Of a stretch of 64,000 nt of DNA, positions 1-64,000 are shown piece by piece. Each line of letters opens with the position of its first letter. The first letter of the stretch is position 1. The translations under genes were made by a program, and so were the position numbers. The DNA comes from Ignavibacteriota bacterium. GTDB lineage: Bacteria; Bacteroidota; Ignavibacteria; SZUA-365. The DNA lies in the NCBI GenBank assembly GCA_016218045.1, contig JACRFB010000072.1:124001-188000 (forward strand). The letters are read 5' to 3'. Below the pieces are notes generated by a model, which saw only the letters and a program-made list of their open reading frames with translations, was not told where the DNA came from and ran no database searches.

Positions 1-1244
1 CCATCGGATCGTTGCCGCTCAGCGCTGTACGGTACTGGCGCGTTCGCGGGATTCGGGGTGTACGCAGGGGCGCGTGGTCCGAAGCCCGGTGGTTCCGCGT
101 CTATCATCTCCCCGCGCCCGACTCCGTCCGAGGTTTGTGGCCGTTGGACGGAATGGAGGGTGTGGCGCTCGACACAGTCTGCTCCTGGAGCCCTGTTCCG
201 AATGCCACGTCCTATCGGATTGCCCTGTTACTGGTTTCGGATACAGTGCGCGGAGTGTACCGCGAAACGTCGTATCGCCCGCAAAAGCTGTATGGATGGA
301 CGACATACAGGTGGAAGGTTGCGGCAAAAAATCCCGCAGGCACCGGTCCATGGTCCGCCGAGCGGACGTTTACCACAGGAACGGGTCCGCTTCCTGCTGT
401 GCAACTTTTGTCGCCGGCCTCCTACGACTACGTCGATACACGCGAAGTGGATCTGCGCTGGACGTCGCTTCCACATGCCACGGAGTACACGGTCGAGGTG
501 GCGTCGGACGATATCGACACTCAAAAGATCTGGATGCGTCAAACCGTGCCCGACACCGCGCTCCACATCGCCGCCCTTCCCGACACTGTGTATGCGTTTG
601 CTTGGCGCGTCCGCGCGCTGCACGGTGTTGATTCCGGGTCATGGACGGAACACATGCCGTTTAGACACCTGTTGAGAGTCTATTTGGACAGCCCGCCCGA
701 CAAAGCGCGGGATGTAGCCAATCCGGCACTGTGTGTCTGGGAAAAGCTACCCGCGGCGACGCAGTACCGTCTGCAGATCGACAACGACGGGCGCTTCGCG
801 ACACACATCGTCCTCGATACTGTTCTCACTGAAAACATGGTGGCAGTGCCGGGCCTTCCGAGAGGGAGCAACCACTTCTGGCGTGTGAGCGCGTATAATC
901 GCATCGGGCCCGGGCCATGGAGTGCGGTCTGGACATTCACGACCGGCACATCAACACAGGCGCACACTGTACGCGACGACATGCAGTCGATCCGTGTTGA
1001 GAATTATCCCAATCCCTTCTCGGACCTCAGCACGGTGCGTTTCACGCTGCCGCGGGCGGCCGCCGTGTCACTGCGGCTGTACGACCTCCTGGGACGTCTT
1101 GTGGTGCAGCTCGGGGAGGGTCGTTATCCACGCGGTGTGACGGCGCTGACACTCGACGGTACAGGATTACCGGCCGGTATCTACCACCTGGTTTTGACCG
1201 CGGAGGGGCGTCGAGAGGTGCGGCCGGTTACAATTCGGCGCTGA
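1..1244 (+). CDS. T9SS-secreted fibronectin-like repeat protein (5' partial)
   Basis: The frame is open to the left window edge and its first residues (YWRVRG, then GAWSE) read as the end of a fibronectin-type module, so the real start lies upstream. At least three further modules of about 95 residues follow, each ending in a W-x-V or W-R-V strand and a GPWSA-type turn. The last 80 residues are a T9SS sorting domain: NYPNPF, a YDLLGR turn and LPAGIYHLVL. The protein is therefore predicted to be exported across the outer membrane. The modules suggest adhesion or matrix binding, which is inference. It heads a run of seven plus-strand cargo genes; the next begins 127 bp downstream. Confidence 0.85.
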   Translation, partial: IGSLPLSAVRYWRVRGIRGVRRGAWSEARWFRVYHLPAPDSVRGLWPLDGMEGVALDTVCSWSPVPNATSYRIALLLVSDTVRGVYRETSYRPQKLYGWTTYRWKVAAKNPAGTGPWSAERTFTTGTGPLPAVQLLSPASYDYVDTREVDLRWTSLPHATEYTVEVASDDIDTQKIWMRQTVPDTALHIAALPDTVYAFAWRVRALHGVDSGSWTEHMPFRHLLRVYLDSPPDKARDVANPALCVWEKLPAATQYRLQIDNDGRFATHIVLDTVLTENMVAVPGLPRGSNHFWRVSAYNRIGPGPWSAVWTFTTGTSTQAHTVRDDMQSIRVENYPNPFSDLSTVRFTLPRAAAVSLRLYDLLGRLVVQLGEGRYPRGVTALTLDGTGLPAGIYHLVLTAEGRREVRPVTIRR

Positions 1245-1371
1245 TTATTGTCATTGAACCCGATAATATTCTTCGGTAGTTTTCCGCTTCGACTTTCGGT
1301 TCTTACACAGATGAGCGAGCGGCCGGTTCCGGGCTACGGCCCGTGTTGACGGCGCACGCAGGAGAACCACG

Positions 1372-2670
1372 ATGGTTACACCGCTTCGCTGTCGATGCGT
1401 TGTGCGCGCAATGTTGTGCGCTGTAAACGTTTTGCTGCCTGCGTTGGAAATGGAGGCGCAGGTCGACACAACATCTCCGGTGTCGCCGGTGCGTCTCGTC
1501 TTTGTCCACCATTCAGTCGGTTGGGCATGGCTGAATCCCGACGAGGGCAAGCTGCTCGGCACGCTGCGTGCTCGCCGCTACTACGTCAGCGACACCGATT
1601 ATGATTGGGGTCCACCCGATACGGATGTCAATGATGGCGCCAATGTCGGATCCCATACCGACATCGGACACTGGTACAACTGGTTTCTCGGTCCTCATCG
1701 CGACACATATCTCGCGTCATTGTACACAAACACCACGCTGTCGGCCGACTGGCGTGATTCCGAATCGGTGACTGATCCCGGCGGGGAAAACACGGTGATT
1801 GTCTTCAAGTCATGTTTCGTGAGCGCGCAGACGATATATGGCGACGAGAATGATGCGCCGCTGGCGGCGGGTCTTGCAAATCCGCTGCGCGGACACGGCA
1901 CCGCGGAGGAGGACGGCACGATGTACACCGTCGAGAACATCAAGGGACTGTACCGCGACCTGCTCGAGTATTTCCGGACACGTCCCGACAAGCTGTTTGT
2001 GATCGTCACCACACCTCCCTCGTTCGAGGGTGCGGCCGACGAGGCCATGCCGAAACTGCGCAAGATCAACGCGTGGCTCGTCGAATACCTGCTCACCACG
2101 TATCCGCGCACCAATGTCGCGGTCTTCGACTACTCCGCCGTGCTCACTTCGAACGGCGGGAACAGCAGCACCAACGATCTTCATTCCGTCTCGGGCAGCC
2201 ATCATCGATTCATCAACGGGCGCATCGAATACCGCCTCGGACCGAGCCCCTATCTCGCCTATCCCTCGTGGGATGCGAGCGCGGGCGCGTGGGACAACCA
2301 TCCCTCACCCGCCGGACACCAGAAGGCGGCCGCCGAATTCGCGCCGATACTCAACGCCGCGTACAACCGCTGGAAACGCGGCACGGAGGCCACCAGCGCA
2401 CCGCGGCCAGATCGGACCACCGTGCTCGACGCGTACCCCGATCCAGCGGACGGTTACGCGTATATTCGGATTATCGGACCTGATACTCCCATTCAACTCT
2501 CCATTTACAACGCACTGGGGCGCCGCATGCAGCAACCCCGGAACATCGACATGGGTGCGGGCTCGGTGCATCGTCTTGACACCGGCACGTTTCCTCCCGG
2601 ATTGTATCACATCGTTGCCACAACAGCCCGCGGATCAACATCACGCGCATTACGTGTCATACATCGGTGA
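1372..2670 (+). CDS. SGNH-like hydrolase with T9SS sorting domain
   Basis: The ATG is preceded by AGGAG with 8-base spacing. The N-terminus has a signal-peptide-like stretch ending near EAQ. The mature part begins with VRLVFVHHSVG, where SGNH hydrolases usually carry GDS, and ends with NHPSPAGHQKAA, which resembles the DxxH block V that supplies the catalytic His. TTPPS at mid-length fits a Rossmann-like hydrolase strand. The C-terminal 85 residues form a degenerate T9SS domain (YPDPAD, YNALGR, FPPGLYHIV). It probably acts outside the cell on an ester or glycan acetyl group; the substrate is unknown. Family membership is inferred from motifs only. Confidence 0.72.
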   Translation: MVTPLRCRCVVRAMLCAVNVLLPALEMEAQVDTTSPVSPVRLVFVHHSVGWAWLNPDEGKLLGTLRARRYYVSDTDYDWGPPDTDVNDGANVGSHTDIGHWYNWFLGPHRDTYLASLYTNTTLSADWRDSESVTDPGGENTVIVFKSCFVSAQTIYGDENDAPLAAGLANPLRGHGTAEEDGTMYTVENIKGLYRDLLEYFRTRPDKLFVIVTTPPSFEGAADEAMPKLRKINAWLVEYLLTTYPRTNVAVFDYSAVLTSNGGNSSTNDLHSVSGSHHRFINGRIEYRLGPSPYLAYPSWDASAGAWDNHPSPAGHQKAAAEFAPILNAAYNRWKRGTEATSAPRPDRTTVLDAYPDPADGYAYIRIIGPDTPIQLSIYNALGRRMQQPRNIDMGAGSVHRLDTGTFPPGLYHIVATTARGSTSRALRVIHR

Positions 2671-2752
2671 AGCAGCTCCCCAGCGCGGAGCACACTCCGG
2701 CTCCGCGCCTTCATCCCACCTTATTCCGCTCCGCACCTCGACCAATTCTGCC

Positions 2753-5131
2753 ATGGGACATCCAATCGTTTGTTTCCCGCGCACACGCGCGCGTGCCATC
2801 CTTTTCGTCATCATGCTTTCGGCGGTATGTGGTCATCCCGCGTCCGGCCAGAGCTGGCAGGCGCTCGACGGCCCCACCGGCGGCGCCGTGATGAATCTGC
2901 ATCAGGCGGGATCATGGCTCCTCGCCGCCACCGAAGGCGGGGTGTATCGAAAACACGACACGAGCACCGTGTGGACACGCAGCAATGCGGGGCTCGACGT
3001 GCACTTCATCTATGCGTTCACCGGCACGAATCCTCTGCTCGCCGCTACGAGCCGGGGAGTGTTTGTTTCATACGACACCGCGCGGACGTGGCAGCGTCCG
3101 CCGGAACCACTCGATACACTCTACGTGACCGCGCTTCTGACACACAGCAGCGGTGTGGTATTTGCCGGAACGAGTGAACGGGTGCTCCGGTCACACGACG
3201 GCGGTTTGCACTGGACCGACGCCAATCTCGCCCGGGCGTGGACTCAGGCCCTGCACGAAACACCGGGAGGCGACATTCTCGCGTCGTTCTACTATGAGGG
3301 CGTATGGAGAACCGCCAATGTCGGCGGATCATGGACACGCATTTTCAACGTGTCGACAACCGTCGAGGAGATCGCAGCAGATTCAAGCGGCGTACTGTAC
3401 GTTGCGACATGGTACCGCGGCATCTACCGGTCCTCGAACAACGGCAGCACCTGGGTGCAGTCGAACAGTGGCCTCCATCCCGGCGTGCATGCGTTCGCTG
3501 TTTTCCCGGCATCCGCCAATCGCGTACTCGCGGGCACCGACAGTCTCATCTACGAATCGCGGGACCACGGCCTGACGTGGACGCCTGTCACGTCGCCGGG
3601 CTGTGGTTACAGCACCATCAGCCGCGGCCGGAGCGGCGTCCTGCATGCGGCCACCAATTGCGACGGGGTGTACACCAGCAGTGACGGCGGCAACACCTGG
3701 CTCCGCAACGACAGCGGCTTTACGGCGGAAACACTCACCGCGCTGCTGACGCTTCCTTCCGGCATGCTCGTGGCATCGACGCAGTCCTACGGCGTCTACC
3801 TTTCGAGCGACAACGGCTCGCACTGGCAGCATCAGTCGCTGGGATTGCCCTGGTTCGAACTTGTACGCGCATTGAGTTGCGACAGCACAGGGCGCCTCTA
3901 TGCCGCAACCGGCACGGGCTTGTATCGCTCGCTCGACGGCGGTCTCACGTGGGTCCGGAAAGATGCCGGCATTACGAACAAAGCCATCATCACCGTGGTG
4001 GCGACGCACGGCTCCGTGGTCCTTGCCGTGAACGATTCGGGCGTCTACCGTTCACCGGATGCCGGCGAGACATGGACGAAGGCAAGCACAGTGCTCACAT
4101 CCTTCATGAACGCGCACAGTCTCGGCAGACATCCGGCCACGGGGGCGCTTTTTGCGGCGACGAACGATCACATCTACCGATCGCTCGACGATGGTTTCAC
4201 CTGGATGGCGAAGGACAGCGGGCTGACCGGATTTTACTACATGTGTATCAGCTTCGGCAAGGATGGATCGGTGTGGGCTGGAAGCGCGACGACCCCGTTC
4301 CGAAGCTCAAACGGCGGGGAGTCCTGGCACGCGGCAGGCGACAGTGCGGGTCCGATAAACATCAACACACTCGTCGCGGACAGGCGCAGCGGAATCGTGT
4401 ACTGCGGCACCGACAGCGGGCGTGTGTATTGGACCGGCGACAACGGGGCGACCTGGAATTTGCTACCTATCCCCGATGCTCACGGATTCGTACGCACGAT
4501 GGCGCGCGATTCGGCGGGATTCGTGCTTGCGGGAGTCACAGGGTATGGTCTGTACCGAAGCACCGCGATCGTGCCGGCAACCGTTGAATCGTTCTGGGCC
4601 ACCGTCGATAATGCCGATGTCACGCTGCGATGGCGTGTTTTAGACGAGCGCAATGTCACGGCTTATAGAATCGAGCGTCTTGCTGTCAAGGCGGGTTCAG
4701 CGGACTGGCGCACGATCGACACACGTGCGGCGCGAGGGTCCGGCATATACGAAACTCGGGAAGTAGCCGCGCCCCACGGGCGGCTCCGCTATCGGCTGCG
4801 CGTCATCGACAGCGACGGGACGGAAGAGATCGCCGCGTATACTGAAGCACACCTCGGATCTGTCATCAGCGGGCTGCGCATCACGGGAGTGTCGCCGCTA
4901 CCCGCCCGGGACGCTGCATCCGTCGCATGGACACTTGCCGAGGCAGGGCCCGTGCGACTCACCGTGTGGACGGCACTCGGCGTGCCTGTGTACACGCGGC
5001 AAATCGACGCGCCACAGGCCGGATCATATTCAACCAGACTCGATCTGCGCGGACTTGCGCCGGGCATGTATCTGCTGCGGCTCGAAAGCGCCTCCTCTTC
5101 CTCATCCACTTCCTTTCTTTTGACGAATTAA
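2753..5131 (+). CDS. BNR-repeat beta-propeller protein with T9SS sorting domain
   Basis: Start chosen at the ATG giving an Arg-containing n-region, the hydrophobic core AILFVIMLSAVCG and a cleavage site near ASGQ. The same frame is open further upstream, but only over the 3' end of the preceding gene. About a dozen BNR/sortilin-type repeats follow, recognisable by SxDxGxTW variants such as SSNNGSTW, SSDGGNTW, SLDGGLTW and SPDAGETW, spaced about 45-60 residues. Near residue 610 a short beta domain (VDNADVTLRWRVLDE) leads into the T9SS domain ending LAPGMYLLRLESA. Length 792 residues. It is expected to be a secreted or surface propeller; the ligand is unknown. It lies 82 bp after the SGNH-like gene, and the next gene starts 33 bp downstream. 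Confidence 0.85.
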   Translation: MGHPIVCFPRTRARAILFVIMLSAVCGHPASGQSWQALDGPTGGAVMNLHQAGSWLLAATEGGVYRKHDTSTVWTRSNAGLDVHFIYAFTGTNPLLAATSRGVFVSYDTARTWQRPPEPLDTLYVTALLTHSSGVVFAGTSERVLRSHDGGLHWTDANLARAWTQALHETPGGDILASFYYEGVWRTANVGGSWTRIFNVSTTVEEIAADSSGVLYVATWYRGIYRSSNNGSTWVQSNSGLHPGVHAFAVFPASANRVLAGTDSLIYESRDHGLTWTPVTSPGCGYSTISRGRSGVLHAATNCDGVYTSSDGGNTWLRNDSGFTAETLTALLTLPSGMLVASTQSYGVYLSSDNGSHWQHQSLGLPWFELVRALSCDSTGRLYAATGTGLYRSLDGGLTWVRKDAGITNKAIITVVATHGSVVLAVNDSGVYRSPDAGETWTKASTVLTSFMNAHSLGRHPATGALFAATNDHIYRSLDDGFTWMAKDSGLTGFYYMCISFGKDGSVWAGSATTPFRSSNGGESWHAAGDSAGPININTLVADRRSGIVYCGTDSGRVYWTGDNGATWNLLPIPDAHGFVRTMARDSAGFVLAGVTGYGLYRSTAIVPATVESFWATVDNADVTLRWRVLDERNVTAYRIERLAVKAGSADWRTIDTRAARGSGIYETREVAAPHGRLRYRLRVIDSDGTEEIAAYTEAHLGSVISGLRITGVSPLPARDAASVAWTLAEAGPVRLTVWTALGVPVYTRQIDAPQAGSYSTRLDLRGLAPGMYLLRLESASSSSSTSFLLTN

Positions 5132-5164
5132 ATCCATCCCTTCATTTGTAATTCGGGAGACATC

Positions 5165-6220
5165 ATGCGCACAATTCGGTTCTGTTGTTTCTTGACCGCG
5201 TGTCTCGCTCTCGGTTCCGTCACGGGATTATCGCAGATCACCATCACACGCGACGGATTTCTTACTTCCATGTCTGTCGGCAAAACGGGCACGGGATACA
5301 CCACCGTGCCGACATCAAAAGTCCAGGTAAGCGTGGGCAGCGCATCGAGCACGGCACAGGTGTGGGACTTCCGCACCTTCACATTTCAGAAACAGAGCGA
5401 TGGTGAATTGATCCAACCCGCCACCGCTCCGCACGCGGGCGATTTCCCTGCGGCAAATCTCGTGTACCGGCTCACCATGCCCGGCCAGGCAGTCACCATG
5501 TACCAATATCAACAGGTGACCCAGAACGAATATCTTCTGCACGGTCTCGGATACAGTGACGCAACGCCGCTGTATCGCTACACACCGCCCGCCGTGCAGA
5601 TGAAATTCCCCTGCACACGCGGCACGACGTGGGTGTATCAGGCCGATCCGACATCACCCGTTCCCAACGTCACGATTCAGACCTCGTACACGTGGACCTG
5701 CGACGCATTCGGCACGCTCCGCCTCCCTTCCGGCGATTATCCCGCGCTGCGACTCCTCACCGAAACTATCACAAAGTCCACTACTCCCGTCGGCTCTTCA
5801 CTCCTCCGATCGTACAGGTACAACTTTGTGACGAGCAGCATGACAGGCGCGACGGTCACCTTCGATTCCACCGATGCGGGTAAATCGACCGTCTCCGGTG
5901 TCATCGGATACGTCGTGACCGGCCCTGCCACAGCCATCGAAAACCAGGTCGGTGCGGCCCGGGAATGTCTTCTCGGCACGCCGTACCCGCAGCCGGCCGA
6001 CGGACGGATTCACATTCCGGTGACATTACGTTCCGCATCACATGTGCGGGTAACGCTGCATGACGCATTGGGCCGTTTGATAACACGCATAGCGGATCTC
6101 GAGGCCGGCGCAGGCACCACTATCCTGCACTGCGATGCAGCCACGCTTGCAGCCGGAATTTACGTGCTACACGTACAAACCGGCTCGATGGTGCATCGCA
6201 CCTGTATCATGCGACGTTGA
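5165..6220 (+). CDS. T9SS-secreted protein of unknown function
   Basis: The ATG has a GGGAG box 6 bases upstream. MRTIRFCCFLTACLALGSVTG is a clear signal peptide with cleavage after SQ or LSQ. The central 240 residues are beta-rich with many Thr and Tyr and no enzyme motif that I recognise. The last 80 residues are a T9SS sorting domain (PYPQPADG, LHDALGRL, LAAGIYVLHV). The gene follows the propeller gene by 33 bp and is probably co-transcribed. Function unknown. Confidence 0.8.
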   Translation: MRTIRFCCFLTACLALGSVTGLSQITITRDGFLTSMSVGKTGTGYTTVPTSKVQVSVGSASSTAQVWDFRTFTFQKQSDGELIQPATAPHAGDFPAANLVYRLTMPGQAVTMYQYQQVTQNEYLLHGLGYSDATPLYRYTPPAVQMKFPCTRGTTWVYQADPTSPVPNVTIQTSYTWTCDAFGTLRLPSGDYPALRLLTETITKSTTPVGSSLLRSYRYNFVTSSMTGATVTFDSTDAGKSTVSGVIGYVVTGPATAIENQVGAARECLLGTPYPQPADGRIHIPVTLRSASHVRVTLHDALGRLITRIADLEAGAGTTILHCDAATLAAGIYVLHVQTGSMVHRTCIMRR

Positions 6221-6369
6221 CACGCGGCTGCACGGAGAACACGTCGACCGCATTCTGCCTGCTTCGGTTGAGCCAGTAGGAGCCAGAGTGTACACGGTAC
6301 GCAGGCACAATTGGAAAAAACCTCATACTCTTTCTGCCCGCACGTCACATCACTTTTGGGAAGCATGTC

Positions 6370-8511
6370 ATGCACAGTATTGTTCGCCACGTTTCGCACG
6401 CCACATCACTGGCAGTAGTTCTACTCATCACAACTTCTGCACTCTGCGCACAACCATTACAATGGACGAGCGCGGGTGTCCCGGAACTCGGCGCTCCCTC
6501 AGCATTGGCGGTCGATGAAGCGGGTTCCGTTATTGCGGCTGCACCGTTCGGTGGCGGTGTGTTATTCAAAAGCGGCAGTGCCGCATGGTCGGTACACAAC
6601 GAGGGATTGACGGATCTGTACGTCAATGGACTGGTGGAAAGCAAGGGTACATGGTACGCGTCCACCAGTACTTCCGGTGTATTCCGTTCCATCGGCACCG
6701 CCGGTCCTTGGACACGCGTTGCTGAGGGACTTCCGGCCGGCCGCATCAACTCCATCGGTGCGACTAAGGCAGGGACCATCGTTGCACTGACGCAGGATTC
6801 CGGACTCTTTGCCCTTCCCACGGGCTCGACGACGTGGAGAAAACAGGGTACGGGATTCCCAAGCCGTGTGAATGCCCGCTTCGCAACGTCCGGTTCGCGG
6901 CTGTGGGCGGGCACTTCGAGCGGAGTATTCATGAGCACGAACGAGGGCAATTCGTGGGAGAACCGCAGCACGGGTCTTGGAACAGCACAAACTGATTACG
7001 GAATCACAGTCACCGCATCCGGGGCGCTTATTGTGGGCTCGTGGGCAAGCGGAGCGTATCGCAGCACCGATGACGGCGCAACGTGGGTGCTGATCGACAG
7101 TGCGGGCAACGGCCCGAAGAACATCCGCGCCGTTGCAGCCAATGGTAGCGGCGATGCTCTCGTTGCGTCCACACAGGGACTGTTCGTCTCGAGCGATAAT
7201 GGAGCACAATTCACCCGTCTCAGTACTAGCGCGCTTTGGGGAGTGTATCTGCACATCGAGGCGCTCAGCGGGCGGAACTTCATGGGATGGAGCGATGTCG
7301 ACGGACTGTGGCAGGGCGGTGTTGCAGGGTCATGGACACGAAATGCGGATGGATTTATCGGGGCACGCATCTACGCGCTGCGCAAAGATCCATCGTCCGA
7401 CCGGATATGGATCGGCTCGAATTACGGATGGCTGTTTTCAATGTCCTTGCATAGCTCGTGGGAGCGGTTCTCAGACCTGCAAATGATTACCTCGAACACC
7501 ATAGACGACATTTTGGTGGCGACGTCGGGCACGGTACTCCTTGCAGGATCCGGGGGTGTCTACCGCGGTCGTCCTCCATACACAGCATGGTCCCGCGTCA
7601 TGCGCGGCTCGGCGTCGGCGTTGCTGCTTGCGAGTGATGGAAAGGTGTACTGCGGTACCGACAAGGCGCTGCGTATGTCTCCCGACACGGGCCTCACATG
7701 GACGACCATCGATACACTTTTGTCGGGCGGTTACGGACTGTGTTTCGCCGAGTTGCGAAATGGTGATGTACTCGCCGGTATCAGCGCTTCGCCTTACGGG
7801 CGCGGAGTGCGCCGCCGCGATCGGACAACCGGCCTATGGTCGCAGTTCGGTTCAGGACTCGACACCACAACAGTGTCAGCCCTGTGTGTCCTCGATGGTG
7901 TAGCATGTGCAGGTACATGGGGGCGTGGGGTTTTTATCTACGACACCGTTCAGAACGCCTGGCGCTCACTTGGAACAGGAATACCGAATCTGTTCATCAA
8001 CGATCTTGTTGCAGGCAACAGCGGCGAACTCTACGCCGCTACTTGGGGAGGCGGAGTGGGCCGCATCCTGCCGCGTGCGGCAAATCCTGTGTGGGATCCG
8101 GTAAATACAGGTCTCCCGAATCTCGCGATAACCGCAATGACACTTGGCATGGCGCAGGGGAAATATTGGCTCTACGCGGGTACACAGGGCAACAGCGTGT
8201 TCGCAGCTGAAGTACCCCGGCCGGCATCCACCGGTCAAGCGCTCGTCCCAGCAATAATGCGTATAGGAGCTCCGCTCCCGCATCCGGCCCGAGGCACAAC
8301 ACTGCTGTCCTTCACTGGGCGGACGGGCTCACCCGCGCGACTCACAATCTGGGATCAGCTCGGCCGCTTGGTCATGGTTTTGTACGAGGGTGTAATGACC
8401 GCGGATATCCACACTGTACGCTGGAACACATCACAGCTCGACCGTGGATCATATGTAATACGACTTGAGCAGAATGGAACAGTGGTGGACAGATCCTGCA
8501 TCGTGGAATAA
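6370..8511 (+). CDS. BNR-repeat propeller protein with T9SS sorting domain
   Basis: The signal peptide runs to about LCAQPLQW. Repeats with STNEGNSW, STDDGATW, SSDNGAQF and SPDTGLTW fit the BNR/YCF48-like propeller family and cover about residues 30-620. The T9SS domain ends with SQLDRGSYVIRLEQNG and a short basic tail before CIVE. It is clearly paralogous to the next gene: both share the order GLTDLYVN or GLTDLNVT, STSTSGVF or TQDSGVF, and the same C-terminal pattern. A start at this ATG is supported by the signal peptide; the upstream GGGAAG is a weak ribosome site. Surface or secreted role, ligand unknown. Confidence 0.84.
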   Translation: MHSIVRHVSHATSLAVVLLITTSALCAQPLQWTSAGVPELGAPSALAVDEAGSVIAAAPFGGGVLFKSGSAAWSVHNEGLTDLYVNGLVESKGTWYASTSTSGVFRSIGTAGPWTRVAEGLPAGRINSIGATKAGTIVALTQDSGLFALPTGSTTWRKQGTGFPSRVNARFATSGSRLWAGTSSGVFMSTNEGNSWENRSTGLGTAQTDYGITVTASGALIVGSWASGAYRSTDDGATWVLIDSAGNGPKNIRAVAANGSGDALVASTQGLFVSSDNGAQFTRLSTSALWGVYLHIEALSGRNFMGWSDVDGLWQGGVAGSWTRNADGFIGARIYALRKDPSSDRIWIGSNYGWLFSMSLHSSWERFSDLQMITSNTIDDILVATSGTVLLAGSGGVYRGRPPYTAWSRVMRGSASALLLASDGKVYCGTDKALRMSPDTGLTWTTIDTLLSGGYGLCFAELRNGDVLAGISASPYGRGVRRRDRTTGLWSQFGSGLDTTTVSALCVLDGVACAGTWGRGVFIYDTVQNAWRSLGTGIPNLFINDLVAGNSGELYAATWGGGVGRILPRAANPVWDPVNTGLPNLAITAMTLGMAQGKYWLYAGTQGNSVFAAEVPRPASTGQALVPAIMRIGAPLPHPARGTTLLSFTGRTGSPARLTIWDQLGRLVMVLYEGVMTADIHTVRWNTSQLDRGSYVIRLEQNGTVVDRSCIVE

Positions 8512-8581
8512 CACAAGGGATCGCCTTGTGTGCACCGACGATCTCGACACTCCATTCCAAGAATGACATCACATGACGCCC

Positions 8582-8617
8582 GGCGCCGATGCGAAGCCCC
8601 TGCTTCGTATCGGCGCC
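8582..8617 (+). terminator. Long hairpin between two paralogous cargo genes
   Basis: A 16-bp stem with one mismatch (left arm 8582-8597, right arm 8602-8617) closes a 4-base loop. There is no T run directly after it, so it may act as a processing or stability hairpin rather than an intrinsic terminator. Confidence 0.55.
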
Positions 8618-8731
8618 GCCGTTATTGCCCGCACCTCCGCGACTGCTTGACCGGGGCAGGGCATATCCCTACCTTCCACGCATAAACCACTCTGTTTTTG
8701 TGTAATTTGTTTTTTACACAGGAGTTTCCGC

Positions 8732-10954
8732 ATGCCCACCACCCTTCTCCCCGCCTTCCGCTGCTGCATCCGCATTGCCGTCCTGGCTGTGGCGACATAC
8801 ACGTCTCTGCATGCACAGTGGCACGTGTGGGAGCCCGCGGGAGGGCCTGATGTAGGCCTGCCCGGTCTGCTGTGCACACACCCATCGGATGGATCGAGTG
8901 CGGCTGCACCGATCAGCGGCGGCGTCTTTTTCCGGGAAGGAACCGGTGATTGGAAGCTTCAGGTCACGGGGCTTACGGATCTGAATGTCACAGCTCTCAC
9001 GCCGGCGGGTTCGGGAGTGTGGTATGCGGGCACACAGGACTCGGGAGTATTCCGTTACTCCGCGGCAACGAAGGAATGGACAAAGGCAGGGGATGAACTG
9101 TCGGAAGGACGCGTGAACGCGCTGTTCGCCACACGGGCCGGCACCGTGCTCGCGCTCGTGCGGCAAAGCTGGATGCAGGCACTCGCGGCGGGCGACACCC
9201 GCTGGAAAACCACGGGCGCGGGCTTCCCGCCCGATCCATATCCCATGGAGTTCCGCGCGCAGTTCATGCAGGACATAACGGGACGCCTGTGGGCGGCCAC
9301 ATCGATGGGTGTGTACACGAGCAGCAACGACGGGATGCAGTGGACGCCGCGCAACGACGGCCTGGCGCATACAAACGCACCGTGCGGCATCGCGCGCGCC
9401 ACGGGCGGCCTGCTGTTTGTGGGTCTGACTTTCGGCGGCGCCCACGTCAGCACCAATAACGGCGCGAGCTGGTCGCGCATCGACACGACCGACGGCCCGA
9501 AACACATCCGCGCCATCGCAGCCGACGACAGCGGCACAGTGTTGATAACATCGGACGAAGCTGTCTTTTACTCCGACGACGGCGGTGTCGTCTTCCGCCG
9601 TCTGCATACCGGCGTGCGCGGCGAGACCTTCAGGGCGCTGGCGGTGGCGGGACGAGGCGACTTCGTCGGCTTCAGCGACCTCGAGGGGATATGGACAGGC
9701 GGCACGGCGGGTCCGTGGACACGTGCCAACGACGGACTCCATGGCGCGCGCATCAGTGCGTTGTCGATGCGCGGAGACGGAACACTGCTGGCCGGATCAA
9801 ACAACGGCTGGGTGTTCAGCTCCGTCAACAACGGTCGATCGTGGTCGCGTCTCGAAGCAGTCTCCAACGTCACATCCGCATACATCCACGACCTGCTTGT
9901 CACACACACGGGCACGCTGCTCGTTGCCACGGCATACGGCATTCTGCGCGGCACGAATTCCTGGACGTCGTTCTCATTTGTGCAGGACGTACTCGCACCA
10001 TCGGGGTTCTTCCAAGCGACGGACGGAAGAATCTTTTCCGGCATCTCCGGATACATGCTCGTCTCCACCGACGACGGCGTGACCTGGACCACCACCGACA
10101 CGCTGCTGTCGACGGAATATCCGGCTGCATTTGTGCAGAGAGCGGACGGTGCCATACTCGCCGGCATCGACGGGGAGATCCACGGGAACAGCGTGCGTAT
10201 CCTCGAAGCCGGAGCGGCAACCTGGCGCAATTTCGGCACTGGTCTGGATACGACCGACGTGACCGCGCTCTGTTTCACTGGCGCATCGATGTTCGCAGGG
10301 ACCCGTAGGCATGGTGTGTTTGAATACAACGCGTCGGGGGACATCTGGCTGCCCGTGAACGACGGATTGAACACCCTGCAAATCACCCATCTCATCGCGG
10401 GATACAACAACGACGTCTACGCCGCGGTATGGGGTGACGGCGTGTATCACCACACGCCGGGCTCAGGATGGACCGCACGGAATGACGGGCTCGTGAATCG
10501 GCGTGTCATCGAGCTTGCGCTCGGCCTGCCGGACAATCCGCGCCTGTTCGTCGGTACACAGGGAAGCAGCGTCTATACCAGCAGCATTCCGGGTCCCGCG
10601 GCAACGGACCACCTCCCTTCTCCGGCCTCACTGCACATCGATCTCCCCGCGCCACATCCAATGTCAGGCGACGCGCTGCTGCGCTTCACCGCGTCCGCGG
10701 GGAAACACACATCGCTCACAGTCTGGAACGCTCTGGGCCGCCGCATCGCCGTGCTGCACGAAGGAATAATGCATACGGATGAGCGGACGATCCGATGGGA
10801 TACATCACAGCTTGCTGCAGGTCCCTACCTTGTCCGGCTCGAACAGGACGGACGGCTGACAGAGTGTGTATCGTCGCCGCTACACCGTGATCCATTCAGC
10901 GCGACGTCGGTCGGTCGAGGAAGAATGTGCACACCCCCGCGGAATCGCCGTTGA
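8732..10954 (+). CDS. BNR-repeat propeller protein with T9SS domain, C-terminus probably frameshifted
   Basis: AGGAG lies 8 bases before the ATG and the signal peptide ends near SLHAQW. BNR repeats (SSNDGMQW, STNNGASW, SSVNNGRSW, STDDGVTW) occupy residues 25-620 and align with the upstream paralogue at 6370-8511. The sorting domain proceeds normally to SQLAAGPYLVRLEQDG, then the frame runs on for about 30 atypical residues (from TECVSSPL). A one-base shift at about 10860 gives RVCIVAATP and a stop at 10890, matching the paralogue's RSCIVE ending. Either a recent frameshift or a sequencing error is likely. The sorting signal may be damaged if the frame is real. Confidence 0.82.
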   Translation: MPTTLLPAFRCCIRIAVLAVATYTSLHAQWHVWEPAGGPDVGLPGLLCTHPSDGSSAAAPISGGVFFREGTGDWKLQVTGLTDLNVTALTPAGSGVWYAGTQDSGVFRYSAATKEWTKAGDELSEGRVNALFATRAGTVLALVRQSWMQALAAGDTRWKTTGAGFPPDPYPMEFRAQFMQDITGRLWAATSMGVYTSSNDGMQWTPRNDGLAHTNAPCGIARATGGLLFVGLTFGGAHVSTNNGASWSRIDTTDGPKHIRAIAADDSGTVLITSDEAVFYSDDGGVVFRRLHTGVRGETFRALAVAGRGDFVGFSDLEGIWTGGTAGPWTRANDGLHGARISALSMRGDGTLLAGSNNGWVFSSVNNGRSWSRLEAVSNVTSAYIHDLLVTHTGTLLVATAYGILRGTNSWTSFSFVQDVLAPSGFFQATDGRIFSGISGYMLVSTDDGVTWTTTDTLLSTEYPAAFVQRADGAILAGIDGEIHGNSVRILEAGAATWRNFGTGLDTTDVTALCFTGASMFAGTRRHGVFEYNASGDIWLPVNDGLNTLQITHLIAGYNNDVYAAVWGDGVYHHTPGSGWTARNDGLVNRRVIELALGLPDNPRLFVGTQGSSVYTSSIPGPAATDHLPSPASLHIDLPAPHPMSGDALLRFTASAGKHTSLTVWNALGRRIAVLHEGIMHTDERTIRWDTSQLAAGPYLVRLEQDGRLTECVSSPLHRDPFSATSVGRGRMCTPPRNRR

Positions 10955-11028
10955 ATTCGTGCCGGGACAGTGATATACTGCCAGCGATATTCCTCGCGAC
11001 AATACGCCCCGCACTTCGAGAGACATCG

Positions 11029-12582
11029 ATGAATCGCATCCGAAAATCCGTTATCGGCATCTGCGCCGCCGTATGTGCCGTCGCCGCGCCGATCCTTCAC
11101 GCGCAGAACCACTTCGGCGTGGTGACGTACGACGCCGTTGTCGACAGCACGATCAACGGCAGCACGTCGGCCTCAGTGTCGCTCGACTCGCTGCAGAAAT
11201 GGGTGAAGCAGCTTTCGGGGGTGTTGCCCGTAACCATCAACGGATCGTCTGTCACGATTCCGCATCGCTACGCGGCGAACGGATCGACACAGTTCCGCAA
11301 CGCCGCACAGCACATCTACAACGTGTTCCACCGCTACGGCCTCAATCCCGTGCTCGAGAACAACGTGGCGCCCTACTCGAAAATCAACGTGGTGGGCACG
11401 TTGCCGGGAAAACGGGCGGAGTACGTGATGATCTGCGGGCATTTCGATTCGGCGAATCAGAACTGTCCGGGCGCGGACGACAACGGCAGCGGCACGGCCG
11501 CCGTCATGGAACTGGCGCGCGTCCTTCGATCCTTCAATTTCGAGTATACGATCAAGTTTGTGGCGTTCGGCGGCGAGGAGCAGGGCCTGCTCGGCGCGCG
11601 CGAATACACCACGGCACATGCGGGCGACTCGATGCGCGCGGTGATCAATTGCGACATGATCATGTGGGACAACAACAGCAACCGTGTGATGCAGATCCAC
11701 ACGACCCCGAATGCGGGCGGCGCATACTCGGCCGACCTCGCCGACTATATCACCTTCGTCGACACGACATACCTGACCGGGGTGATTCCGAGCGTGGTGA
11801 ATCCCGGCATCGGCGCGAGCGATCACTCGCGCTTCTGGTCAATAAACCGTTCCGCTGTGCTGTTCATCGAGGAATACGGGCCGGACTTCAACGCGTATTA
11901 CCACACGGCGAACGATTCATGGGCCAATCTTTCGGCGGCGAAACATCAGAATTTCTTCCGTGAGGCCGCACGCCTCGCGACCGCCTCGATCATGCACCTG
12001 GCGCGTCTCAACGCGCCCGTGCCTGTGACGCTGGCGGCGTTCCGCGCCGAGCCCGACGGCCGTGATGTGCGCTTGTCATGGAAGACGGAAAACGAGAGTA
12101 ACAACGCGGGCTTCCATGTGGAACGGGCCCGGATCGCCGACGGCGTCTTTCTCCCGATCGGCTTTGTGACGGGCGCCGGAAGCAGTACCACTGCACAAAC
12201 GTACACGTTCACCGATCCTGCCCCCATCCCTGATGTGTACCTCTACCGCCTGCGACAGGTGGACACCGACGGGAGCACAAGCACCTCGCACACGGTTTGT
12301 GCCGCCGTGGGTTCCGGGCGTGCGATGCCATACCTCGCCGCGTATCCGAATCCGGCCAGTGACCTGCTGACAATCACCGCGGCAACACCCGACGAGCAGC
12401 CCATGACTCTCACCCTCTACGACGCACTCGGACGCACCGCCGCAGCCGTGCCGCCGCGCAGGCTCGATGGCGGCCTTGCGACCGAACGTTTGAACGTCTC
12501 AACGCTCCCCGCGGGAATGTATCTGCTCACTCTGGAAACGGCATCGGGCCGCAGCGTGCATCGGATCAGCGTCCGGCACTGA
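11029..12582 (+). CDS. M28 family zinc metallopeptidase with T9SS sorting domain
   Basis: Start chosen at the ATG giving MNRIRKSVIG and a signal peptide ending ILHAQN; an in-frame upstream extension lacks a signal peptide. The M28 aminopeptidase metal ligands are all visible: GHFDS near residue 137, ADDNGSG near 150, GGEEQG near 183, NCDMI near 208 and YYHT near 292. A fibronectin-like linker (LAAFRAEPDGRDVRLSW) follows at about 335 and a T9SS domain at about 430-517 ends LPAGMYLLTLE. Predicted role: extracellular aminopeptidase or carboxypeptidase that supplies amino acids from peptides. Substrate preference cannot be read from sequence. Confidence 0.92.
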   Translation: MNRIRKSVIGICAAVCAVAAPILHAQNHFGVVTYDAVVDSTINGSTSASVSLDSLQKWVKQLSGVLPVTINGSSVTIPHRYAANGSTQFRNAAQHIYNVFHRYGLNPVLENNVAPYSKINVVGTLPGKRAEYVMICGHFDSANQNCPGADDNGSGTAAVMELARVLRSFNFEYTIKFVAFGGEEQGLLGAREYTTAHAGDSMRAVINCDMIMWDNNSNRVMQIHTTPNAGGAYSADLADYITFVDTTYLTGVIPSVVNPGIGASDHSRFWSINRSAVLFIEEYGPDFNAYYHTANDSWANLSAAKHQNFFREAARLATASIMHLARLNAPVPVTLAAFRAEPDGRDVRLSWKTENESNNAGFHVERARIADGVFLPIGFVTGAGSSTTAQTYTFTDPAPIPDVYLYRLRQVDTDGSTSTSHTVCAAVGSGRAMPYLAAYPNPASDLLTITAATPDEQPMTLTLYDALGRTAAAVPPRRLDGGLATERLNVSTLPAGMYLLTLETASGRSVHRISVRH

Positions 12583-12598
12583 GCACCTGTCTCACACG

Positions 12599-12630
12599 AA
12601 AAAAGGGGATCCAGCCGGATCCCCTTTTTT
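12599..12630. terminator. Bidirectional intrinsic terminator
   Basis: An 8-bp perfect GC stem (GGGGATCC / GGATCCCC) with loop AGCC is flanked by six A residues on the left and six T residues on the right. It therefore works for both the M28 peptidase on the plus strand and the metallopeptidase on the minus strand, whose ends converge here. Confidence 0.93.
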
Positions 12631-12650
12631 GCGAATACCTGCGACCCGGA

Positions 12651-15600
12651 CTATTTCAACACATGCAGCACGCGTGTGCGAGTATCGGCGCCGGATGTGA
12701 GCCGGACGAAGTACGTTCCCGGTACCAGTGTCGACGCGTCGAACGACGTTTCGTGACGACCCGCCGCGCGATAATCGGATACGATGGTCCGGATTTCCGT
12801 GCCGAGCAGCGAATACACGGCCAGCTTCACGCTGCGCGCCTCGGGAAGATCGAAGGCAAAGACAACGCGCGGGTGGCTGTGCGAAACGGGATTCGGGAAG
12901 GCCGCCGACAGCGCAAGTCCGTCGGGGGATGAAAGCGGCTTCGTCGATGTCACAAAAAACGCATCGCCGACAAAGGGCAGCGTGTCGCGCGCGGGAGTGC
13001 CGTTATGCGCCACGACGGCGTATCCCGTGAGGGGTCCGACATCCTTCGGAGTCCATGCAAATGACAGGGTGTTCGTGCCACCGGCCTGTATGGTAATGGG
13101 CAAAGTCCCGGCATTCACGGTCACTTCAGGCGATCCGTACAATGTAACCGACTGCAAGGTCATGATGCCGAGACCCGCGTTTGTGAGCGTGATGTCCTTC
13201 GTGGCCGTTGTTCCTGTGCCCACAAGTCCGAAGTTGACTTCTGTCGAAGAGAAGGCGCTCTTCGGCCGTTTGCGGATGGTGAAGGTACCGGAGAGGCCGG
13301 TATATGTCCCATTGGCCGCATCGGTGACGCGGAATTTGCCTGTGGTTGTTTCGGTCTCGGGCACCTGCCATGTGTAGCGTTTGTTGGATGCGGGCGTGCT
13401 CAGCGACAGTTCGGTCCATGTGGCCCCGTTGTCGAGCGACACTTCCACCACAACGTCGTTGCTGCAGAAGGCGCGCCACTGTGTGTCGTAACTGCTGCCT
13501 GCCGTGAGGACCTCGCCCTGCTTCGGCGCGATGACGGTGACGCCCGGCTGCACAACGACCGGCATGCAGTACGAGGAGTACACTTTCGGCACCGCCGAAC
13601 AGGGGCTGCTGATTTCGCAGCGGTACGATTTGGGATCGGTGATGTTGTCGATGACAAATTCGGGCTTGTTCACGTCGTAGATTTTTCCGCCCGGCAGTTC
13701 CCACCATTTGTACGTGAGATCGGTGCCTTTCACTTCGATGCGGATCACCGCGCGGCCGCCCACACACACCGTGTCTGCCCACGGCTGCCGCGTGATGATG
13801 GGGAGGGTAAGAACACGGAGCAGCGCCGGACGCGATTCGACCGATCCGCAGTCGCCGTACACCACGCAGGTGAAGAGACTGCTGTCGTCGGACGCGCGCA
13901 TGTTCTGCAGCGTTATTCCCGGCTGTGTTTCACCGGGGATGTCCTGACCGTTTTTCCGCCACTGGTAGCGCAGCGTGCCGCTGCCCGCCGCGGTGACGTC
14001 GAACGACACACCTTCACCCTCGCACACGTTGCGCCAGGTCACCTGGTTCACAATCGTTGGTCCGCGTTTGATCTCGACACTTGCCGTCATCTGATCCACC
14101 AGCGTCTCGTTCTTCACGTCTTTCACGCGGATGCGGAATCCCGTTCCGGTGACAAAGCCGCCGGGGATGTACCACACCCAGCGGCGCACGGTGCGCGGTA
14201 CTGCGGCGGCGAGCACGGTGTCGTACGTGGCACCGTCGTTGCGCGACAGCTCGATATTGAAGTCGTTGGTGCCCGTGGCGTCCCAGGTCACCACCAGCGA
14301 ATCGCCCGTGCAGAGGGCGTTGCCGCCAGCGGGGCCCGTCAGTTTCAACATGCGGATGGATGCGGTGGCCTCCATACACGGGGCGGCCTCGGCCCAGCCG
14401 CGCACGGCCGATCCCACGCGATCGCGATAGATGTTGTGTTTGTTCGCGCCGCCATAACGCATGTGGCAGTAGCTCATCAGCTCGCCGCCGCCCAGAAGCA
14501 GGTGAATCTCGCCCGCCGTGAAACACGGGGCGCGGTTGCCGATCGGCTCGGCGGTGTAACACGAGTCGACCGGCGGATTCCACGTACAGGAGTGCGTGTG
14601 AGGCGATCCGAAGTTGTGTCCGATCTCATGCGCAAGCACGCCCACGTGGCCGCTGATAAAATTGTCCATGGCCGAGAACTTCACGAAGGCCGTACCGCGT
14701 TCGGTGCTGCAGAGCACATGCAGCCATGCGAGACCCTGCGACACGCCGCCGGCCGAGATGGGTTTGCGCGAGATCATGACGGCAAGCGTGCGCGCCACCG
14801 TGTCCATCTTGTCGCGCCAGTAGGTGGTGAAAACATTCAGGAGTTCGCGGTCCGATGTTCCGGGGAAAGGATCCTTCACCGTCCAGACACGCAGGAAGGG
14901 GATGCGCAGCACGATGTCGAGATCGCGCTCGTAGATGGCGGAGCTTTCGCCCATGCGCGCCACGATATAATTTTCGGTGTTCGCGACACCCTTGTAGTGC
15001 TGAAAGGATTCGTAGTCGGCGTCGATCGCGATCTGCGCGAGCAGCGTATCGCGGCCGGCCACCGCCCTTTTGGGCGCGGGGGGCAGTGCCGATCCGAGCT
15101 GTTCGAATTCGTCGTTGTCGTTCACGCCGCACCCGTAGGTCGAGGATTCATCACTCGTCTCGGCGACGGTCACACGCGCGGGCGCGCCCGGCGCGAGGGA
15201 CTGATTGAGGGCGGTGAACACGGTGTGGCTCTTGCCTCCGGTGATGATGGTGCCGCTCATGCCGTTGGGCTCGATGGCGAGGTACACCCACGATCCCAGC
15301 TCGCCCGCGACACGGCCGCGGTACAGCGTGATATCGGGGATGGGACGGCGGATCGGACCGTCGGGACCCATTGCATACACCACACTCTTCTCGTCGAAGA
15401 TGGAGAAGGACTCGAGCGCAAGCTCGGCGGTGGCGCCGCCCGGCAAGGGGAAGTCCGTCAATCGCAGCGCGCGGGCCTGACGCACCGCGGCCAGCGACGA
15501 GGCGCGCGCCTCGAGCACCACGATGTCGGTGCCCGCTGGCGCCTGGGTTCCGTGACTGGAGGTCGACACTATTGGAAACAGATCACGCGCCGAAAACACG

Positions 15601-15716
15601 GCGCCCGCGTTTTGTGCGGACAGGTGCTGGTACGGGAGCAGAGCGAACAGCGCCGTGGCGACAAGTGCCGCGGCGAAGAGTCCTCGCCCGTCAATACGAA
15701 TCGAGAAGCCAGGCAT
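12651..15716 (-). CDS. Reprolysin-like (M12B-type) metallopeptidase with Ig-like and T9SS domains
   Basis: Start at the ATG with GAGG 8 bases upstream; MPGFSIRIDGRGLF begins a signal peptide ending LSAQN. The zinc site HEIGHNFGSPH lies near residue 365, followed by a Met-turn candidate (ELMSYCHM), as in metzincins of the reprolysin type. Downstream are Ig-like beta modules (about 550-720), a fibronectin-like stretch and a choice-of-anchor-D-like module (VNFGLVGTGTTATKDITL, about 820-900). The T9SS domain ends LVPGTYFVRLTSG. Long pro-region before the catalytic part (about residues 40-220). Predicted secreted protease, probably activated by pro-region removal. Many paired cysteines fit an extracellular location. 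Confidence 0.92.
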   Translation of the reverse strand: MPGFSIRIDGRGLFAAALVATALFALLPYQHLSAQNAGAVFSARDLFPIVSTSSHGTQAPAGTDIVVLEARASSLAAVRQARALRLTDFPLPGGATAELALESFSIFDEKSVVYAMGPDGPIRRPIPDITLYRGRVAGELGSWVYLAIEPNGMSGTIITGGKSHTVFTALNQSLAPGAPARVTVAETSDESSTYGCGVNDNDEFEQLGSALPPAPKRAVAGRDTLLAQIAIDADYESFQHYKGVANTENYIVARMGESSAIYERDLDIVLRIPFLRVWTVKDPFPGTSDRELLNVFTTYWRDKMDTVARTLAVMISRKPISAGGVSQGLAWLHVLCSTERGTAFVKFSAMDNFISGHVGVLAHEIGHNFGSPHTHSCTWNPPVDSCYTAEPIGNRAPCFTAGEIHLLLGGGELMSYCHMRYGGANKHNIYRDRVGSAVRGWAEAAPCMEATASIRMLKLTGPAGGNALCTGDSLVVTWDATGTNDFNIELSRNDGATYDTVLAAAVPRTVRRWVWYIPGGFVTGTGFRIRVKDVKNETLVDQMTASVEIKRGPTIVNQVTWRNVCEGEGVSFDVTAAGSGTLRYQWRKNGQDIPGETQPGITLQNMRASDDSSLFTCVVYGDCGSVESRPALLRVLTLPIITRQPWADTVCVGGRAVIRIEVKGTDLTYKWWELPGGKIYDVNKPEFVIDNITDPKSYRCEISSPCSAVPKVYSSYCMPVVVQPGVTVIAPKQGEVLTAGSSYDTQWRAFCSNDVVVEVSLDNGATWTELSLSTPASNKRYTWQVPETETTTGKFRVTDAANGTYTGLSGTFTIRKRPKSAFSSTEVNFGLVGTGTTATKDITLTNAGLGIMTLQSVTLYGSPEVTVNAGTLPITIQAGGTNTLSFAWTPKDVGPLTGYAVVAHNGTPARDTLPFVGDAFFVTSTKPLSSPDGLALSAAFPNPVSHSHPRVVFAFDLPEARSVKLAVYSLLGTEIRTIVSDYRAAGRHETSFDASTLVPGTYFVRLTSGADTRTRVLHVLK

Positions 15717-15818
15717 CAAACACACCTCAAGGATGAATGGGGGGAGCGGATCGTGAAAGCAGCCGCGGGCGCGGCATCACACAAATATACGGAAGAGGGC
15801 GCTGGTGCGCATGGCGCG

Positions 15819-16457
15819 TCAGCGGAGCAACAAAGCGCGCGCCGGGGCGCCGTCGGCACCCGCGATACGCAGCGGCGCGAGCACCAGCGTGTACTCGCCC
15901 GGCTCGGCCAGGCGGAGATCAAGATTTTCTGCAATCAATACCCCCGCACCAAGCAGCACGCCGTGCACGGGATACGCGGGGTCGGCGTACGACTCGACCG
16001 ACAGATAGTCGATGCCTACGGCGTTGACACCCGCCTCGGCCAGCAGGCGCGCGGCATCGAGCGTCAAGGCACAGAAATCATCCACAAAAATGCGCTCGCC
16101 GAGAAGCACCGAATTGCGCGTGCGGAAAAGAACGGAGAGTCCGGGACGCGGGGCGGCCGCGCGCGCGTGATCGGCGGTGATTGCGCGGGCATCGCCGGTG
16201 TCGACCACGACGGCGTCCGACACCCATCGCGCGGGATCGATGGCATCGAGGGTGGCGCCGCGCTCGAGGAAATGGAATGGTGCGTCGATGTGTGTGCCGA
16301 GATGCGCGCTCATTGACACCGCCGAGAGATTGTAACTGTCGCCGCCGCGTATCGACGCGACGATCTCACGGCGGAAGGGCGGATCACCGGGATACACAAG
16401 CGTGCGGGCATCGAGCGGCACCGAGATATCGAGCACGGTGCGGGGAATCTGTGTCAT
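15819..16457 (-). CDS. Cyclase-family (arylformamidase-like) metal-dependent hydrolase
   Basis: The cyclase/KynB signature HLGTHIDAPFHF is present near residue 53, with the metal-binding His and Asp in place. YPGDPPF near the start and GIDYLSVE near residue 145 also fit the family. Family members hydrolyse N-formylkynurenine, isatin or related cyclic amides; the substrate here is not determined and no kynurenine pathway gene is nearby. AAGGAG lies 8 bases before the chosen ATG, while an upstream ATG overlapping the previous stop has only 2-base spacing. Last gene of a compact minus-strand run. Confidence 0.85.
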   Translation of the reverse strand: MTQIPRTVLDISVPLDARTLVYPGDPPFRREIVASIRGGDSYNLSAVSMSAHLGTHIDAPFHFLERGATLDAIDPARWVSDAVVVDTGDARAITADHARAAAPRPGLSVLFRTRNSVLLGERIFVDDFCALTLDAARLLAEAGVNAVGIDYLSVESYADPAYPVHGVLLGAGVLIAENLDLRLAEPGEYTLVLAPLRIAGADGAPARALLLR

Positions 16458-16459
16458 AT

Positions 16460-17725
16460 TCATCGCTCCTTCAGCCACTCGCGCACACGTTCCTCGATAT
16501 TGGTCATATGCTCGGGCTTCATGCCGTCGTACACGGCGCGCACTACGCCGGCGGCATCCACGAGATACCCCTGCGGAATTCCATCGACACCGAACTCCTC
16601 CAGTATCGCGCCCTGCTTGAAACCGTGGCGCACAGGAATGTTCAACGCCAACGCCGCCTTCTTCGCCGCAAGCAATTCAAAATCCACATTGATGCCGATC
16701 ACATCGAAATCCGGCGACGCGATTCTGTCGCGCAGCGATGCGGCCTCGCCGAGCGCCTTCATCGATTGGGAGGATGTGTTCGCCCAGAATACGATAAGCA
16801 GCATCCTGCCCTTCTCGTCGCGGAACGACTTCTTCACCGACGCGGTATCGAGGTACGCGATTTCGGGCACGTCGGTTCCGACCAGTGCGGCGCGTACACG
16901 TCGCCGCTCCTCCTGCATTCGCCGCATTTCCTCGTTCTGCCTGTTGCGATCGTAGATCAGCAGCACGTCGGGCCATTGGTTCGTGACGGGCACTTTCTCC
17001 TTGTACATCTGTGCCGTTTCAATGTCGCGAAGCGTGTAGAAGTAGGTCCGCGCCGCGAGATTGTTGAAGTCCGATGAATCGGCGTACTGCGCCTCGAGTT
17101 TGCCGAGCCGTTCGACAATTTTTTTCCTGACGCGTTCATCACCCTTTTCCCGCTCGAAGAGGAGCGAGAAAAAGAGCGGATAGGCCTTGAAGTTTTCCGG
17201 ATACGCGATGATCTCGTCTTCCGCCTCGCGCAGGCGCCGGTCGAGCGATCCGCGCGTGAGGCCGAGGCACGAGGTCATGAAGAAACGCGCGTTGCGCACG
17301 GGCTTGCCGTCGTCACCGTACACGTATGCGCAGTAGGTCCGCTCGTTGTTGTCGTCGCGGATGTTCCCGTCGGTCACGAAGTACGAGAGCAACGCGGCCT
17401 TTGCCGGGATGTCGATGCGAGCCGTCCACGCCGCGCCGTCGCGGGTCATGGCGACGCGACGCACCTGCGAGGTGTCGGGCCGCAGCACGTTTTCATAGAG
17501 AGCGAGCCGTGTGCCGTAGCGCGTGCCCCAGTAGTTGAAGACGTAGACGAGGTCGAGCCGTTCGGCGGATGCGAACGGATGTCCGGTCGCGGGCCGGTAC
17601 TGCACGTCGAGCGGCCGGCCCGCCACGGGAGTCAATTGCGCGTGAAGCGGATTCGAAAAAACAACCGCGAGGAACAGTGTGACACGGGATGCCGCGCCGA
17701 TGCGGCGGAGGAACGCGGAGTACAT
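16460..17725 (-). CDS. Exported TlpA/redoxin-fold protein lacking the CxxC motif
   Basis: Signal peptide to about NPLHAQ. Residues 30-270 form an uncharacterised domain with a PUD/CBM-like first part and an alpha-helical region with KEKVP near 250. Residues about 290-421 have the TlpA-like thioredoxin fold: LLIVFWAN, FDVIGINVD, then VDGIPQGYLVD with the cis-Pro loop, then VREWL. Where TlpA proteins have W-C-x-x-C, this protein reads T-S-S-Q-S near residues 314-318, so both redox cysteines are replaced by serine. Redox activity is therefore unlikely; a binding or scaffolding role is inference. Its ATG overlaps the preceding stop by one base (TGATG), so it is translationally coupled. Confidence 0.85.
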   Translation of the reverse strand: MYSAFLRRIGAASRVTLFLAVVFSNPLHAQLTPVAGRPLDVQYRPATGHPFASAERLDLVYVFNYWGTRYGTRLALYENVLRPDTSQVRRVAMTRDGAAWTARIDIPAKAALLSYFVTDGNIRDDNNERTYCAYVYGDDGKPVRNARFFMTSCLGLTRGSLDRRLREAEDEIIAYPENFKAYPLFFSLLFEREKGDERVRKKIVERLGKLEAQYADSSDFNNLAARTYFYTLRDIETAQMYKEKVPVTNQWPDVLLIYDRNRQNEEMRRMQEERRRVRAALVGTDVPEIAYLDTASVKKSFRDEKGRMLLIVFWANTSSQSMKALGEAASLRDRIASPDFDVIGINVDFELLAAKKAALALNIPVRHGFKQGAILEEFGVDGIPQGYLVDAAGVVRAVYDGMKPEHMTNIEERVREWLKER

Positions 17726-18279
17726 CAGGACATCGTCCCCGGCGTCTGTGGCGGAACCTGCACGATACGTGTCTTGAAGATGTTGCCGCCGATGAGTCCG
17801 CCCAGTGCGCCGAACGCGGCAAACACGAGGAGCGAAAACACGAAGATCATGGCGAAGAAAAATGCGGGCGAGGATCCGAGCGATTCCATGAGCTGGCGCA
17901 CCTGCTCGGCGGTAGCGGGATCCTGACCCGAGACTTCCATGCTGCGTATGGCTTCTTCCATCTGCGATTCATAGGTCATCGCAAAGTCCGAGGTAAACAG
18001 TCCCATCTGCAGTGTCTGCAGAATGGCCGTGACCGGCGCGGCCACGAGGCCGGCGAGCAGTCCGACGATGGTTCCGTTGCCGACGGTGTAAGGCATGTCG
18101 GGCGGATAGTTCTTTTTGTGCATCCACACTCCGACCACCGCTCCACCCATCAGGCCGGCGCAGCAGAGGCAGTTCACGAGGTTGAACACCGGGATAACCA
18201 CCGTGGCGGTCATGACCCCCGCTCCCACGAGTATGGGGACCATTTTCGAAGGGGCTGGTTGGACGAAGCCGTCGTTCAT
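17725..18279 (-). CDS. Small multi-pass membrane protein, unknown
   Basis: AAGGAG with 8-base spacing precedes the ATG. Hydrophobic segments are visible at about residues 12-50 (with a CLCC cluster), 65-90 and 140-170, giving three or four membrane passes. A charged loop (about 100-140) contains a helical EEAIRSMEVSGQDPATAEQVRQ-like region. It may be a DUF4199-type or related membrane protein, but I do not recognise it firmly. It is in the same run as the TlpA-fold gene, with which it overlaps by one base. Confidence 0.7.
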   Translation of the reverse strand: MNDGFVQPAPSKMVPILVGAGVMTATVVIPVFNLVNCLCCAGLMGGAVVGVWMHKKNYPPDMPYTVGNGTIVGLLAGLVAAPVTAILQTLQMGLFTSDFAMTYESQMEEAIRSMEVSGQDPATAEQVRQLMESLGSSPAFFFAMIFVFSLLVFAAFGALGGLIGGNIFKTRIVQVPPQTPGTMS

Positions 18280-18291
18280 GTGTGAGACTCC

Positions 18292-18819
18292 TTAGGATGA
18301 AAGTGTGAAACGCGTCCGGCGTTCGTCTTCGAGTTCCGCCGTACCTATCGCAACAAACAGCGCGAGTCCGATTCCCGCCAGGGCTCCGGTGGCCGTGCGC
18401 GAGACGGGCGAATTTGCTAGCAGACCCGCAACATCGAGAAAATAATCGAGCAGCACCGGAAGAAGAAAGACGGCGAGTGTGTATTTCCGCATCCGCAGTC
18501 GGCGGATCAGGCGTCCGGCCGCTATGGGGAGCACAAGCAGCACCGTGGTGAATGCGGCATAGATGCCCGAGCAGCGATGGCAGACCGAAACCGGCCGGCC
18601 GCACACCCGCCACGAACGATCCGTGTCCTGATGACACATGGGTGCGTACACGAGCCGCGCAACAGCGGAGGCGCCGGGATGGGCTCCCGTGCAGGCGAGC
18701 AGCGGAGCTGCGAGTGTGCCCGCGGTCCAGAGTGCCGCGCCGATGGCGACGAGTGTGTACGCCATGCCGCGCAGCGTCGAGCGCGATTCAACGCCGCTTC
18801 TTCGCTTCCAGAAACGCAT
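18292..18819 (-). CDS. DUF2085 family membrane protein
   Basis: The family's paired motifs are visible: APMCHQDTDRSW in the first part and VCHRCSGIYAA about 15 residues later, followed by three hydrophobic segments and a short charged tail. Four membrane helices are expected. The Cys and His pattern could bind metal; the biochemical role of DUF2085 is unknown. Start is uncertain: the ATG at 18819 overlaps the upstream thioredoxin gene by 32 bases, and another ATG at 18765 starts directly before the first helix (MAYTLVAIG). Confidence 0.78.
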   Translation of the reverse strand: MRFWKRRSGVESRSTLRGMAYTLVAIGAALWTAGTLAAPLLACTGAHPGASAVARLVYAPMCHQDTDRSWRVCGRPVSVCHRCSGIYAAFTTVLLVLPIAAGRLIRRLRMRKYTLAVFLLPVLLDYFLDVAGLLANSPVSRTATGALAGIGLALFVAIGTAELEDERRTRFTLSS

Positions 18820-19300
18820 TCCAGCTCTGTGTTTTATACAATCCTCCGGCGATGTACTCGAGCACATCGAGGAATTTGTCCGCGGCGACATATCCCGGCA
18901 CCGCGGTGATCAGTGTGCCGTCGGAGGCAAGGAACAGCGTGGTCGGGTAGCTGCTCACGCCGAAGTCGGTCGCGATCTGTCGTTCGGTCATGTTTCGACC
19001 GTCCAGTTCGTGAGCGGTCGCGGCTTCGGCATCGAGCTTGACAATCTCGTAGCGTTCCGCCAGGTATTTCCGCACACGTGCATCGGCGTAGACGTCGCGG
19101 TCCATTTTTTTACACCAGCCGCACCAACCGGTGTACACGTCCACCAGCACCACGCGCCCGTTCTCCTTCGCATCGGCAACCGCGCGCGCGTAGGGCTTCC
19201 AGCCCGGTTCGTCCCCGACGGCCCGTATGGGAGCCGCGGTAGCGAGAAGAAAGCCGAGGGCGGCCAGCGCGACAGTGAGGCGTCCGGTCCTGGGTGTCAT
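18788..19300 (-). CDS. Exported thioredoxin-family protein with WCGWC active site
   Basis: Signal peptide (VALAALGFLLATAAPIRA). The thioredoxin motif TGWCGWCKK is near residue 60, and VSSYPTTLFL near 117 supplies the cis-Pro loop, as in the DUF255/SoxW-like or DsbD C-terminal family. It probably reduces or isomerises disulfides in the periplasm. It stands between the TPR gene (12 bp upstream) and the DUF2085 gene. Together with the cysteine-less TlpA-fold protein two genes further on, the context suggests a role in envelope protein thiol handling (inference). Confidence 0.88.
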   Translation of the reverse strand: MTPRTGRLTVALAALGFLLATAAPIRAVGDEPGWKPYARAVADAKENGRVVLVDVYTGWCGWCKKMDRDVYADARVRKYLAERYEIVKLDAEAATAHELDGRNMTERQIATDFGVSSYPTTLFLASDGTLITAVPGYVAADKFLDVLEYIAGGLYKTQSWNAFLEAKKRR

Positions 19301-19312
19301 CGGTCCCCTGTC

Positions 19313-20737
19313 TTACTGACGCAGGTCGGGATAATCCGCAAAGGCCTCGTGCGTGCGCACGATAGGAAATTCCTTCGCGATGTGCTGACGCAGATCGGGG
19401 AAATGTTCCAGCGCGAACTGCAGCGCTTCGATGCCTTTGCGCCTGCTTCGTAGCAGGAAGGCGAGGCGCGCGTACAGGATGTGCGCGTCGGCCCAGTCGG
19501 GTTCGAGCTCGCGGGCGCGGCCTGCCGCGGAGAGCGCTTCGTGCAGCATGCCGTATTCGTAGAGTGTCTCGCTGTAATCGAGCCAGGCCTCGGAGTTCTC
19601 GGGTTCGAGATCGAGGACGCGCCGGTAGCTGCTCAGCGACTGTTCGATCAGGCCAAGACTGTATTCCACATCGGCGCGCGCATGCCATATCTCGCCCAGG
19701 TCGGGCGCAAGCGCGATAGCCGCCGCGTAGTCCTCGAGGGCACTGTCGAGCTTGTCCATCGCATCGTACACGCACCCGCGGCCGTAGAGCGACTCGTAAT
19801 GGTCGGGCTCGAGGTTCAAGGCCTCGCTGAAGGCGCTTATCGCGTCGTCGTACCGCTCCATTTCCTCGTAGGCGTTGCCGAGATTGTGCCAGGCCATCTC
19901 GTCGTCGGGCTCCATTTCGAGCGTGCGCCGGTAGCAGAACACGGCTTCCTCGAGCCATTTCAGATTCGCGCAACTGTTGCCGCGATTATACCAGACCGAC
20001 GCAAAATCCTCCTGCAACACCAGCGCCGTGTCGTACGACTCCACCGCCCTCCGGTACCACCCCAGACGGTTCAGGACTATGCCCCGGTTGTACCAGGCAT
20101 TGGCGTTGAAGGGCATGAGCGCGAGGTAACGGTCGTAGCTCACGAGGGCGTCCCGCAACTGATCGCTGCAGTCGTAGCAGTACCCGAGCTCGTACCAGGA
20201 ATCGCGATGATCCGGATTCCTCCGCAGAACATCCTTGAACACGGCGATCGCCGCCTCGTACTGCCCCTTCCGCTCGTGTACCACACCCTGGCTGAAAAGG
20301 GCCTCGTCATTGTCGGGCTCGAGCACCAGCACACGTTCGAAACAGGCCATGGCCTCGTCGGACCGGCCCAGATTGTCGAGCGTGATACCCTTGCTCAGCA
20401 GCAGTTCCACATCGTAGGGATTGAGCGATTCGGCCTGTTCGAAGGCCTCGAGGGCCTGCTGATAGCGGCCGAGATTGTTCAAGGCCATGCCCTTCCGTTC
20501 CCAGACGTCGGCGCTGAACGGCGAAAATTCCGCCAGGACCTCGAGGAAGGTGAGCGCATGCTCGAAATTCCCGTGGTCATAATGGTAGTTCGCGAGTTCT
20601 TCGATTGTCTCGAGACTCAGGTCACCGCTTCGTGCCGCCGCGAGCAGGTCCTCCATTTCCATGTCGGAATACGACCTGTCGCCCTTGGTGGAATCGAGCG
20701 GCTCATCATCAAAATCTTCAAAGTCCAAAAAGCTCAT
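19313..20737 (-). CDS. Tetratricopeptide repeat protein
   Basis: After an acidic N-terminus (MSFLDFEDFDDEPLD) the protein has about twelve consecutive 34-residue TPR units, seen as repeats of the pattern W-x-x-x-G-x-x-x-x-x-x-G-x-x-x-x-A-x-x-x-x-x-x-A-x-x-x-x-P (for example AWYNRGIVLNRLGWYRRAVE). No signal peptide, so it is probably cytoplasmic. TPR arrays bind partner proteins; no partner is evident. Length 474 residues. An in-frame ATG 75 bases upstream is possible but would add a hydrophobic tail that does not fit. First gene of the minus-strand run, divergent from cutA across about 220 bp. Confidence 0.9.
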   Translation of the reverse strand: MSFLDFEDFDDEPLDSTKGDRSYSDMEMEDLLAAARSGDLSLETIEELANYHYDHGNFEHALTFLEVLAEFSPFSADVWERKGMALNNLGRYQQALEAFEQAESLNPYDVELLLSKGITLDNLGRSDEAMACFERVLVLEPDNDEALFSQGVVHERKGQYEAAIAVFKDVLRRNPDHRDSWYELGYCYDCSDQLRDALVSYDRYLALMPFNANAWYNRGIVLNRLGWYRRAVESYDTALVLQEDFASVWYNRGNSCANLKWLEEAVFCYRRTLEMEPDDEMAWHNLGNAYEEMERYDDAISAFSEALNLEPDHYESLYGRGCVYDAMDKLDSALEDYAAAIALAPDLGEIWHARADVEYSLGLIEQSLSSYRRVLDLEPENSEAWLDYSETLYEYGMLHEALSAAGRARELEPDWADAHILYARLAFLLRSRRKGIEALQFALEHFPDLRQHIAKEFPIVRTHEAFADYPDLRQ

Positions 20738-20958
20738 GCAATACCGGAGTGTGCGGGGGTGACCTACAAACAAAACATATCGGATTACGACCCCAAAAGC
20801 AAGCGAATTCACCGCACCTGCCGTTGCCGCAGTGTCAAATATATGACACCCCGTATGTGATGTTTTTTCCTGATGTAAAATCCGCGTGAACAGCGCTGGA
20901 AACGAGGGATATGTCCGAACGGATTGCTTCTGACTCAGAATGAAAGTAGTTTAGGACG

Positions 20959-21357
20959 ATGGATGAGAAATCACTTGATAACGGGGGAAATGATCCCTGT
21001 CTTGTGGTGAGCACGGCCTCGTCCCGCGAGGAAGCATCCCTGCTGGCGCGGACGCTTGTCGAGGAAGAGCTTGCGGCATGCTGCACCATCATACCGGGCG
21101 CACTTTCCGTTTTTCGTTGGGAGGGTGACGTACAGGAAGCGGTGGAGCAGGTGTTGCTGATAAAGACAACGCTATCGGTATTTCCCGCGCTCGAGCAGCG
21201 CATCCGCGCCCTGCACAGCTATCACGTCCCCGAGATCCTCGCCCTGAGTATCGAAAGGATTTCAGACCCCTATCTCCAGTGGCTCGCGTCGTGCGTGTCG
21301 CATCCGGAGGCGCGCGGCGCCTCGAAACCGGTACAGTCAACGCAGGATCAGAATTGA
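20959..21357 (+). CDS. cutA: Divalent-cation tolerance protein CutA
   Basis: The CutA1 pattern is complete: an N-terminal [26 protein letters not shown] stretch carries the family's ASREEA..LA and LAACC blocks, then [28 protein letters not shown] and YLQWL. CutA forms trimers and is linked to copper and other divalent metal tolerance, but its molecular role is unsettled. The 132 residues fit the family, with a slightly extended N-terminus. AGGA is 2 bases from the ATG, which is close. It ends 14 bases before parA and is probably co-transcribed with parAB. Confidence 0.92.
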
Positions 21358-21371
21358 GCGGCGAAAAGCAC

Positions 21372-22166
21372 ATGTCGAAAGTCATCGCAATAGCAAATCA
21401 GAAAGGCGGCGTGGGAAAAACCACGACCTCGGTCAATCTCGCGGCGAGTTTTGCAACGGCCGAGCGCCGGACCCTCCTGATCGACATCGATCCGCAGGCC
21501 AATGCCTCGAGCGGAGTGGGGCTCGACGTGACCAAGTCGCCCGTCACCATTTACGAAGTGCTGCTCGCGCTCAACGAGAGCCGCGAGGGTGTGCAGGAAA
21601 CGGAGCTGCCGCACCTGCGTGTCATCCCCTCGACGATCAACCTCGTCGGCGCCGAGTACGAACTGATCGACGTTCCCCAGCGCGAACACCTGCTGCGCAA
21701 GGCCCTCGAGCCGCTTCGGGCCGAGTTTGAATACATCATCATCGACTGTCCGCCCTCGCTCGGCCTGCTCACCATCAATTCTCTGACCGCGGCCGATTCC
21801 GTGCTTGTGCCCGTACAATGCGAGTATTTCGCCCTCGAGGGACTGGGCAAGCTCCTGAATACGATCAACCTCGTGCGCAAACACTTCAACACCCATCTCG
21901 AGATCGAGGGTGTGTTGCTCACCATGTTCGACTCGCGCCTGCGCCTGTCGCGACAGGTGGCCGACGAGGTGCGCAAATACTTCGGCGAGAAGGTGTTCGA
22001 TACACTCATCGCGCGCAACGTGCGGCTCAGCGAGGCCCCGAGTTTCGGGAAGCCGGTCATTCTCTACGACGCGATGTCCGTCGGCACGCAGAACTATATC
22101 GATCTGGCGCAGGAGATCATCCGGCGCAACGGCGCCGCCGGGACGCAGGCCCCGGCAGCGGAGTAA
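21372..22166 (+). CDS. parA: Chromosome-partitioning ATPase ParA (Soj)
   Basis: Walker A of the deviant ParA/MinD type, KGGVGKTT, sits at residues 10-17, with the signature second lysine. DIDPQANAS and [12 protein letters not shown] follow as in Soj, then the [13 protein letters not shown] block near the end. 264 residues with no N-terminal DNA-binding domain, so it is the short chromosomal type. Start chosen at [10 protein letters not shown]; an upstream in-frame ATG adds 31 unlike residues inside cutA. It drives segregation of the parS-ParB complex. parB starts 4 bases after the stop. Confidence 0.96.
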
Positions 22167-22170
22167 CGGG

Positions 22171-23097
22171 ATGTCGAAACAGAAATTCGGACTGGGCCGC
22201 GGACTCGGCGCGCTTCTGCCGTCGGACTCGAACGAGCCCGAGGCGAAGGTTCCCGTCGTCCCAACGCCCGAAACGCGCGACGACGGCGTTTCGACCGGCG
22301 TGCTCGCCCATGTCGAAATAGCGCGCATCTCGCCCAATCCCTATCAGCCGCGCATCGATTTCGACCCCGAGGCGTTGGAGGAACTCGCGCAGTCCATCCG
22401 TGAAAACGGACTGATACAACCTGTCACTGTGCGCCGCCTCGGCGACGGTTATCAGCTCATCTCGGGCGAGCGGCGCCTGCGCGCCTGCCAGGTGGCGGGC
22501 ATTACACACGTCCCCGCATACATCCGCCAGGTCGACACGGTCGAGGAGATGATCGAGCTTGCGCTGATCGAGAACATACAGCGCGAGACGTTGAATCCGA
22601 TCGAAATCGCGCAGACCTACCGCCGCCTGATGGACGACTATCAGTATACGCAGGACGAGATTTCGAAAAAGGTGGGAAAGAACCGCGCCTCGGTGTCGAA
22701 CTTCGTGCGTCTTCTGCGCCTGCCGAAGGATATTCAAGAGAGCATACAGAAGGGCGAATTCAGTTTCGGACACGCGCGCGCGCTGGTGAATGTGTCGGAC
22801 GCGGCAGCGCAGCTCCGCATCTGGAAGAAGTCGCTGCGCGAAGGCCTGTCCGTTCGCCGTGTCGAGGAACTCGTGCGCGAGGCCGCGCAGCCCCCCGCGC
22901 CGGCGGTCCCGAAAAAAAAGAGAACACGTTCCGAAACTCCGCCCGCCTTCGACGACGTCGCCGCGCGCCTGCGCGGGGCTTACGGCACCAAAGTCAGCAT
23001 CACCGCCGATACCAACGGAAGCGGAGTGATTTCCTTCGAGTTCTATAACCTCGACGACTTCGAGCGTATCCTCGAACTCCTCACACCACCCGCCTAG
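22171..23097 (+). CDS. parB: Chromosome-partitioning protein ParB (Spo0J)
   Basis: Starts MSKQKFGLGRGLGALLP, the usual ParB opening. The CTPase/DNA-clamp motifs NPYQPR (near residue 60) and GERRLRA (near 100) are intact, and the helix-turn-helix TQDEISKKVGKNRASVSNF is near residue 160. A Lys/Arg-rich linker (PKKKRTR) leads to a C-terminal dimerisation domain with NGSGVISFEFYN. ParB loads at parS sites as a CTP-dependent clamp and is moved by ParA. No parS consensus was found in this window. It ends two bases before a long hairpin-forming repeat. Confidence 0.96.
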   Translation: MSKQKFGLGRGLGALLPSDSNEPEAKVPVVPTPETRDDGVSTGVLAHVEIARISPNPYQPRIDFDPEALEELAQSIRENGLIQPVTVRRLGDGYQLISGERRLRACQVAGITHVPAYIRQVDTVEEMIELALIENIQRETLNPIEIAQTYRRLMDDYQYTQDEISKKVGKNRASVSNFVRLLRLPKDIQESIQKGEFSFGHARALVNVSDAAAQLRIWKKSLREGLSVRRVEELVREAAQPPAPAVPKKKRTRSETPPAFDDVAARLRGAYGTKVSITADTNGSGVISFEFYNLDDFERILELLTPPA

Positions 23098-23141
23098 GGA
23101 AGTAGGAAAGTAGCAAAGTGAGAAGGTGGGAAGGTGGGAAG

Positions 23142-23289
23142 GTGGGAAGGTAGCAAAGTAAAAAAGTAACAACCGGTCGTGACCCAGTTGTTACTTTTTC
23201 ACCTTGCTACTTTGCTACTTTCAACTTTTAACAGCGCAGGGCTTTCGCCGTCGGCCGTTCACCGTTGACCGTTTGCTCTACCGCGCAAC
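23142..23289. repeat. 148-bp repeat, copy 1
   Basis: This 148-bp segment is identical at 147 positions to 25519-25666, same orientation. It contains a heptamer array (GGTAGCAAAGT words), a 13-bp perfect hairpin, and the stop codon plus last three codons (V-A-R) of the minus-strand cargo gene. Both copies sit at the 3' end of a T9SS cargo gene facing a convergent plus-strand gene. Confidence 0.93.
23161..23199. terminator. Bidirectional hairpin between parB and a convergent cargo gene
   Basis: AAAAAGTAACAAC (23161-23173) pairs perfectly with GTTGTTACTTTTT (23187-23199) around a 13-base loop. The stem is flanked by A and T runs and is extended on both sides by matching GGTAGCAAAGT and ACTTTGCTAC words. 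It can serve as a transcription terminator on either strand. Confidence 0.8.
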
Positions 23290-24573
23290 GAGCACGGTGC
23301 GCCGCGCCAGAGCGCCGTTCATCACGACGGTAAGAAGGTACGGTCCCGACGGAAGGTCCTCCGTTTCGAACAATACGCTGCGTGTGCCTGCTGTATGAAC
23401 GTCCTCGCGAATATGACGCACCGTGCGGCCGAGCATGTCCGTGAGGGTGTTACGCACCTCCCCGCGGCCGGGTACTGCGATTCGCACGCTCAGGTCGTTG
23501 CGAGCGGGCTGCGGGTATGCCGCCTCGATTGATAGTGCCGCTGGAACCGCCGTGGGTATGGACTCCGTTTCCGTCGTCGACCGCACGCTGATGTACACCC
23601 GATGTTTCCCCCCTGCAATGATGCGCCCGTCAGGCATCAGGGCCAGGCAGAACGCGAGTGCATTATCCATCCCGCGCCAGAGCTGCTCGGCCGTCAGTCC
23701 TCCGTCCTTGGACACCCATACATCTCGCGCGTAGACTGTCAGATAAATGTGCCCGAGTTTGTTAACAAGGATGTCGTCGATGTCCCTGTTGAAATCCAAC
23801 GGCAGCCAATCCCACGTGATGCCGTCGTCCCTCGAACGGGCGAGACGGCCCGCCGTCCGCCAGTCATGACCGATGGCATACAGCAGTCCAGTCGAATCGC
23901 TCGCGAACGTGGCGAGAAATGCCGAATCTAAAAGGTAGCGGTTCGCGGTCCACGTCTCCCCTCCGTCTGTCGACCGCATCAGGCTGTCGATCGTGGCGGC
24001 GGAACGTGCGATGATCGTACCCGTCGAGGGACACACGTGAAGCTCGAAGGGGTGTGCCTTATTCAGCTTTATCGACCATGTTGCTCCATTATCGGTGGAT
24101 GCGCAGATCGCGCCAGAGTAGGAAAGATTCCAGCTCCTGTCAACCCAGGCGTACACCAGCGGCCCGGCGCCTTTTACCGTAAGGGCCCCACTCCTACCTG
24201 GAATACCGTGAGGGTGCATCTCCCAGGTCCTCCCCCCATCGAGTGACCGGTACACGCCACCGTCAGCAGAAATGTAACCGCGGTTGTGATCGTCGAACAT
24301 GACGTGGGCAACTGAGTTTGCGATCTTCCACTGTTCCCAAAGCGGGACATGCGACCAGGACTGGCCTTCGTCCATGCTCTTCCAGAGCCCGTCGCCTTGT
24401 ATCGCCGCAAAGATGTGTCCCTCGCGATTTGCGGCCACAGACATCACGGGTCCTCCCGTCGGGATGACACTGGTCACCCAGAATGGTTCCTGTGCGAGGC
24501 ACGCCGAGGATACGAAGCCCAGCACAAGCGCCACCGTTGCCCTGCGCAGGGAAGATGATACAGTTGCTCTCAT
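23278..24573 (-). CDS. BNR-repeat propeller protein with T9SS sorting domain
   Basis: Start chosen at the ATG giving MRATVSSSLRR and a signal peptide ending SSACLAQEP; an ATG nine codons upstream is also possible. BNR repeats with SMDEGQSW, SLDGGRTWEM, STDNGATW, STDGGETW and SRDDGITWDW cover about residues 25-335. The T9SS domain (YPQPARND, LGRTVRH, LPSGPYLLTVV) closes the protein. A secreted or surface role is likely, ligand unknown. It and the next plus-strand gene lie inside a segment flanked by 148-bp direct repeats. Divergent from that gene across about 90 bp. Confidence 0.83.
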   Translation of the reverse strand: MRATVSSSLRRATVALVLGFVSSACLAQEPFWVTSVIPTGGPVMSVAANREGHIFAAIQGDGLWKSMDEGQSWSHVPLWEQWKIANSVAHVMFDDHNRGYISADGGVYRSLDGGRTWEMHPHGIPGRSGALTVKGAGPLVYAWVDRSWNLSYSGAICASTDNGATWSIKLNKAHPFELHVCPSTGTIIARSAATIDSLMRSTDGGETWTANRYLLDSAFLATFASDSTGLLYAIGHDWRTAGRLARSRDDGITWDWLPLDFNRDIDDILVNKLGHIYLTVYARDVWVSKDGGLTAEQLWRGMDNALAFCLALMPDGRIIAGGKHRVYISVRSTTETESIPTAVPAALSIEAAYPQPARNDLSVRIAVPGRGEVRNTLTDMLGRTVRHIREDVHTAGTRSVLFETEDLPSGPYLLTVVMNGALARRTVLVAR

Positions 24574-24665
24574 TAGAAGAAAAGAATATCGATTATTCAT
24601 AGAATAGACAAGCCCGAAAACATGCCATTGCATTCCTCACGAATGTCAACAGTAATTTTGTCATC

Positions 24666-25445
24666 ATGGGCGGCAGTGTGGGATTGTGTTCATTGCTTGC
24701 TCATGCGCGCGGCATGGCAGAGTTGCGGGGTGGGCGGAACGTTGATTCGCTCGAGGTGCTTGTCGTCGCAGAAGTGCAGGGGGCCGCGAACGATCACACG
24801 CGCAGCGCACCGATACGAGCTGCTGTGAGGGAGGTGCTGGCGCATCACGCGGCGCGACGCGGAAATCATGCAGCGGCGACAGACTTGTACGCCGATCTTG
24901 CCGCTGCCCCTGCGAGCGACAGCGTCGATGCCGCGAGAATGCTCTACAACATGGTTGTCGTGAGAAAATTCGGTGCGCGCAACGAGCAGGGTGCACAATC
25001 TGCGTATCTCGCGCTGCGTTCTGCCTACCCGGCGAGCCGCGAGGTGCCGATGGCGAAAGTGCTGTTGCGTATTCCACTTTCCGACTCCGAGGTCAATACC
25101 CTAAGAAAAGCGGGAGGATCGGGAGCCGAATCTTCTGATGAACGTCCGTCGTCCACGCGAACGCGTGCGGACATATGGAGTGTGTGTTATCCGAATCCTT
25201 GCAACCCATCGGGCACGATCCGGTATTCCGTTCCTGAGAACGGACAAGTGACCATCACGGCGTATCCCATCCTCGGAAACAGAAAAACCGTGTTGTACCA
25301 CGGCCCGGTTGTATCCGGAGTGCACTCTGTGCTTGTCGATGCGGCCGGATTACCTTCGGGTGTGTTCCGGTACATGGTCGAGTTCGAGACAGAAAACGAG
25401 ACTCGGGTTCAGCTCCACATTGGATCGTTTCACGTTGTGAAGTGA
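24666..25445 (+). CDS. T9SS sorting-domain protein without signal peptide, probable 5'-truncated remnant
   Basis: The C-terminal 90 residues are a near-canonical sorting domain (NPCNPSGTIRYSVPENG, ILGNRKTVLY, LPSGVFRYMVEF), but NPFNPS has become NPCNPS and the LGR turn is LGN. The first 130 residues look like two TPR-like helical pairs (AAATDLYADLAAAPASD). There is no signal peptide at either end of the N-terminus and an in-frame stop lies at 24600, so a sorted protein could not reach the periplasm as read. I think this is the 3' part of a larger cargo gene, but it could be a live cytoplasmic product. Confidence 0.5.
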   Translation: MGGSVGLCSLLAHARGMAELRGGRNVDSLEVLVVAEVQGAANDHTRSAPIRAAVREVLAHHAARRGNHAAATDLYADLAAAPASDSVDAARMLYNMVVVRKFGARNEQGAQSAYLALRSAYPASREVPMAKVLLRIPLSDSEVNTLRKAGGSGAESSDERPSSTRTRADIWSVCYPNPCNPSGTIRYSVPENGQVTITAYPILGNRKTVLYHGPVVSGVHSVLVDAAGLPSGVFRYMVEFETENETRVQLHIGSFHVVK

Positions 25446-25518
25446 TATCCACATGTAGAGCGAGTCTCTCTGATCAATCCACGAGCATCTCCCGTGGACC
25501 ATCTGGGTAAGTAGCAAC

Positions 25519-25666
25519 GTGGGAAGGTAGCAAAGTAAAAAAGTAACAACCGGTCGTGACCCAGTTGTTACTTTTTCACCTTGCTACCTTGCTACTTTCA
25601 ACTTTTAACAGCGCAGGGCTTTCGCCGTCGGCCGTTCACCGTTGACCGTTTGCTCTACCGCGCAAC
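25519..25666. repeat. 148-bp repeat, copy 2
   Basis: Second copy of the element at 23142-23289, with one base different (C for T within the TTGCTACYTTGCTAC part). It also supplies the last codons and stop of a minus-strand cargo gene. Confidence 0.93.
25538..25576. terminator. Bidirectional hairpin in repeat copy 2
   Basis: Same perfect 13-bp stem and 13-base loop as in copy 1, between two convergent genes. Confidence 0.8.
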
Positions 25667-28087
25667 AATGACAGGAACCGTGCGCACGACCGAGCCCACG
25701 CGGAGTGATGCGTGATAGAGTCCGGGCGCGAGTGCGGCGGTCTCGATGACGCGGTAATGAGTGCCCGCTTCGCGCGAGGCGTCGAGGACGACGAGGACCT
25801 CGCGGCCGAGAGCGTCGTGCAGAGTCAGCCGCACATCGGCCGGCTCGGGCACTGCGAACGAGAGCACCGCCGCACCGTTCGCGGGATTCGGATACGCGGC
25901 ATGTAGGGTGATGTCGCGAGGAAGCGTCTCCGGATCACCCACCGCCGTCGCGTTGTCGAGCAGCGTCTCGCCCGTGGCCTGCAGTATCTCGCCGGGTTTG
26001 CCGTCCTTCACCAGATGCACAAAGGCGATCAGTTCACTCTCGGCGGCGATGGAATCGCGCGATGCGAACTCGAAGTATTTCTCGACCACGGACTGCGTCG
26101 CGATCGACGGTGTGTCGTACAGTTTTGCGCCCATCGAATCGGGCAGCATGTCGCGCACGGCATGTTCATGGAAGTAGGGATACAGGATCTTGGCCTTCGT
26201 CGATCCCGACGTGTCCTGATAGTAATACGACTGGCCCACATTGTGTCCGCTTTCCGTCTGCACCACGCTGAGCCGCAGATCACCCGTCATGCCCTGATGG
26301 AAAAACACACGCACCTTGAAGCGCATCCACTTGGTAGCGGGATTGTATGACTTGTCGAAGAATTGAATGCCCACGGGGCTGCGATGATCGTTCATGAGGG
26401 TCTGTGCCACGCCGCGCCAGGTGTTGCGGCCCAGTGTCACCCGTCCAGTGGACGGATCAAGTGTGCGATTCACCGCCGCGGAGGGATAGGACGTGACGCC
26501 GAGCATCGCCAGCACACCGTTGCCGTCGCGTGTGACCAGCGGATCGTGCGTCCCCTGATGATAGGTCATGCCGAACACACGTCCGGAAAATTCGGAGATA
26601 AGCTGCTTCAGCGTGTCGGCGCCGTACGGACACCAGCCGCACCAGGTTCCGGAGAATTCCTCGATGAGCACGTTCTGCGCCTCGTCCACATCCTCGATCT
26701 GCACATGTATCGTCACCGAGATCGTCACCGATTTGCGCTGTTCGTCGTTCGAGGTGAGTGCGATCGAGCCCGAGTAATCACCTGGAGCCAGCGCGCTCGC
26801 GTCAATTCCGATGCTTGCATCCGTGCTGCTCATTGGTGGCACGGTACCGCCGCCGCTCGATATCGTCAGCCAGGCGCTTGCTCCCGTTTCGACGGTGGCG
26901 GTCCAGGTCAGGTCCGCGTACCCGTTATTCCGTACGGGAAAAGGAATGCTGACGGGATTGGATTTTTTTACCCAGAGGTCATAGGTGGTTTTGCCCAGGG
27001 CGAGCACGGGGTTGCCCTTGGCGCCCGTATCGAAGATCTGCAGCGTATCGTGCGCCAGGTATATGCGCGTCTGTCCGCCGGGCAGATAGGCCTTTTTTCC
27101 GTCGCTTCCCGCCTGCAGCAGATACTGTGTGCCCTTGGTCATCAGTTCCAGCGCCGTCCATGTATCCGTGGCGGGATCGTAGGAATAACTGCGTTGTGTT
27201 GCAGGCGCGTTATTGTCGGCCGAGGGGCGTCCGCCAAAGAACCAGGCCTTACCTCCGATGCCGACGCCGCCCGCGAGGATGATCGGACCGAGCGCATGGT
27301 CGCGCACCTTGCGCCAGGCAAGGGTGCCGCCGCTGAGTTCGCCGATGTATGTGTCGGCCACATAATACATGTTCGGAAGCGTGTTGTTGTAGCCGCCCAT
27401 GACAACGATCTTATTGTCGACAGTCGCTGCCGAACAATAGCGCAGTTCGCGGGGGAAACTGGTGGCAGTGGACCACGTATCGGCGGCGGGATCGTACACC
27501 TGCACGATCTTCTGGAACAGATTTCCATTCGCGGGACTGCCGGCAATCACATAGATTTTGTTGTCGATCACACCGGAACAGGCAAAGCCCTGCGCCTGCG
27601 GCATGTCCATTTTTTCGGTGTACGTGTCGGTGGCCGGATCGTATTCGTACACATCGGGGAGCGTTTTATACGATGTGCCGAAATTTTCGATTGCCCCGAA
27701 CAGGTAGATCTTGCCGTTCACGGATTCGGCCAGACCGCACAACCATTTTGCGACGGGAAAATCGCGGATCGGCGTCCAGGTATTTGTCGCGGGTGAGTAG
27801 CGGAAGCTTCGCGCGTTGTAATAATTGCCCGCTGTCACTCCGCCAAAAACAAAAATTTCGCCGTTGAGCGACGCGACGGCATGATACTGTTTTGCGATGG
27901 GAAGTTTGGTGCCCATGCTCCACGCCGCGGTGGCAACCGCATCATCGGCGCGATATGCCTTTTCGTAGGCAGGCACCGCGCCGCTGGGAAGATCTGGCGG
28001 CGTCTCGCAACGAAGCTGCGCCATGCCGCTCGATGCGGCAAGCAACAACATACACAGGGCAACACTTGCGGTGACGATGGTTCTCAT
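25655..28087 (-). CDS. Kelch-BACON-Omp28-like secreted protein with T9SS domain
   Basis: GGAG lies 7 bases before the ATG; signal peptide ends SGMAQLRC. Kelch repeats at about residues 55-345 are marked by YHAVASLNGEIFVFGG, SVNGKIYLFG, and DxxTDTWT blocks. A BACON-like beta domain (PFPVRNNGYADLTWTATV) covers about 365-455. Next comes an Omp28-like thioredoxin fold with GTWCGWCPYGAD near residue 482 and SYPSAAVNR. A T9SS domain follows from about 725, ending LAPGLYHASLR. The CxxC is intact, so disulfide or metal chemistry on the cell surface is possible. It is a tandem paralogue of the next gene upstream, with the CxxC at the same distance from the start. Confidence 0.88.
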   Translation of the reverse strand: MRTIVTASVALCMLLLAASSGMAQLRCETPPDLPSGAVPAYEKAYRADDAVATAAWSMGTKLPIAKQYHAVASLNGEIFVFGGVTAGNYYNARSFRYSPATNTWTPIRDFPVAKWLCGLAESVNGKIYLFGAIENFGTSYKTLPDVYEYDPATDTYTEKMDMPQAQGFACSGVIDNKIYVIAGSPANGNLFQKIVQVYDPAADTWSTATSFPRELRYCSAATVDNKIVVMGGYNNTLPNMYYVADTYIGELSGGTLAWRKVRDHALGPIILAGGVGIGGKAWFFGGRPSADNNAPATQRSYSYDPATDTWTALELMTKGTQYLLQAGSDGKKAYLPGGQTRIYLAHDTLQIFDTGAKGNPVLALGKTTYDLWVKKSNPVSIPFPVRNNGYADLTWTATVETGASAWLTISSGGGTVPPMSSTDASIGIDASALAPGDYSGSIALTSNDEQRKSVTISVTIHVQIEDVDEAQNVLIEEFSGTWCGWCPYGADTLKQLISEFSGRVFGMTYHQGTHDPLVTRDGNGVLAMLGVTSYPSAAVNRTLDPSTGRVTLGRNTWRGVAQTLMNDHRSPVGIQFFDKSYNPATKWMRFKVRVFFHQGMTGDLRLSVVQTESGHNVGQSYYYQDTSGSTKAKILYPYFHEHAVRDMLPDSMGAKLYDTPSIATQSVVEKYFEFASRDSIAAESELIAFVHLVKDGKPGEILQATGETLLDNATAVGDPETLPRDITLHAAYPNPANGAAVLSFAVPEPADVRLTLHDALGREVLVVLDASREAGTHYRVIETAALAPGLYHASLRVGSVVRTVPVIVAR

Positions 28088-28232
28088 ACCGGCACTCCTC
28101 TATTGTTGGATGCTTCCAGTGGACGCGGGAGAATATCGAAGCACGAATATATCGGGGAAAATGGAAAGAGAGAAGTGTGATTCTTCTCACTCACACTAAG
28201 AGGATCAAGTTGCCATGCCCCCGCACACTCCA

Positions 28233-28426
28233 GTGAGGAAACAGGATGCAGTAGACAGGAGACAGAGCCTGTCAGCTCGAAACTCCTGTATCCTCCCTCC
28301 TTACTCCTCACTCACATCAGATTGCTCTACCAAGATCGTGTGAGGAGACAGGATACAGGAAACAGGAGACAGAGCCTCTCAGCTCGAAACTCCTGTATCC
28401 TCCCTCCTGACTCCTTACTCACATCA
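28233..28426. repeat. Tandem 87/89-bp spacer duplication
   Basis: Copies at 28233-28319 and 28338-28426 share GACAGAGCCT, CAGCTCGAAACTCCTGTATC and the CTCACATCA end. Within each copy, the purine arm (AGGAGACAGGATACAGGA in copy 2) is complementary to the pyrimidine arm (CTCCTGTATCCTCC), so each can fold as an imperfect hairpin. Confidence 0.85.
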
Positions 28427-28476
28427 ATTAGATCGATCTACCCTCTACCTATCTACCAACTACCCATCTACCCCAC
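28387..28476. repeat. Composite array CTCCTGTATCC - AGATC - CTACC words (locus 1)
   Basis: Same order of elements as at 31871-31966 and 41031-41160: a CTCCTGTNTCCTC-type stretch, a short AGATC core, then repeats of ATCTACC and AACTACC. All three lie downstream of minus-strand genes. Confidence 0.75.
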
Positions 28477-28477
28477 C

Positions 28478-28505
28478 AAAAAAAAGCCCCGCCGGTTGGC
28501 GGGGC
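28478..28505 (-). terminator. Intrinsic terminator of the second kelch-Omp28 gene
   Basis: GCCCCGCC (28486-28493) pairs with GGCGGGGC (28498-28505) around a 4-base loop. On the minus strand the hairpin is followed by eight T residues (A run at 28478-28485). Confidence 0.93.
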
Positions 28506-28529
28506 CGATACACAAAAAAGATGAACCAA

Positions 28530-30947
28530 TTATTTCAGCAGCGACATCGTGCGGGTCTGCACAAACGAACCCGAACGCATCGTCACGTAGTACGTACCCG
28601 AGGCGAGGCCGGCCGCGTTGAACACGGTGGAGTGTGTGCCCGCGTCGTAGGATCCGTCGGCGACCACACCCAGCTCACGTCCGAACGCATCACTCACCGC
28701 GATGCGCACATGCGCGGCGGCCGGAATGCCGAAGCTGATCGTTGTGGTCGGATTAAATGGATTCGGATAATTCTGCGCCAGTGTGAAGGTCTCAGCGCTC
28801 GGCGCCGTGCCGGCGGAGGTGACCATCGACGCGACCTGGATTTCTTGCGCCTGGAGGACTTCACCAAAATTCACACCGTCGGAGACGTGAGCAAAGATGA
28901 TCAGACGGGTCAAGGAAAGCACTGTGTCGATCGCCGGGAAGCTGAAGGACTTCACTACGGAGGTCTGCGATACGATGTTCGCTGAGGAGATCACTTCACC
29001 AAAATCGTTCGGATGCATGGCGCGGAGTACATGATCGTGGAAGTACGGATAGAGACGGGTCGTACCCCCTGCAGGCGGATAGAACACCTGCTGATAGTTC
29101 ATCTGATCCTGTACCTGCGCGATATTCAGTCGGACCGGACGTGTGAAATCCCTGTGGAAAAATACTTCCACATCCATATTGATCATCTTGGTGGCGGGAT
29201 TCAGAGTGGCTGTTTTCACTCGTATGCCAACAGGACTGCGACGGGTTGCGAGAACTTCTTCCGCCCGGCGCGCCCAGTCACCACGGCTGAAACAAATGTT
29301 GGGATTGCCTTCGAAAAGAATGCGGTTCACCGCGCCATTGGGCCATCCGGCGAGTCCGGTCTTCGTCGCCCACGTGTCTGTCGTAGGAGTGAACATCGGT
29401 TCGGTGGCGCTGCCGCCATGGTATGATATTCCAACAACTTTGCCGTTGTTCCGTTCGATTACGGCCTTAAGAGAGTCGGCGCCATAGGGACAGAATCCGC
29501 ACCAGGTTCCGGTACCCTCTTCGATAAGCGCGATGGGTGCTTCGTCCACATCCTGATCCTGCACGTGAATCGTGACGGTGATCGCCACGCTCGCCTGGTT
29601 GGGATCATTGGTGGTCATGGTGACGGTACCGGTATGCGTGCCGTTGGCAAGACTTCCGGCATTGATCTGGAGACGGAGGACGTCCTTGGTCATCGGCGCA
29701 ATGGCACCGGCCGCGCCGGGTAGCGAGAGCCAGCTCTGCGATCCCGCGTCGACGGTGGCGTTCCAGGTCAGGTTCGCGCTGCCGTTGTTCCGTGCGCCGA
29801 GATTCACGACGACGGGCACGGTCTTCTTGATCCATGTGTCGACCACTTTCGAATCGAGCGCGAGCACGGGGCCGCCGCTTGCGTTTGCATCGAAGATTTC
29901 GAGCTTGTCGAGCACGCCGCCCGCGGCATCACCACCACCGGGATAAAAACCTTTGACGCCGTCCGTCGCCGCCTGCGTCACCATCTGCGCACCGGTGGGT
30001 TTGAGGTCGAGTGTGGACCACGTGTCGGTTGCCGGATCGTACTTGAACGAACGCTGTGTTGCCGGAGCATTATTGTCGATCGAGGGACGCCCGCCGAAGA
30101 AGTAGGCATTCTGCCCGATGCCGACGCCGGCCATGAAAATGGTCGGGCCGATGGGATAGTCCTTCACCTTCGTCCAAGTGAGTGTGCCGGCCGCATACTC
30201 GCCCACATACGTGTCGGCCACGTAGGTCATCTGCGGATTTTCGTTGTTGTAGCCGCCGGTCACCACCACGCGGTTGCCGATCTGCGCCGCGGCATGATAC
30301 TTCAGCGCGCGCGGGTAATCGGTGGCGGTGCTCCAGGTGTCGGTCGCCGGATCGTACACACGCACGGTCTTCTGATACGTTGTGTTCGCGGTGCTCGAGC
30401 CGCCGATCAGGTAGATCTTGTTGTCGAACACGGCGGAGGGGCAGTAGGCCTGCGCGCTCGGCATGTTCGCCTTCTTTGTGTAGGTGTCGTTCGCGGGATT
30501 GTATTCATACACGTCCGGCACAACCTTGTACGAGGTGCCGAGATTGTCGAGACCCGCCATGATGTAGATCTTGCCATTCACCGCCTGCGCAGTGCCGACA
30601 AGAAAACGCGCGATCGGGAAATCCTTGATCGGCGCCCAGGTATCGGTCGCAATCGTGTATTTGTAGCTTTTTGCGTTGTATGCATTACCCGTTGTGACGC
30701 CGCCGAAAATGTAAATCACACCGTCGAGCGACGCGACCGTGTGATACACCTTTGCGATCGGAAGTTTTGCGCCGGTGGACCACTGTCCGGTGATGCCGGG
30801 TGTGCCACCTTTCAGGAACGGGGAGGCATTGATCTGCATTGCGGGCATGTCGTCGAGCGGCGCGCAGCGGTCCTGCGCAAATGCAACGACGGGGAGCAGC
30901 AATGCAGCAACAAAAAGCCGGACAAACGTTGTCTGGACGTTGTTCAT
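28530..30947 (-). CDS. Kelch-BACON-Omp28-like secreted protein with T9SS domain (paralogue)
   Basis: GGAG is 7 bases upstream of the ATG; signal peptide ends VVAFAQDRC. Domain order and spacing match the downstream paralogue: kelch repeats about residues 50-345, BACON-like domain 365-450 (VVNLGARNNGSANLTWNATV), Omp28-like fold with GTWCGFCPYGAD near residue 481, and a T9SS domain with the canonical NYPNPFNPTTTISF and LASGTYYVTMRSG. The two genes are separated by about 440 bp of repeat-rich spacer and the terminator at 28478. They are probably an old tandem duplication. Function unknown; surface thiol or metal handling is inference. Confidence 0.89.
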   Translation of the reverse strand: MNNVQTTFVRLFVAALLLPVVAFAQDRCAPLDDMPAMQINASPFLKGGTPGITGQWSTGAKLPIAKVYHTVASLDGVIYIFGGVTTGNAYNAKSYKYTIATDTWAPIKDFPIARFLVGTAQAVNGKIYIMAGLDNLGTSYKVVPDVYEYNPANDTYTKKANMPSAQAYCPSAVFDNKIYLIGGSSTANTTYQKTVRVYDPATDTWSTATDYPRALKYHAAAQIGNRVVVTGGYNNENPQMTYVADTYVGEYAAGTLTWTKVKDYPIGPTIFMAGVGIGQNAYFFGGRPSIDNNAPATQRSFKYDPATDTWSTLDLKPTGAQMVTQAATDGVKGFYPGGGDAAGGVLDKLEIFDANASGGPVLALDSKVVDTWIKKTVPVVVNLGARNNGSANLTWNATVDAGSQSWLSLPGAAGAIAPMTKDVLRLQINAGSLANGTHTGTVTMTTNDPNQASVAITVTIHVQDQDVDEAPIALIEEGTGTWCGFCPYGADSLKAVIERNNGKVVGISYHGGSATEPMFTPTTDTWATKTGLAGWPNGAVNRILFEGNPNICFSRGDWARRAEEVLATRRSPVGIRVKTATLNPATKMINMDVEVFFHRDFTRPVRLNIAQVQDQMNYQQVFYPPAGGTTRLYPYFHDHVLRAMHPNDFGEVISSANIVSQTSVVKSFSFPAIDTVLSLTRLIIFAHVSDGVNFGEVLQAQEIQVASMVTSAGTAPSAETFTLAQNYPNPFNPTTTISFGIPAAAHVRIAVSDAFGRELGVVADGSYDAGTHSTVFNAAGLASGTYYVTMRSGSFVQTRTMSLLK

Positions 30948-31105
30948 GCAGTAACTCCTTTCGTGATAATGGAGGAAAACGGAAAAAGGAAGTGCGTGTA
31001 TTTTCGGAGGCAGGGGCTTTCACGCGGAGGTACGCATGAAACGTTCCATGGTAGGACCGAAATATACGGAGGCGAAGAATATTTCTCGAATATTTCGGAG
31101 AAGAT

Positions 31106-31684
31106 TTATTCGTCGCCGATATAGCGGGCGCAATCTTCCCGGGCGGGCAGGTGCACGAGCCAATCGTGGTCCACGAGCCGGGCTATCTCGCGCTTCGCGC
31201 GGGCGAGATCCGCACCGTATTTGTGGCAGAAATGCCAGATGTCCATCGGACCCGACACGATCTCGAACATCAGCGCCTCGCCGAGGGCGAGCTCGTCTCC
31301 CGCCGCGGCCTTGGACAGGATCTCGTTCAGCGCTTCGATGCCGTCGGGTTTGACATGCCGTGGAGTGAAAAAATAATTCGGGACATTCTCGAGTTCGCAG
31401 ATCAGAAAACCACGTCCGCCCCGGCGGAGGTCGGCGAGGAAGGCCAGCGTCACGAGCATATCCTCGTCGTCCTTCCACAAGTCGTCCCATACCGTCGGAT
31501 CGTTTTCCTTCAGCCAATCGAAAAAGGCGCGTTCGCGCGGCGGCAGCCGCATCAGCGTGTGCGCGCCATATTCCTGTCGCAACGCTGTGATGTCGTCGTC
31601 GCTCAAGGCGTCGATTTCCGCGTCAGCGACTTCCAGTATTCCGCCCTCGCGGATGCGATCTTCAATAACTGTGCGTGTGTCCAT
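31106..31684 (-). CDS. Conserved-looking hypothetical protein
   Basis: A soluble, acidic 192-residue protein with no signal peptide. The N-terminal half has LPPRERAFFDWLKENDPTVW, and the C-terminal half is helical (PMDIWHFCHKYGADLARAKREI). No motif allows a function call. Start chosen at MDTRTVIEDRI; a GTG five codons upstream is also in frame. It stands alone between the cargo gene upstream on the same strand (about 160 bp away) and a CBM9-like gene. Confidence 0.65.
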   Translation of the reverse strand: MDTRTVIEDRIREGGILEVADAEIDALSDDDITALRQEYGAHTLMRLPPRERAFFDWLKENDPTVWDDLWKDDEDMLVTLAFLADLRRGGRGFLICELENVPNYFFTPRHVKPDGIEALNEILSKAAAGDELALGEALMFEIVSGPMDIWHFCHKYGADLARAKREIARLVDHDWLVHLPAREDCARYIGDE

Positions 31685-31732
31685 GAACAAAGATACCACT
31701 ACAGACGAAACGTTACATGCCAGGACTGACGT

Positions 31733-31858
31733 GACACGTTACACGTATCCACGTTACACGTTTCACCGTTGCCATGATGTCATGTTGTCATGTTGCCATG
31801 TAGCAAAGTGGCGTTACACCTTCCAACGTAGCAATGTAGCAAAGTGGCAAAGTAAAAA
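31733..31858. repeat. Array of ACACGTT, CATGTTG and AGCAAAGTGGC words
   Basis: Three successive word families occur in one gap: TTACACG-type words (31733-31768), TGTCATGT and TGCCATGT words (about 31771-31803), then GTAGCAAAGTGGC words (31801-31857). The last resembles the words in the 148-bp repeat. Confidence 0.75.
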
Positions 31859-31870
31859 ATGACCGACGAC

Positions 31871-31966
31871 CCCTCCTGTCTCCTCACACACACGCAGCAG
31901 ATCCATCTACCAACTACCCACCTACCATCTACCATCTACCCACCTACCCACCTGCCCATCTACCCA
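31871..31966. repeat. Composite array CTCCTGTCTCC - AGATC - CTACC words (locus 2)
   Basis: CTCCTGTCTCCTCACACAC, then AGATCC, then about eight ATCTACC/CACCTACC words. The last word supplies the stop codon of the CBM9-like gene (CTA at 31960-31962 is TAG on the minus strand). Confidence 0.8.
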
Positions 31967-32622
31967 AACTCGAGTTCCCCGAAATATTCAGGACGATGAA
32001 AGTCGGGTACCGGATGATCGATGGGCGACCAGCAGGCGAACTGGGGATTCGTGATGCCGCCGCAGCGGTAGAAGTTGCCGGTCCATCGCGTGCCTGCTTC
32101 GATGGCGAGCGGGAGTCCCGAAAGACGACGGAACACAGAGAGCGGAAGCGGCGCAACGATGCGCCACGACGTGTCGTGGGGCGATTCGTTTTTCAACATG
32201 CCGGATACGGAGTGAAATATCTTGATGTCTTTCGCGTCGTCGAAACCGATATAGGCGCGTGTATTCCGATCCGCGCCCCAGGCCATAAGCAACGTGCCGC
32301 AGGCGTTGATCTCGATGTTGAAGTAGTGCCGGTCGCGCGCGGGATCGGGCCTCAGAAAAAGCTCGACGCAACTGTCATTCCACACCGCGCCATTCAGGTC
32401 GATGATGCGCGACGAGATGTGTGTATCTTCACACACAAACTCGGCAATGATGCGTTCGCCGTCGTGCACGAGGCGGGCGCGTGTCCTGTGACGCGTGCCC
32501 GAACGATACCACGGAAAGGCGGCGAGTTCCAGCGACGGGATCGTCTCCCACATCGCCGCATCATACAGAGTATCAAGATGCAGTCGCTGCTCGATGCGTG
32601 GAACAACATATCGTGATGCCAT
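31960..32622 (-). CDS. Carbohydrate-binding family 9-like (CBM9/DOMON-like) protein
   Basis: GGAGGAGAC directly precedes the ATG. The 220-residue sequence carries the pattern of CBM9-like single-domain proteins: DAAMWETIPSLELAAFPWYRSG near the start, VCEDTHI, WNDSCVELFLRP, HYFNIEINACGTLL, SWRIVAPLPLSVF and a Gly-Asn-Phe-Tyr-Arg-Cys block (WTGNFYRCGG) followed by CWSPI and PEYFGELEF. These proteins bind glycans or related ligands; there is no signal peptide, which is common in this group. The stop codon lies inside a tandem word array. Divergent from the methyltransferase gene by 55 bp. Confidence 0.85.
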   Translation of the reverse strand: MASRYVVPRIEQRLHLDTLYDAAMWETIPSLELAAFPWYRSGTRHRTRARLVHDGERIIAEFVCEDTHISSRIIDLNGAVWNDSCVELFLRPDPARDRHYFNIEINACGTLLMAWGADRNTRAYIGFDDAKDIKIFHSVSGMLKNESPHDTSWRIVAPLPLSVFRRLSGLPLAIEAGTRWTGNFYRCGGITNPQFACWSPIDHPVPDFHRPEYFGELEFG

Positions 32623-32677
32623 GTCTCCTCCGGCTGCTGATCGAAATCACCTCCAAGATCCGAAACGGCGGTACACG

Positions 32678-33280
32678 ATGAAAGACATGTGGAACGAACG
32701 ATATACAGCCCCCGGCTATGTGTACGGGACGGAACCCAACGAATTCTTCCGCGCACACCTCGCGGCGCGCGCGCCCGGGCGGATTCTGCTGCCGGCCGAA
32801 GGCGAGGGCCGCAACGCCGTGTATGCCGCCTCGCAGGGTTGGCAGGTGGATGCCTTCGATTACAGCACGGCCGGACGCGACAAGGCGATGGCGCTCGCGG
32901 AAGAGCGCGGCGTCACGATTTTGTACCACGTCGCCGACTTGTCCAACGCCCATTTTCCCGAGGGTGAGTTCGATGCCGTCGGTCTCTTTTTTGTGCATCT
33001 CCCCGCCGCGCTCCGTATCGATGTGCACACACGCTGCATCCGCGCCCTGAAACCCGGTGGACTGCTGCTTCTCGAAGCGTTTCATCCCGAACAACTCGAC
33101 CTGCTTTCGGGCGGACCAAAAAATCCGGACCTCCTGTACTCGGTCGACATGCTCCGCGCCGACTTCGCGGCGCTGCATCTCGACATCGCTGAAACCGTAC
33201 GTATCGAACTCGACGAAGGTCCGATGCATCGTGGACCGGCAGCGGTGGTGCGGGTGGCCGGGATTAGGGGGAGGAGTTAG
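32678..33280 (+). CDS. SAM-dependent methyltransferase (class I)
   Basis: Starts MKDMWNERYTAPGYVYGTEPN, typical of TehB-like or thiopurine-type methyltransferases. The SAM-binding motif is the strand RILLPAEGEGRNAVYAA, followed by VDAFDYS with the acidic residue and FDAVGLFFVHLP. 200 residues. The substrate is not predictable; a small toxic or hydrophobic compound is the usual family guess. The last codons and the TAG stop (33278-33280) lie inside a TTAGGAG word array, so the C-terminus may have been shaped by it. Confidence 0.85.
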   Translation: MKDMWNERYTAPGYVYGTEPNEFFRAHLAARAPGRILLPAEGEGRNAVYAASQGWQVDAFDYSTAGRDKAMALAEERGVTILYHVADLSNAHFPEGEFDAVGLFFVHLPAALRIDVHTRCIRALKPGGLLLLEAFHPEQLDLLSGGPKNPDLLYSVDMLRADFAALHLDIAETVRIELDEGPMHRGPAAVVRVAGIRGRS

Positions 33281-33345
33281 GAGCTGGGAGTTAGGAGTTA
33301 GGGGTTGGGAGTGGGGACGGGGACAGCGGTGGGCAGCGGGGACGA
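33264..33345. repeat. TTAGGAG / TTGGGAG heptamer array
   Basis: Words of period 7 (TTAGGAG, CTGGGAG, TTGGGAG) followed by GGGACGG and GGGACAGCGG pieces. It overlaps the end of the methyltransferase gene. Confidence 0.75.
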
Positions 33346-33491
33346 ATCGTTGCGACCTTGCCACTTTTCCACTTTGTTACTTCGCGACGACAATTTGTTG
33401 CCATCACCGATGCTTCGTCTGTCCGCCATTGAAACTTTTTTCCGAAGTCCCGTATACTCCGCATTCTCCACCCCAAAACATAGGAGTTTTC

Positions 33492-33860
33492 ATGGCCAAC
33501 ATGCTCAACTGGTTCGAAATCCCCGTCACGGATATGGATCGTGCCGCGGTGTTTTACGGCAAGATATTCGGCATTGAAATCCAACAGTCCGAAATGGGCG
33601 GCATACAGATGGGATTCCTCGGCAACTGGCAGGAGGGAATGACCGGCGCCCTGTGCAAAGGCGAATGGTACACACCGAGCACCGACGGCGCCATTCTGTA
33701 CCTGAACGGCGGCGACGATCTGGGTGTCGTGCTTGCAAAAATTCCCGACGCGGGCGGAACAGTCATCATGCCCAAGACTCATATCAACGACGACATCGGC
33801 TACTTCGCGATGTTCATCGACACCGAGGGCAACCGCATGGCGTTGCATTCGCAGCATTGA
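33492..33860 (+). CDS. VOC (glyoxalase-fold) family protein
   Basis: A GGAG box lies 5 bases before the ATG. The sequence follows the VOC pattern: NWFEIPVTDMDRAAVFYGKIFG, then IQMGFLG, ILYLNGGDDLG, a GGTVIMPKTHI strand, and DIGYFAMFIDTEGNRMALH. This is the PhnB/YdcJ-like or lactoylglutathione lyase-related group. Single-domain, 122 residues. The metal ligands are not all evident, so it may be a binding rather than a catalytic protein. It ends shortly before a strong terminator. Confidence 0.88.
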   Translation: MANMLNWFEIPVTDMDRAAVFYGKIFGIEIQQSEMGGIQMGFLGNWQEGMTGALCKGEWYTPSTDGAILYLNGGDDLGVVLAKIPDAGGTVIMPKTHINDDIGYFAMFIDTEGNRMALHSQH

Positions 33861-33882
33861 TTTTTCGCGCTGCTGAATCTTG

Positions 33883-33911
33883 AAGACCCGCATATTGCGG
33901 GTCTTTTTTTT
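33883..33911 (+). terminator. Intrinsic terminator of the VOC gene
   Basis: AAGACCCGCA (33883-33892) pairs with TGCGGGTCTT (33896-33905) around a 3-base loop and runs into a T tract. Confidence 0.93.
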
Positions 33912-33954
33912 CTGGCGAAGGACATGGACAACCGGGAAGACATCAGGATACGAC

Positions 33955-34240
33955 GGACGCGCCGGAGGCGCGTCCGTGGAGGCGCGCTAATCCCACGGGA
34001 CAGCGGGACGCGCCGGAGGCGCGTCCGTGGAGGGGCGCTAAACCCGCGGGACCGCGGGACGCGCCGGAGGCGCGTCCGTGGAGGCGCGCTAAATCCGCGG
34101 GACCGCGGGACGCGCCGGAGGCGCGTCCGTGGAGGCGCGCTAATCCCACGGGACAGCGGGACGCGCCGGAGGCGCGTCCGTGGAGGCGCGCTAATCCCAC
34201 GGGACAGCGGGACGCGCCGGAGGCGCGTCCGTGGAGGGGT
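33955..34240. repeat. 51-bp tandem repeat with internal palindrome, six copies
   Basis: Units begin at 33956, 34007, 34058, 34109, 34160 and 34211 with an exact 51-bp period; the last is partial. Each contains GGACGCGCC-GGA-GGCGCGTCC, a perfect 9-bp inverted repeat with a 3-base loop, followed by a variable 30-bp part (CGCTAATCCCACGGGACAGC or CGCTAAACCCGCGGGACCGC). Because 51 is divisible by 3, both strands stay open and give 17-residue Arg- or Gly-rich repeats, which I do not consider a gene. Confidence 0.95.
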
Positions 34241-34335
34241 ATCCCACGGAAATGCTATCTTGCCTGAAGTCGAATATGCTCGACAGCCAGCAATGGCGCC
34301 AGAGCATCGAAACGCTGCAAGCTGTCGCGACTTAC

Positions 34336-34415
34336 TCTAATCGTCTAATCGTCTGATCGTCCAATCGTCTGATCGTCCAATCGTCTGATCGTCTAATCGT
34401 CTGATCGTCTGATCG
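34336..34415. repeat. TCTAATCG octamer array, ten units
   Basis: Ten contiguous 8-bp units drawn from TCTAATCG, TCTGATCG and TCCAATCG. Only two positions vary (T/C at 3 and A/G at 4). Confidence 0.93.
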
Positions 34416-34433
34416 TCCGAAACAGAGCCGTCG

Positions 34434-34456
34434 CGGTTCGACAAGCTCACCGTGAC
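34434..34456. repeat. REP-like element GTTCGACAAGCTCACC
   Basis: This short sequence matches a repetitive extragenic motif common in many bacterial genomes; its reverse reads GGTGAGCTTGTCGAAC. A single copy is seen here, without an obvious partner arm. Recognition is from memory of that motif. Confidence 0.4.
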
Positions 34457-34474
34457 ACACCTTCTCTATTGCGC

Positions 34475-34562
34475 CACTCCCTACTCCCAACTCCCAACTC
34501 CCTACTCCCAACTCCCAACTCCCTACTCCCAACTCCCTACTCCCTACTCCCTACTCCCAACT
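34475..34562. repeat. ACTCCCA / ACTCCCT heptamer array
   Basis: About twelve 7-bp units alternating ACTCCCA and ACTCCCT. It ends 4 bases before the ATG of the EamA transporter, so the gene has no ribosome-binding purine stretch; the array occupies that place. Confidence 0.9.
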
Positions 34563-34566
34563 CGCA

Positions 34567-35460
34567 ATGCCTTTTCTCGGAGAACTCAGCGCACTGACAA
34601 CGGCCATACTCTGGTCCGGAACGTCGATCGTGTTCTCGTCCGCGACGCGGCGTGTGGGGGCGATGCAGGTGAACATTACGCGGCTGTTTCTGGCGTTGAT
34701 TTTTCTGGCGGTGAGTATCGCCGTCATTGGCGCGCCCGTGAATGTGAGTGCAGAACAACTGGTTCTGCTGGCGGTGAGCGGAGTGATCGGACTCACCTTC
34801 GGCGACACCTTCCTTTTTCTCGCATTCAAAGAATGCGGCGCGCGCATCAGCATGCTCGTGATGGCGTCGGCGCCCGCGATGTCGGCGGTGCTCGCGTGGA
34901 TGTTCCTCGGCGAGGCGCTGTCGTTCTGGGGTGTGACGGGCATGGGCATCACGCTGGCCGGTATTGTGGGCGTGGTGGTGGAGCGGCGCGAGGCCGGAGA
35001 GCAGCCGCACGGCCGCGTGACACGGCGCGGCGTGTTCTACGCCTTCCTCGGCGCACTCGGGCAGGCGGTGGGACTCATCTTCGCCAAACTCGCGTTTAAC
35101 CTCGGCGACGTTCACGGCTTTGTGGCGAGCTTCACACGCATCGGCGCGGCGGTCGTGTCGCTCCTCCCCATCATCGTTTTCACTCCCTGGTATCCGAATC
35201 CCTTCCGCGTGTTCCGACGCGATCCTCGCGCGCTCACACTCACAGCCGTCGGCGCGGTGATCGGGCCCTATCTCGGCATCACGTTCAGTCTGATCTCGAT
35301 ACAACACACCGACGTGGCCATCGCCGCCACCATCATGGCCACACCGCCGATACTCATGCTCCCCATGGTCCGCCTCGTGTACAAGGAGCAGCTCTCCTGG
35401 CGCGCCGTCGCCGGCGCATTTATCGCCGTGGCAGGTGTGGCGGTGCTGTTTTTACGATGA
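34567..35460 (+). CDS. EamA/DMT family transporter
   Basis: Ten hydrophobic segments in two EamA halves; the first repeat starts LSALTTAILWSGTSIVFSSA and the second at RGVFYAFLGALGQAVGLIFA. Family features include the Gly-rich helix ends GLTFGDTFLFLAF and SAVLAWMFLGEAL. 297 residues, as usual. DMT exporters move amino acids or small metabolites; the substrate cannot be assigned. The start has no Shine-Dalgarno sequence because a heptamer array runs up to it. It converges with rlpA across a hairpin-forming array. Confidence 0.9.
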   Translation: MPFLGELSALTTAILWSGTSIVFSSATRRVGAMQVNITRLFLALIFLAVSIAVIGAPVNVSAEQLVLLAVSGVIGLTFGDTFLFLAFKECGARISMLVMASAPAMSAVLAWMFLGEALSFWGVTGMGITLAGIVGVVVERREAGEQPHGRVTRRGVFYAFLGALGQAVGLIFAKLAFNLGDVHGFVASFTRIGAAVVSLLPIIVFTPWYPNPFRVFRRDPRALTLTAVGAVIGPYLGITFSLISIQHTDVAIAATIMATPPILMLPMVRLVYKEQLSWRAVAGAFIAVAGVAVLFLR

Positions 35461-35483
35461 CAATCGTGGATTAGTCCGAGAAG

Positions 35484-35562
35484 TGGAAGGTAGCAACGTA
35501 GAAAGTAACAGATCTGACGAATCTACGTTCCTGTCCTACTTTGCTACCTTGCTACTTTCAAC
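35484..35562. repeat. Facing arrays GGTAGCAACGTAG and CTACTTTGCTACC
   Basis: A purine-rich left part (GGAAGGTAGCAACGTAGAAAGTAACA) and pyrimidine-rich right part (TGTCCTACTTTGCTACCTTGCTACTTTC) are largely complementary, forming an imperfect hairpin in the convergent gap between the EamA gene and rlpA. Confidence 0.8.
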
Positions 35563-35565
35563 ATC

Positions 35566-36246
35566 CTATCGTACCTGAAACACAAACCCCGCCACACCTT
35601 TCTTCTTCAAGGACGCGAGATGAAGAACGGCGGCGTCGCGCGTGTCGAAACTGCCGATGACGAGGCGGTGCACATCGCGGCCGCCTGTAGTCGCGAACTG
35701 CACGTAGATGGTGCCGACCTGCTTTCTCTCGAGTTCGTTGAGGCGGCGTATGAGCGCCTCCACCTGGGTAAACGACCCGACCTGTATGCCGAAACCGCGC
35801 AGGGTGCTCGGCGTGACGTCGACCTTGTAGAATTCGTTGCGTGAGACGTGGTCGCCCGCGGGCGACTCGGCCCGGCCCACCACCTCGATGCGCACGGGAG
35901 CAGTGCCGCTCTTCATCATGCCGAGTTTGGCGGCGGCGGCCTTGGTAAGATCGATGATGCGGTCGTCCTTGAACGGACCCGCATCGTTGATGCGCACGAT
36001 CACACTTTTCCCGTTGCCGAGATGTGTCACACGCACGAGTGAATTGAACGGCAGCGTGAGATGCGCCGCCGTCATCGCCCACATGCTGTAACGCTCACCG
36101 TTGGCCGTGGTCTTCCCGTGGAACTCCTCCGCGTAATACGAGGCCTCGCCCGTCTGTACGAAACCCTCCTGCGATACCGCACGAAGAGTGAGGAGGAGGA
36201 ATAGACACAGGAGAATACACGAATTGCCCCGGTTACATCGTCTCAA
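35566..36246 (-). CDS. rlpA: RlpA-like septal/peptidoglycan lytic protein with SPOR domain
   Basis: The RlpA double-psi barrel is complete: GEASYYAEEFHGKTTANGE, MWAMTAAHLTLPFNSLVRV, VIVRINDAGPF and a DLTKAAAAKLG block. A SPOR-like domain follows (GFGIQVGSFTQVEALIRRLN and VIGSFDTRDAA). RlpA cleaves naked glycan strands at division sites and SPOR binds denuded peptidoglycan. Start is uncertain: a TTG at 36246 just before the signal peptide (SCILLCLFLLLTLRAVSQ) is the best candidate, since no ATG fits; the longer frame passes through a repeat array and is not convincing. Confidence 0.84.
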   Translation of the reverse strand: MRRCNRGNSCILLCLFLLLTLRAVSQEGFVQTGEASYYAEEFHGKTTANGERYSMWAMTAAHLTLPFNSLVRVTHLGNGKSVIVRINDAGPFKDDRIIDLTKAAAAKLGMMKSGTAPVRIEVVGRAESPAGDHVSRNEFYKVDVTPSTLRGFGIQVGSFTQVEALIRRLNELERKQVGTIYVQFATTGGRDVHRLVIGSFDTRDAAVLHLASLKKKGVAGFVFQVR

Positions 36247-36308
36247 TCCCGTCGCGCTTCGACTTCGCTCAGCGAGACACCTCTCCGCTCGGCCGCACTC
36301 CCTCGATA

Positions 36309-36362
36309 TCACTGTCCGGTTCTCCCGCTCTCCCGCTGTCCCGCTGTCCCGCTGTCCCGCGC
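36309..36362. repeat. GCTCTCCC / GCTGTCCC octamer array overlapping a gene end
   Basis: About six 8-bp units (CTCTCCCG, CTGTCCCG). On the minus strand they read GGGACAGC and GGGAGAGC, the same words as in the array at 40880-41006. The array encodes the last 18 or so residues of the AI-2E-type transporter. Confidence 0.85.
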
Positions 36363-37391
36363 TCCGGAGCCACTCATGAGCATCGCGTAGGGACGCAACT
36401 CGTCGAACTGTTCGAACACGATTTTGATCATCGACATCAGCGGCACGGCGAGTATCATGCCCCACACGCCCCACAGCCAGCCCCAGAAAATGAGGGAGGC
36501 AAGGATGAGCAGCGGACTCAGATTCAGACTGAAGGCCATGAGCTTCGGTTCGAGCACATTGCCGACAAGGTTCTGCACAACAATGAGCAGCACCAGAGCC
36601 AGCAGAGCCGTGACCGGCGAATCGAATTGCAGCAGCGCGATGAGGACGGGGAACACGGTGGCAAACAGGGATCCGACGTTGGGAATAAAATTCAGGAGGA
36701 AGGTGAGGAAACCCCAGAGCAGCGCGAAGTCGACACCGAGTATGGCGAGTATGCCCGCAACCAAAGCGCCCGTGAGTGCGCTGACGAGCGTCTTCACGAG
36801 CATATAGCGGCGGACACGATCGTCGATATGCCCGATTACTTCCGCGACGGCCCGCGCGCGTTCCGGCGGAAAGGCCATGGCGACCTTCGTCGTCAGACTT
36901 CCGCTTCCGGCCAGCATGAAGATGAGGAAGAGAAGAATCATGAACCCGTTACTCAGCAGCGAGACAAGAGAATCGAATCCGGTGGACAGCAGCGGCGCAA
37001 CCTGGCTCAATGCGTCCCGGGGATTGAAGTCGCTGAGTGTCATGCCGAAATTCGACGCCACGCCCGATGCCGCCGTGAGCAGGTCCTCCGACAGTGTCAC
37101 CATCTTCGCCTCATACCGCGGCAGCGCCGCGATAAAGGCGTTGGCGCTGCCCACGAGTACCATCGACACGCCGTACAACATGCCCGCGATGACCAGCATC
37201 ACCACAATGAGCGCAAGCGCCATGGGCACCCGCCGCTTGCGCAAAAACAACACCACGGGTTTGAAGAGGAACGACAGGAACATCGCGAGCACAAAGGGCA
37301 GCAGCACCGTCTGCAGCAGATACAGCACCGTCCCGATGGCCACGAGTGCCAGCACCGCCAGGAGCGCTATGATAATCTTCTGTTCCTTCAT
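36309..37391 (-). CDS. AI-2E family (PerM/YtqB-like) membrane transporter
   Basis: Hydrophobic segments fit the family: two N-terminal helices (ALLAVLALVAIGTVLYLLQTVLLPFVLAMFLSFLFKPVV), a central soluble region with FIAALPRYEAKMVTL, and a C-terminal helix cluster (LLWGFLTFLLNFIPNVG, LVLLIVVQNLVGNVLEPKLM) that is diagnostic. Family members include AI-2 exporters and Na+/H+ antiporters, so substrate is open. Start at MKEQKIII with a GGAGGG box about 10 bases upstream. The natural end is probably just after AMLMSGS; the final 18 residues (ARDSGTAGQRESGRTGQ) are encoded by a tandem octamer array. Confidence 0.87.
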   Translation of the reverse strand: MKEQKIIIALLAVLALVAIGTVLYLLQTVLLPFVLAMFLSFLFKPVVLFLRKRRVPMALALIVVMLVIAGMLYGVSMVLVGSANAFIAALPRYEAKMVTLSEDLLTAASGVASNFGMTLSDFNPRDALSQVAPLLSTGFDSLVSLLSNGFMILLFLIFMLAGSGSLTTKVAMAFPPERARAVAEVIGHIDDRVRRYMLVKTLVSALTGALVAGILAILGVDFALLWGFLTFLLNFIPNVGSLFATVFPVLIALLQFDSPVTALLALVLLIVVQNLVGNVLEPKLMAFSLNLSPLLILASLIFWGWLWGVWGMILAVPLMSMIKIVFEQFDELRPYAMLMSGSGARDSGTAGQRESGRTGQ

Positions 37392-37492
37392 CCGATTGGT
37401 CCCTCCGTCATACTTCCTATTACGCAGCCGTGTTCCGTGAGTGCGGCGGGCCGCCGGAGGCGGACCCCGCCAGGGCCATTTCACCTGTATGA

Positions 37493-38359
37493 TCAGTCCT
37501 CCGCGAGCAGCATTTCCTCGGCCTTCCGAAGCTCCGCGCGATGCAGCTCGTCCACTTCCGGATACGACAGATCGAGATCGCGGAGCCGCCGCACGATGAT
37601 ATCGGCAACCGCAGCGCGTGTGAACCATTTGTGGTCGGCGGGGATCACATACCAGGGTGCGTGTTTTGTGCTCGTGGCATTCAGCATGGCCTCGTACGCA
37701 TCCATGTACGCATCCCAGTGCTGCCGTTCCTTCGCGTCGTTAATCGAGAATTTCCAGTTCTTCTCGGGCCGCTGCAATCGTTCGAGGAAACGTTTTTTCT
37801 GTTCCTTCTTAGAGACATTCAGGAAAAATTTCAGAATCACTATCCCGTTGCGTACGAGGTATTCTTCGATGTTGTTGATCTCTTCGTAGCGCCGTTTCCA
37901 TACATCCCCCTTTTTGGCTTCGGCCGGGAGCTGCTGACGGTCGATGATCTCGGGATGTACTCGCGTCACAAGCACTTCTTCGTAGTACGAGCGGTTGAAG
38001 ATGCCGATGCGTCCGCGTTCGGGCAGAGCCTTCATGCATCGCCACAGGTAATCGTGATCGAGTTCCTCCGCCGATGGGGCCTTGAAACTGTACACCTGGC
38101 AGCCCTGCGGGTTCACGCCCGACATGACGTGTTTGATCGTCCCGTCCTTGCCCGCTGCGTCCATGGCCTGGAAAATCAGCAGCATCGCATACGTGTTCTG
38201 CGCGTAGAGCACATCCTGCAGCGTGGCGAGTTCCTCGATGTCCTCGCGCAATTTGCCGAGCGCCTCCTCCTTCTCGGTGAAGTGGCCGGTGAAATCGGGA
38301 TCAAAATCCTTGAGCTTCCTTTTCTCGTCGTGGGGCACGAGGTAGGGTGAGTGATCCAT
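37493..38359 (-). CDS. ppk2: Polyphosphate kinase 2 family protein
   Basis: GGAG lies 7 bases before the ATG. Walker A is AMDAAGKDGTIKHV near residue 66, Walker B region IGIFNRSYYEEVLVTRVHP near 118, and the lid has KFFLNVSKKEQKKRF near 175. NPQGCQVYSFKAPS and HAPWYVIPADHKWF complete the PPK2 signature. The enzyme moves phosphate between polyphosphate and nucleotides. The RSYYEEVLV and HAPWYVIPA blocks fit the class that uses AMP and ADP, but class is not certain. 288 residues. Separated from the AI-2E-type gene by about 100 bp. Confidence 0.93.
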   Translation of the reverse strand: MDHSPYLVPHDEKRKLKDFDPDFTGHFTEKEEALGKLREDIEELATLQDVLYAQNTYAMLLIFQAMDAAGKDGTIKHVMSGVNPQGCQVYSFKAPSAEELDHDYLWRCMKALPERGRIGIFNRSYYEEVLVTRVHPEIIDRQQLPAEAKKGDVWKRRYEEINNIEEYLVRNGIVILKFFLNVSKKEQKKRFLERLQRPEKNWKFSINDAKERQHWDAYMDAYEAMLNATSTKHAPWYVIPADHKWFTRAAVADIIVRRLRDLDLSYPEVDELHRAELRKAEEMLLAED

Positions 38360-38417
38360 AGTTCTTCTCCTCAGTGTGTGTGAGCATCCGCCGCGCGGTG
38401 CTCACAGGTGCGATGGA

Positions 38418-40808
38418 TCAGTGAACGGCGACAAAACGCGCCGCGGCGCTTTGTACTCCTGCACGCAGACGCAGCACATACACACCCGGACGCAACGGCT
38501 GCGCCAGCGCGATTTCATGTATTCCGTCGCGCAGGGATTCGAGCGGCGCGGACGCCACACGCGTGCCGAGCAGTGTGTACACATCCACGATACCTCCATG
38601 CTCATTCGCGGCGCCGGACAGTGTGAATGCGACACCCGTCGCCGATGCGCGCGCACCCGAGAGCGCAAGACCCGAGGGCCGCACGGGAACTTGCTCGAGG
38701 TCCGTCACGAGTGTTTCGATAGTGCCGTCGTAGGCGATGCGGTACACATGATTCGGAAGCAGCGTGGTGAAGCGGCGGCTTGTGCCGTTGGTATAGCGTA
38801 TCACGACGCTGTCGATGTCGGCCCAGCCGAGGCCGAAATGGTGCTCGTTGCTGTTCTGGCTGGCCGTGGTGCCTGTGCCGCCGGAATGGGTGGTGCGTTG
38901 CAGCGCGCGGCCCCCGGCATACACGGTCACCTTCGTGCCGAAGGCATCACGGGCAACGGACTGTGACGCGTCGCCTGTCAGACGTATTCCGATGTAGCGG
39001 CCCTTTTTCTGCAGATCGTTGCGGAAGAGGCGCACGGCGTCGGTGGGACTGGCGGCAATCAGATCCATGTCGCCGTCGTTGTCGAAGTCCAGCCGCGCTG
39101 CGGTCCATGCACCGTGTATGTTCGCGCCCGTGTGCCAGGTTCTGTCGAGCAGTCGGCCGCTGCCCTCGAGGTCGTTGATGTAGAAACGCGAGCGTCTGTA
39201 GGGTTCGCCGCTGGCGCCCGCCGCGTTGTACGCGTACTGGCAATGGAACACGTCGAGCAGTCCGTCGAGATCCCAGTCCGCCAGCACCACGCCGAAATTC
39301 ATCTCGAAAAACTTGAGGCCGTACTCGTGCTGGCGTTCTTCGAACAGCGTGATCGACGGACCGCCGTTCATGAAGATGAGCGAGGGATTCGAGACCTGCC
39401 CGCGCCAGTCCGGATGTCCGAGATTTCCGACAATCAGATCCTCGTATCCGGAATTATCGATATCACCCCACTCGCAGCCGGCGCCATGTCCGAAGTACTG
39501 CGGCGACGCGGTCGGATTGCCGCGCAGGCCCGTGGCCTCGGCCGTATTGGTGAATGTGCCGTTGCCGTTATTGTGATGGAGCAGGTCGGGTGCGAGCCGG
39601 TATGTGGCCACAAAAATGTCGGTGCGTCCATCGTCGTCGTAGTCGCAGGCGCTCGCGGCCCAGCAGTCGTAATAGGGCGCGGGTTCGGCGGCGCCGATGC
39701 CGCTCGCCTGTGTCTCGTTGGTGAAGCTGCCGTCTCCCGCGTTTTTCCAGATCTGGTCCGGGAAGTAGGTCTCCTGGCCCGAGGCCTCGCGCCGGCCATT
39801 GGCGATAAAGAGGTCGAGGCGCCCGTCGTTGTTATAGTCGAGCCACATCGGTGTGACCGTGGGGCGTGGATTCGTGAGCTTCGTGGCGGCGGTGATGTCG
39901 GTGAACGTGCCTCCGTCGTTGCGGTACACCTTGTCGTTGTCGCCGCCGTTGACGGCGTAACAGTCCTGATCGCCGTCGTTGTCGATATCGGCCCACACCG
40001 ACGCTCCCGCCTCAATGCCCAGTGCCACCCGTTCGAACGTGCCGTCCTTTTTGTTGTGGTAGAAGTTGCTGCCGACGGCCACATCGTCGAAGCCGTCGTT
40101 GTCCCAGTCCACCACACTCACGCGTCCGGCCTTGAATATCGCGTTCGAGGCATCGACGATGCCGGCACTTTTTGTGACGTCGACCATGGTGGCCGCGGGT
40201 GGCTGCGCCGAGCCGCCGCCGGCAGGATACGAGTACACAACTTCGAGGCGAATCATGAAGTCGCCCGCGCCGCGGTAGTACACGCCCGGGAAACCGAGCG
40301 TATTGTTCGAGATCGGATCGTACAGGAAGGCGGCGAGCGGTGAGGAGACGCCGTTGTTGTCGATGCCGAAGAAGGGTCCGGCGGATTTGATGCGGTGCTG
40401 TATCACGATGCGGTCGTAGCCGTCGCTGCGCAGGGCGCCCGCGGGAACGGGGATGTCGAACCATCCGGGTGTGCCGTTGTAGTCGAATATTATCGGATCG
40501 ATGAGTGTGTTGTACGACCACACAAAACTCGTGGGCGGAATCGCGCCTTCCGACGGATCCCCGACCACGTAGATGGTGTCGCGCGCCGCCACGGCGCCCG
40601 CGAAGTAGATCGACAGCTTTGTCACCTCACAGGGTCCGGCCGGTTTCAGGATCGCCGACTCCTCCCACGCGGTGAGTGGCACGTTTCCGCCGCCTACATG
40701 GTAACCGCCATACACGCCGTTGTCGATCTTCACCGTGACGGGCGTCTGCGCCTGACACATCGCCGCGCAGATCAACACTGCGCATACCGGAAACAGGAAC
40801 GTCTTCAT
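38418..40808 (-). CDS. FG-GAP/VCBS repeat and ASPIC/UnbV protein with T9SS domain (CRTAC1-like)
   Basis: Signal peptide (FLFPVCAVLICAAMCQAQ). An N-terminal module of about 210 residues is followed by at least seven FG-GAP/VCBS repeats with calcium-binding DxDxDGxxD loops, such as DWDNDGFDDVAV, DIDNDGDQDCYA, DYNNDGRLDLFI and DFDNDGDMDLIA. The ASPIC/UnbV domain (GTKVTVYAGGRAL, GLGWADIDSVVI) is near residues 610-690. A T9SS domain ends LRPGVYVLRLRAG. It is likely a surface beta-propeller. An octamer array and composite array lie upstream of its start. The start has no strong ribosome site (GGTGAAATC). Confidence 0.9.
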   Translation of the reverse strand: MKTFLFPVCAVLICAAMCQAQTPVTVKIDNGVYGGYHVGGGNVPLTAWEESAILKPAGPCEVTKLSIYFAGAVAARDTIYVVGDPSEGAIPPTSFVWSYNTLIDPIIFDYNGTPGWFDIPVPAGALRSDGYDRIVIQHRIKSAGPFFGIDNNGVSSPLAAFLYDPISNNTLGFPGVYYRGAGDFMIRLEVVYSYPAGGGSAQPPAATMVDVTKSAGIVDASNAIFKAGRVSVVDWDNDGFDDVAVGSNFYHNKKDGTFERVALGIEAGASVWADIDNDGDQDCYAVNGGDNDKVYRNDGGTFTDITAATKLTNPRPTVTPMWLDYNNDGRLDLFIANGRREASGQETYFPDQIWKNAGDGSFTNETQASGIGAAEPAPYYDCWAASACDYDDDGRTDIFVATYRLAPDLLHHNNGNGTFTNTAEATGLRGNPTASPQYFGHGAGCEWGDIDNSGYEDLIVGNLGHPDWRGQVSNPSLIFMNGGPSITLFEERQHEYGLKFFEMNFGVVLADWDLDGLLDVFHCQYAYNAAGASGEPYRRSRFYINDLEGSGRLLDRTWHTGANIHGAWTAARLDFDNDGDMDLIAASPTDAVRLFRNDLQKKGRYIGIRLTGDASQSVARDAFGTKVTVYAGGRALQRTTHSGGTGTTASQNSNEHHFGLGWADIDSVVIRYTNGTSRRFTTLLPNHVYRIAYDGTIETLVTDLEQVPVRPSGLALSGARASATGVAFTLSGAANEHGGIVDVYTLLGTRVASAPLESLRDGIHEIALAQPLRPGVYVLRLRAGVQSAAARFVAVH

Positions 40809-41159
40809 GATTTCACCGGACAGGTTGGGAGAGAATCTCCGGTGAAACTAGCAGGGTACTGCGTGAGAGTCAATTGTCCGGACAGCGGGAGAGCGGGACA
40901 GCGGGAGAGCGGGAGAGCGGGACAGCGGGAGAGCGGGAGAGCGGGACAACGGGAGAGCGGGACAGCGGGAGAGCGGGACAGCGGGACAGCGGGACAGCGG
41001 GAGAGAAGGGGCAAGAACCAACACGACTCCTGTCTCCTTCCTCCTGTCTCCTCACACACTCAGCTCAGATCGTGCTACCCATCTACCAACTACCCATCTT
41101 CCAACTACCATCTACCATCTACCAACTACCATCTACCACCTACCACCTACCATCTACCA
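40809..41159. other. Gene-free region filled by two array families
   Basis: Between two minus-strand genes. It holds a GGGACAGC/GGGAGAGC octamer array (40880-41006), then a composite CTCCTGTCTCC - AGATC - CTACC array (41031-41160). About 70 bp next to the cargo gene start (40809-40879) look like its leader. Confidence 0.8.
40880..41006. repeat. GGGACAGC / GGGAGAGC octamer array, about sixteen units
   Basis: Contiguous 8-bp units, mostly GGGACAGC and GGGAGAGC, with one GGGACAAC. The complementary words end the AI-2E-type transporter gene at 36309-36362. Confidence 0.93.
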
Positions 41160-41160
41160 T
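41031..41160. repeat. Composite array CTCCTGTCTCC - AGATC - CTACC words (locus 3)
   Basis: CTCCTGTCTCCTTCCTCCTGTCTCC, ACACTCAGCTCAGATC, then about twelve ATCTACC, AACTACC and ACCTACC words ending at the paaN stop codon (TGA from 41162 to 41160). Confidence 0.85.
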
Positions 41161-42824
41161 CATAACGGGATACGCGTCGTGGCGATGTAGAAACGTCGAG
41201 CCACGAAGGCGACATCGGTCAGACTCGCATTGCCCGCCGGATTGCCGCCGGAGACGTGGAAGTCGCTGAAGGTGGCGGACTGGTTGACCCAGATCGGACC
41301 CGTGAGATTGAATGAGACGGGCGCGCCTGCAAAGGCCATTTCGTCGGCGATGTGCGCGCGCACATCCGCATCGGTACAGTACGCGGCAAAGGTGATGGCG
41401 CCCAGCTCGCGGGCTGCCGAGGCCGCCAGCGCCAGCCCGTGTGCCGTATCGTCGACGGGCACGATACACACGATGGGACCAAACAGTTCGCGGCGGTACA
41501 CATCCGCTCTCTCGGCGGGCACTTCCAGCACAAGCGGCGAGAGTGAACGGGCGGCATCAAAACCCGCATGGACGACGGGCGCCGCAGCGCGGAGCAAGCT
41601 GCACCCCGTGTCGGACATCGAATCCACGCGCTCCACAGTCGCGGGATTCTGGATTGCTCCCAATGTGCCGGGACCCATCTTCTCGTTACCCACGAGCGCC
41701 TCGAGTTTCGCGACAAAACGGCTGCACACGTCAGAATAACCGACGAGTGAATCCTTTTCTCTGACCCCGTTTTTGGGGATGAAAATGTTCTGCGGTGTGG
41801 TGCACATCTGTCCGCTGTACAACGACACGCTGAAGGCGAGATTGTCGAGCGCGGCATCAAGATCGTCGACACTGTCGAGCAGAACGGAATTTACACCGGC
41901 CTTTTCCGTAAAGACGATCTTGTCGGGGATGCGTTCGAGCTGTTCACCAAACGCCGAGTTGCCTGTGTAGTCGATCAGGCGCACCGACGGATGCTGGGCG
42001 AGCTGCAGCGCGATCGGCGTGTCGCCGTCGACGGCCAACTGTATCACGTCGGGATCGATGGTATTGTCGCGCAGCGCAGCGCGGATATCTGCCACGGCGA
42101 CCGCTATCGGCAGAACAGCACCCGGATGCGGTTTCACGATCACCGGATTCCCGCATACAAGATTTGCAAAGATCGCGGGGAAGCTGTTCCAGATCGGAAA
42201 GGTCGAGCATCCGATGACCAGCGCCGGACCGCGACCCACCGCGCGGAATGTTTTCTGCAGCCGCACGCTCATCTTGCCCATGGGTTTTTCCCATTCCGTC
42301 GAATCCGCAAATCTCGTCTGCTCGTGCAGCCCGAGAGCCAGCGCCTCGAGCGCGCGGTCGTATGCGTGCGGTCCGGAGGCCTGAAACGCCATGATGAAAC
42401 CCTGTCCGGTTGTGTGCATGGTCGCATAGCCGATTTCGAAGAAATGCCGCGACGAGCGGACAAGGGCCTCCATCAGCAAACCTGCGCGCTCACGCGGCAG
42501 CAGCCGCGCCCAGGGACGAAAAACCGCCGACGCGCGCTCCACGTACGCTTCAGTTGGAAGAACCGGATACTGCACGTTTAAGGGAAAACCGTAGGGCGAC
42601 ATCTCTGAACCCGCCCATGACGCGGCATCCTGCTTCAAATCCTCGAAGCGGGCATTCAGACGCGCCTTGAACTGCGCCTCGCCATCGGCTTGTGCTGTCT
42701 CGCCGTATATCTTCCCGCTGGGCGGCTCCGGCCACTGTGCATGAAACACTCGCGAATGGATCGCCGCCGTTGCAGTTTCTATCGCAGAGCGGTGGGTCTC
42801 AAACAAAGATTGCAGGTCTGACAT
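41160..42824 (-). CDS. paaN: Phenylacetic acid degradation protein PaaN (aldehyde dehydrogenase type)
   Basis: The PaaN pattern is clear: KIYGETAQADGEAQF, EMSPYGFPLNVQYP, MHTTGQGFIMAFQASGPHAYDRALEA, WEKPMGKM, VIGCSTFPIWNSFPAIFANLVCGNPVIVKPHP-type block, and SGQMCTTPQNIFIP with the catalytic Cys near residue 341. The Glu in FTEKAG is near 306. PaaN oxidises the ring-cleavage semialdehyde in phenylacetyl-CoA breakdown in some bacteria. No other paa gene is within the window, so its role here is open. 554 residues. Its stop is next to a tandem word array. Confidence 0.9.
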   Translation of the reverse strand: MSDLQSLFETHRSAIETATAAIHSRVFHAQWPEPPSGKIYGETAQADGEAQFKARLNARFEDLKQDAASWAGSEMSPYGFPLNVQYPVLPTEAYVERASAVFRPWARLLPRERAGLLMEALVRSSRHFFEIGYATMHTTGQGFIMAFQASGPHAYDRALEALALGLHEQTRFADSTEWEKPMGKMSVRLQKTFRAVGRGPALVIGCSTFPIWNSFPAIFANLVCGNPVIVKPHPGAVLPIAVAVADIRAALRDNTIDPDVIQLAVDGDTPIALQLAQHPSVRLIDYTGNSAFGEQLERIPDKIVFTEKAGVNSVLLDSVDDLDAALDNLAFSVSLYSGQMCTTPQNIFIPKNGVREKDSLVGYSDVCSRFVAKLEALVGNEKMGPGTLGAIQNPATVERVDSMSDTGCSLLRAAAPVVHAGFDAARSLSPLVLEVPAERADVYRRELFGPIVCIVPVDDTAHGLALAASAARELGAITFAAYCTDADVRAHIADEMAFAGAPVSFNLTGPIWVNQSATFSDFHVSGGNPAGNASLTDVAFVARRFYIATTRIPL

Positions 42825-43160
42825 TCGTGTGGCCCTGGTTTCACCGCCTCTCGACGGTTGGAAAAGTGAAGGAAAATGGCATGTGAAATGTGGAAGGTGG
42901 AAAGTAGAAAAAAGTCTGGAATCCGGATAGCCGTAAAAAGATGAAAGTCGAAGGGAGAAGAATCACATCTGGAACTTGAACACGCGTAACGTATGAATAG
43001 ATTCCAATGAGTCTGATCCTCCCGCGTTCAGCACCACACGTTCAAGCCCCACTCCCAGTTCCTTGCTCCTGCTTCCTCGTTCCTTGTTCCTAGCTCCTCG
43101 CTCCTCCATACGCTATATTCCTCACTTTCATCCCTCCCTGGACCACCCCGGAGCACACAC
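42825..43160. other. Divergent promoter region with two word arrays
   Basis: Gap between paaN (minus) and the POT-type transporter (plus). A purine array GTGGAAGGTGGAAAGTAGAAAAAAG lies at about 42890-42915. A GTTCCTTGCTCC-type heptamer array lies at about 43058-43108. The rest shows no gene. GGAG 7 bases before the transporter ATG is its ribosome site. Confidence 0.7.
43058..43108. repeat. GTTCCTT / GCTCCTC heptamer array
   Basis: About seven 7-bp units drawn from TTCCTTG, CTCCTGC, TTCCTCG, TTCCTAG and CTCCTCG, close to the start of the POT-type transporter gene. Confidence 0.8.
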
Positions 43161-44552
43161 ATGAGTACGATCACCGAAACGAAGCCCGCACCGTTTCCCT
43201 CAACATTCTGGACGGCAAATCTCACCGAATTATTCGAGAGGGGCGCGTACTACGCAATGGCGAGTTTTGTGGTGCTCTACCTCGGCCAGCTCGGCCTCGG
43301 GAAATACTGGCCGAGTACACTCAACAGCGTATTGTGGACGCTTGTGTACTTCCTGCCGATTCTCTCCGGCACCATCGCAGACATCGTCGGCTTCAAGCGT
43401 TCGCTGCTTGTCGCCTTTGTGCTCCTCGCCATCGGATATTTCCTCATGGGTTACCCGGTCTGGATGGGCGGACAGACGTTATCTCAGACGATCAGCGACA
43501 CGGTGAACGCCGGAGCCGGTGTTGTGGTACCCGTCATGATCGGCATACTGCTTATCGGCATGGGCGGTTCGGTGATCAAACCCTGCATCTCGGGGACCGT
43601 GCAGAAAACCGCGATGGGCCGCGCCACACTCGCCTTCGGTATCTTTTACATGGTGATCAACATCGGCTCGCTATTTGGGCGCGGCATCAGCTACTATGTG
43701 CGCACAAATCTCGATCTGAGTTTCATCTTCGCGGTGTCGGCCGGATGTTCCATCCTGGCATTCTTCACCGTGCTTTTCATCTACAAGGATCCCGATTCGC
43801 TGCCCGGTGTCACAAAGGTCGAAAAACCGCGTCGCAGCTTAGGCCGCATCCTGCTCGACATGGTGCTTGTGATCAAGAACGTGCGCTTCGCGCTGTTCCT
43901 TCTTGTGTCCAGCGGTTTCTTCTTCCTCTATTCCCAGGTCTACAACGTTCTGCCCCTGTATCTGAAAAAAGTGGTGGAGACCGGACCGCCGGTGGACATA
44001 TACACCATGGCGAATCCCTTTGTCATTGTGTTCTTCCAGCTTCTGATCACCAAGATCTTCGGAAAGATGAAGCCGATCCGTTCCATCATCGTGGGTATCG
44101 TGATCATCGGCGTCTCGATGTTGATCAACCTCTACCCGATCTACGCGGGCGGCGGCGTGCGTATGCAGGTGCTGGATCTGCTCCCCATCGGCTCGGCCTT
44201 CATCGTGCTCACAGTGGCGCTCATCGCCTTCGGCGAACTTTTCACGTCGGCGCGCACCTACGAATACATTGGCGCATTGGCGCCGAAAGGACAGGAAGGC
44301 CTCTTCCTTGGCTATGCGAATCTGCCGATGGCCATCGGCGCCCTTGTGGGCGGACCCGCGGGCGCGGTGATCTTCAACGAAATCATGTGTCATAACGCCG
44401 TGACACTCGAGAGCGGACTGCTGGAACTCGATCCGGCATGGAATGCCGCGGGCTGGCTTATACTCATGGCCATCGGCCTGGTGTCGGCGCTCAGCATGTG
44501 GCTGTACAACCGCTGGCTGCAGAAACTCGAGCGCGCGGAGGCGGCGCAGTAA
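43161..44552 (+). CDS. POT/PTR-type MFS transporter
   Basis: Begins with a short polar tail, then LTELFERGAYYAMASFVVLYL, a variant of the POT signature ERFSYYGM. Twelve or so membrane segments are visible, with GGSVIKPCISGTVQ after helix 4 and FYMVINIGSLFGRG near residue 165. POT family members import di- and tripeptides with protons; the key EXXERFxYY motif is only partly kept (E-L-F-E-R), so substrate may differ. Such a transporter would match the secreted peptidases in this window (inference). Terminal segment ends LYNRWLQKLERAEAAQ. Confidence 0.86.
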   Translation: MSTITETKPAPFPSTFWTANLTELFERGAYYAMASFVVLYLGQLGLGKYWPSTLNSVLWTLVYFLPILSGTIADIVGFKRSLLVAFVLLAIGYFLMGYPVWMGGQTLSQTISDTVNAGAGVVVPVMIGILLIGMGGSVIKPCISGTVQKTAMGRATLAFGIFYMVINIGSLFGRGISYYVRTNLDLSFIFAVSAGCSILAFFTVLFIYKDPDSLPGVTKVEKPRRSLGRILLDMVLVIKNVRFALFLLVSSGFFFLYSQVYNVLPLYLKKVVETGPPVDIYTMANPFVIVFFQLLITKIFGKMKPIRSIIVGIVIIGVSMLINLYPIYAGGGVRMQVLDLLPIGSAFIVLTVALIAFGELFTSARTYEYIGALAPKGQEGLFLGYANLPMAIGALVGGPAGAVIFNEIMCHNAVTLESGLLELDPAWNAAGWLILMAIGLVSALSMWLYNRWLQKLERAEAAQ

Positions 44553-44713
44553 CCGAAGACCCGCCGTCGCCCGGCATGCGGATGACCGGGCATCGGGATG
44601 CTTGCTTCCTTTTCCGGGAATGTTATATTAGGACCGTCTTACTCCCAATTAACATTCTTGTGCCGCGGCAGCTCTGCCGCAGCGCATTCCCATACACCCA
44701 GAAGAGGTCACAC

Positions 44714-46018
44714 ATGGATACACGTCATAGATTGTTCGCGACGGCACTCGTTGCGGGCCTTGTTTGTGTTGTCGGTTTGGGTATGCCGCAGGGCGCCTTG
44801 GCGCAATGCGGCGAGCTGATCACCAATGGAGATTTTGAAGCCGGGAACAGCGGTTTCGCATCACAATACGTGTATCTGCCCGGCAATCTCTACCCCGAGG
44901 GTGTCTTCGACGTCGCAGTGAATCATAATCTTTCGCATGCATGTTTCGGCGGAACGGACCATACCAGCGGAACGGGCAAGTCGATGGCCGTGAACGGCTC
45001 GGTTACCGCCGGTAAAATCGTCTGGTCGCAGACCGTCTTGGTGCTGCCGGGCACAAACTACGCACTCTCCGCGTGGGTAACCTCGCACTGTGGAGCGTTC
45101 AGCCGCGCCGTGCTTCGTTTTACTGTGAACGGCGTGCAGGTGGGAGGCAATCATTGGGCGCCGGCAACGGCGTTTGAATGGAACAACTTCTCCGCCACGT
45201 GGAATTCCGGCGCAGCCACGAGCGCGGTGATAGAGATAATCGATCTAAACACCGCTCCCGGCGGCAACGACTTCGGTCTCGACGACATCTCCTTCATGAA
45301 GATCGACGAGACGGAACCGGTGATTACTCCGGCTCCCGCCGCGACTATGTGGCCCCCGAATCACACGTATCACACCTTCACGCTGGCCCAGTTGCTCAGC
45401 TCCGTCACGGATGATTGTGACACCAATCCCGAGGTTGTCATCACATCGGTTTCGAGCGACGAGCCCGAAGATGCGCAGGGCGGCGGCGACGGCAACACCG
45501 TCGACGACATCGTGATCGCCGCCGACTGCCAGTCGGTGGACCTGCGCGCCGAGCGCAAGGGCAACGGCAACGGCCGCGTGTACACGATTCACATTCTCGC
45601 GAAGGACTACAGCAACAACTGGACGCAGGCCACCTGCACCGTCACTGTTCCGCACAATATGAACAGCACTCCCGTCGACGACGGTGCCGCCGCGGGATAT
45701 ACGGAATACGGCCCGTGCGCGCTCGGGAAAGCGTCCGCCGGTGATGTATCGACCGCGGGATTTGACCTCGAGCCCAATTACCCGAACCCCTTCAACCCCA
45801 GCACCACATTGAGCTACACGTTGCCGGTGGACGCTTCGGTGACACTGCGCGTCTATGACTATGCCGGCAATGTCATGGCGACGGTGGTTGATGGTTTCCA
45901 CACGGCGGGCAACCACCGCGTCAGTTTCAACGCCTCCGATCTGCCGAGCGGCATGTATCTGTACCGCCTCGAAGCCGACGGCGTGGTATTGCAGCGCGCG
46001 ATGCAGTTGGTGAAGTAG
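44714..46018 (+). CDS. T9SS-secreted protein with an N-terminal carbohydrate-binding-like domain
   Basis: Start chosen at MDTRHRLFATALVAGLVC; signal peptide ends GALAQCG. Residues 30-210 begin with ELITNGDFEAGNSGFASQY and end DFGLDDISFMK, a jelly-roll pattern typical of CBM6/36-like or DUF642-like modules. Residues 215-330 form a beta domain (PVITPAPAATMWPPNHTYHTF) that resembles repeated domains in secreted proteins. The T9SS domain begins NYPNPFNPSTTLSY and ends LPSGMYLYRLEADG. Glycan binding is inferred from the fold pattern. Confidence 0.85.
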   Translation: MDTRHRLFATALVAGLVCVVGLGMPQGALAQCGELITNGDFEAGNSGFASQYVYLPGNLYPEGVFDVAVNHNLSHACFGGTDHTSGTGKSMAVNGSVTAGKIVWSQTVLVLPGTNYALSAWVTSHCGAFSRAVLRFTVNGVQVGGNHWAPATAFEWNNFSATWNSGAATSAVIEIIDLNTAPGGNDFGLDDISFMKIDETEPVITPAPAATMWPPNHTYHTFTLAQLLSSVTDDCDTNPEVVITSVSSDEPEDAQGGGDGNTVDDIVIAADCQSVDLRAERKGNGNGRVYTIHILAKDYSNNWTQATCTVTVPHNMNSTPVDDGAAAGYTEYGPCALGKASAGDVSTAGFDLEPNYPNPFNPSTTLSYTLPVDASVTLRVYDYAGNVMATVVDGFHTAGNHRVSFNASDLPSGMYLYRLEADGVVLQRAMQLVK

Positions 46019-46039
46019 TCCGTCACGACAGGTCGTAGG

Positions 46040-46145
46040 ATCGGCGAAATGGAGTATCGGAGTTGCGGAGCATCACGGCAGCATGAATGTTGATGAGTTC
46101 CGCACTCCGGCACTCCGTTTCACCGGTACACCTGTACCCCCGTCA
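46040..46145. repeat. Short facing words CGGAGTTGCGGAG / GCACTCCGGCACTCCG
   Basis: The words are CGGAG-rich on the left (46055-46070) and CACTCCGG-rich on the right (46102-46150), so the two can pair. The last CACTCCGG contains the phrB stop codon (TCA at 46143-46145). Confidence 0.6.
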
Positions 46146-47579
46146 CTCCGGTGTGCGCGTAAAGAGCGCGATGGCGCGTTCGCGCTGTATTGAGTGGTCG
46201 ACAACGGGATGCGGGTAGTCCTGTCCGAGAATACATCCCGCGGAATGCTGTTCGAAAATATCGGCCTCGTGAGGCCAGTGAATACGTGTGTTCGGGAAAC
46301 CGCGGAGTTCAGGCACGTGTTTGCGGATAAATTCTCCGTCGGGATCGAACTTTCGCGATTGCAGCACCGGATGAAAAACGCGGAAATAGGGCTGGGCATC
46401 GACACCGGTGGAAGCGCTCCATTGCCAGCCCCCGTTGTTGGCCGCGAGATCGAAATCCACGAGGTAACGCGCAAAATACTGTTCTCCTCTGCGCCAGTCG
46501 ACGAGGAGATCCTTCGTCAGGAACATGGCAACCACCATTCGTAGGCGATTGTGCATCCACCCCGTCGCGGCGAAGTGGCGCATTGCCGCATCAACCAGGG
46601 GAAAGCCGGTGCGTCCTGCTTTCCAAACTTCAAAATTTGTATCCGTGCCCGGCCACACGATACCATTGTACTCGTGTTTGAAGGCCGAGTTCGTCACGTG
46701 CGGGAATTGGTCCAGGATCATCTGGTAGAATTCGCGCCAGATGAGTTCCGAGGTCCACGTCTCGGCGCCCGGACCATTACGCGCCATCGCGGCACGAAAA
46801 AGTGCGCGCACCGATATGGTTCCGAAACGCAGATGCACCGAGAGCCGCGACGTGGTGTCCCGCGCTGGAAAATCGCGAGAATCGCGATAGCCGTCGATAC
46901 GCGCGAGGAAGGAATCCAGACTCTTCCGCGCCGCGTCCATCCCAGCGGCGGGCACATGATCCGCTTCGGTGAAACCGATGTTGTGCAGCTCCCACGGCTG
47001 CAGCAGGTGACGGATGTGTCCGGCATCGATAAAGCGACGTGGATCCGCGTCTTCCTCTCGCAATGGATGTAGTCCCAAGGCGCTCTGCTCCGCGTACTGC
47101 CTCAGCCACGCCCGTTTATACGGCGTAAACACGCGGTACGGATTGCCGTCCAGTGTACGGACGTCCAGTCCTTCAAACACGACCTGATCCGCAAAGGTTG
47201 TGAGCTGTCGTCCATCGTCGGCGAGCCGGTTTGCGACGTTTGCATCACGCCGCTTTGCGGCGGGTTCATAATCGCGGTTGGTGTACACGGCGTCCGCGTC
47301 AAGGTCGCGCGCGAGCTGCGGGATGAGGTCCGCCGGATCGCCGTGGCGCACAAGCAGCGCGGATCCATGTTTCTGCAGCGCGGCATCGACTTCGCGCAGC
47401 GAGCGGTGAATAAACGTGACCCGTCGATCATCGCCGTCCTGAAGTGCGCCAAGAATGCCCGTGTCGAAAACAAACACCGGCATAACCTCCGCCGCGTCCG
47501 CGCATGCCCGTGCCAGCGCCGTATTATCCTGCAGCCGCAGATCACGCCGCAGCCACACCAATACACGTCGATGATTCAC
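46143..47579 (-). CDS. phrB: Deoxyribodipyrimidine photolyase (class I)
   Basis: N-terminal alpha/beta domain starts RVLVWLRRDLRLQDNTAL (residues 5-165). The FAD-binding part has WTSELIWREFYQMILDQFP, GRTGFPLVDAAMRHFAATGWMHNRLRM, the photolyase signature, and QSRKFDPDGEFIRKHVPEL. It repairs cyclobutane pyrimidine dimers using FADH- and blue light; the class is inferred from the WMHNRLR motif. A GTG start is chosen because AAGGAG lies 9 bases upstream; the longer frame has no ribosome site. The last codons and stop sit inside a CACTCCGG word array. Divergent from the DUF2461 gene. Confidence 0.93.
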   Translation of the reverse strand: MNHRRVLVWLRRDLRLQDNTALARACADAAEVMPVFVFDTGILGALQDGDDRRVTFIHRSLREVDAALQKHGSALLVRHGDPADLIPQLARDLDADAVYTNRDYEPAAKRRDANVANRLADDGRQLTTFADQVVFEGLDVRTLDGNPYRVFTPYKRAWLRQYAEQSALGLHPLREEDADPRRFIDAGHIRHLLQPWELHNIGFTEADHVPAAGMDAARKSLDSFLARIDGYRDSRDFPARDTTSRLSVHLRFGTISVRALFRAAMARNGPGAETWTSELIWREFYQMILDQFPHVTNSAFKHEYNGIVWPGTDTNFEVWKAGRTGFPLVDAAMRHFAATGWMHNRLRMVVAMFLTKDLLVDWRRGEQYFARYLVDFDLAANNGGWQWSASTGVDAQPYFRVFHPVLQSRKFDPDGEFIRKHVPELRGFPNTRIHWPHEADIFEQHSAGCILGQDYPHPVVDHSIQRERAIALFTRTPE

Positions 47580-47678
47580 GATGCCCGGCTCCTTCTCGAT
47601 GTTAATTCTTGTATGACGATTTTCCGTAACACAGTGGCGAAGCAACACAGGAGAAAAATCTCGTGTGTGTGCTGCTGT

Positions 47679-47840
<162 letters not shown>

Positions 47841-47878
47841 GCATAACTCCACAACATCCACAGAAAGACGCAACGGCC

Positions 47879-48586
47879 ATGGCAAAGACGATCAACCCCT
47901 TCGATCTGCACGATGCACCACCCTTTGCGGGATTTCCGGAAGACGCCTTGAAGTTCTTCCGGCAGCTCAAGAAAAACAACACGCGCGAGTGGTTCGCGGA
48001 GAACAAGGAGCGGTTCGAGAGTTCGGTGAAGGAGCCGATGGAATCGCTGCTTTCGACGCTGGCCGAGGGCGTCCGTTCCATCGATCCGGCCATCGTGATC
48101 GATCCGAAGAAATCTCTGTATAGGATCTATCGCGACACGCGATTCAGCAAGGACAAGACGCCGTACAAGCTCTGGATCGCCGCGTCGTTTACTCATGCGG
48201 GGAAAAACAAAACAAACGATCCCGGCTTTTACTTCCACGTCAGTGCCGATGAAGTGGGCATTGGCGGCGGCCTGTACATGCCGATGCCGGATCAGTTGCG
48301 GCGGCTCCGCGCGGTGCTCGATACCCGTGCGCGCGAACTGCGCGCAATACTGGCGGAGAAAACCTTCCGCGCGCGTTTCGGCGAGTTACAGGGCGAGACA
48401 CTGTCGCGCGTCCCGCAGGGCTACGACAAGGAACACCCTGACGCGGATCTACTGAAGATGAAACAATTCTTCTGCTGGGCCTCCCTTGATGCCAGGAGCG
48501 CATGCAGTGCGGATCTGCCCGACCTGCTGTTACAACACATCGCGGCGATGCATCCCTTGGTGCGCTGGCTGCTCGCACACGCCTGA
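47879..48586 (+). CDS. DUF2461 family protein
   Basis: Recognised by the motif order [76 protein letters not shown] and LKMKQFFCW. 235 residues, soluble, no signal peptide. The family's function is unknown. The upstream gap is a heptamer array with no clear ribosome site, so the start ([12 protein letters not shown]) rests on homology pattern. The downstream gap to the response regulator holds several small inverted repeats (for example CACCGCC...GGCGGTG at 48719-48741). Confidence 0.9.
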
Positions 48587-48741
48587 CGCGGAAGCGGAGT
48601 GCCCGGCCGGGAAAGAAAGGGGACGGGCACGCTTGGCATGCCCGCCAGTATCGAGGAGGCGGGTACCGACAGGGTCGGTCGTGAAGCGAGGAGGGTGGCC
48701 TGTGGCAGACAGGCGCGGGTCACCGCCAGGGAGGCGGTGTG

Positions 48742-49140
48742 TCAGAGGCGGGCCGCAGGCAGGCCGGGGGCAAGCATGCGGCGGATTGCAGGAATGAGAT
48801 CGGAATAGACCCTGTCCTTGCGGAGGAATCCGTCTGCGCCCGATGCGATCGCATCACGCGCGTATTGGGGATTCTCGTGTATGGTCAGGATCAGTATCGG
48901 GATAAGCGGATGCATCGCCTTAATCTGGCGCGCGGCGTCGATGCCGTTCATGCCGGGCAGGGACACATCCATGATAACAAGGTCGGGCGCATTGACGGGA
49001 AGAACCTCGAAGAGTTCCTCCGCCGAGGCATATCCACGGCAGCTCCCCACGCTGAATTCAACACGAAGCCAGTCGAGTATAGTCTGACGAACAATGGGAT
49101 GATCGTCAACGAGGTATATAAGCGGCCTGCTGATATTCAT
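48742..49140 (-). CDS. Response regulator receiver-domain protein
   Basis: A stand-alone CheY-like receiver: IYLVDDHPIVRQ (acidic pair), DLVIMDVSLPGMNGIDA (phosphoacceptor Asp in IMD), ILTIH (Thr/Ser switch) and DGFLRKD (conserved Lys). The ATG at 49140 has AGGA 8 bases upstream; two other in-frame ATGs lie further up, one overlapping the previous gene's stop. 132 residues, no output domain. Last gene of a five-gene signalling cluster; it probably takes phosphate from one of the two kinases or acts in a relay. Confidence 0.9.
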   Translation of the reverse strand: MNISRPLIYLVDDHPIVRQTILDWLRVEFSVGSCRGYASAEELFEVLPVNAPDLVIMDVSLPGMNGIDAARQIKAMHPLIPILILTIHENPQYARDAIASGADGFLRKDRVYSDLIPAIRRMLAPGLPAARL

Positions 49141-49175
49141 GGACATCGTCCTGCGCTCGGGTACCGCGAGAGGCA

Positions 49176-49649
49176 TCATGTGGGATTCTCCGAATGCGAG
49201 ACGGCATCGATATGGCGACGCAGAAGTTGACGGAGTTCCACGATATGAAAGGGTTTTGTGACGTAATCGTCGCACCCTGCGGCGATACAGCTCGCGCCCT
49301 GCGCCTTGAAGGCGTGTGCGGTCAGGGCGATGATCGGGAGCCGCTGCTGCGGCCAGCGATGCCGGATACGGCGTGTCAGTTCCAGACCCGATTCGCTCTC
49401 GTGCAACATCATGTCCATCAACACAAGATCAACCTGGCTGTTTTCCAGAATGTCCATGGCCTCACGGGCGGATTTCGCGGTGAGCACACAATATTCGTTT
49501 CGAAGAATATCCTTCATCATCTGCTGGGTTTCGAAATCGTCTTCCACGACGAGTATCGATTGATGCGGTACGTTTGCCGCGCCATGTTTTACCACACCGT
49601 TTCCATTGTTTCTGATATTCAGGTGCGTGCCGTTCATCGAAGTGCTCAT
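49176..49649 (-). CDS. Response regulator receiver-domain protein with polar N-terminus
   Basis: Receiver motifs: ILVVEDDFETQQMM, VDLVLMDMMLHESESGLELTRRI with the phosphoacceptor Asp in LMD, IIALTAHAFK, and DDYVTKPFHI. It is closest in form to receivers of hybrid kinases (DMMLxxxSGLE). An extra 27-residue N-terminus is not otherwise informative. Start chosen at MSTSMNGTHL with AGAGG 7 bases upstream. Stop is 36 bases before the chosen start of the next regulator. No output domain. Confidence 0.9.
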   Translation of the reverse strand: MSTSMNGTHLNIRNNGNGVVKHGAANVPHQSILVVEDDFETQQMMKDILRNEYCVLTAKSAREAMDILENSQVDLVLMDMMLHESESGLELTRRIRHRWPQQRLPIIALTAHAFKAQGASCIAAGCDDYVTKPFHIVELRQLLRRHIDAVSHSENPT

Positions 49650-50124
49650 CAAAAAACCTCTTGGCTCACGCAGGCAGTTGCGTGTTTCATATATGTTCTG
49701 TGGTCTGGCTGCAGAATTCTTGGTGCGAATGAGGACCGCCTTTTGCGCCCCGGGTCTGCGGACATGCGTGATCGCCGCGTGAACCATGCCCGCTTCCGGA
49801 AAAAGCGGTCCTCATTATGTGCACCAAATCACCATCACTGGGTGCAGTCGGCAGATTTCAATCAAAGGGCGGGGAGAACATCACGCCGGGACGCGAAACC
49901 CGCCTCTGATCGATTGCTCTTTTCATGTGAATCGTGCCGCTCATGTTCATCTTCGACAATCCTGAAGATCCTGTCGTGTCATGCATACTGCTGATGCAAT
50001 ACTACGCAGACCGGTTGCCGCGTGTTGTCAGGAAATCTTGACAGATGAACGGTGCACGATTCGACATCCAACCCGTCCTGGGACACATCCGGCGCACCCT
50101 TCGCCTGATTGCCCCGTCCCGCCC
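49650..50124. other. 475-bp gap inside the signalling cluster
   Basis: No gene or tandem array is visible. It contains one copy of the 16-bp near-palindrome at 50027-50042 and the leader of the downstream regulator. The sequence near 49840-49970 is unremarkable. Confidence 0.65.
50027..50042. promoter_or_regulatory. Near-palindromic site GTCAGGAAATCTTGAC, copy 1
   Basis: Imperfect dyad (GTCAxGA / TCxTGAC). It lies upstream of the stand-alone response regulator at 49176-49649 on the minus strand, with about 380 bp between. The surrounding 22 bases match copy 2 at 21 positions. Confidence 0.5.
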
Positions 50125-50778
50125 TTATTCGAGACGGGTCAATCCGTGCTGCAGCGCGAAGCGGATAAGCGCGGGATAATCCTTGATGCCGAGCTTCTGC
50201 ATGAGCCGGCTGCGGTATGTGTCGACCGATTTGGGCGACAGAAAGAGGACGGCAGCAATCTCGGCGCTGGTCCGTCCTTCGGCCACAAGCTGCAGGATTT
50301 CCCGCTCACGCGCGCTGAGGCGCTCGAGCGGACTCTGATCGCGGAACGCGCCTCCCCGCACGGCGATGTCGTCCATCATCAGTTCCGACAGTTTTTCGCT
50401 CAGAAATCGCTTTCCCTGCGCGACGGCCTGCACCGCGGCGACAAGATCCTTGCCTGCCGACTCCTTGAGGAGATACCCCCGCGCACCCGCCTGCAGCGCT
50501 CGATAGACATGCTCCGTGGTTGAGTGCATCGACAGGATGATGACACGCACCGCCGGTACCGCCTCGCGTATCTGCTGCGTGGCCTCGATGCCGTTGAGTT
50601 CAGGCATCGAAATATCCATAAGGACGACATCCGGCTGCAATTCGCACACCTCACGCACCGCGGTGCGACCATCCGCGGCGCCCCCGATGTAGGCGATCCC
50701 CCCGACATTCTCGAGGAGAGCCCGAAGGCCGTCGCGTACGACGGCATGATCGTCGGCGATATAAACCGTGATGGCCAT
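50125..50778 (-). CDS. NarL/FixJ-type response regulator with LuxR-like DNA-binding domain
   Basis: Receiver at residues 1-120 (VYIADDHAVVRDGL, VVLMDISMPELNGIEA, VIILSMH, GARGYLLKES) and a LuxR-type helix-turn-helix at about 150-217 (LSAREREILQLVAEGRTSAEIAAVLFLSPKSVDTYRSRL). The partner is probably the adjacent multi-PAS kinase, whose HisKA_3 dimerisation helix is the type that pairs with NarL regulators. It controls transcription; targets unknown. One candidate is the palindrome at 50027 and 52281 (inference). It ends before the gap at 49650-50124 and starts about 100 bp after the PAS kinase. Confidence 0.95.
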   Translation of the reverse strand: MAITVYIADDHAVVRDGLRALLENVGGIAYIGGAADGRTAVREVCELQPDVVLMDISMPELNGIEATQQIREAVPAVRVIILSMHSTTEHVYRALQAGARGYLLKESAGKDLVAAVQAVAQGKRFLSEKLSELMMDDIAVRGGAFRDQSPLERLSAREREILQLVAEGRTSAEIAAVLFLSPKSVDTYRSRLMQKLGIKDYPALIRFALQHGLTRLE

Positions 50779-50878
50779 AAGCTGTGGGGGCAGTGCGACC
50801 GCGCCCGAGATAGGTCGGGCACATGTGAGACGTACGGGAAACTACGACCGGCACGAAACGAATTGCAAGCGCCGCGGT

Positions 50879-52192
50879 TCAGATTTTTGCCCAGTTCACA
50901 GCCGTACTCTGGTCGAACACATCAAAAGGCGCGAGCGCCTCCGTAAAGCGTATCCAGAACGTTGTTCCCACGGATTTGACAGATTCCACACGTATGGTCG
51001 CTCCGTTGATATCGAGGTACTTTTTAGTCAGGGCCATCCCCAGTCCCAGTCCTTCGAAGCGGCGCGTGGTGCCTACTTCCTCCTGCGAGAAGGTGCTGAA
51101 CAGCGACTGGGCGTATTCCTCTGAAATGCCGATGCCCGTGTCCTTCACGGAAATGCAGATCGCACCATCTTCCCTGAAGGCCTGGACAACAACGCCCCCT
51201 TCATCCGTGAATTTTATCGCATTGTCGATGACATTCGCGAGCGCGTCTCTGAGTGTGATGGGATCGGCAAGAATCCACGCGGTGTCGATATCGTTCTGGA
51301 ATTCGAGGATGAGCTGTTTCTCAAGCGCCAGCAGGCGCATATCGGTCACAAGGGTGAAGAGTTCGCTGATCAGGTCCACCGGCTGCCGTTCGAATATCGG
51401 TTCACCGACTTCAAGGGTCGCGATGTAGAGAATATTCTCGATAGTCCGTTGCAACCGCTTTCCGGCACGCACGATGTGCTGGAAATACTCCGCCTGATCC
51501 GCAGCAAGAACAGGTCCCACTTCCATCCCGAGCAATTCGGTGTACCCAAGTATCACATTGAGTGGTGTGCGCACTTCATGGGAGATGTTCATGATGAAGG
51601 CGTCTTTCAGGCGATCCGAACGTTCAGCTCTCTCTTTGGCAGCGATCAGTTCAAGTTCCCACCGCTTTTTATCGGTATTGTCTTCCTTGACAGCGATAAA
51701 ATGGCGAATGATACCATCACTGTCTCTGATCGGCGATATCGTCGCTGATTCCCAGTACAGTTCACCGTTTTTCCGCCTGTTATGGAATTCTCCGCGCCAT
51801 ACTTCCCCTTGGCTGATCTGTTCCCAGAGCACTTTGTACTGCTCGTCCGAAGTGTAACCGGACTTGAGGACGCGCGGATTCTGTCCTAGCACTTCAGCGG
51901 CAGAATACCCGGTGATTCTCTGGAAATGTGGATTGACGTATTCGATCGCACCACGCGTATCAGTGATGACGATTGAGGCCGGACTCTGCTCAAGAGCAAC
52001 AATATTGGCCCATTGTGCAATATCGCCAAGCAGTGACAGGGTGGCCACATCCGAACCGGCGGCGATGCTATTCGTGTCAGGATCCGCCTCAAGCGTCGCA
52101 ACACTTCGATTCACATCCTGAATATAATGGGATGCAGCATCGCTCGTGGCGGCAACTGTACCCATGCCGTCGTTTACAACCTCTTCACTCAT
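50879..52192 (-). CDS. PAS-domain sensor histidine kinase, soluble
   Basis: Start at MSEEVVNDGMG; the longer frame upstream is not supported. A PAS domain covers about residues 65-185 (SIVITDTRGAIEYVNPHFQRITGYSAAE), followed by a PAC-like stretch. The H-box is NISHEVRTPLNVIL, with the phosphoacceptor His near residue 207. The ATPase has NVIDNAIKFTDEGG (N box), DTGIGISEEY (G1) and GLGLGMALT (G2), about 305-430. No membrane segment, so the signal is intracellular. A 16-bp near-palindrome is centred about 97 bp upstream. Between this gene and the larger kinase is a hairpin terminator, so it is its own transcription unit. Confidence 0.94.
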   Translation of the reverse strand: MSEEVVNDGMGTVAATSDAASHYIQDVNRSVATLEADPDTNSIAAGSDVATLSLLGDIAQWANIVALEQSPASIVITDTRGAIEYVNPHFQRITGYSAAEVLGQNPRVLKSGYTSDEQYKVLWEQISQGEVWRGEFHNRRKNGELYWESATISPIRDSDGIIRHFIAVKEDNTDKKRWELELIAAKERAERSDRLKDAFIMNISHEVRTPLNVILGYTELLGMEVGPVLAADQAEYFQHIVRAGKRLQRTIENILYIATLEVGEPIFERQPVDLISELFTLVTDMRLLALEKQLILEFQNDIDTAWILADPITLRDALANVIDNAIKFTDEGGVVVQAFREDGAICISVKDTGIGISEEYAQSLFSTFSQEEVGTTRRFEGLGLGMALTKKYLDINGATIRVESVKSVGTTFWIRFTEALAPFDVFDQSTAVNWAKI

Positions 52193-52280
52193 TGTTATAC
52201 TCGCTCTCCTTCTGCGATCGGTGTTGATGACGATACCGACCTGACGGGAGCAATAATACAGGAGAGGAATGTCGGGTGTT

Positions 52281-52296
52281 GTCAGGATATCTTGAC
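52281..52296. promoter_or_regulatory. Near-palindromic site GTCAGGATATCTTGAC, copy 2
   Basis: Differs by one base from copy 1 at 50027; the matching 22-base context (GTGTTGTCAGGAWATCTTGAC) is 21 of 22 identical. It lies about 97 bp upstream of the PAS kinase ATG and about 150 bp after the multi-PAS kinase stop. Its dyad form and repeat in one cluster fit an operator, but no binding protein is known. Confidence 0.55.
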
Positions 52297-52387
52297 GAAC
52301 CTGGTCGAAAAGGATGATAGTGATACGCGAGAACACACACCCGGCCGACAGAGAAGACGTGCTTGTGGAACATCTCTCCATGCGAAA

Positions 52388-52417
52388 CAGCCCTCGATTC
52401 CGAAACATCGAGGGCTG
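52388..52417 (-). terminator. Hairpin terminator of the multi-PAS kinase
   Basis: CAGCCCTCGAT (52388-52398) pairs perfectly with ATCGAGGGCTG (52407-52417) around an 8-base loop. On the minus strand it follows the kinase stop by 22 bases and is followed by TTTC. Confidence 0.8.
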
Positions 52418-52439
52418 TTGGACAACTCTGAGCGGCATC

Positions 52440-55400
52440 CTAAAGCTGCAATTGAAGCGGCGCGGCAACGATGATACTTGTCCCGGCTTCGAGGGCCGAA
52501 CGGAGCTGGAAACGTCCTCCGTATGACTCTATCCTCTCGCGCATGGTAATCAGGCCCCAGCCGGACCTGTCGTTGGGCCTCGGAGGCGTTTCGGCGGAAA
52601 ATCCGATTCCATCGTCACTGATGACGAGTGTGCAGGTGGATGCGTCGATGGTCAGGTGCAATCGTGCGTGTGATGCACGCGCATGTTTCATGACGTTATG
52701 CAACGCTTCCTGTGCGATACGGAAGAAAGCGGTCTCGAGTCCCGAATCGACGCGTCCTGGATGCGCGGATGTATCGGCGACAAATTCGACGGGGATGCCT
52801 ATCCGCTGCGACATCACTCCCGCGTACCAGCTCAGCGCGGTCTCGAGTCCGTAGTCGTCGAGCATCGAGGGACGCAGAGCCGTCATGATGTTGCGCGTTT
52901 TGTCTACGGTTTCCTCGACCAGCCGCAGCGATTCCTCGAGACGTTTGCCGACCCTTTCGAGCGAGTCCGGCAGGAGTTGATTCCTCACGATGTTGAGGTT
53001 AAGCAGCAGTCCGGTGAGATTCTGCCCCACGTCGTCGTGCAATTCGCGGGAGAGTGCGCGGCGTTCGGCCTCCTCGGTTTCGGCGAGGCGCGTACTCAAG
53101 GTGCGGAGTTGCTCGTTGTATTCTTGCAGGCGTTCGGCGGCCTCCTTCTGATCGGTGACGTCACGCGCCACGGCAAACACGAGCGCCTCGTCGACCAGCG
53201 GTACTGCATTCCAGGAGAGCCAGCGAAATTTTCCATCACGCGTCCGATACCTGTTGATGAATCCCCTGACTGTTTGCCCCGCACCAAGATTCTGCATCGC
53301 TCCAAGCGTCGAGTCGAGATCGTCCTCATGCACCAGTTCGCTGAATCGTGTGCCGACAATGTGGCTCATCGGCCGTCCGGTCAACAATTCCCACGCTTTG
53401 TTCACGAGTCTGAGCCGGTTGTCGAAGTCGGCCACGCAGAGCAGATCCTCGGTCATTGCGAAAAAATGTTCGCGGTCGCGTTCGAGCACACGCTGTGCCG
53501 TCACATCCATCGAGATTCCGCCCAGCATCATGCCTCCGCCGGGATGCGGGATGGGAAACTTGTAGCTCTGAAATATCCGTTTTTGCCCGTCCAGCGTCAT
53601 GCTCTCTTCCGCGATCATGGGCAAGTGTGTCTGGAACATCTTTGCATCGTTTACATCAAACTCCGCCGCGGCGTCGGGTGGATACATCTCCCGATTAGTC
53701 TTGTTCAACATCGACGTGATGGGCGTGTGAAAGAGATCCGCGAAGCTCCTGCTGACAAACACGTGTCTGCCGTCCGCATCCTTGATATAGGCGAAACCCG
53801 GGAGGTGATCCATGAACAATTGGAATCGCTGCCTGCTCGCGCGCAATTCCTCCTCCGCGCGCCGTTGGGCGTCTATGTCGGTGTGTGTCCCGAGCATACG
53901 AAGCGGCGCGCCCTGCGCATCGCGTTCTACAATGGCGCCGAGCGACAGTATCCATTTCCAATCACCACTGGCCATGCGCTGTCGGAATTCAACACGGTAT
54001 TCCGGGATCTCTCCGGCGATATATGCGCGGTACGTGGTGGCGCAGACCTCACGGTCGTCGGGATGCAAGCGATCGATCCAGGCATCGTTCGTTTCACGGA
54101 AGGTGGAGGGATCGTACCCAAGCATTTTGGCGTATTCCTCGTTCACCACCGCATCACCGGTTTGTACGTTCAGATCGTACAAGCCCTGGTTCGATGCGCG
54201 CAAGGCGAGACGCAGTCGTTCCTCCGCGACAAAGAGCGCCCTCTCCGATTCGATACGTGCGGTGATGTCGATATGTGTGCCGATGAGCCGCCACGGCCGT
54301 CCACCCTCCTCGTCGGGAACGACTGCACCCATCGACAGAAGCCAGATATATGCGCCGGATGCAGTGCGGAGCCGGTATTCCATCGAGTACTCCTGCTTCG
54401 CGCCTGAGGCGCATGCCTCGAACACGGAGAGCACATGCCGACTGTCCTCGGGGTGAATAAGTATACGCCACTCGTCGATGGAATAGACAAACGTCGCCGG
54501 ATCGTGACCGAGCATGCGCACATATTCGTCGCTCACGAAGGCCTCGCCTGTCCGCATGTCCACGTCGAACATTCCTTGTTTTGTTGCACGCAAGGCAAGG
54601 CGCAGCCGCTCCTCCGCGTGCCTGAGCGCGTCTTCCGATCTGAGCCGCTGCTTCTCGAGTTTCCGCGCCTGCAGTGCGAGCGAGATGTCGGAGGTAAGAT
54701 CGCGAAGCAGGGCAAGCTCCTGTTCGTCGAAGAACTGCCGCTCCGTCGAATAGATCGAGATGGCACCGGCGACTTCGCCATCAATGATGAGCGGGAGCGC
54801 CGCCGCGGAACGCACACCGGTCGCAACAATGTGTTCCCTCCACACCTGCAAGTGGGGATCCTCGACATCGATTACGGACACAACCGTTCTGCCCTCCCTC
54901 AGAGCCACACCCGTGGGCCCCATTGCGGTCGTACCCACCTCGATCGTGATTGGAGCGGCGCGCTCAAGAACCTGCCTGAATCCGTGTGATGCAACCCTGT
55001 GCGCGGTGTTCGTCGTTGCGTCGCGCAGCGATATCATTGAAATCGCAAAACCTCCTTCTTCAACAAGGATGCGAGCGGTTTCGTTAAAAATCTCCTGCTC
55101 GTCGACCGCGCGCACAACCAGGCGGTTGATCGAGCTGAGCACGGTGTACAGACGGTTGAGCTGTGCAATGCGCAATTCGGCACGTTTCCGTTCGGTGATA
55201 TCGCGGATGATCCCCTGCAGGAACATCCTGTCGCCGCTCGTAATGCGGCGCGTACTCACCTCCACGGGGATTTCCGTGCCTGATTTTGTGAGGTGCACCG
55301 TTTCGAAAATCGCACCGTCGTGATCGAGCGTTTGACGAACATCCCTGAGAAGCTGCTCGTGCGTGCGGGGCGCTCTGATGGCGCGGAGATTCATATTGCG

Positions 55401-56561
55401 CATTTCGGATTCGGAATACCCGTACATCGCCAGCGCTTTGTCATTGAACTCGACGATGTTCATGTCCGTGTCAACGAGCCACATCGCATCGTTCGCATGT
55501 TTGATGAGGTTCTCGTAATGGAGCCGGAGGGCCTGACGTTCCCGCTCGTCGTTGAGCTGTGCCTGGTAAAATTGCGCCTTCTGGCGGGCGAAAAAGAAAA
55601 GCAGCATGGCACCGGCGCTGATCACAAGACCCAGTACATGAATGTAGATCATTATCTTTTGCCGCTGGAGATCACCGAAGATTTCTCCTTCGGACACAGA
55701 AGCCGCGAGCGTCCATGCGGTGCCATGAACCGGCGTGAGCGCCGCCATCACCGGTTCGCCATATGTGTCCAGTCCGCGCATGATTCCGCGCGCGCCTGTT
55801 GCCGCGCGTACTACCGGATTGGTGGTGTCCCTCAAAGAATACACAGTCTCGGAAGGTCGGTTTTCCGAACTCGTAGCGGTAATCACGAACGCTGAATCGT
55901 TGTTCCTCGTCTCCGCGATGCTGCATTGGGCGGTGTTCGAAGGAACAGGCCAGAATCTCACGATCGGCAACAACTCCTTCGCGGGATCGATCACCATGGC
56001 GTACGATCCGACCCATCGCCGGTCGATCTTCTCATCCATATACAAGGGCACAAAAAGCACGATCCGTGTGCGTCCAAGTGAATCGTATCTGTGTTCACCG
56101 AAGGCGATTTCTCCACGGCGAGCGACTCGCACGAGATCACTGCGTGTCCGGCGGCTGGCAATTCCGCGATGCGGACTCGTGGAGAAGAGTGTGCGACCTA
56201 GCGTATCAAACAGAATGATGTGCGAATAATGTCCATTCGCGAACATCGGCATGACGATAGGGTGGACGTCGTGCGTGATGAATCGTTGGAGTTTGTTGAC
56301 ATTTCCTTCGGCAAGACTCTCCCTGCCTTTCGTATTACGCGACAGGAATCGCGCATCCCCCAGACGTTCCTCATACCAGCCCCGGATTTGCTGTTCCTTT
56401 TGTTCCGCAATAATTGTCAGTTGCGTCCGGGCATTGTGTTCCGTGTTCTCGGTCAGCCATTCGGCATAGAGCATACCGGCCACAACACTGCCGAGAACAA
56501 ACAATGTGAACACCGCAAGCATACCGAGGCCGACACGATCAAAGGGTACTTTTCCGGGCAT
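52440..56561 (-). CDS. Large membrane sensor histidine kinase: five PAS domains, GAF, HisKA_3
   Basis: Start chosen at the ATG with GGAGG 6 bases upstream; the longer frame adds seven residues. One N-terminal helix (about residues 9-33), a periplasmic sensor region, and a second helix near 310-330 form the input. Then PAS (about 350-470), GAF (475-630), PAS (650-770), PAS (785-900), PAS (905-1030), PAS (1030-1150). HisKA_3 has ALSRELHDDVGQ with His near 1173, and the ATPase has NVMKHARASHAR and GWGLITMRERIESYGG. This is the NarX/DegS type, expected to phosphorylate the NarL regulator beside it. 1373 residues. Signals are unknown. Confidence 0.94.
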   Translation of the reverse strand: MPGKVPFDRVGLGMLAVFTLFVLGSVVAGMLYAEWLTENTEHNARTQLTIIAEQKEQQIRGWYEERLGDARFLSRNTKGRESLAEGNVNKLQRFITHDVHPIVMPMFANGHYSHIILFDTLGRTLFSTSPHRGIASRRTRSDLVRVARRGEIAFGEHRYDSLGRTRIVLFVPLYMDEKIDRRWVGSYAMVIDPAKELLPIVRFWPVPSNTAQCSIAETRNNDSAFVITATSSENRPSETVYSLRDTTNPVVRAATGARGIMRGLDTYGEPVMAALTPVHGTAWTLAASVSEGEIFGDLQRQKIMIYIHVLGLVISAGAMLLFFFARQKAQFYQAQLNDERERQALRLHYENLIKHANDAMWLVDTDMNIVEFNDKALAMYGYSESEMRNMNLRAIRAPRTHEQLLRDVRQTLDHDGAIFETVHLTKSGTEIPVEVSTRRITSGDRMFLQGIIRDITERKRAELRIAQLNRLYTVLSSINRLVVRAVDEQEIFNETARILVEEGGFAISMISLRDATTNTAHRVASHGFRQVLERAAPITIEVGTTAMGPTGVALREGRTVVSVIDVEDPHLQVWREHIVATGVRSAAALPLIIDGEVAGAISIYSTERQFFDEQELALLRDLTSDISLALQARKLEKQRLRSEDALRHAEERLRLALRATKQGMFDVDMRTGEAFVSDEYVRMLGHDPATFVYSIDEWRILIHPEDSRHVLSVFEACASGAKQEYSMEYRLRTASGAYIWLLSMGAVVPDEEGGRPWRLIGTHIDITARIESERALFVAEERLRLALRASNQGLYDLNVQTGDAVVNEEYAKMLGYDPSTFRETNDAWIDRLHPDDREVCATTYRAYIAGEIPEYRVEFRQRMASGDWKWILSLGAIVERDAQGAPLRMLGTHTDIDAQRRAEEELRASRQRFQLFMDHLPGFAYIKDADGRHVFVSRSFADLFHTPITSMLNKTNREMYPPDAAAEFDVNDAKMFQTHLPMIAEESMTLDGQKRIFQSYKFPIPHPGGGMMLGGISMDVTAQRVLERDREHFFAMTEDLLCVADFDNRLRLVNKAWELLTGRPMSHIVGTRFSELVHEDDLDSTLGAMQNLGAGQTVRGFINRYRTRDGKFRWLSWNAVPLVDEALVFAVARDVTDQKEAAERLQEYNEQLRTLSTRLAETEEAERRALSRELHDDVGQNLTGLLLNLNIVRNQLLPDSLERVGKRLEESLRLVEETVDKTRNIMTALRPSMLDDYGLETALSWYAGVMSQRIGIPVEFVADTSAHPGRVDSGLETAFFRIAQEALHNVMKHARASHARLHLTIDASTCTLVISDDGIGFSAETPPRPNDRSGWGLITMRERIESYGGRFQLRSALEAGTSIIVAAPLQLQL

Positions 56562-57059
56562 GACCCGCCTCCATGGTCTCAATCATCGTTCGCGGAAACA
56601 CGCCGGCTGCTCACTCCGCGGGCAGTTGCGTCCTGCCGCGCGAAATATACTCGATGCACACATCCACAGCCACGACAGACACGAAAAATCGCCGACACGG
56701 CCCGCTGTGCACTCCCTATCGCGAGCTGCGATATTTTCCTTCTCAGCGCGGGAATTTCATAATTTTTTCTCATAGGGCAGTCTTAATTGCCGCAGAAACA
56801 ATGATTTACATTGCAGTCTGAGGCAAACAGCAATAAAACGATAATAATGTTCTGTTTAACTCCTATTCACCGCTCGGCATGTTTTTTGAATGTTGTGCGG
56901 GTGCGATATAAGCCGCGTTAGAATGTGTGGGTGGGCCCACGATGGAACACGCTGCGCCGCGTGTCCGGAGTCCGGTTCCAGATAGAGCGAGTATGATAGT
57001 TCGCCACGAAGGACATGGGTTGTTCTGATACAGATTGCCACACACAAACGGAGGTTAAC
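56562..57059. other. Divergent intergenic region between kinase and beta-helix gene
   Basis: No gene is seen. The part at 56750-56880 is AT-rich, which fits a divergent promoter region. GGAGG lies 5 bases before the beta-helix gene start at 57060. No repeated word array is present here. Confidence 0.65.
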
Positions 57060-58916
57060 ATGAGGCGCGGTTTCAGTTTGGTATTCCTTCTGCTGATGGC
57101 ATGCACATGCGAAGGGATCTATGCAGCAACGTGGTATGTGAATTCATCCACAGGAGATGATGTCACGGGCAATGGTTCCGCAGGCGCCCCTTGGCGCACC
57201 ATCACCAAGGGTATATCGATGGCCGCCAACGGAGACATTATCGACATTACGGGTACATTTACCGGTGAAGGCAGTGCAACGACAGGAATCAGTTTCAACA
57301 AACGCGTGACGATTCAGGGGCACGGCGCAGGCGTCACCATTGTACAGGCGGCAGCCACGCGGAACACCGCGAATCGAAGAGTCTTCTCGGTGGATCTCGG
57401 CGGACTGGCAAACGTCGCATACCTGAAATCGCTGACCGTCCGATACGGACGTCACACTTCCGGCACATACGGCGCGGGAGGGATCACAATCAACAACGGC
57501 ACCCTGAACGTCGACGGCTGCTCGATCGAGGAGAACGATCTCGCTGTTTCGAGCAGCACATATTACGGCGGGGGAGGGATTATGGTGCATGATTACGGGA
57601 AACTGATCATGACCAATTCCTCCATCCGCAACAACACCGCGTCGATTGCTCTGTATGGTGCGGCCGGAGTGTATTTCCACTCATACTACGCGGAAGCACC
57701 GGGCAGCTTCACCAACTGCACGATCTCCGGTAATGCTGCGACGTACACGTACAGTTTCGATTTCGACAAGGATTACGCGGGGGTGGCTGGTGGTATCAGC
57801 AATTGGTGGAGCAACGGCCTCACCCTCACCAACTGTACCGTCTCTCACAACTCGACCACAAACGACGCCGGCGGGTTGCTTCTCTCGAGGTCCACAACAC
57901 TCACGAACTGTACTATCGCCCACAACAGCGCGGGTGACAAGGGCGGCGGTGTCGTCATGTACGGATCGAACATGGTCACGATGAAGAACACGATTCTCGC
58001 CGAGAACAGCTCGGTGAACGAAACCACCAGCAAGGATTTTTCGCGCTACAACAACACCGGCTCGGTGGTCGACAACGGGTATAACATTGTCGAGTACAGC
58101 ACCTACTCCTTTGCGGCCGCAGGTGATCTGACGGGCAATCAGGCAAACCTCAATCTGAGCGGCACGCTCGAAATCAACTACGCGACCAACGGGGTGTATA
58201 CCCTGAAACTCAGCAGCGGCAGTGTTGCGATCAATGCCGGAGCCACGGGTACAAACGGCAGTGTCAGCGTTCCAACCACCGATGAGCGCGGGGCACCCCG
58301 CAACGGCGCGACGGATATGGGCGCGTATGAATACTGGGACGATAACGGCACGATGCCCGTCGAGCTTACCACCTTCACCGCGCACCGCGTCTTCGACAGA
58401 GTGACACTCACATGGACGACCGCCACGGAAAGGAATAATCTCGGTTTCCAGGTTCAGCGGAGACGGAATATGGACTGGACCGATCTGTGCTTTATTCCCG
58501 GGGCTGGGACCAGCAATCACACGCGCACGTACACCTATGTCGACCAGCCGGACGATGCTCACGCCGGACATCTCGCGTACCGGCTCATTCAGCGTGACCG
58601 CGACGGCACCGAGACGTACTCCGATGTCGTGGAACTCGCCGCGGATCGTCTGGCGGCAACATCCCTCGAGCAAAACTCGCCGAATCCGTTCATGCCTTCG
58701 ACACAAATCCGCTTCACACTGCCGGAGCCGTCGTATGTAACGCTCGTGGTGACTGACGCGCTCGGCCGCATCGTCGCAACTCCGGCCCTCGGATTGTATG
58801 ACGCAGGCACACATACCGCCCGGTTTGAGGCGGCGCATTTGCCCGTCGGCATCTACAATTACACGCTCACAACACCCGCGGGCGTCACAACTCGACAGTG
58901 CATCCTGGCGCGATAA
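57060..58916 (+). CDS. Right-handed beta-helix surface protein with T9SS domain
   Basis: GGAGG is 5 bases before the ATG; signal peptide ends EGIYAATWYV. Residues 25-430 have Pel-like and choice-of-anchor-Q repeats: GSAGAPWRTITKGIS opens the domain, and then NNGTLNVDGCSI, SSIRNNTAS, NCTISGNAA and NCTVSHNST step through the coils. A beta domain near 435-540 (PVELTTFTAHRVFDRVTLTWTTATE) precedes the T9SS domain (SPNPFMPSTQIRF, LPVGIYNYTLTT). The family includes pectate lyase-like enzymes and adhesins; no catalytic motif is clear, so a binding role is as likely. 618 residues. Confidence 0.9.
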   Translation: MRRGFSLVFLLLMACTCEGIYAATWYVNSSTGDDVTGNGSAGAPWRTITKGISMAANGDIIDITGTFTGEGSATTGISFNKRVTIQGHGAGVTIVQAAATRNTANRRVFSVDLGGLANVAYLKSLTVRYGRHTSGTYGAGGITINNGTLNVDGCSIEENDLAVSSSTYYGGGGIMVHDYGKLIMTNSSIRNNTASIALYGAAGVYFHSYYAEAPGSFTNCTISGNAATYTYSFDFDKDYAGVAGGISNWWSNGLTLTNCTVSHNSTTNDAGGLLLSRSTTLTNCTIAHNSAGDKGGGVVMYGSNMVTMKNTILAENSSVNETTSKDFSRYNNTGSVVDNGYNIVEYSTYSFAAAGDLTGNQANLNLSGTLEINYATNGVYTLKLSSGSVAINAGATGTNGSVSVPTTDERGAPRNGATDMGAYEYWDDNGTMPVELTTFTAHRVFDRVTLTWTTATERNNLGFQVQRRRNMDWTDLCFIPGAGTSNHTRTYTYVDQPDDAHAGHLAYRLIQRDRDGTETYSDVVELAADRLAATSLEQNSPNPFMPSTQIRFTLPEPSYVTLVVTDALGRIVATPALGLYDAGTHTARFEAAHLPVGIYNYTLTTPAGVTTRQCILAR

Positions 58917-58946
58917 CGCGTCGCTGATACCGCACCCGATGCACAC

Positions 58947-59002
58947 ACCGGTGCTGCGGGCCCTGTCGAAACACGGCAGCGCCCGAGCACCGGTTGTTTT
59001 TT
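58947..59002 (+). terminator. Terminator of the beta-helix gene
   Basis: ACCGGTGCT (58947-58955) pairs with AGCACCGGT (58986-58994), with extra pairing between GCGGGC and GCCCG inside, and ends in TTGTTTTTT. Confidence 0.85.
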
Positions 59003-59102
59003 AATGTGGCTGCACGGACATTTCGCTCCATCATTCGTCCTGTTCCCGCGCGGTATCGTCCGCGTGGCACGTCGCCTCTCATCCGGCCTCATGGAGAAGC
59101 TC

Positions 59103-59951
59103 ATGCGTCCTCGCCCCAGCATCATTCTCGCACTGCTTTACGCTGCGTTCCTTGCGCCGGCGTTCGCGCAGGAATATTCCTTCACCTATACGGCGCCGCA
59201 GACAGGCCAGCAGCGTACACAGGCCGTGTCGATGAAAATGTCGCTGGGCTTCCAGGTGGAGGAAGGCACGGAGAGCAGCGAGATGCAGTTCGGAACCACG
59301 ATGAAAATGAAAAAGACGGAATCGATCGTGACGGTGGACGGCAGCAGATGGCGCTCGCTGCGTGTTGTGTATCATGAGTACGACATGAAAAACGAGGCGC
59401 CGATGGAGATGGAGGGGAAGGAAAAACCCGAGCCCGCGCTCGGTATTCTGTATCTCCTCACCATGACTGACTCGCTCACAATCACACGCGACGACAGTGT
59501 GCCTCTGACCATCGCCGAGCGCGCCTTCCTCGAGTCGGAATACACGGATACCGAGATGGACCGCGGTTTGGCGCGCGCGCTGAACGGCAAAACCCTCAAG
59601 GTGGGCGACAGTATCGCTCTGTCGGCCGACATGGCAGAAGGACTCATCAGTTCACTCCCGAACGCGGATACAAGCGGAGTCCGCAGCTTCTCGATTCACC
59701 TGCGCGAGGTTGTCACGCGCGAGGGCAGGCAGTACGGTCGTTTCGAGATGTTCCTCGATTTTTTTCGCGATGAAGAACCCGCCGCCTTCCAAATGAAGTT
59801 GCAGGGTGAAACACTTGTCGATGTACAGACCTGCAGGCCTGCAAGCATGAAAATTTCCGGGCCGATCGATTTTGTCGTTGCCGCAGAGGGTGTGTCGCTG
59901 AACGGTCACGGAACTCTCGAGACAGAAGGCGCCTTCGAGTATCGTCCCTGA
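59103..59951 (+). CDS. Secreted protein of unknown function
   Basis: GGAG 6 bases upstream selects MRPRPSIILALLYAAFLAPAFAQ, a signal peptide with cleavage after FAQ. The mature 260 residues are Thr-, Met- and Glu-rich and form a single domain with repeated beta strands (for example KMKKTESIVTVDGSRWRSL and GQYGRFEMFL-like strands). No T9SS sorting domain and no lipobox, so it is probably periplasmic. I do not recognise the family. It is followed by amrS after 126 bp. Confidence 0.7.
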   Translation: MRPRPSIILALLYAAFLAPAFAQEYSFTYTAPQTGQQRTQAVSMKMSLGFQVEEGTESSEMQFGTTMKMKKTESIVTVDGSRWRSLRVVYHEYDMKNEAPMEMEGKEKPEPALGILYLLTMTDSLTITRDDSVPLTIAERAFLESEYTDTEMDRGLARALNGKTLKVGDSIALSADMAEGLISSLPNADTSGVRSFSIHLREVVTREGRQYGRFEMFLDFFRDEEPAAFQMKLQGETLVDVQTCRPASMKISGPIDFVVAAEGVSLNGHGTLETEGAFEYRP

Positions 59952-60077
59952 CACGGCGCCGGCTCCATACACCGTCGCGGCGTGACCGAACTTGCCGCCC
60001 GAAGTATACTGTGTCGTCGCCGCAGGGATGAGGAATGATCCAATAATACTTTCGCGGACCATGCTCCGCTCGCGATC

Positions 60078-61154
60078 ATGAATCCTGTACCCCACATCGC
60101 GCGACACTGGCACAGACACGGATCCGATTCCGTGCAGTGTGACGTGTGTCCACGGGAATGTGTCATGCGCCCGGGGCAGCGCGGACTGTGTTTCGTACGT
60201 ATGAACAACAACGGAGTGCTTGTGCTCGACACGTACGGGCGCAGCAGCGGATTCTGCATCGATCCTGTCGAGAAGAAACCGCTGTACCACTTCCTGCCTG
60301 GCAGCGCCGTTCTCTCGTTCGGCACTGCGGGCTGCAATCTCACCTGCCGATTCTGTCAGAACTGGGATATCAGCACATCACGCACCATCGACACCGCGGG
60401 GACGCCTGCGACCCCGGCCGCGATTGCCGCCGCGGCGGATCAGCACGGATGCAGGAGTGTCGCGTACACGTACAATGATCCGGTGGTGTTCCTCGAATAC
60501 GCGACCGCCACCGCCCTCGCGTGCCGCGCCCGCGGGATCAGAAACATCGCGGTCACCGCCGGGTACATCACACAGGGAGCGCGCGAGGATTTGTTTTCCT
60601 GCATGGACGCCGCGAATGTGGATCTCAAGTCGTTCTCGCCGGATTTCTATTCCCGTCAATGCGGAGGCGCACTGTCGGTTGTGAAGGACACGCTCCGCTA
60701 TCTGCGGATCCGGACAAACGTCTGGCTCGAGATCACCACATTGCTGATCCCGGAGCTCAACGACGACCCGTTCGAAATACGCGCTCTCGTGGATTGGATC
60801 GCCTCAGAACTCGGACTCGATGTACCGCTGCATTTCACCGCCTTCCATCCCGATTACCGCATGCGCGACCGCCCCGCGACATCGATCACAACGCTGCGCC
60901 GCGCGTACGACATCGCACGCGAACGAGGGCTGTACCACGTGTACATCGGCAACATTCGCGACATCGAAGGATCGACCACCTCGTGTCACACCTGCGGCCA
61001 CACACTTATCCGTCGCGAGGCCTACGACATCACCGTCTGGCAACTCGATGCGCAGGGCGCCTGCCCGAAATGCGGGACGCGCTGCGCGGGAATCTTGGAT
61101 GCGCGGCCCGGCTCATGGGGATCAAGACGGGCGCCGATAACCATCCCTTCCTGA
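60078..61154 (+). CDS. amrS: AmmeMemoRadiSam system radical SAM enzyme AmrS
   Basis: The radical SAM cluster motif CNLTCRFCQNWDIS is near residue 86. CDVCPRECVMRPGQRGLC opens the protein, TYNDPVVFLEY is near residue 133, and a second Cys set (CHTCGHTL, then CPKCGTRCAGIL) lies near the C-terminus, as in the AmrS family. The PGSWGSRR ending is family-like. It belongs to the AmmeMemoRadiSam system with an AMMECR1 protein and a Memo dioxygenase, neither of which is in this window. The reaction is not established. 358 residues. Confidence 0.92.
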   Translation: MNPVPHIARHWHRHGSDSVQCDVCPRECVMRPGQRGLCFVRMNNNGVLVLDTYGRSSGFCIDPVEKKPLYHFLPGSAVLSFGTAGCNLTCRFCQNWDISTSRTIDTAGTPATPAAIAAAADQHGCRSVAYTYNDPVVFLEYATATALACRARGIRNIAVTAGYITQGAREDLFSCMDAANVDLKSFSPDFYSRQCGGALSVVKDTLRYLRIRTNVWLEITTLLIPELNDDPFEIRALVDWIASELGLDVPLHFTAFHPDYRMRDRPATSITTLRRAYDIARERGLYHVYIGNIRDIEGSTTSCHTCGHTLIRREAYDITVWQLDAQGACPKCGTRCAGILDARPGSWGSRRAPITIPS

Positions 61155-61303
61155 GCGCGGCACTCCGCGCCATAATACGCGGTGAGCACGTGTCGATAGG
61201 AACCGACGGACCCGGACGCGTGTTGTAATACATGCCTCCCGCCGTCACATCCTTCACGCCGCCCCCTGCCTCACGGGGCGTACACGTTTGCGAAGCACAA
61301 AAG

Positions 61304-62389
61304 ATGCACACAATCGAGAATTCATTCGCGACCCCGCCCGAGGGCCGTGGCCAACACAACGGCGGATTGCGTGAGGCGATCCTGTCGACACTGTTGTACT
61401 ACGATATTTTTGCGTATCCGCTCACGGAATCGGAACTGGATGTGCTGCTGCATCGTGAAGCGCGGGGTGTGTTGACAGATGCCCTGCATACAGCCGTCCG
61501 TACCGGGGAGGTGTACACCGATGGCGCGTATTACGGGATGACCCGCGACATTGAGGCGAACGTGCGGCGCAGACACTCGATGGAGCGTTACGCGCGGAGG
61601 CATTGGATCGCGGCGAGGATCATGACACACGTGATCAAGCGCTGCCCTTTTGTTCGTGCCGTTATGATCACCGGCACTCTGAGTAAAAACCTGAGCGCCC
61701 CCGCGCTCGACATCGACTATTTCATTGTGACGGATCCCGGCCGGCTGTGGATCGCGCGGAGTTTCCTGACAGTATTCAAAAAGCTGTTTCTCTTCAACAG
61801 CAGAAAGTACTTCTGCCTGAATTATTTCGTCGCCACCGACGCTCTCGCTATTCCCGATAGAAATGTCTTTACCGCGACTGAGATCGCCCATGTGAAGGTG
61901 CTGCACGGTGCGGAATGGTACCGGACTTTTGTGGCTGCAAACGCATGGCTCGGACATTTCCTTCCGCGATGGTCCGCCGAGAACATGCCGCAGGTGCCTT
62001 CGAACGACCGGCGCAGTATCCTCGCACGCCTCGCGGAGCTTCCTTTTCTCGGAGACGCCGGAGCGAGGCTGGACCTGCGCCTGATGCGCGGCTGGGCGAA
62101 GATGTGGAAGCGGCGTTATCCGGAACTGTCCGACGAAAAACGAAATACGCTGTTTCGAGTGGACCGTTCCGTCTCGCGGGCGCATGGACCGGATTTTCAG
62201 ACGCGCATCCTCAGCGCCTACGAGGAGCGCTGCGCGCGCCACAGTGTCAGCGCCGCGGCGCCGCTGTCGGAGGAATCGGTTGTGTTTGCAGCGGATCACA
62301 CACGCCCGACATCCGCGCCCGAACTCCGTCACTCCGGAATACAGGACGCCGGCTTCGATCCGTACGTCCTTCCGCTCGGCAGTGCCTGA
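61304..62389 (+). CDS. Nucleotidyltransferase-like protein next to radical SAM genes
   Basis: The core resembles a minimal nucleotidyltransferase: MITGTLSKNLSAPALDIDYFIVT carries the G[ST]x motif and the DID carboxylates. It is followed by RLWIARSFLTVFKKL and RKYFCLNYFVATDAL, conserved in a group of proteins encoded next to B12-binding radical SAM genes. The start at MHTIENSF is preferred; an upstream in-frame ATG adds 24 Pro-rich residues. It ends 16 bases before a B12-type radical SAM gene. It may transfer a nucleotide to a lipid or glycan intermediate, but that is inference. Confidence 0.72.
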   Translation: MHTIENSFATPPEGRGQHNGGLREAILSTLLYYDIFAYPLTESELDVLLHREARGVLTDALHTAVRTGEVYTDGAYYGMTRDIEANVRRRHSMERYARRHWIAARIMTHVIKRCPFVRAVMITGTLSKNLSAPALDIDYFIVTDPGRLWIARSFLTVFKKLFLFNSRKYFCLNYFVATDALAIPDRNVFTATEIAHVKVLHGAEWYRTFVAANAWLGHFLPRWSAENMPQVPSNDRRSILARLAELPFLGDAGARLDLRLMRGWAKMWKRRYPELSDEKRNTLFRVDRSVSRAHGPDFQTRILSAYEERCARHSVSAAAPLSEESVVFAADHTRPTSAPELRHSGIQDAGFDPYVLPLGSA

Positions 62390-62405
62390 ACGTCGGCGAA
62401 CCCGT

Positions 62406-63872
62406 ATGGCCCGGATACTGCTCGCGCACAGCTATTTCCTTCGCTTCGACGCGAAGGCGCGCGCGCAGATGCAGCCGTATCCTCCCCTCGGCACCCTGTA
62501 CGCGGCGGCCGTGCTTCGCGACGCCGGTCACGATGTGGCGCTGTTCGACGCGATGTTCGCCGCGGACGAGAACGAATTCGTGCCAGCCCTTGACGGACAC
62601 AATCCGGATATCGTTATCTTTTATGAGGACAATTTTCATTACCTGAACAAGATGTGCCTGACGCGTATGCGCGAGGCATGCCTGCGCATGGCCGGCATGG
62701 CCCGGACCCGCGGGGCCGTGGTGCTGGCGCAGGGATCCGATCCCGTCGATCACGCGGCAGAGTATCTCGGGCGTGGAGTCGATGCGGTGATCTGCGGCGA
62801 AGGTGAAGAGACGGCGCGAGAAGCGGTAGGCGCCGTGTCGCGCGGCGTTCTGCGTGACGCGGCGTCCATTCGCGGATTGGCCTACTACGGCGAAGGTGGC
62901 CGAATCGTCTTCACACCGAAACGGCCGCTGATACGGGATCTCGATGCGCTGCCGTTCCCCGCATGGGATCTTGTCGACATGGAGCGCTACCGCGCCGCCT
63001 GGCGGAAACGGCACGGGCTCTTCAGTCTCAATGTCGTGACCACGCGTGGCTGCCCGTACTCCTGCAACTGGTGCGCAAAACCTGTGTACGGACAGGTGTA
63101 CCACTCCCGCTCCCCCGAGAATGTGGCCGCGGAAGTAGCCCTGCTCAGGGAAAACTACGCGCCGGACCACATCTGGTTCTGCGACGACATTCTCGGCCTG
63201 AAACCCGGCTGGTTGGCCCGCTACGCCGATTGTGTCAAAGAAAAGGACTGTCTCATCCCTTTTTCCTGCCAGACGCGCGCCGACCTGATGTTGCGCGACA
63301 ACAACGCGCGCGACATCGCCCGCGCCGGGGCACGCACCGTGTGGATCGGCGCGGAGTCCGGCTCGCAGCATGTTCTCGACGCAATGGACAAGGGCACGAC
63401 CACCGAGCAAATCCTGGAAGCCACACAACGGCTGCAGGAGGCGGGAGTCGACGTCGCCTGGTTTCTCCAGTTCGGTTACCTCGGCGAATCGGGGGATGAC
63501 GTGCGCGCCACTCTTCGCCTGCTGCGACGCGGACGCCCCGACGATATCGGCATCTCTGTCTCGTATCCCCTTCCCGGCACGCCGTTCTACGAGCGGGTCG
63601 CCGCGCGTCTCGGTGAGAAAAGGAACTGGGCCGAGTCGGGCGACCTCGATCTGATGTACCCCGGCACCTACCGGCCCGCGTATTACCGGGCTCTGCACAC
63701 GGCCGTGCACAAGGAGTTCCGCATGAGGCAGGCCCTGCGAAAACGCAGCCCGAGGCGCCTTGTCCTTCTTCCGGTAAATTTCTGTCAGTGGGTGTACGCG
63801 CGCGCGCGCATGGCGCTGCTGCGCCGCTTGCCGCCTTCCCTCCCGCCGCGCGTAGCTGTTCTGCCGTCATGA
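62406..63872 (+). CDS. B12-binding domain radical SAM protein
   Basis: N-terminal cobalamin-binding-type domain (MARILLAHSYFLRFDAKARAQMQPYPPLGTLYAAAVLRDAGHDV-like start; here it reads YPPLGTLYAAAVL and GEGEETAREAV near 130). The radical SAM motif TTRGCPYSCNWCAK is near residue 205, then WFCDDI and TVWIGAESGSQHVLDAMDKGTT follow. 488 residues. Such enzymes do methyl transfer or C-C bond chemistry in cofactor, lipid or antibiotic routes. The stop overlaps the next gene's ATG (ATGA). The substrate is unknown. Confidence 0.9.
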   Translation: MARILLAHSYFLRFDAKARAQMQPYPPLGTLYAAAVLRDAGHDVALFDAMFAADENEFVPALDGHNPDIVIFYEDNFHYLNKMCLTRMREACLRMAGMARTRGAVVLAQGSDPVDHAAEYLGRGVDAVICGEGEETAREAVGAVSRGVLRDAASIRGLAYYGEGGRIVFTPKRPLIRDLDALPFPAWDLVDMERYRAAWRKRHGLFSLNVVTTRGCPYSCNWCAKPVYGQVYHSRSPENVAAEVALLRENYAPDHIWFCDDILGLKPGWLARYADCVKEKDCLIPFSCQTRADLMLRDNNARDIARAGARTVWIGAESGSQHVLDAMDKGTTTEQILEATQRLQEAGVDVAWFLQFGYLGESGDDVRATLRLLRRGRPDDIGISVSYPLPGTPFYERVAARLGEKRNWAESGDLDLMYPGTYRPAYYRALHTAVHKEFRMRQALRKRSPRRLVLLPVNFCQWVYARARMALLRRLPPSLPPRVAVLPS

Positions 63873-64000
63873 TCGACATCATGCTCGCGCACGCGTACTT
63901 TCTCCGCGAGGATGCCGCGGAGCAGCGCGTCATGAAACCGTTCGCGCCGCTGGGCATTCTTTCCCTGTCGGCGTGGTTAAAACGACGCGGCTTCCGCGCG
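63869..64000 (+). CDS. Second B12-binding radical SAM protein, 3' cut by window end
   Basis: Starts ATGA, overlapping the previous stop by 4 bases. The 44 visible residues (MIDIMLAHAYFLRED, then KPFAPLGILSLSAWLKRRGF) align with the start of the preceding gene: LAHSYFLRFD and YPPLGTLYAAAVLRDAGH. It is therefore probably a tandem paralogue in the same operon. Confidence 0.8.
   Translation, partial: MIDIMLAHAYFLREDAAEQRVMKPFAPLGILSLSAWLKRRGFRA

Follow-up and report, generated by a model that had tools for sequence, protein, structure and literature searches.

The array described here raises the question of why a perfect palindrome recurs six times, at an exact distance, in the DNA between two genes of an Ignavibacteriota bacterium, and whether it is the repeated sequence or the structure it can form that has been maintained. 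We addressed this question in the window (the whole stretch of 64,000 nucleotides analysed), in the remaining genome and in the genomes of other species.

Layout of the array in the window

The preliminary description of this locus reported six exact palindromes with a 51-bp period, and an exact search of the window confirmed them: GGACGCGCC-GGA-GGCGCGTCC, a perfect 21-bp hairpin with 9-bp arms and a GGA loop, is present at positions 33955, 34006, 34057, 34108, 34159 and 34210. With up to 3 mismatches allowed, 12 matches were obtained in the window, each of the six palindromes being counted once per strand, where 0.04 would be expected from dinucleotide shuffles. The features of the region are:

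33492–33860, + strand: upstream neighbour, a glyoxalase/bleomycin-resistance superfamily protein (PF00903)
33882–33906, + strand: ordinary intrinsic terminator of the upstream gene, ahead of the array and outside the hairpin family
33953–34237, + strand: direct tandem array detected by TRF, 51-bp period, 5.5 units, starting at the extended arm of the first hairpin
33955–33975, + strand: hairpin 1, GGACGCGCC-GGA-GGCGCGTCC, whose arms reach 11 bp
33976–34005, + strand: first of the 30-nt linkers that follow hairpins 1–5, each opening with the conserved tail GTGGA, the remainder being locus-specific
34006–34026, + strand: hairpin 2
34057–34077, + strand: hairpin 3
34108–34128, + strand: hairpin 4
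34159–34179, + strand: hairpin 5
34210–34230, + strand: hairpin 6, terminal, with a truncated linker
34567–35460, + strand: downstream neighbour, an EamA-type transporter (PF00892)

The six contiguous units reported previously hold as far as the hairpins are concerned, since there are six of these, but only five of the 51-bp units are complete, the sixth stopping after its hairpin and GTGGAGGGG. The 30-bp remainder of the units, for which two alternate forms had been proposed, occurs in three (units 1, 4 and 5, which are identical, unit 2 and unit 3), and GTGGAGG lies directly 3' of each hairpin. A link to octamer words had also been suggested; the octamer fragment GGGACAGCG is present in three of the five linkers of the window and in none of the linkers at other loci, and the link has no support beyond this locus.

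Several known types of element were considered and rejected. The array is not a CRISPR array, because the linkers repeat within arrays and are not unique spacers, nor a series of intrinsic terminators, because the hairpins are not followed by a T-run and a terminator scan finds the one at 33882–33906 and none in the array. A protein-coding repeat was discarded because the periods at other loci (48, 49, 50, 51 and 54 bp) are not all multiples of three and the linker differences in the window alter the protein sequence encoded by the open frame 33924–34340. Rfam gave no gathering-score match in the window, and the sub-threshold matches lie around the terminator, none on the array.

Other repeats are frequent in this DNA. 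Arrays of 7- and 8-bp words occupy positions 34336–34417, 34476–34567, 40880–41005 and 47679–47825 of the window, and the commonest periods of the strong tandem arrays across 1.39 Mb are 7, 21, 16 and 8. At 28233–28426, tandem units of around 80–110 bp have halves consisting of mirror-like heptamer-word arrays (AGGAGACAGG... / ...CCTGTCTCCT), i.e., they are large imperfect palindromes made of short repeats; similar units were observed at L197:10049, L176:1, L177:1982, L202:12487 and L210:69. A match to the Por secretion sorting domain (PF18962) is also present in this genome and may point to a Bacteroidota-like phylum.

A dispersed family with paired stem changes

When the 4.77-Mb genome was searched for structure as well as sequence, with a covariance model trained on 15 copies, about 29 strongly scoring copies emerged, spread over seven or eight loci between genes; this count is to be read with the assembly in mind (72 contigs, in which copy numbers within repeats may be wrong). 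A plain minisatellite with no other genomic copies, the alternative named in the preliminary description, is refuted by these copies, which are distributed over the contigs as follows:

C72 (the window array): six copies
C60: four forward and two reverse copies
C24: two blocks of four copies
C44: two copies scored by the covariance model, four read in the sequence
C6: two copies
C57: three copies
C22 and C40: weaker single copies

All copies are intergenic, as judged from an ORF survey and from the sequences read. The exact palindrome of the window occurs in one other place of the genome, contig C60, as three copies 49 bp apart. A scan of 1.35 Mb of this genome for perfect hairpins (arms of at least 9 bp, loops of 3–5 nt; the blocks of C24, C44, C6 and C57 were read separately) yielded 88 in total, and those in tandem belong to this family. 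At two loci, hairpin arrays stand on both sides of a 16- or 21-bp satellite (C60, L010:1999-2375, inverted; C24, L110:2863-3196, direct). In C22, L027:2288-2324 contains a 17-bp perfect palindrome with a TCC loop, CCCCATAGGGACGCGCG-TCC-CGCGCGTCCCTATGGGG, whose GGACGCGCG core is near that of the family, and which adjoins a second, shorter match (L027:2352-2373).

The stems vary by locus (GGACGCGCC, GGACGTGCC, GGACGGCCC, GGACGGCCG and GGTCGGCCG, with GGGCGGCCG and GCGCGGCCG in end copies), and the variation is paired. In an alignment of 15 sequences, all 135 of 135 pair cells are paired, with double-sided changes in four of the nine pairs (16 cells) and no one-sided change, values that were reached by hardly any shuffle and by no slid control; several members of the alignment were supplied by a hairpin finder, which inflates this pairing count. 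Two further comparisons are free of that ascertainment, namely a pattern with free pair positions, which gave 13 matches, all of them fully paired, from four loci and four different cores, and a foreign-species control. In that control, which covered 84,980 other species, 29 matches to a degenerate 26-mer were obtained, the majority in one protein-coding context and none fully paired; the exact 25-mer had no match in 84,980 species, and the two stretches of viral contigs that match the degenerate pattern are both unpaired. Ten distinct cores contain 88 Watson–Crick pairs, no G–T pair and two mismatches, one in each of two cores, and in copies C60-4 and C44-4 the stems are altered with pairing still complete. 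The formation of hairpins, raised as a possibility in the preliminary description, is therefore supported by relatives elsewhere in the genome that alter both arms together, and it seems to be the hairpin shape, not the stem sequence, that is kept. The GGA loop is present in nine of the ten distinct cores and the GTGGA flank lies 3' in most copies; loop and tail are conserved and orientation-specific.

A conserved GGA loop, together with a very stable RNA fold (z = -6.4) and the position of some loci just 3' of stop codons, would be compatible with a transcribed RNA element, acting either as stability or processing hairpins in 3' UTRs or by titration of a protein that binds RNA at GGA loops. 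We regard this as improbable: CsrA, the best known reader of such loops, is absent from the genome, the window array lies beyond the upstream gene's own terminator, the orientation of the family relative to neighbouring genes is inconsistent and the stems have no G–U pairs. A CsrB-like RNA sponge was excluded, as far as CsrA is concerned, by the absence of PF02599 from this 99% complete genome. Since gene-relative orientation is inconsistent and G–T pairs are missing from the stems of this genome, a process at the DNA level is likelier than one at the RNA level.

Divergence of hairpins and linkers

Between neighbouring units at four loci, the hairpins show 3 differences in 275 positions (1%), whereas the linkers beyond the tail show 88 in 335 (26%; p = 8e-22), a count that omits terminal degenerate copies and in which copies were recognised by their hairpins. 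Between loci, linkers have no significant similarity, with the exception of the two C24 blocks and of one marginal pair. Nevertheless, their length is constant, 27–33 nt in every array but that of C57 (mean 29.5, sd 1.5); the C57 spacings are of about 70 and 104 bp.

The preliminary description had raised replication slippage as a possible source of the exact period. A functionless minisatellite produced in this way, with the palindrome as an incidental component, would fit the uniformity of the window array, in which units 1, 4 and 5 are identical, and the abundance of other tandem arrays in this genome. Slippage alone is, however, insufficient, because within one and the same unit divergence is very unequal between hairpin and linker and because the spacing of about 50 bp recurs with unrelated linkers; neither the unequal divergence nor the constant linker length is predicted by a plain minisatellite. 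Given also the dispersed relatives with paired changes, we consider this explanation very improbable, the least probable of those discussed here. Taken as a whole, the interpretation given in the preliminary description is partly supported.

Strong conservation of hairpins over linkers, and linkers that are unrelated between loci and still of 27–33 nt outside C57, could alternatively point to a functional phased array. Cruciforms or extruded hairpins would then be sites for a structural DNA-binding protein or for gyrase, which targets the repetitive extragenic palindromes (REPs) of E. coli (PMC3733652), and a spacing of about 50 bp, or about five helical turns, would be selected while linker sequence remained free. 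We find this unlikely, though less so than the other alternatives: a sequence-specific duplex site is itself unlikely since stems differ by locus, periods from 48 to 54 bp and the wider C57 spacings do not keep a strict helical phase, and the family-level relatives (G001–G011) gave weak single model matches only, without comparable clusters.

Relation to REPs and possible origin

Di Nocera et al. sorted REPs into GTAG- and CGTC-tagged superfamilies (PMC3733652), and evenly spaced tandem REP arrays are known in P. fluorescens SBW25 (PMC3116915). The family described here shares with GTAG REPs and the REPIN-RAYT system (PMC3116915, PMC3733652) the short intergenic palindromes, of 20–40 bp and at many loci, the two-sided stem changes and the even tandem arrays. 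It differs from them in that the unpaired GTAG tag is absent, the conserved flank, as read on the GGA-loop strand, being a 3' GTGGA, which is a 5' TCCAC on the opposite strand, and in that no clear RAYT is nearby. In place of more than 100 copies, mostly in head-head or tail-tail pairs, there are about 29, mostly head-to-tail; REPINs are head-head or tail-tail dimers, whereas these are direct arrays, amplified locally. CGTC REPs (PMC3733652) are likewise short hairpins, have been reported in Chlorobi and Bacteroidetes and are apparently without a dedicated transposase. They have, however, an unpaired CGTC tag, a loop of 4–5 nt and A/T first stem pairs, while in the window family CGTC lies within the stem, the loop has 3 nt and the base of the stem is G–C, with no A/T.

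Four clear Y1_Tnp (RAYT-type) genes were identified in the genome, on contigs C46, C1 and C50, as well as a partial one on C18; none of them is flanked by repeats of the family as a cognate RAYT would be, and none of these four contigs carries a copy. Two additional Y1_Tnp matches, on C52 and C57, are below the cut-off, the latter some 10 kb away from the copies on that contig. A RAYT-linked REP was rejected, since the hairpins near RAYT genes are of different families. On C46, direct tandem hairpin arrays lie on either side of the gene, one of 72 bp and one of 74 bp, in opposite orientation, so the genome does contain examples of such arrays next to a RAYT. The two arrays have the form CCCACGCC-GTGA-GGCGTGGG and its complement, and about 5 kb away there is another 74-bp array resembling them, with about five units and no recognised RAYT gene; these features were recorded at L197:15400-17100 and L197:10049-11043.

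Taking these observations together, we consider it reasonably probable that the window array represents one locus within an orphan family of REP-like elements, which fold into hairpins, lie between genes, have multiplied locally in direct tandem with a unit of about 50 bp and presumably spread via a folded single strand. The copy number, which is small for a REP family, counts against a REP-like assignment, as do the absent GTAG and CGTC tags, the lack of copies on the RAYT contigs and the two mismatched cores.

According to this REP-like reading, the 21-bp element, once single-stranded (DNA or RNA), would form a hairpin of 9–10 bp whose triloop is GGA and whose 3' tail, GTGGA, is left unpaired, and both the spread and the uniformity of the family may run through this folded form. 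One of two routes would most likely be responsible: either a strand-specific (Y1/HUH-type, RAYT-like) enzyme, supplied in trans or since lost, of which the element would be a non-autonomous substrate, or hairpin-directed (templated) copying at the replication fork. Any effect of the arrays on the host would probably be modest at most and exerted on the DNA, for example by making forks pause, through local supercoiling or by offering a binding site to a structural protein.

Genomes of the same class give some indication of the wider relationships. The exact sequence, whose conservation in relatives had been put forward as informative, shows no conservation among the family-level relatives, whereas a related design is present in the class: G029, G056 and G024 contain GTAG-RGACG-NNCC-NNN-GGNN-CGTC hairpins, with inner stems that are varied yet paired. 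These have in common with the window family the GACG...CGTC foot, the 3-nt loop and covarying inner stem pairs, and are different in that GTAG is present, the loops vary and the hairpins are mostly dispersed singles or pairs. G056 has one pair of hairpins in direct orientation, at a distance of 53 bp, which recurs within a composite unit of 240 bp. Hairpin types with AGACGTCCC, CCCCGCCC and CGAAGCCT stems were also seen to alternate in that genome (G056:C6, L226:7133-7897), where part of the stretch recurs as a 240-bp composite unit. Homology to the GTAG hairpins, resting as it does on a short foot, is suggestive only; judged from such sequence resemblance, the window array looks like a lineage-specific, retagged REP relative. 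A broader proposal would be a class-wide superfamily with a GACG...CGTC foot that swaps its tags by lineage (GTAG, CTAC, GTGGA), and whose new copies arise about 50 bp from an existing hairpin through structure-directed copying that rewrites both arms and leaves unrelated DNA in between. We hold this to be rather improbable, slightly less so than the transcribed RNA element; a literature search on the foot sequence and on hairpin-templated correction returned nothing usable.

REPs are common repeats, yet the way in which they spread and the reason why the pairing of their stems is kept up are unsettled matters, especially for families without their own transposase. The family described here is small and countable, and the hairpin, which is kept, can be separated from the linker, which is free, within the same tandem units. 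Since the spacing is repeated with unrelated DNA, structure-directed copying and selection on the fold become testable against each other.
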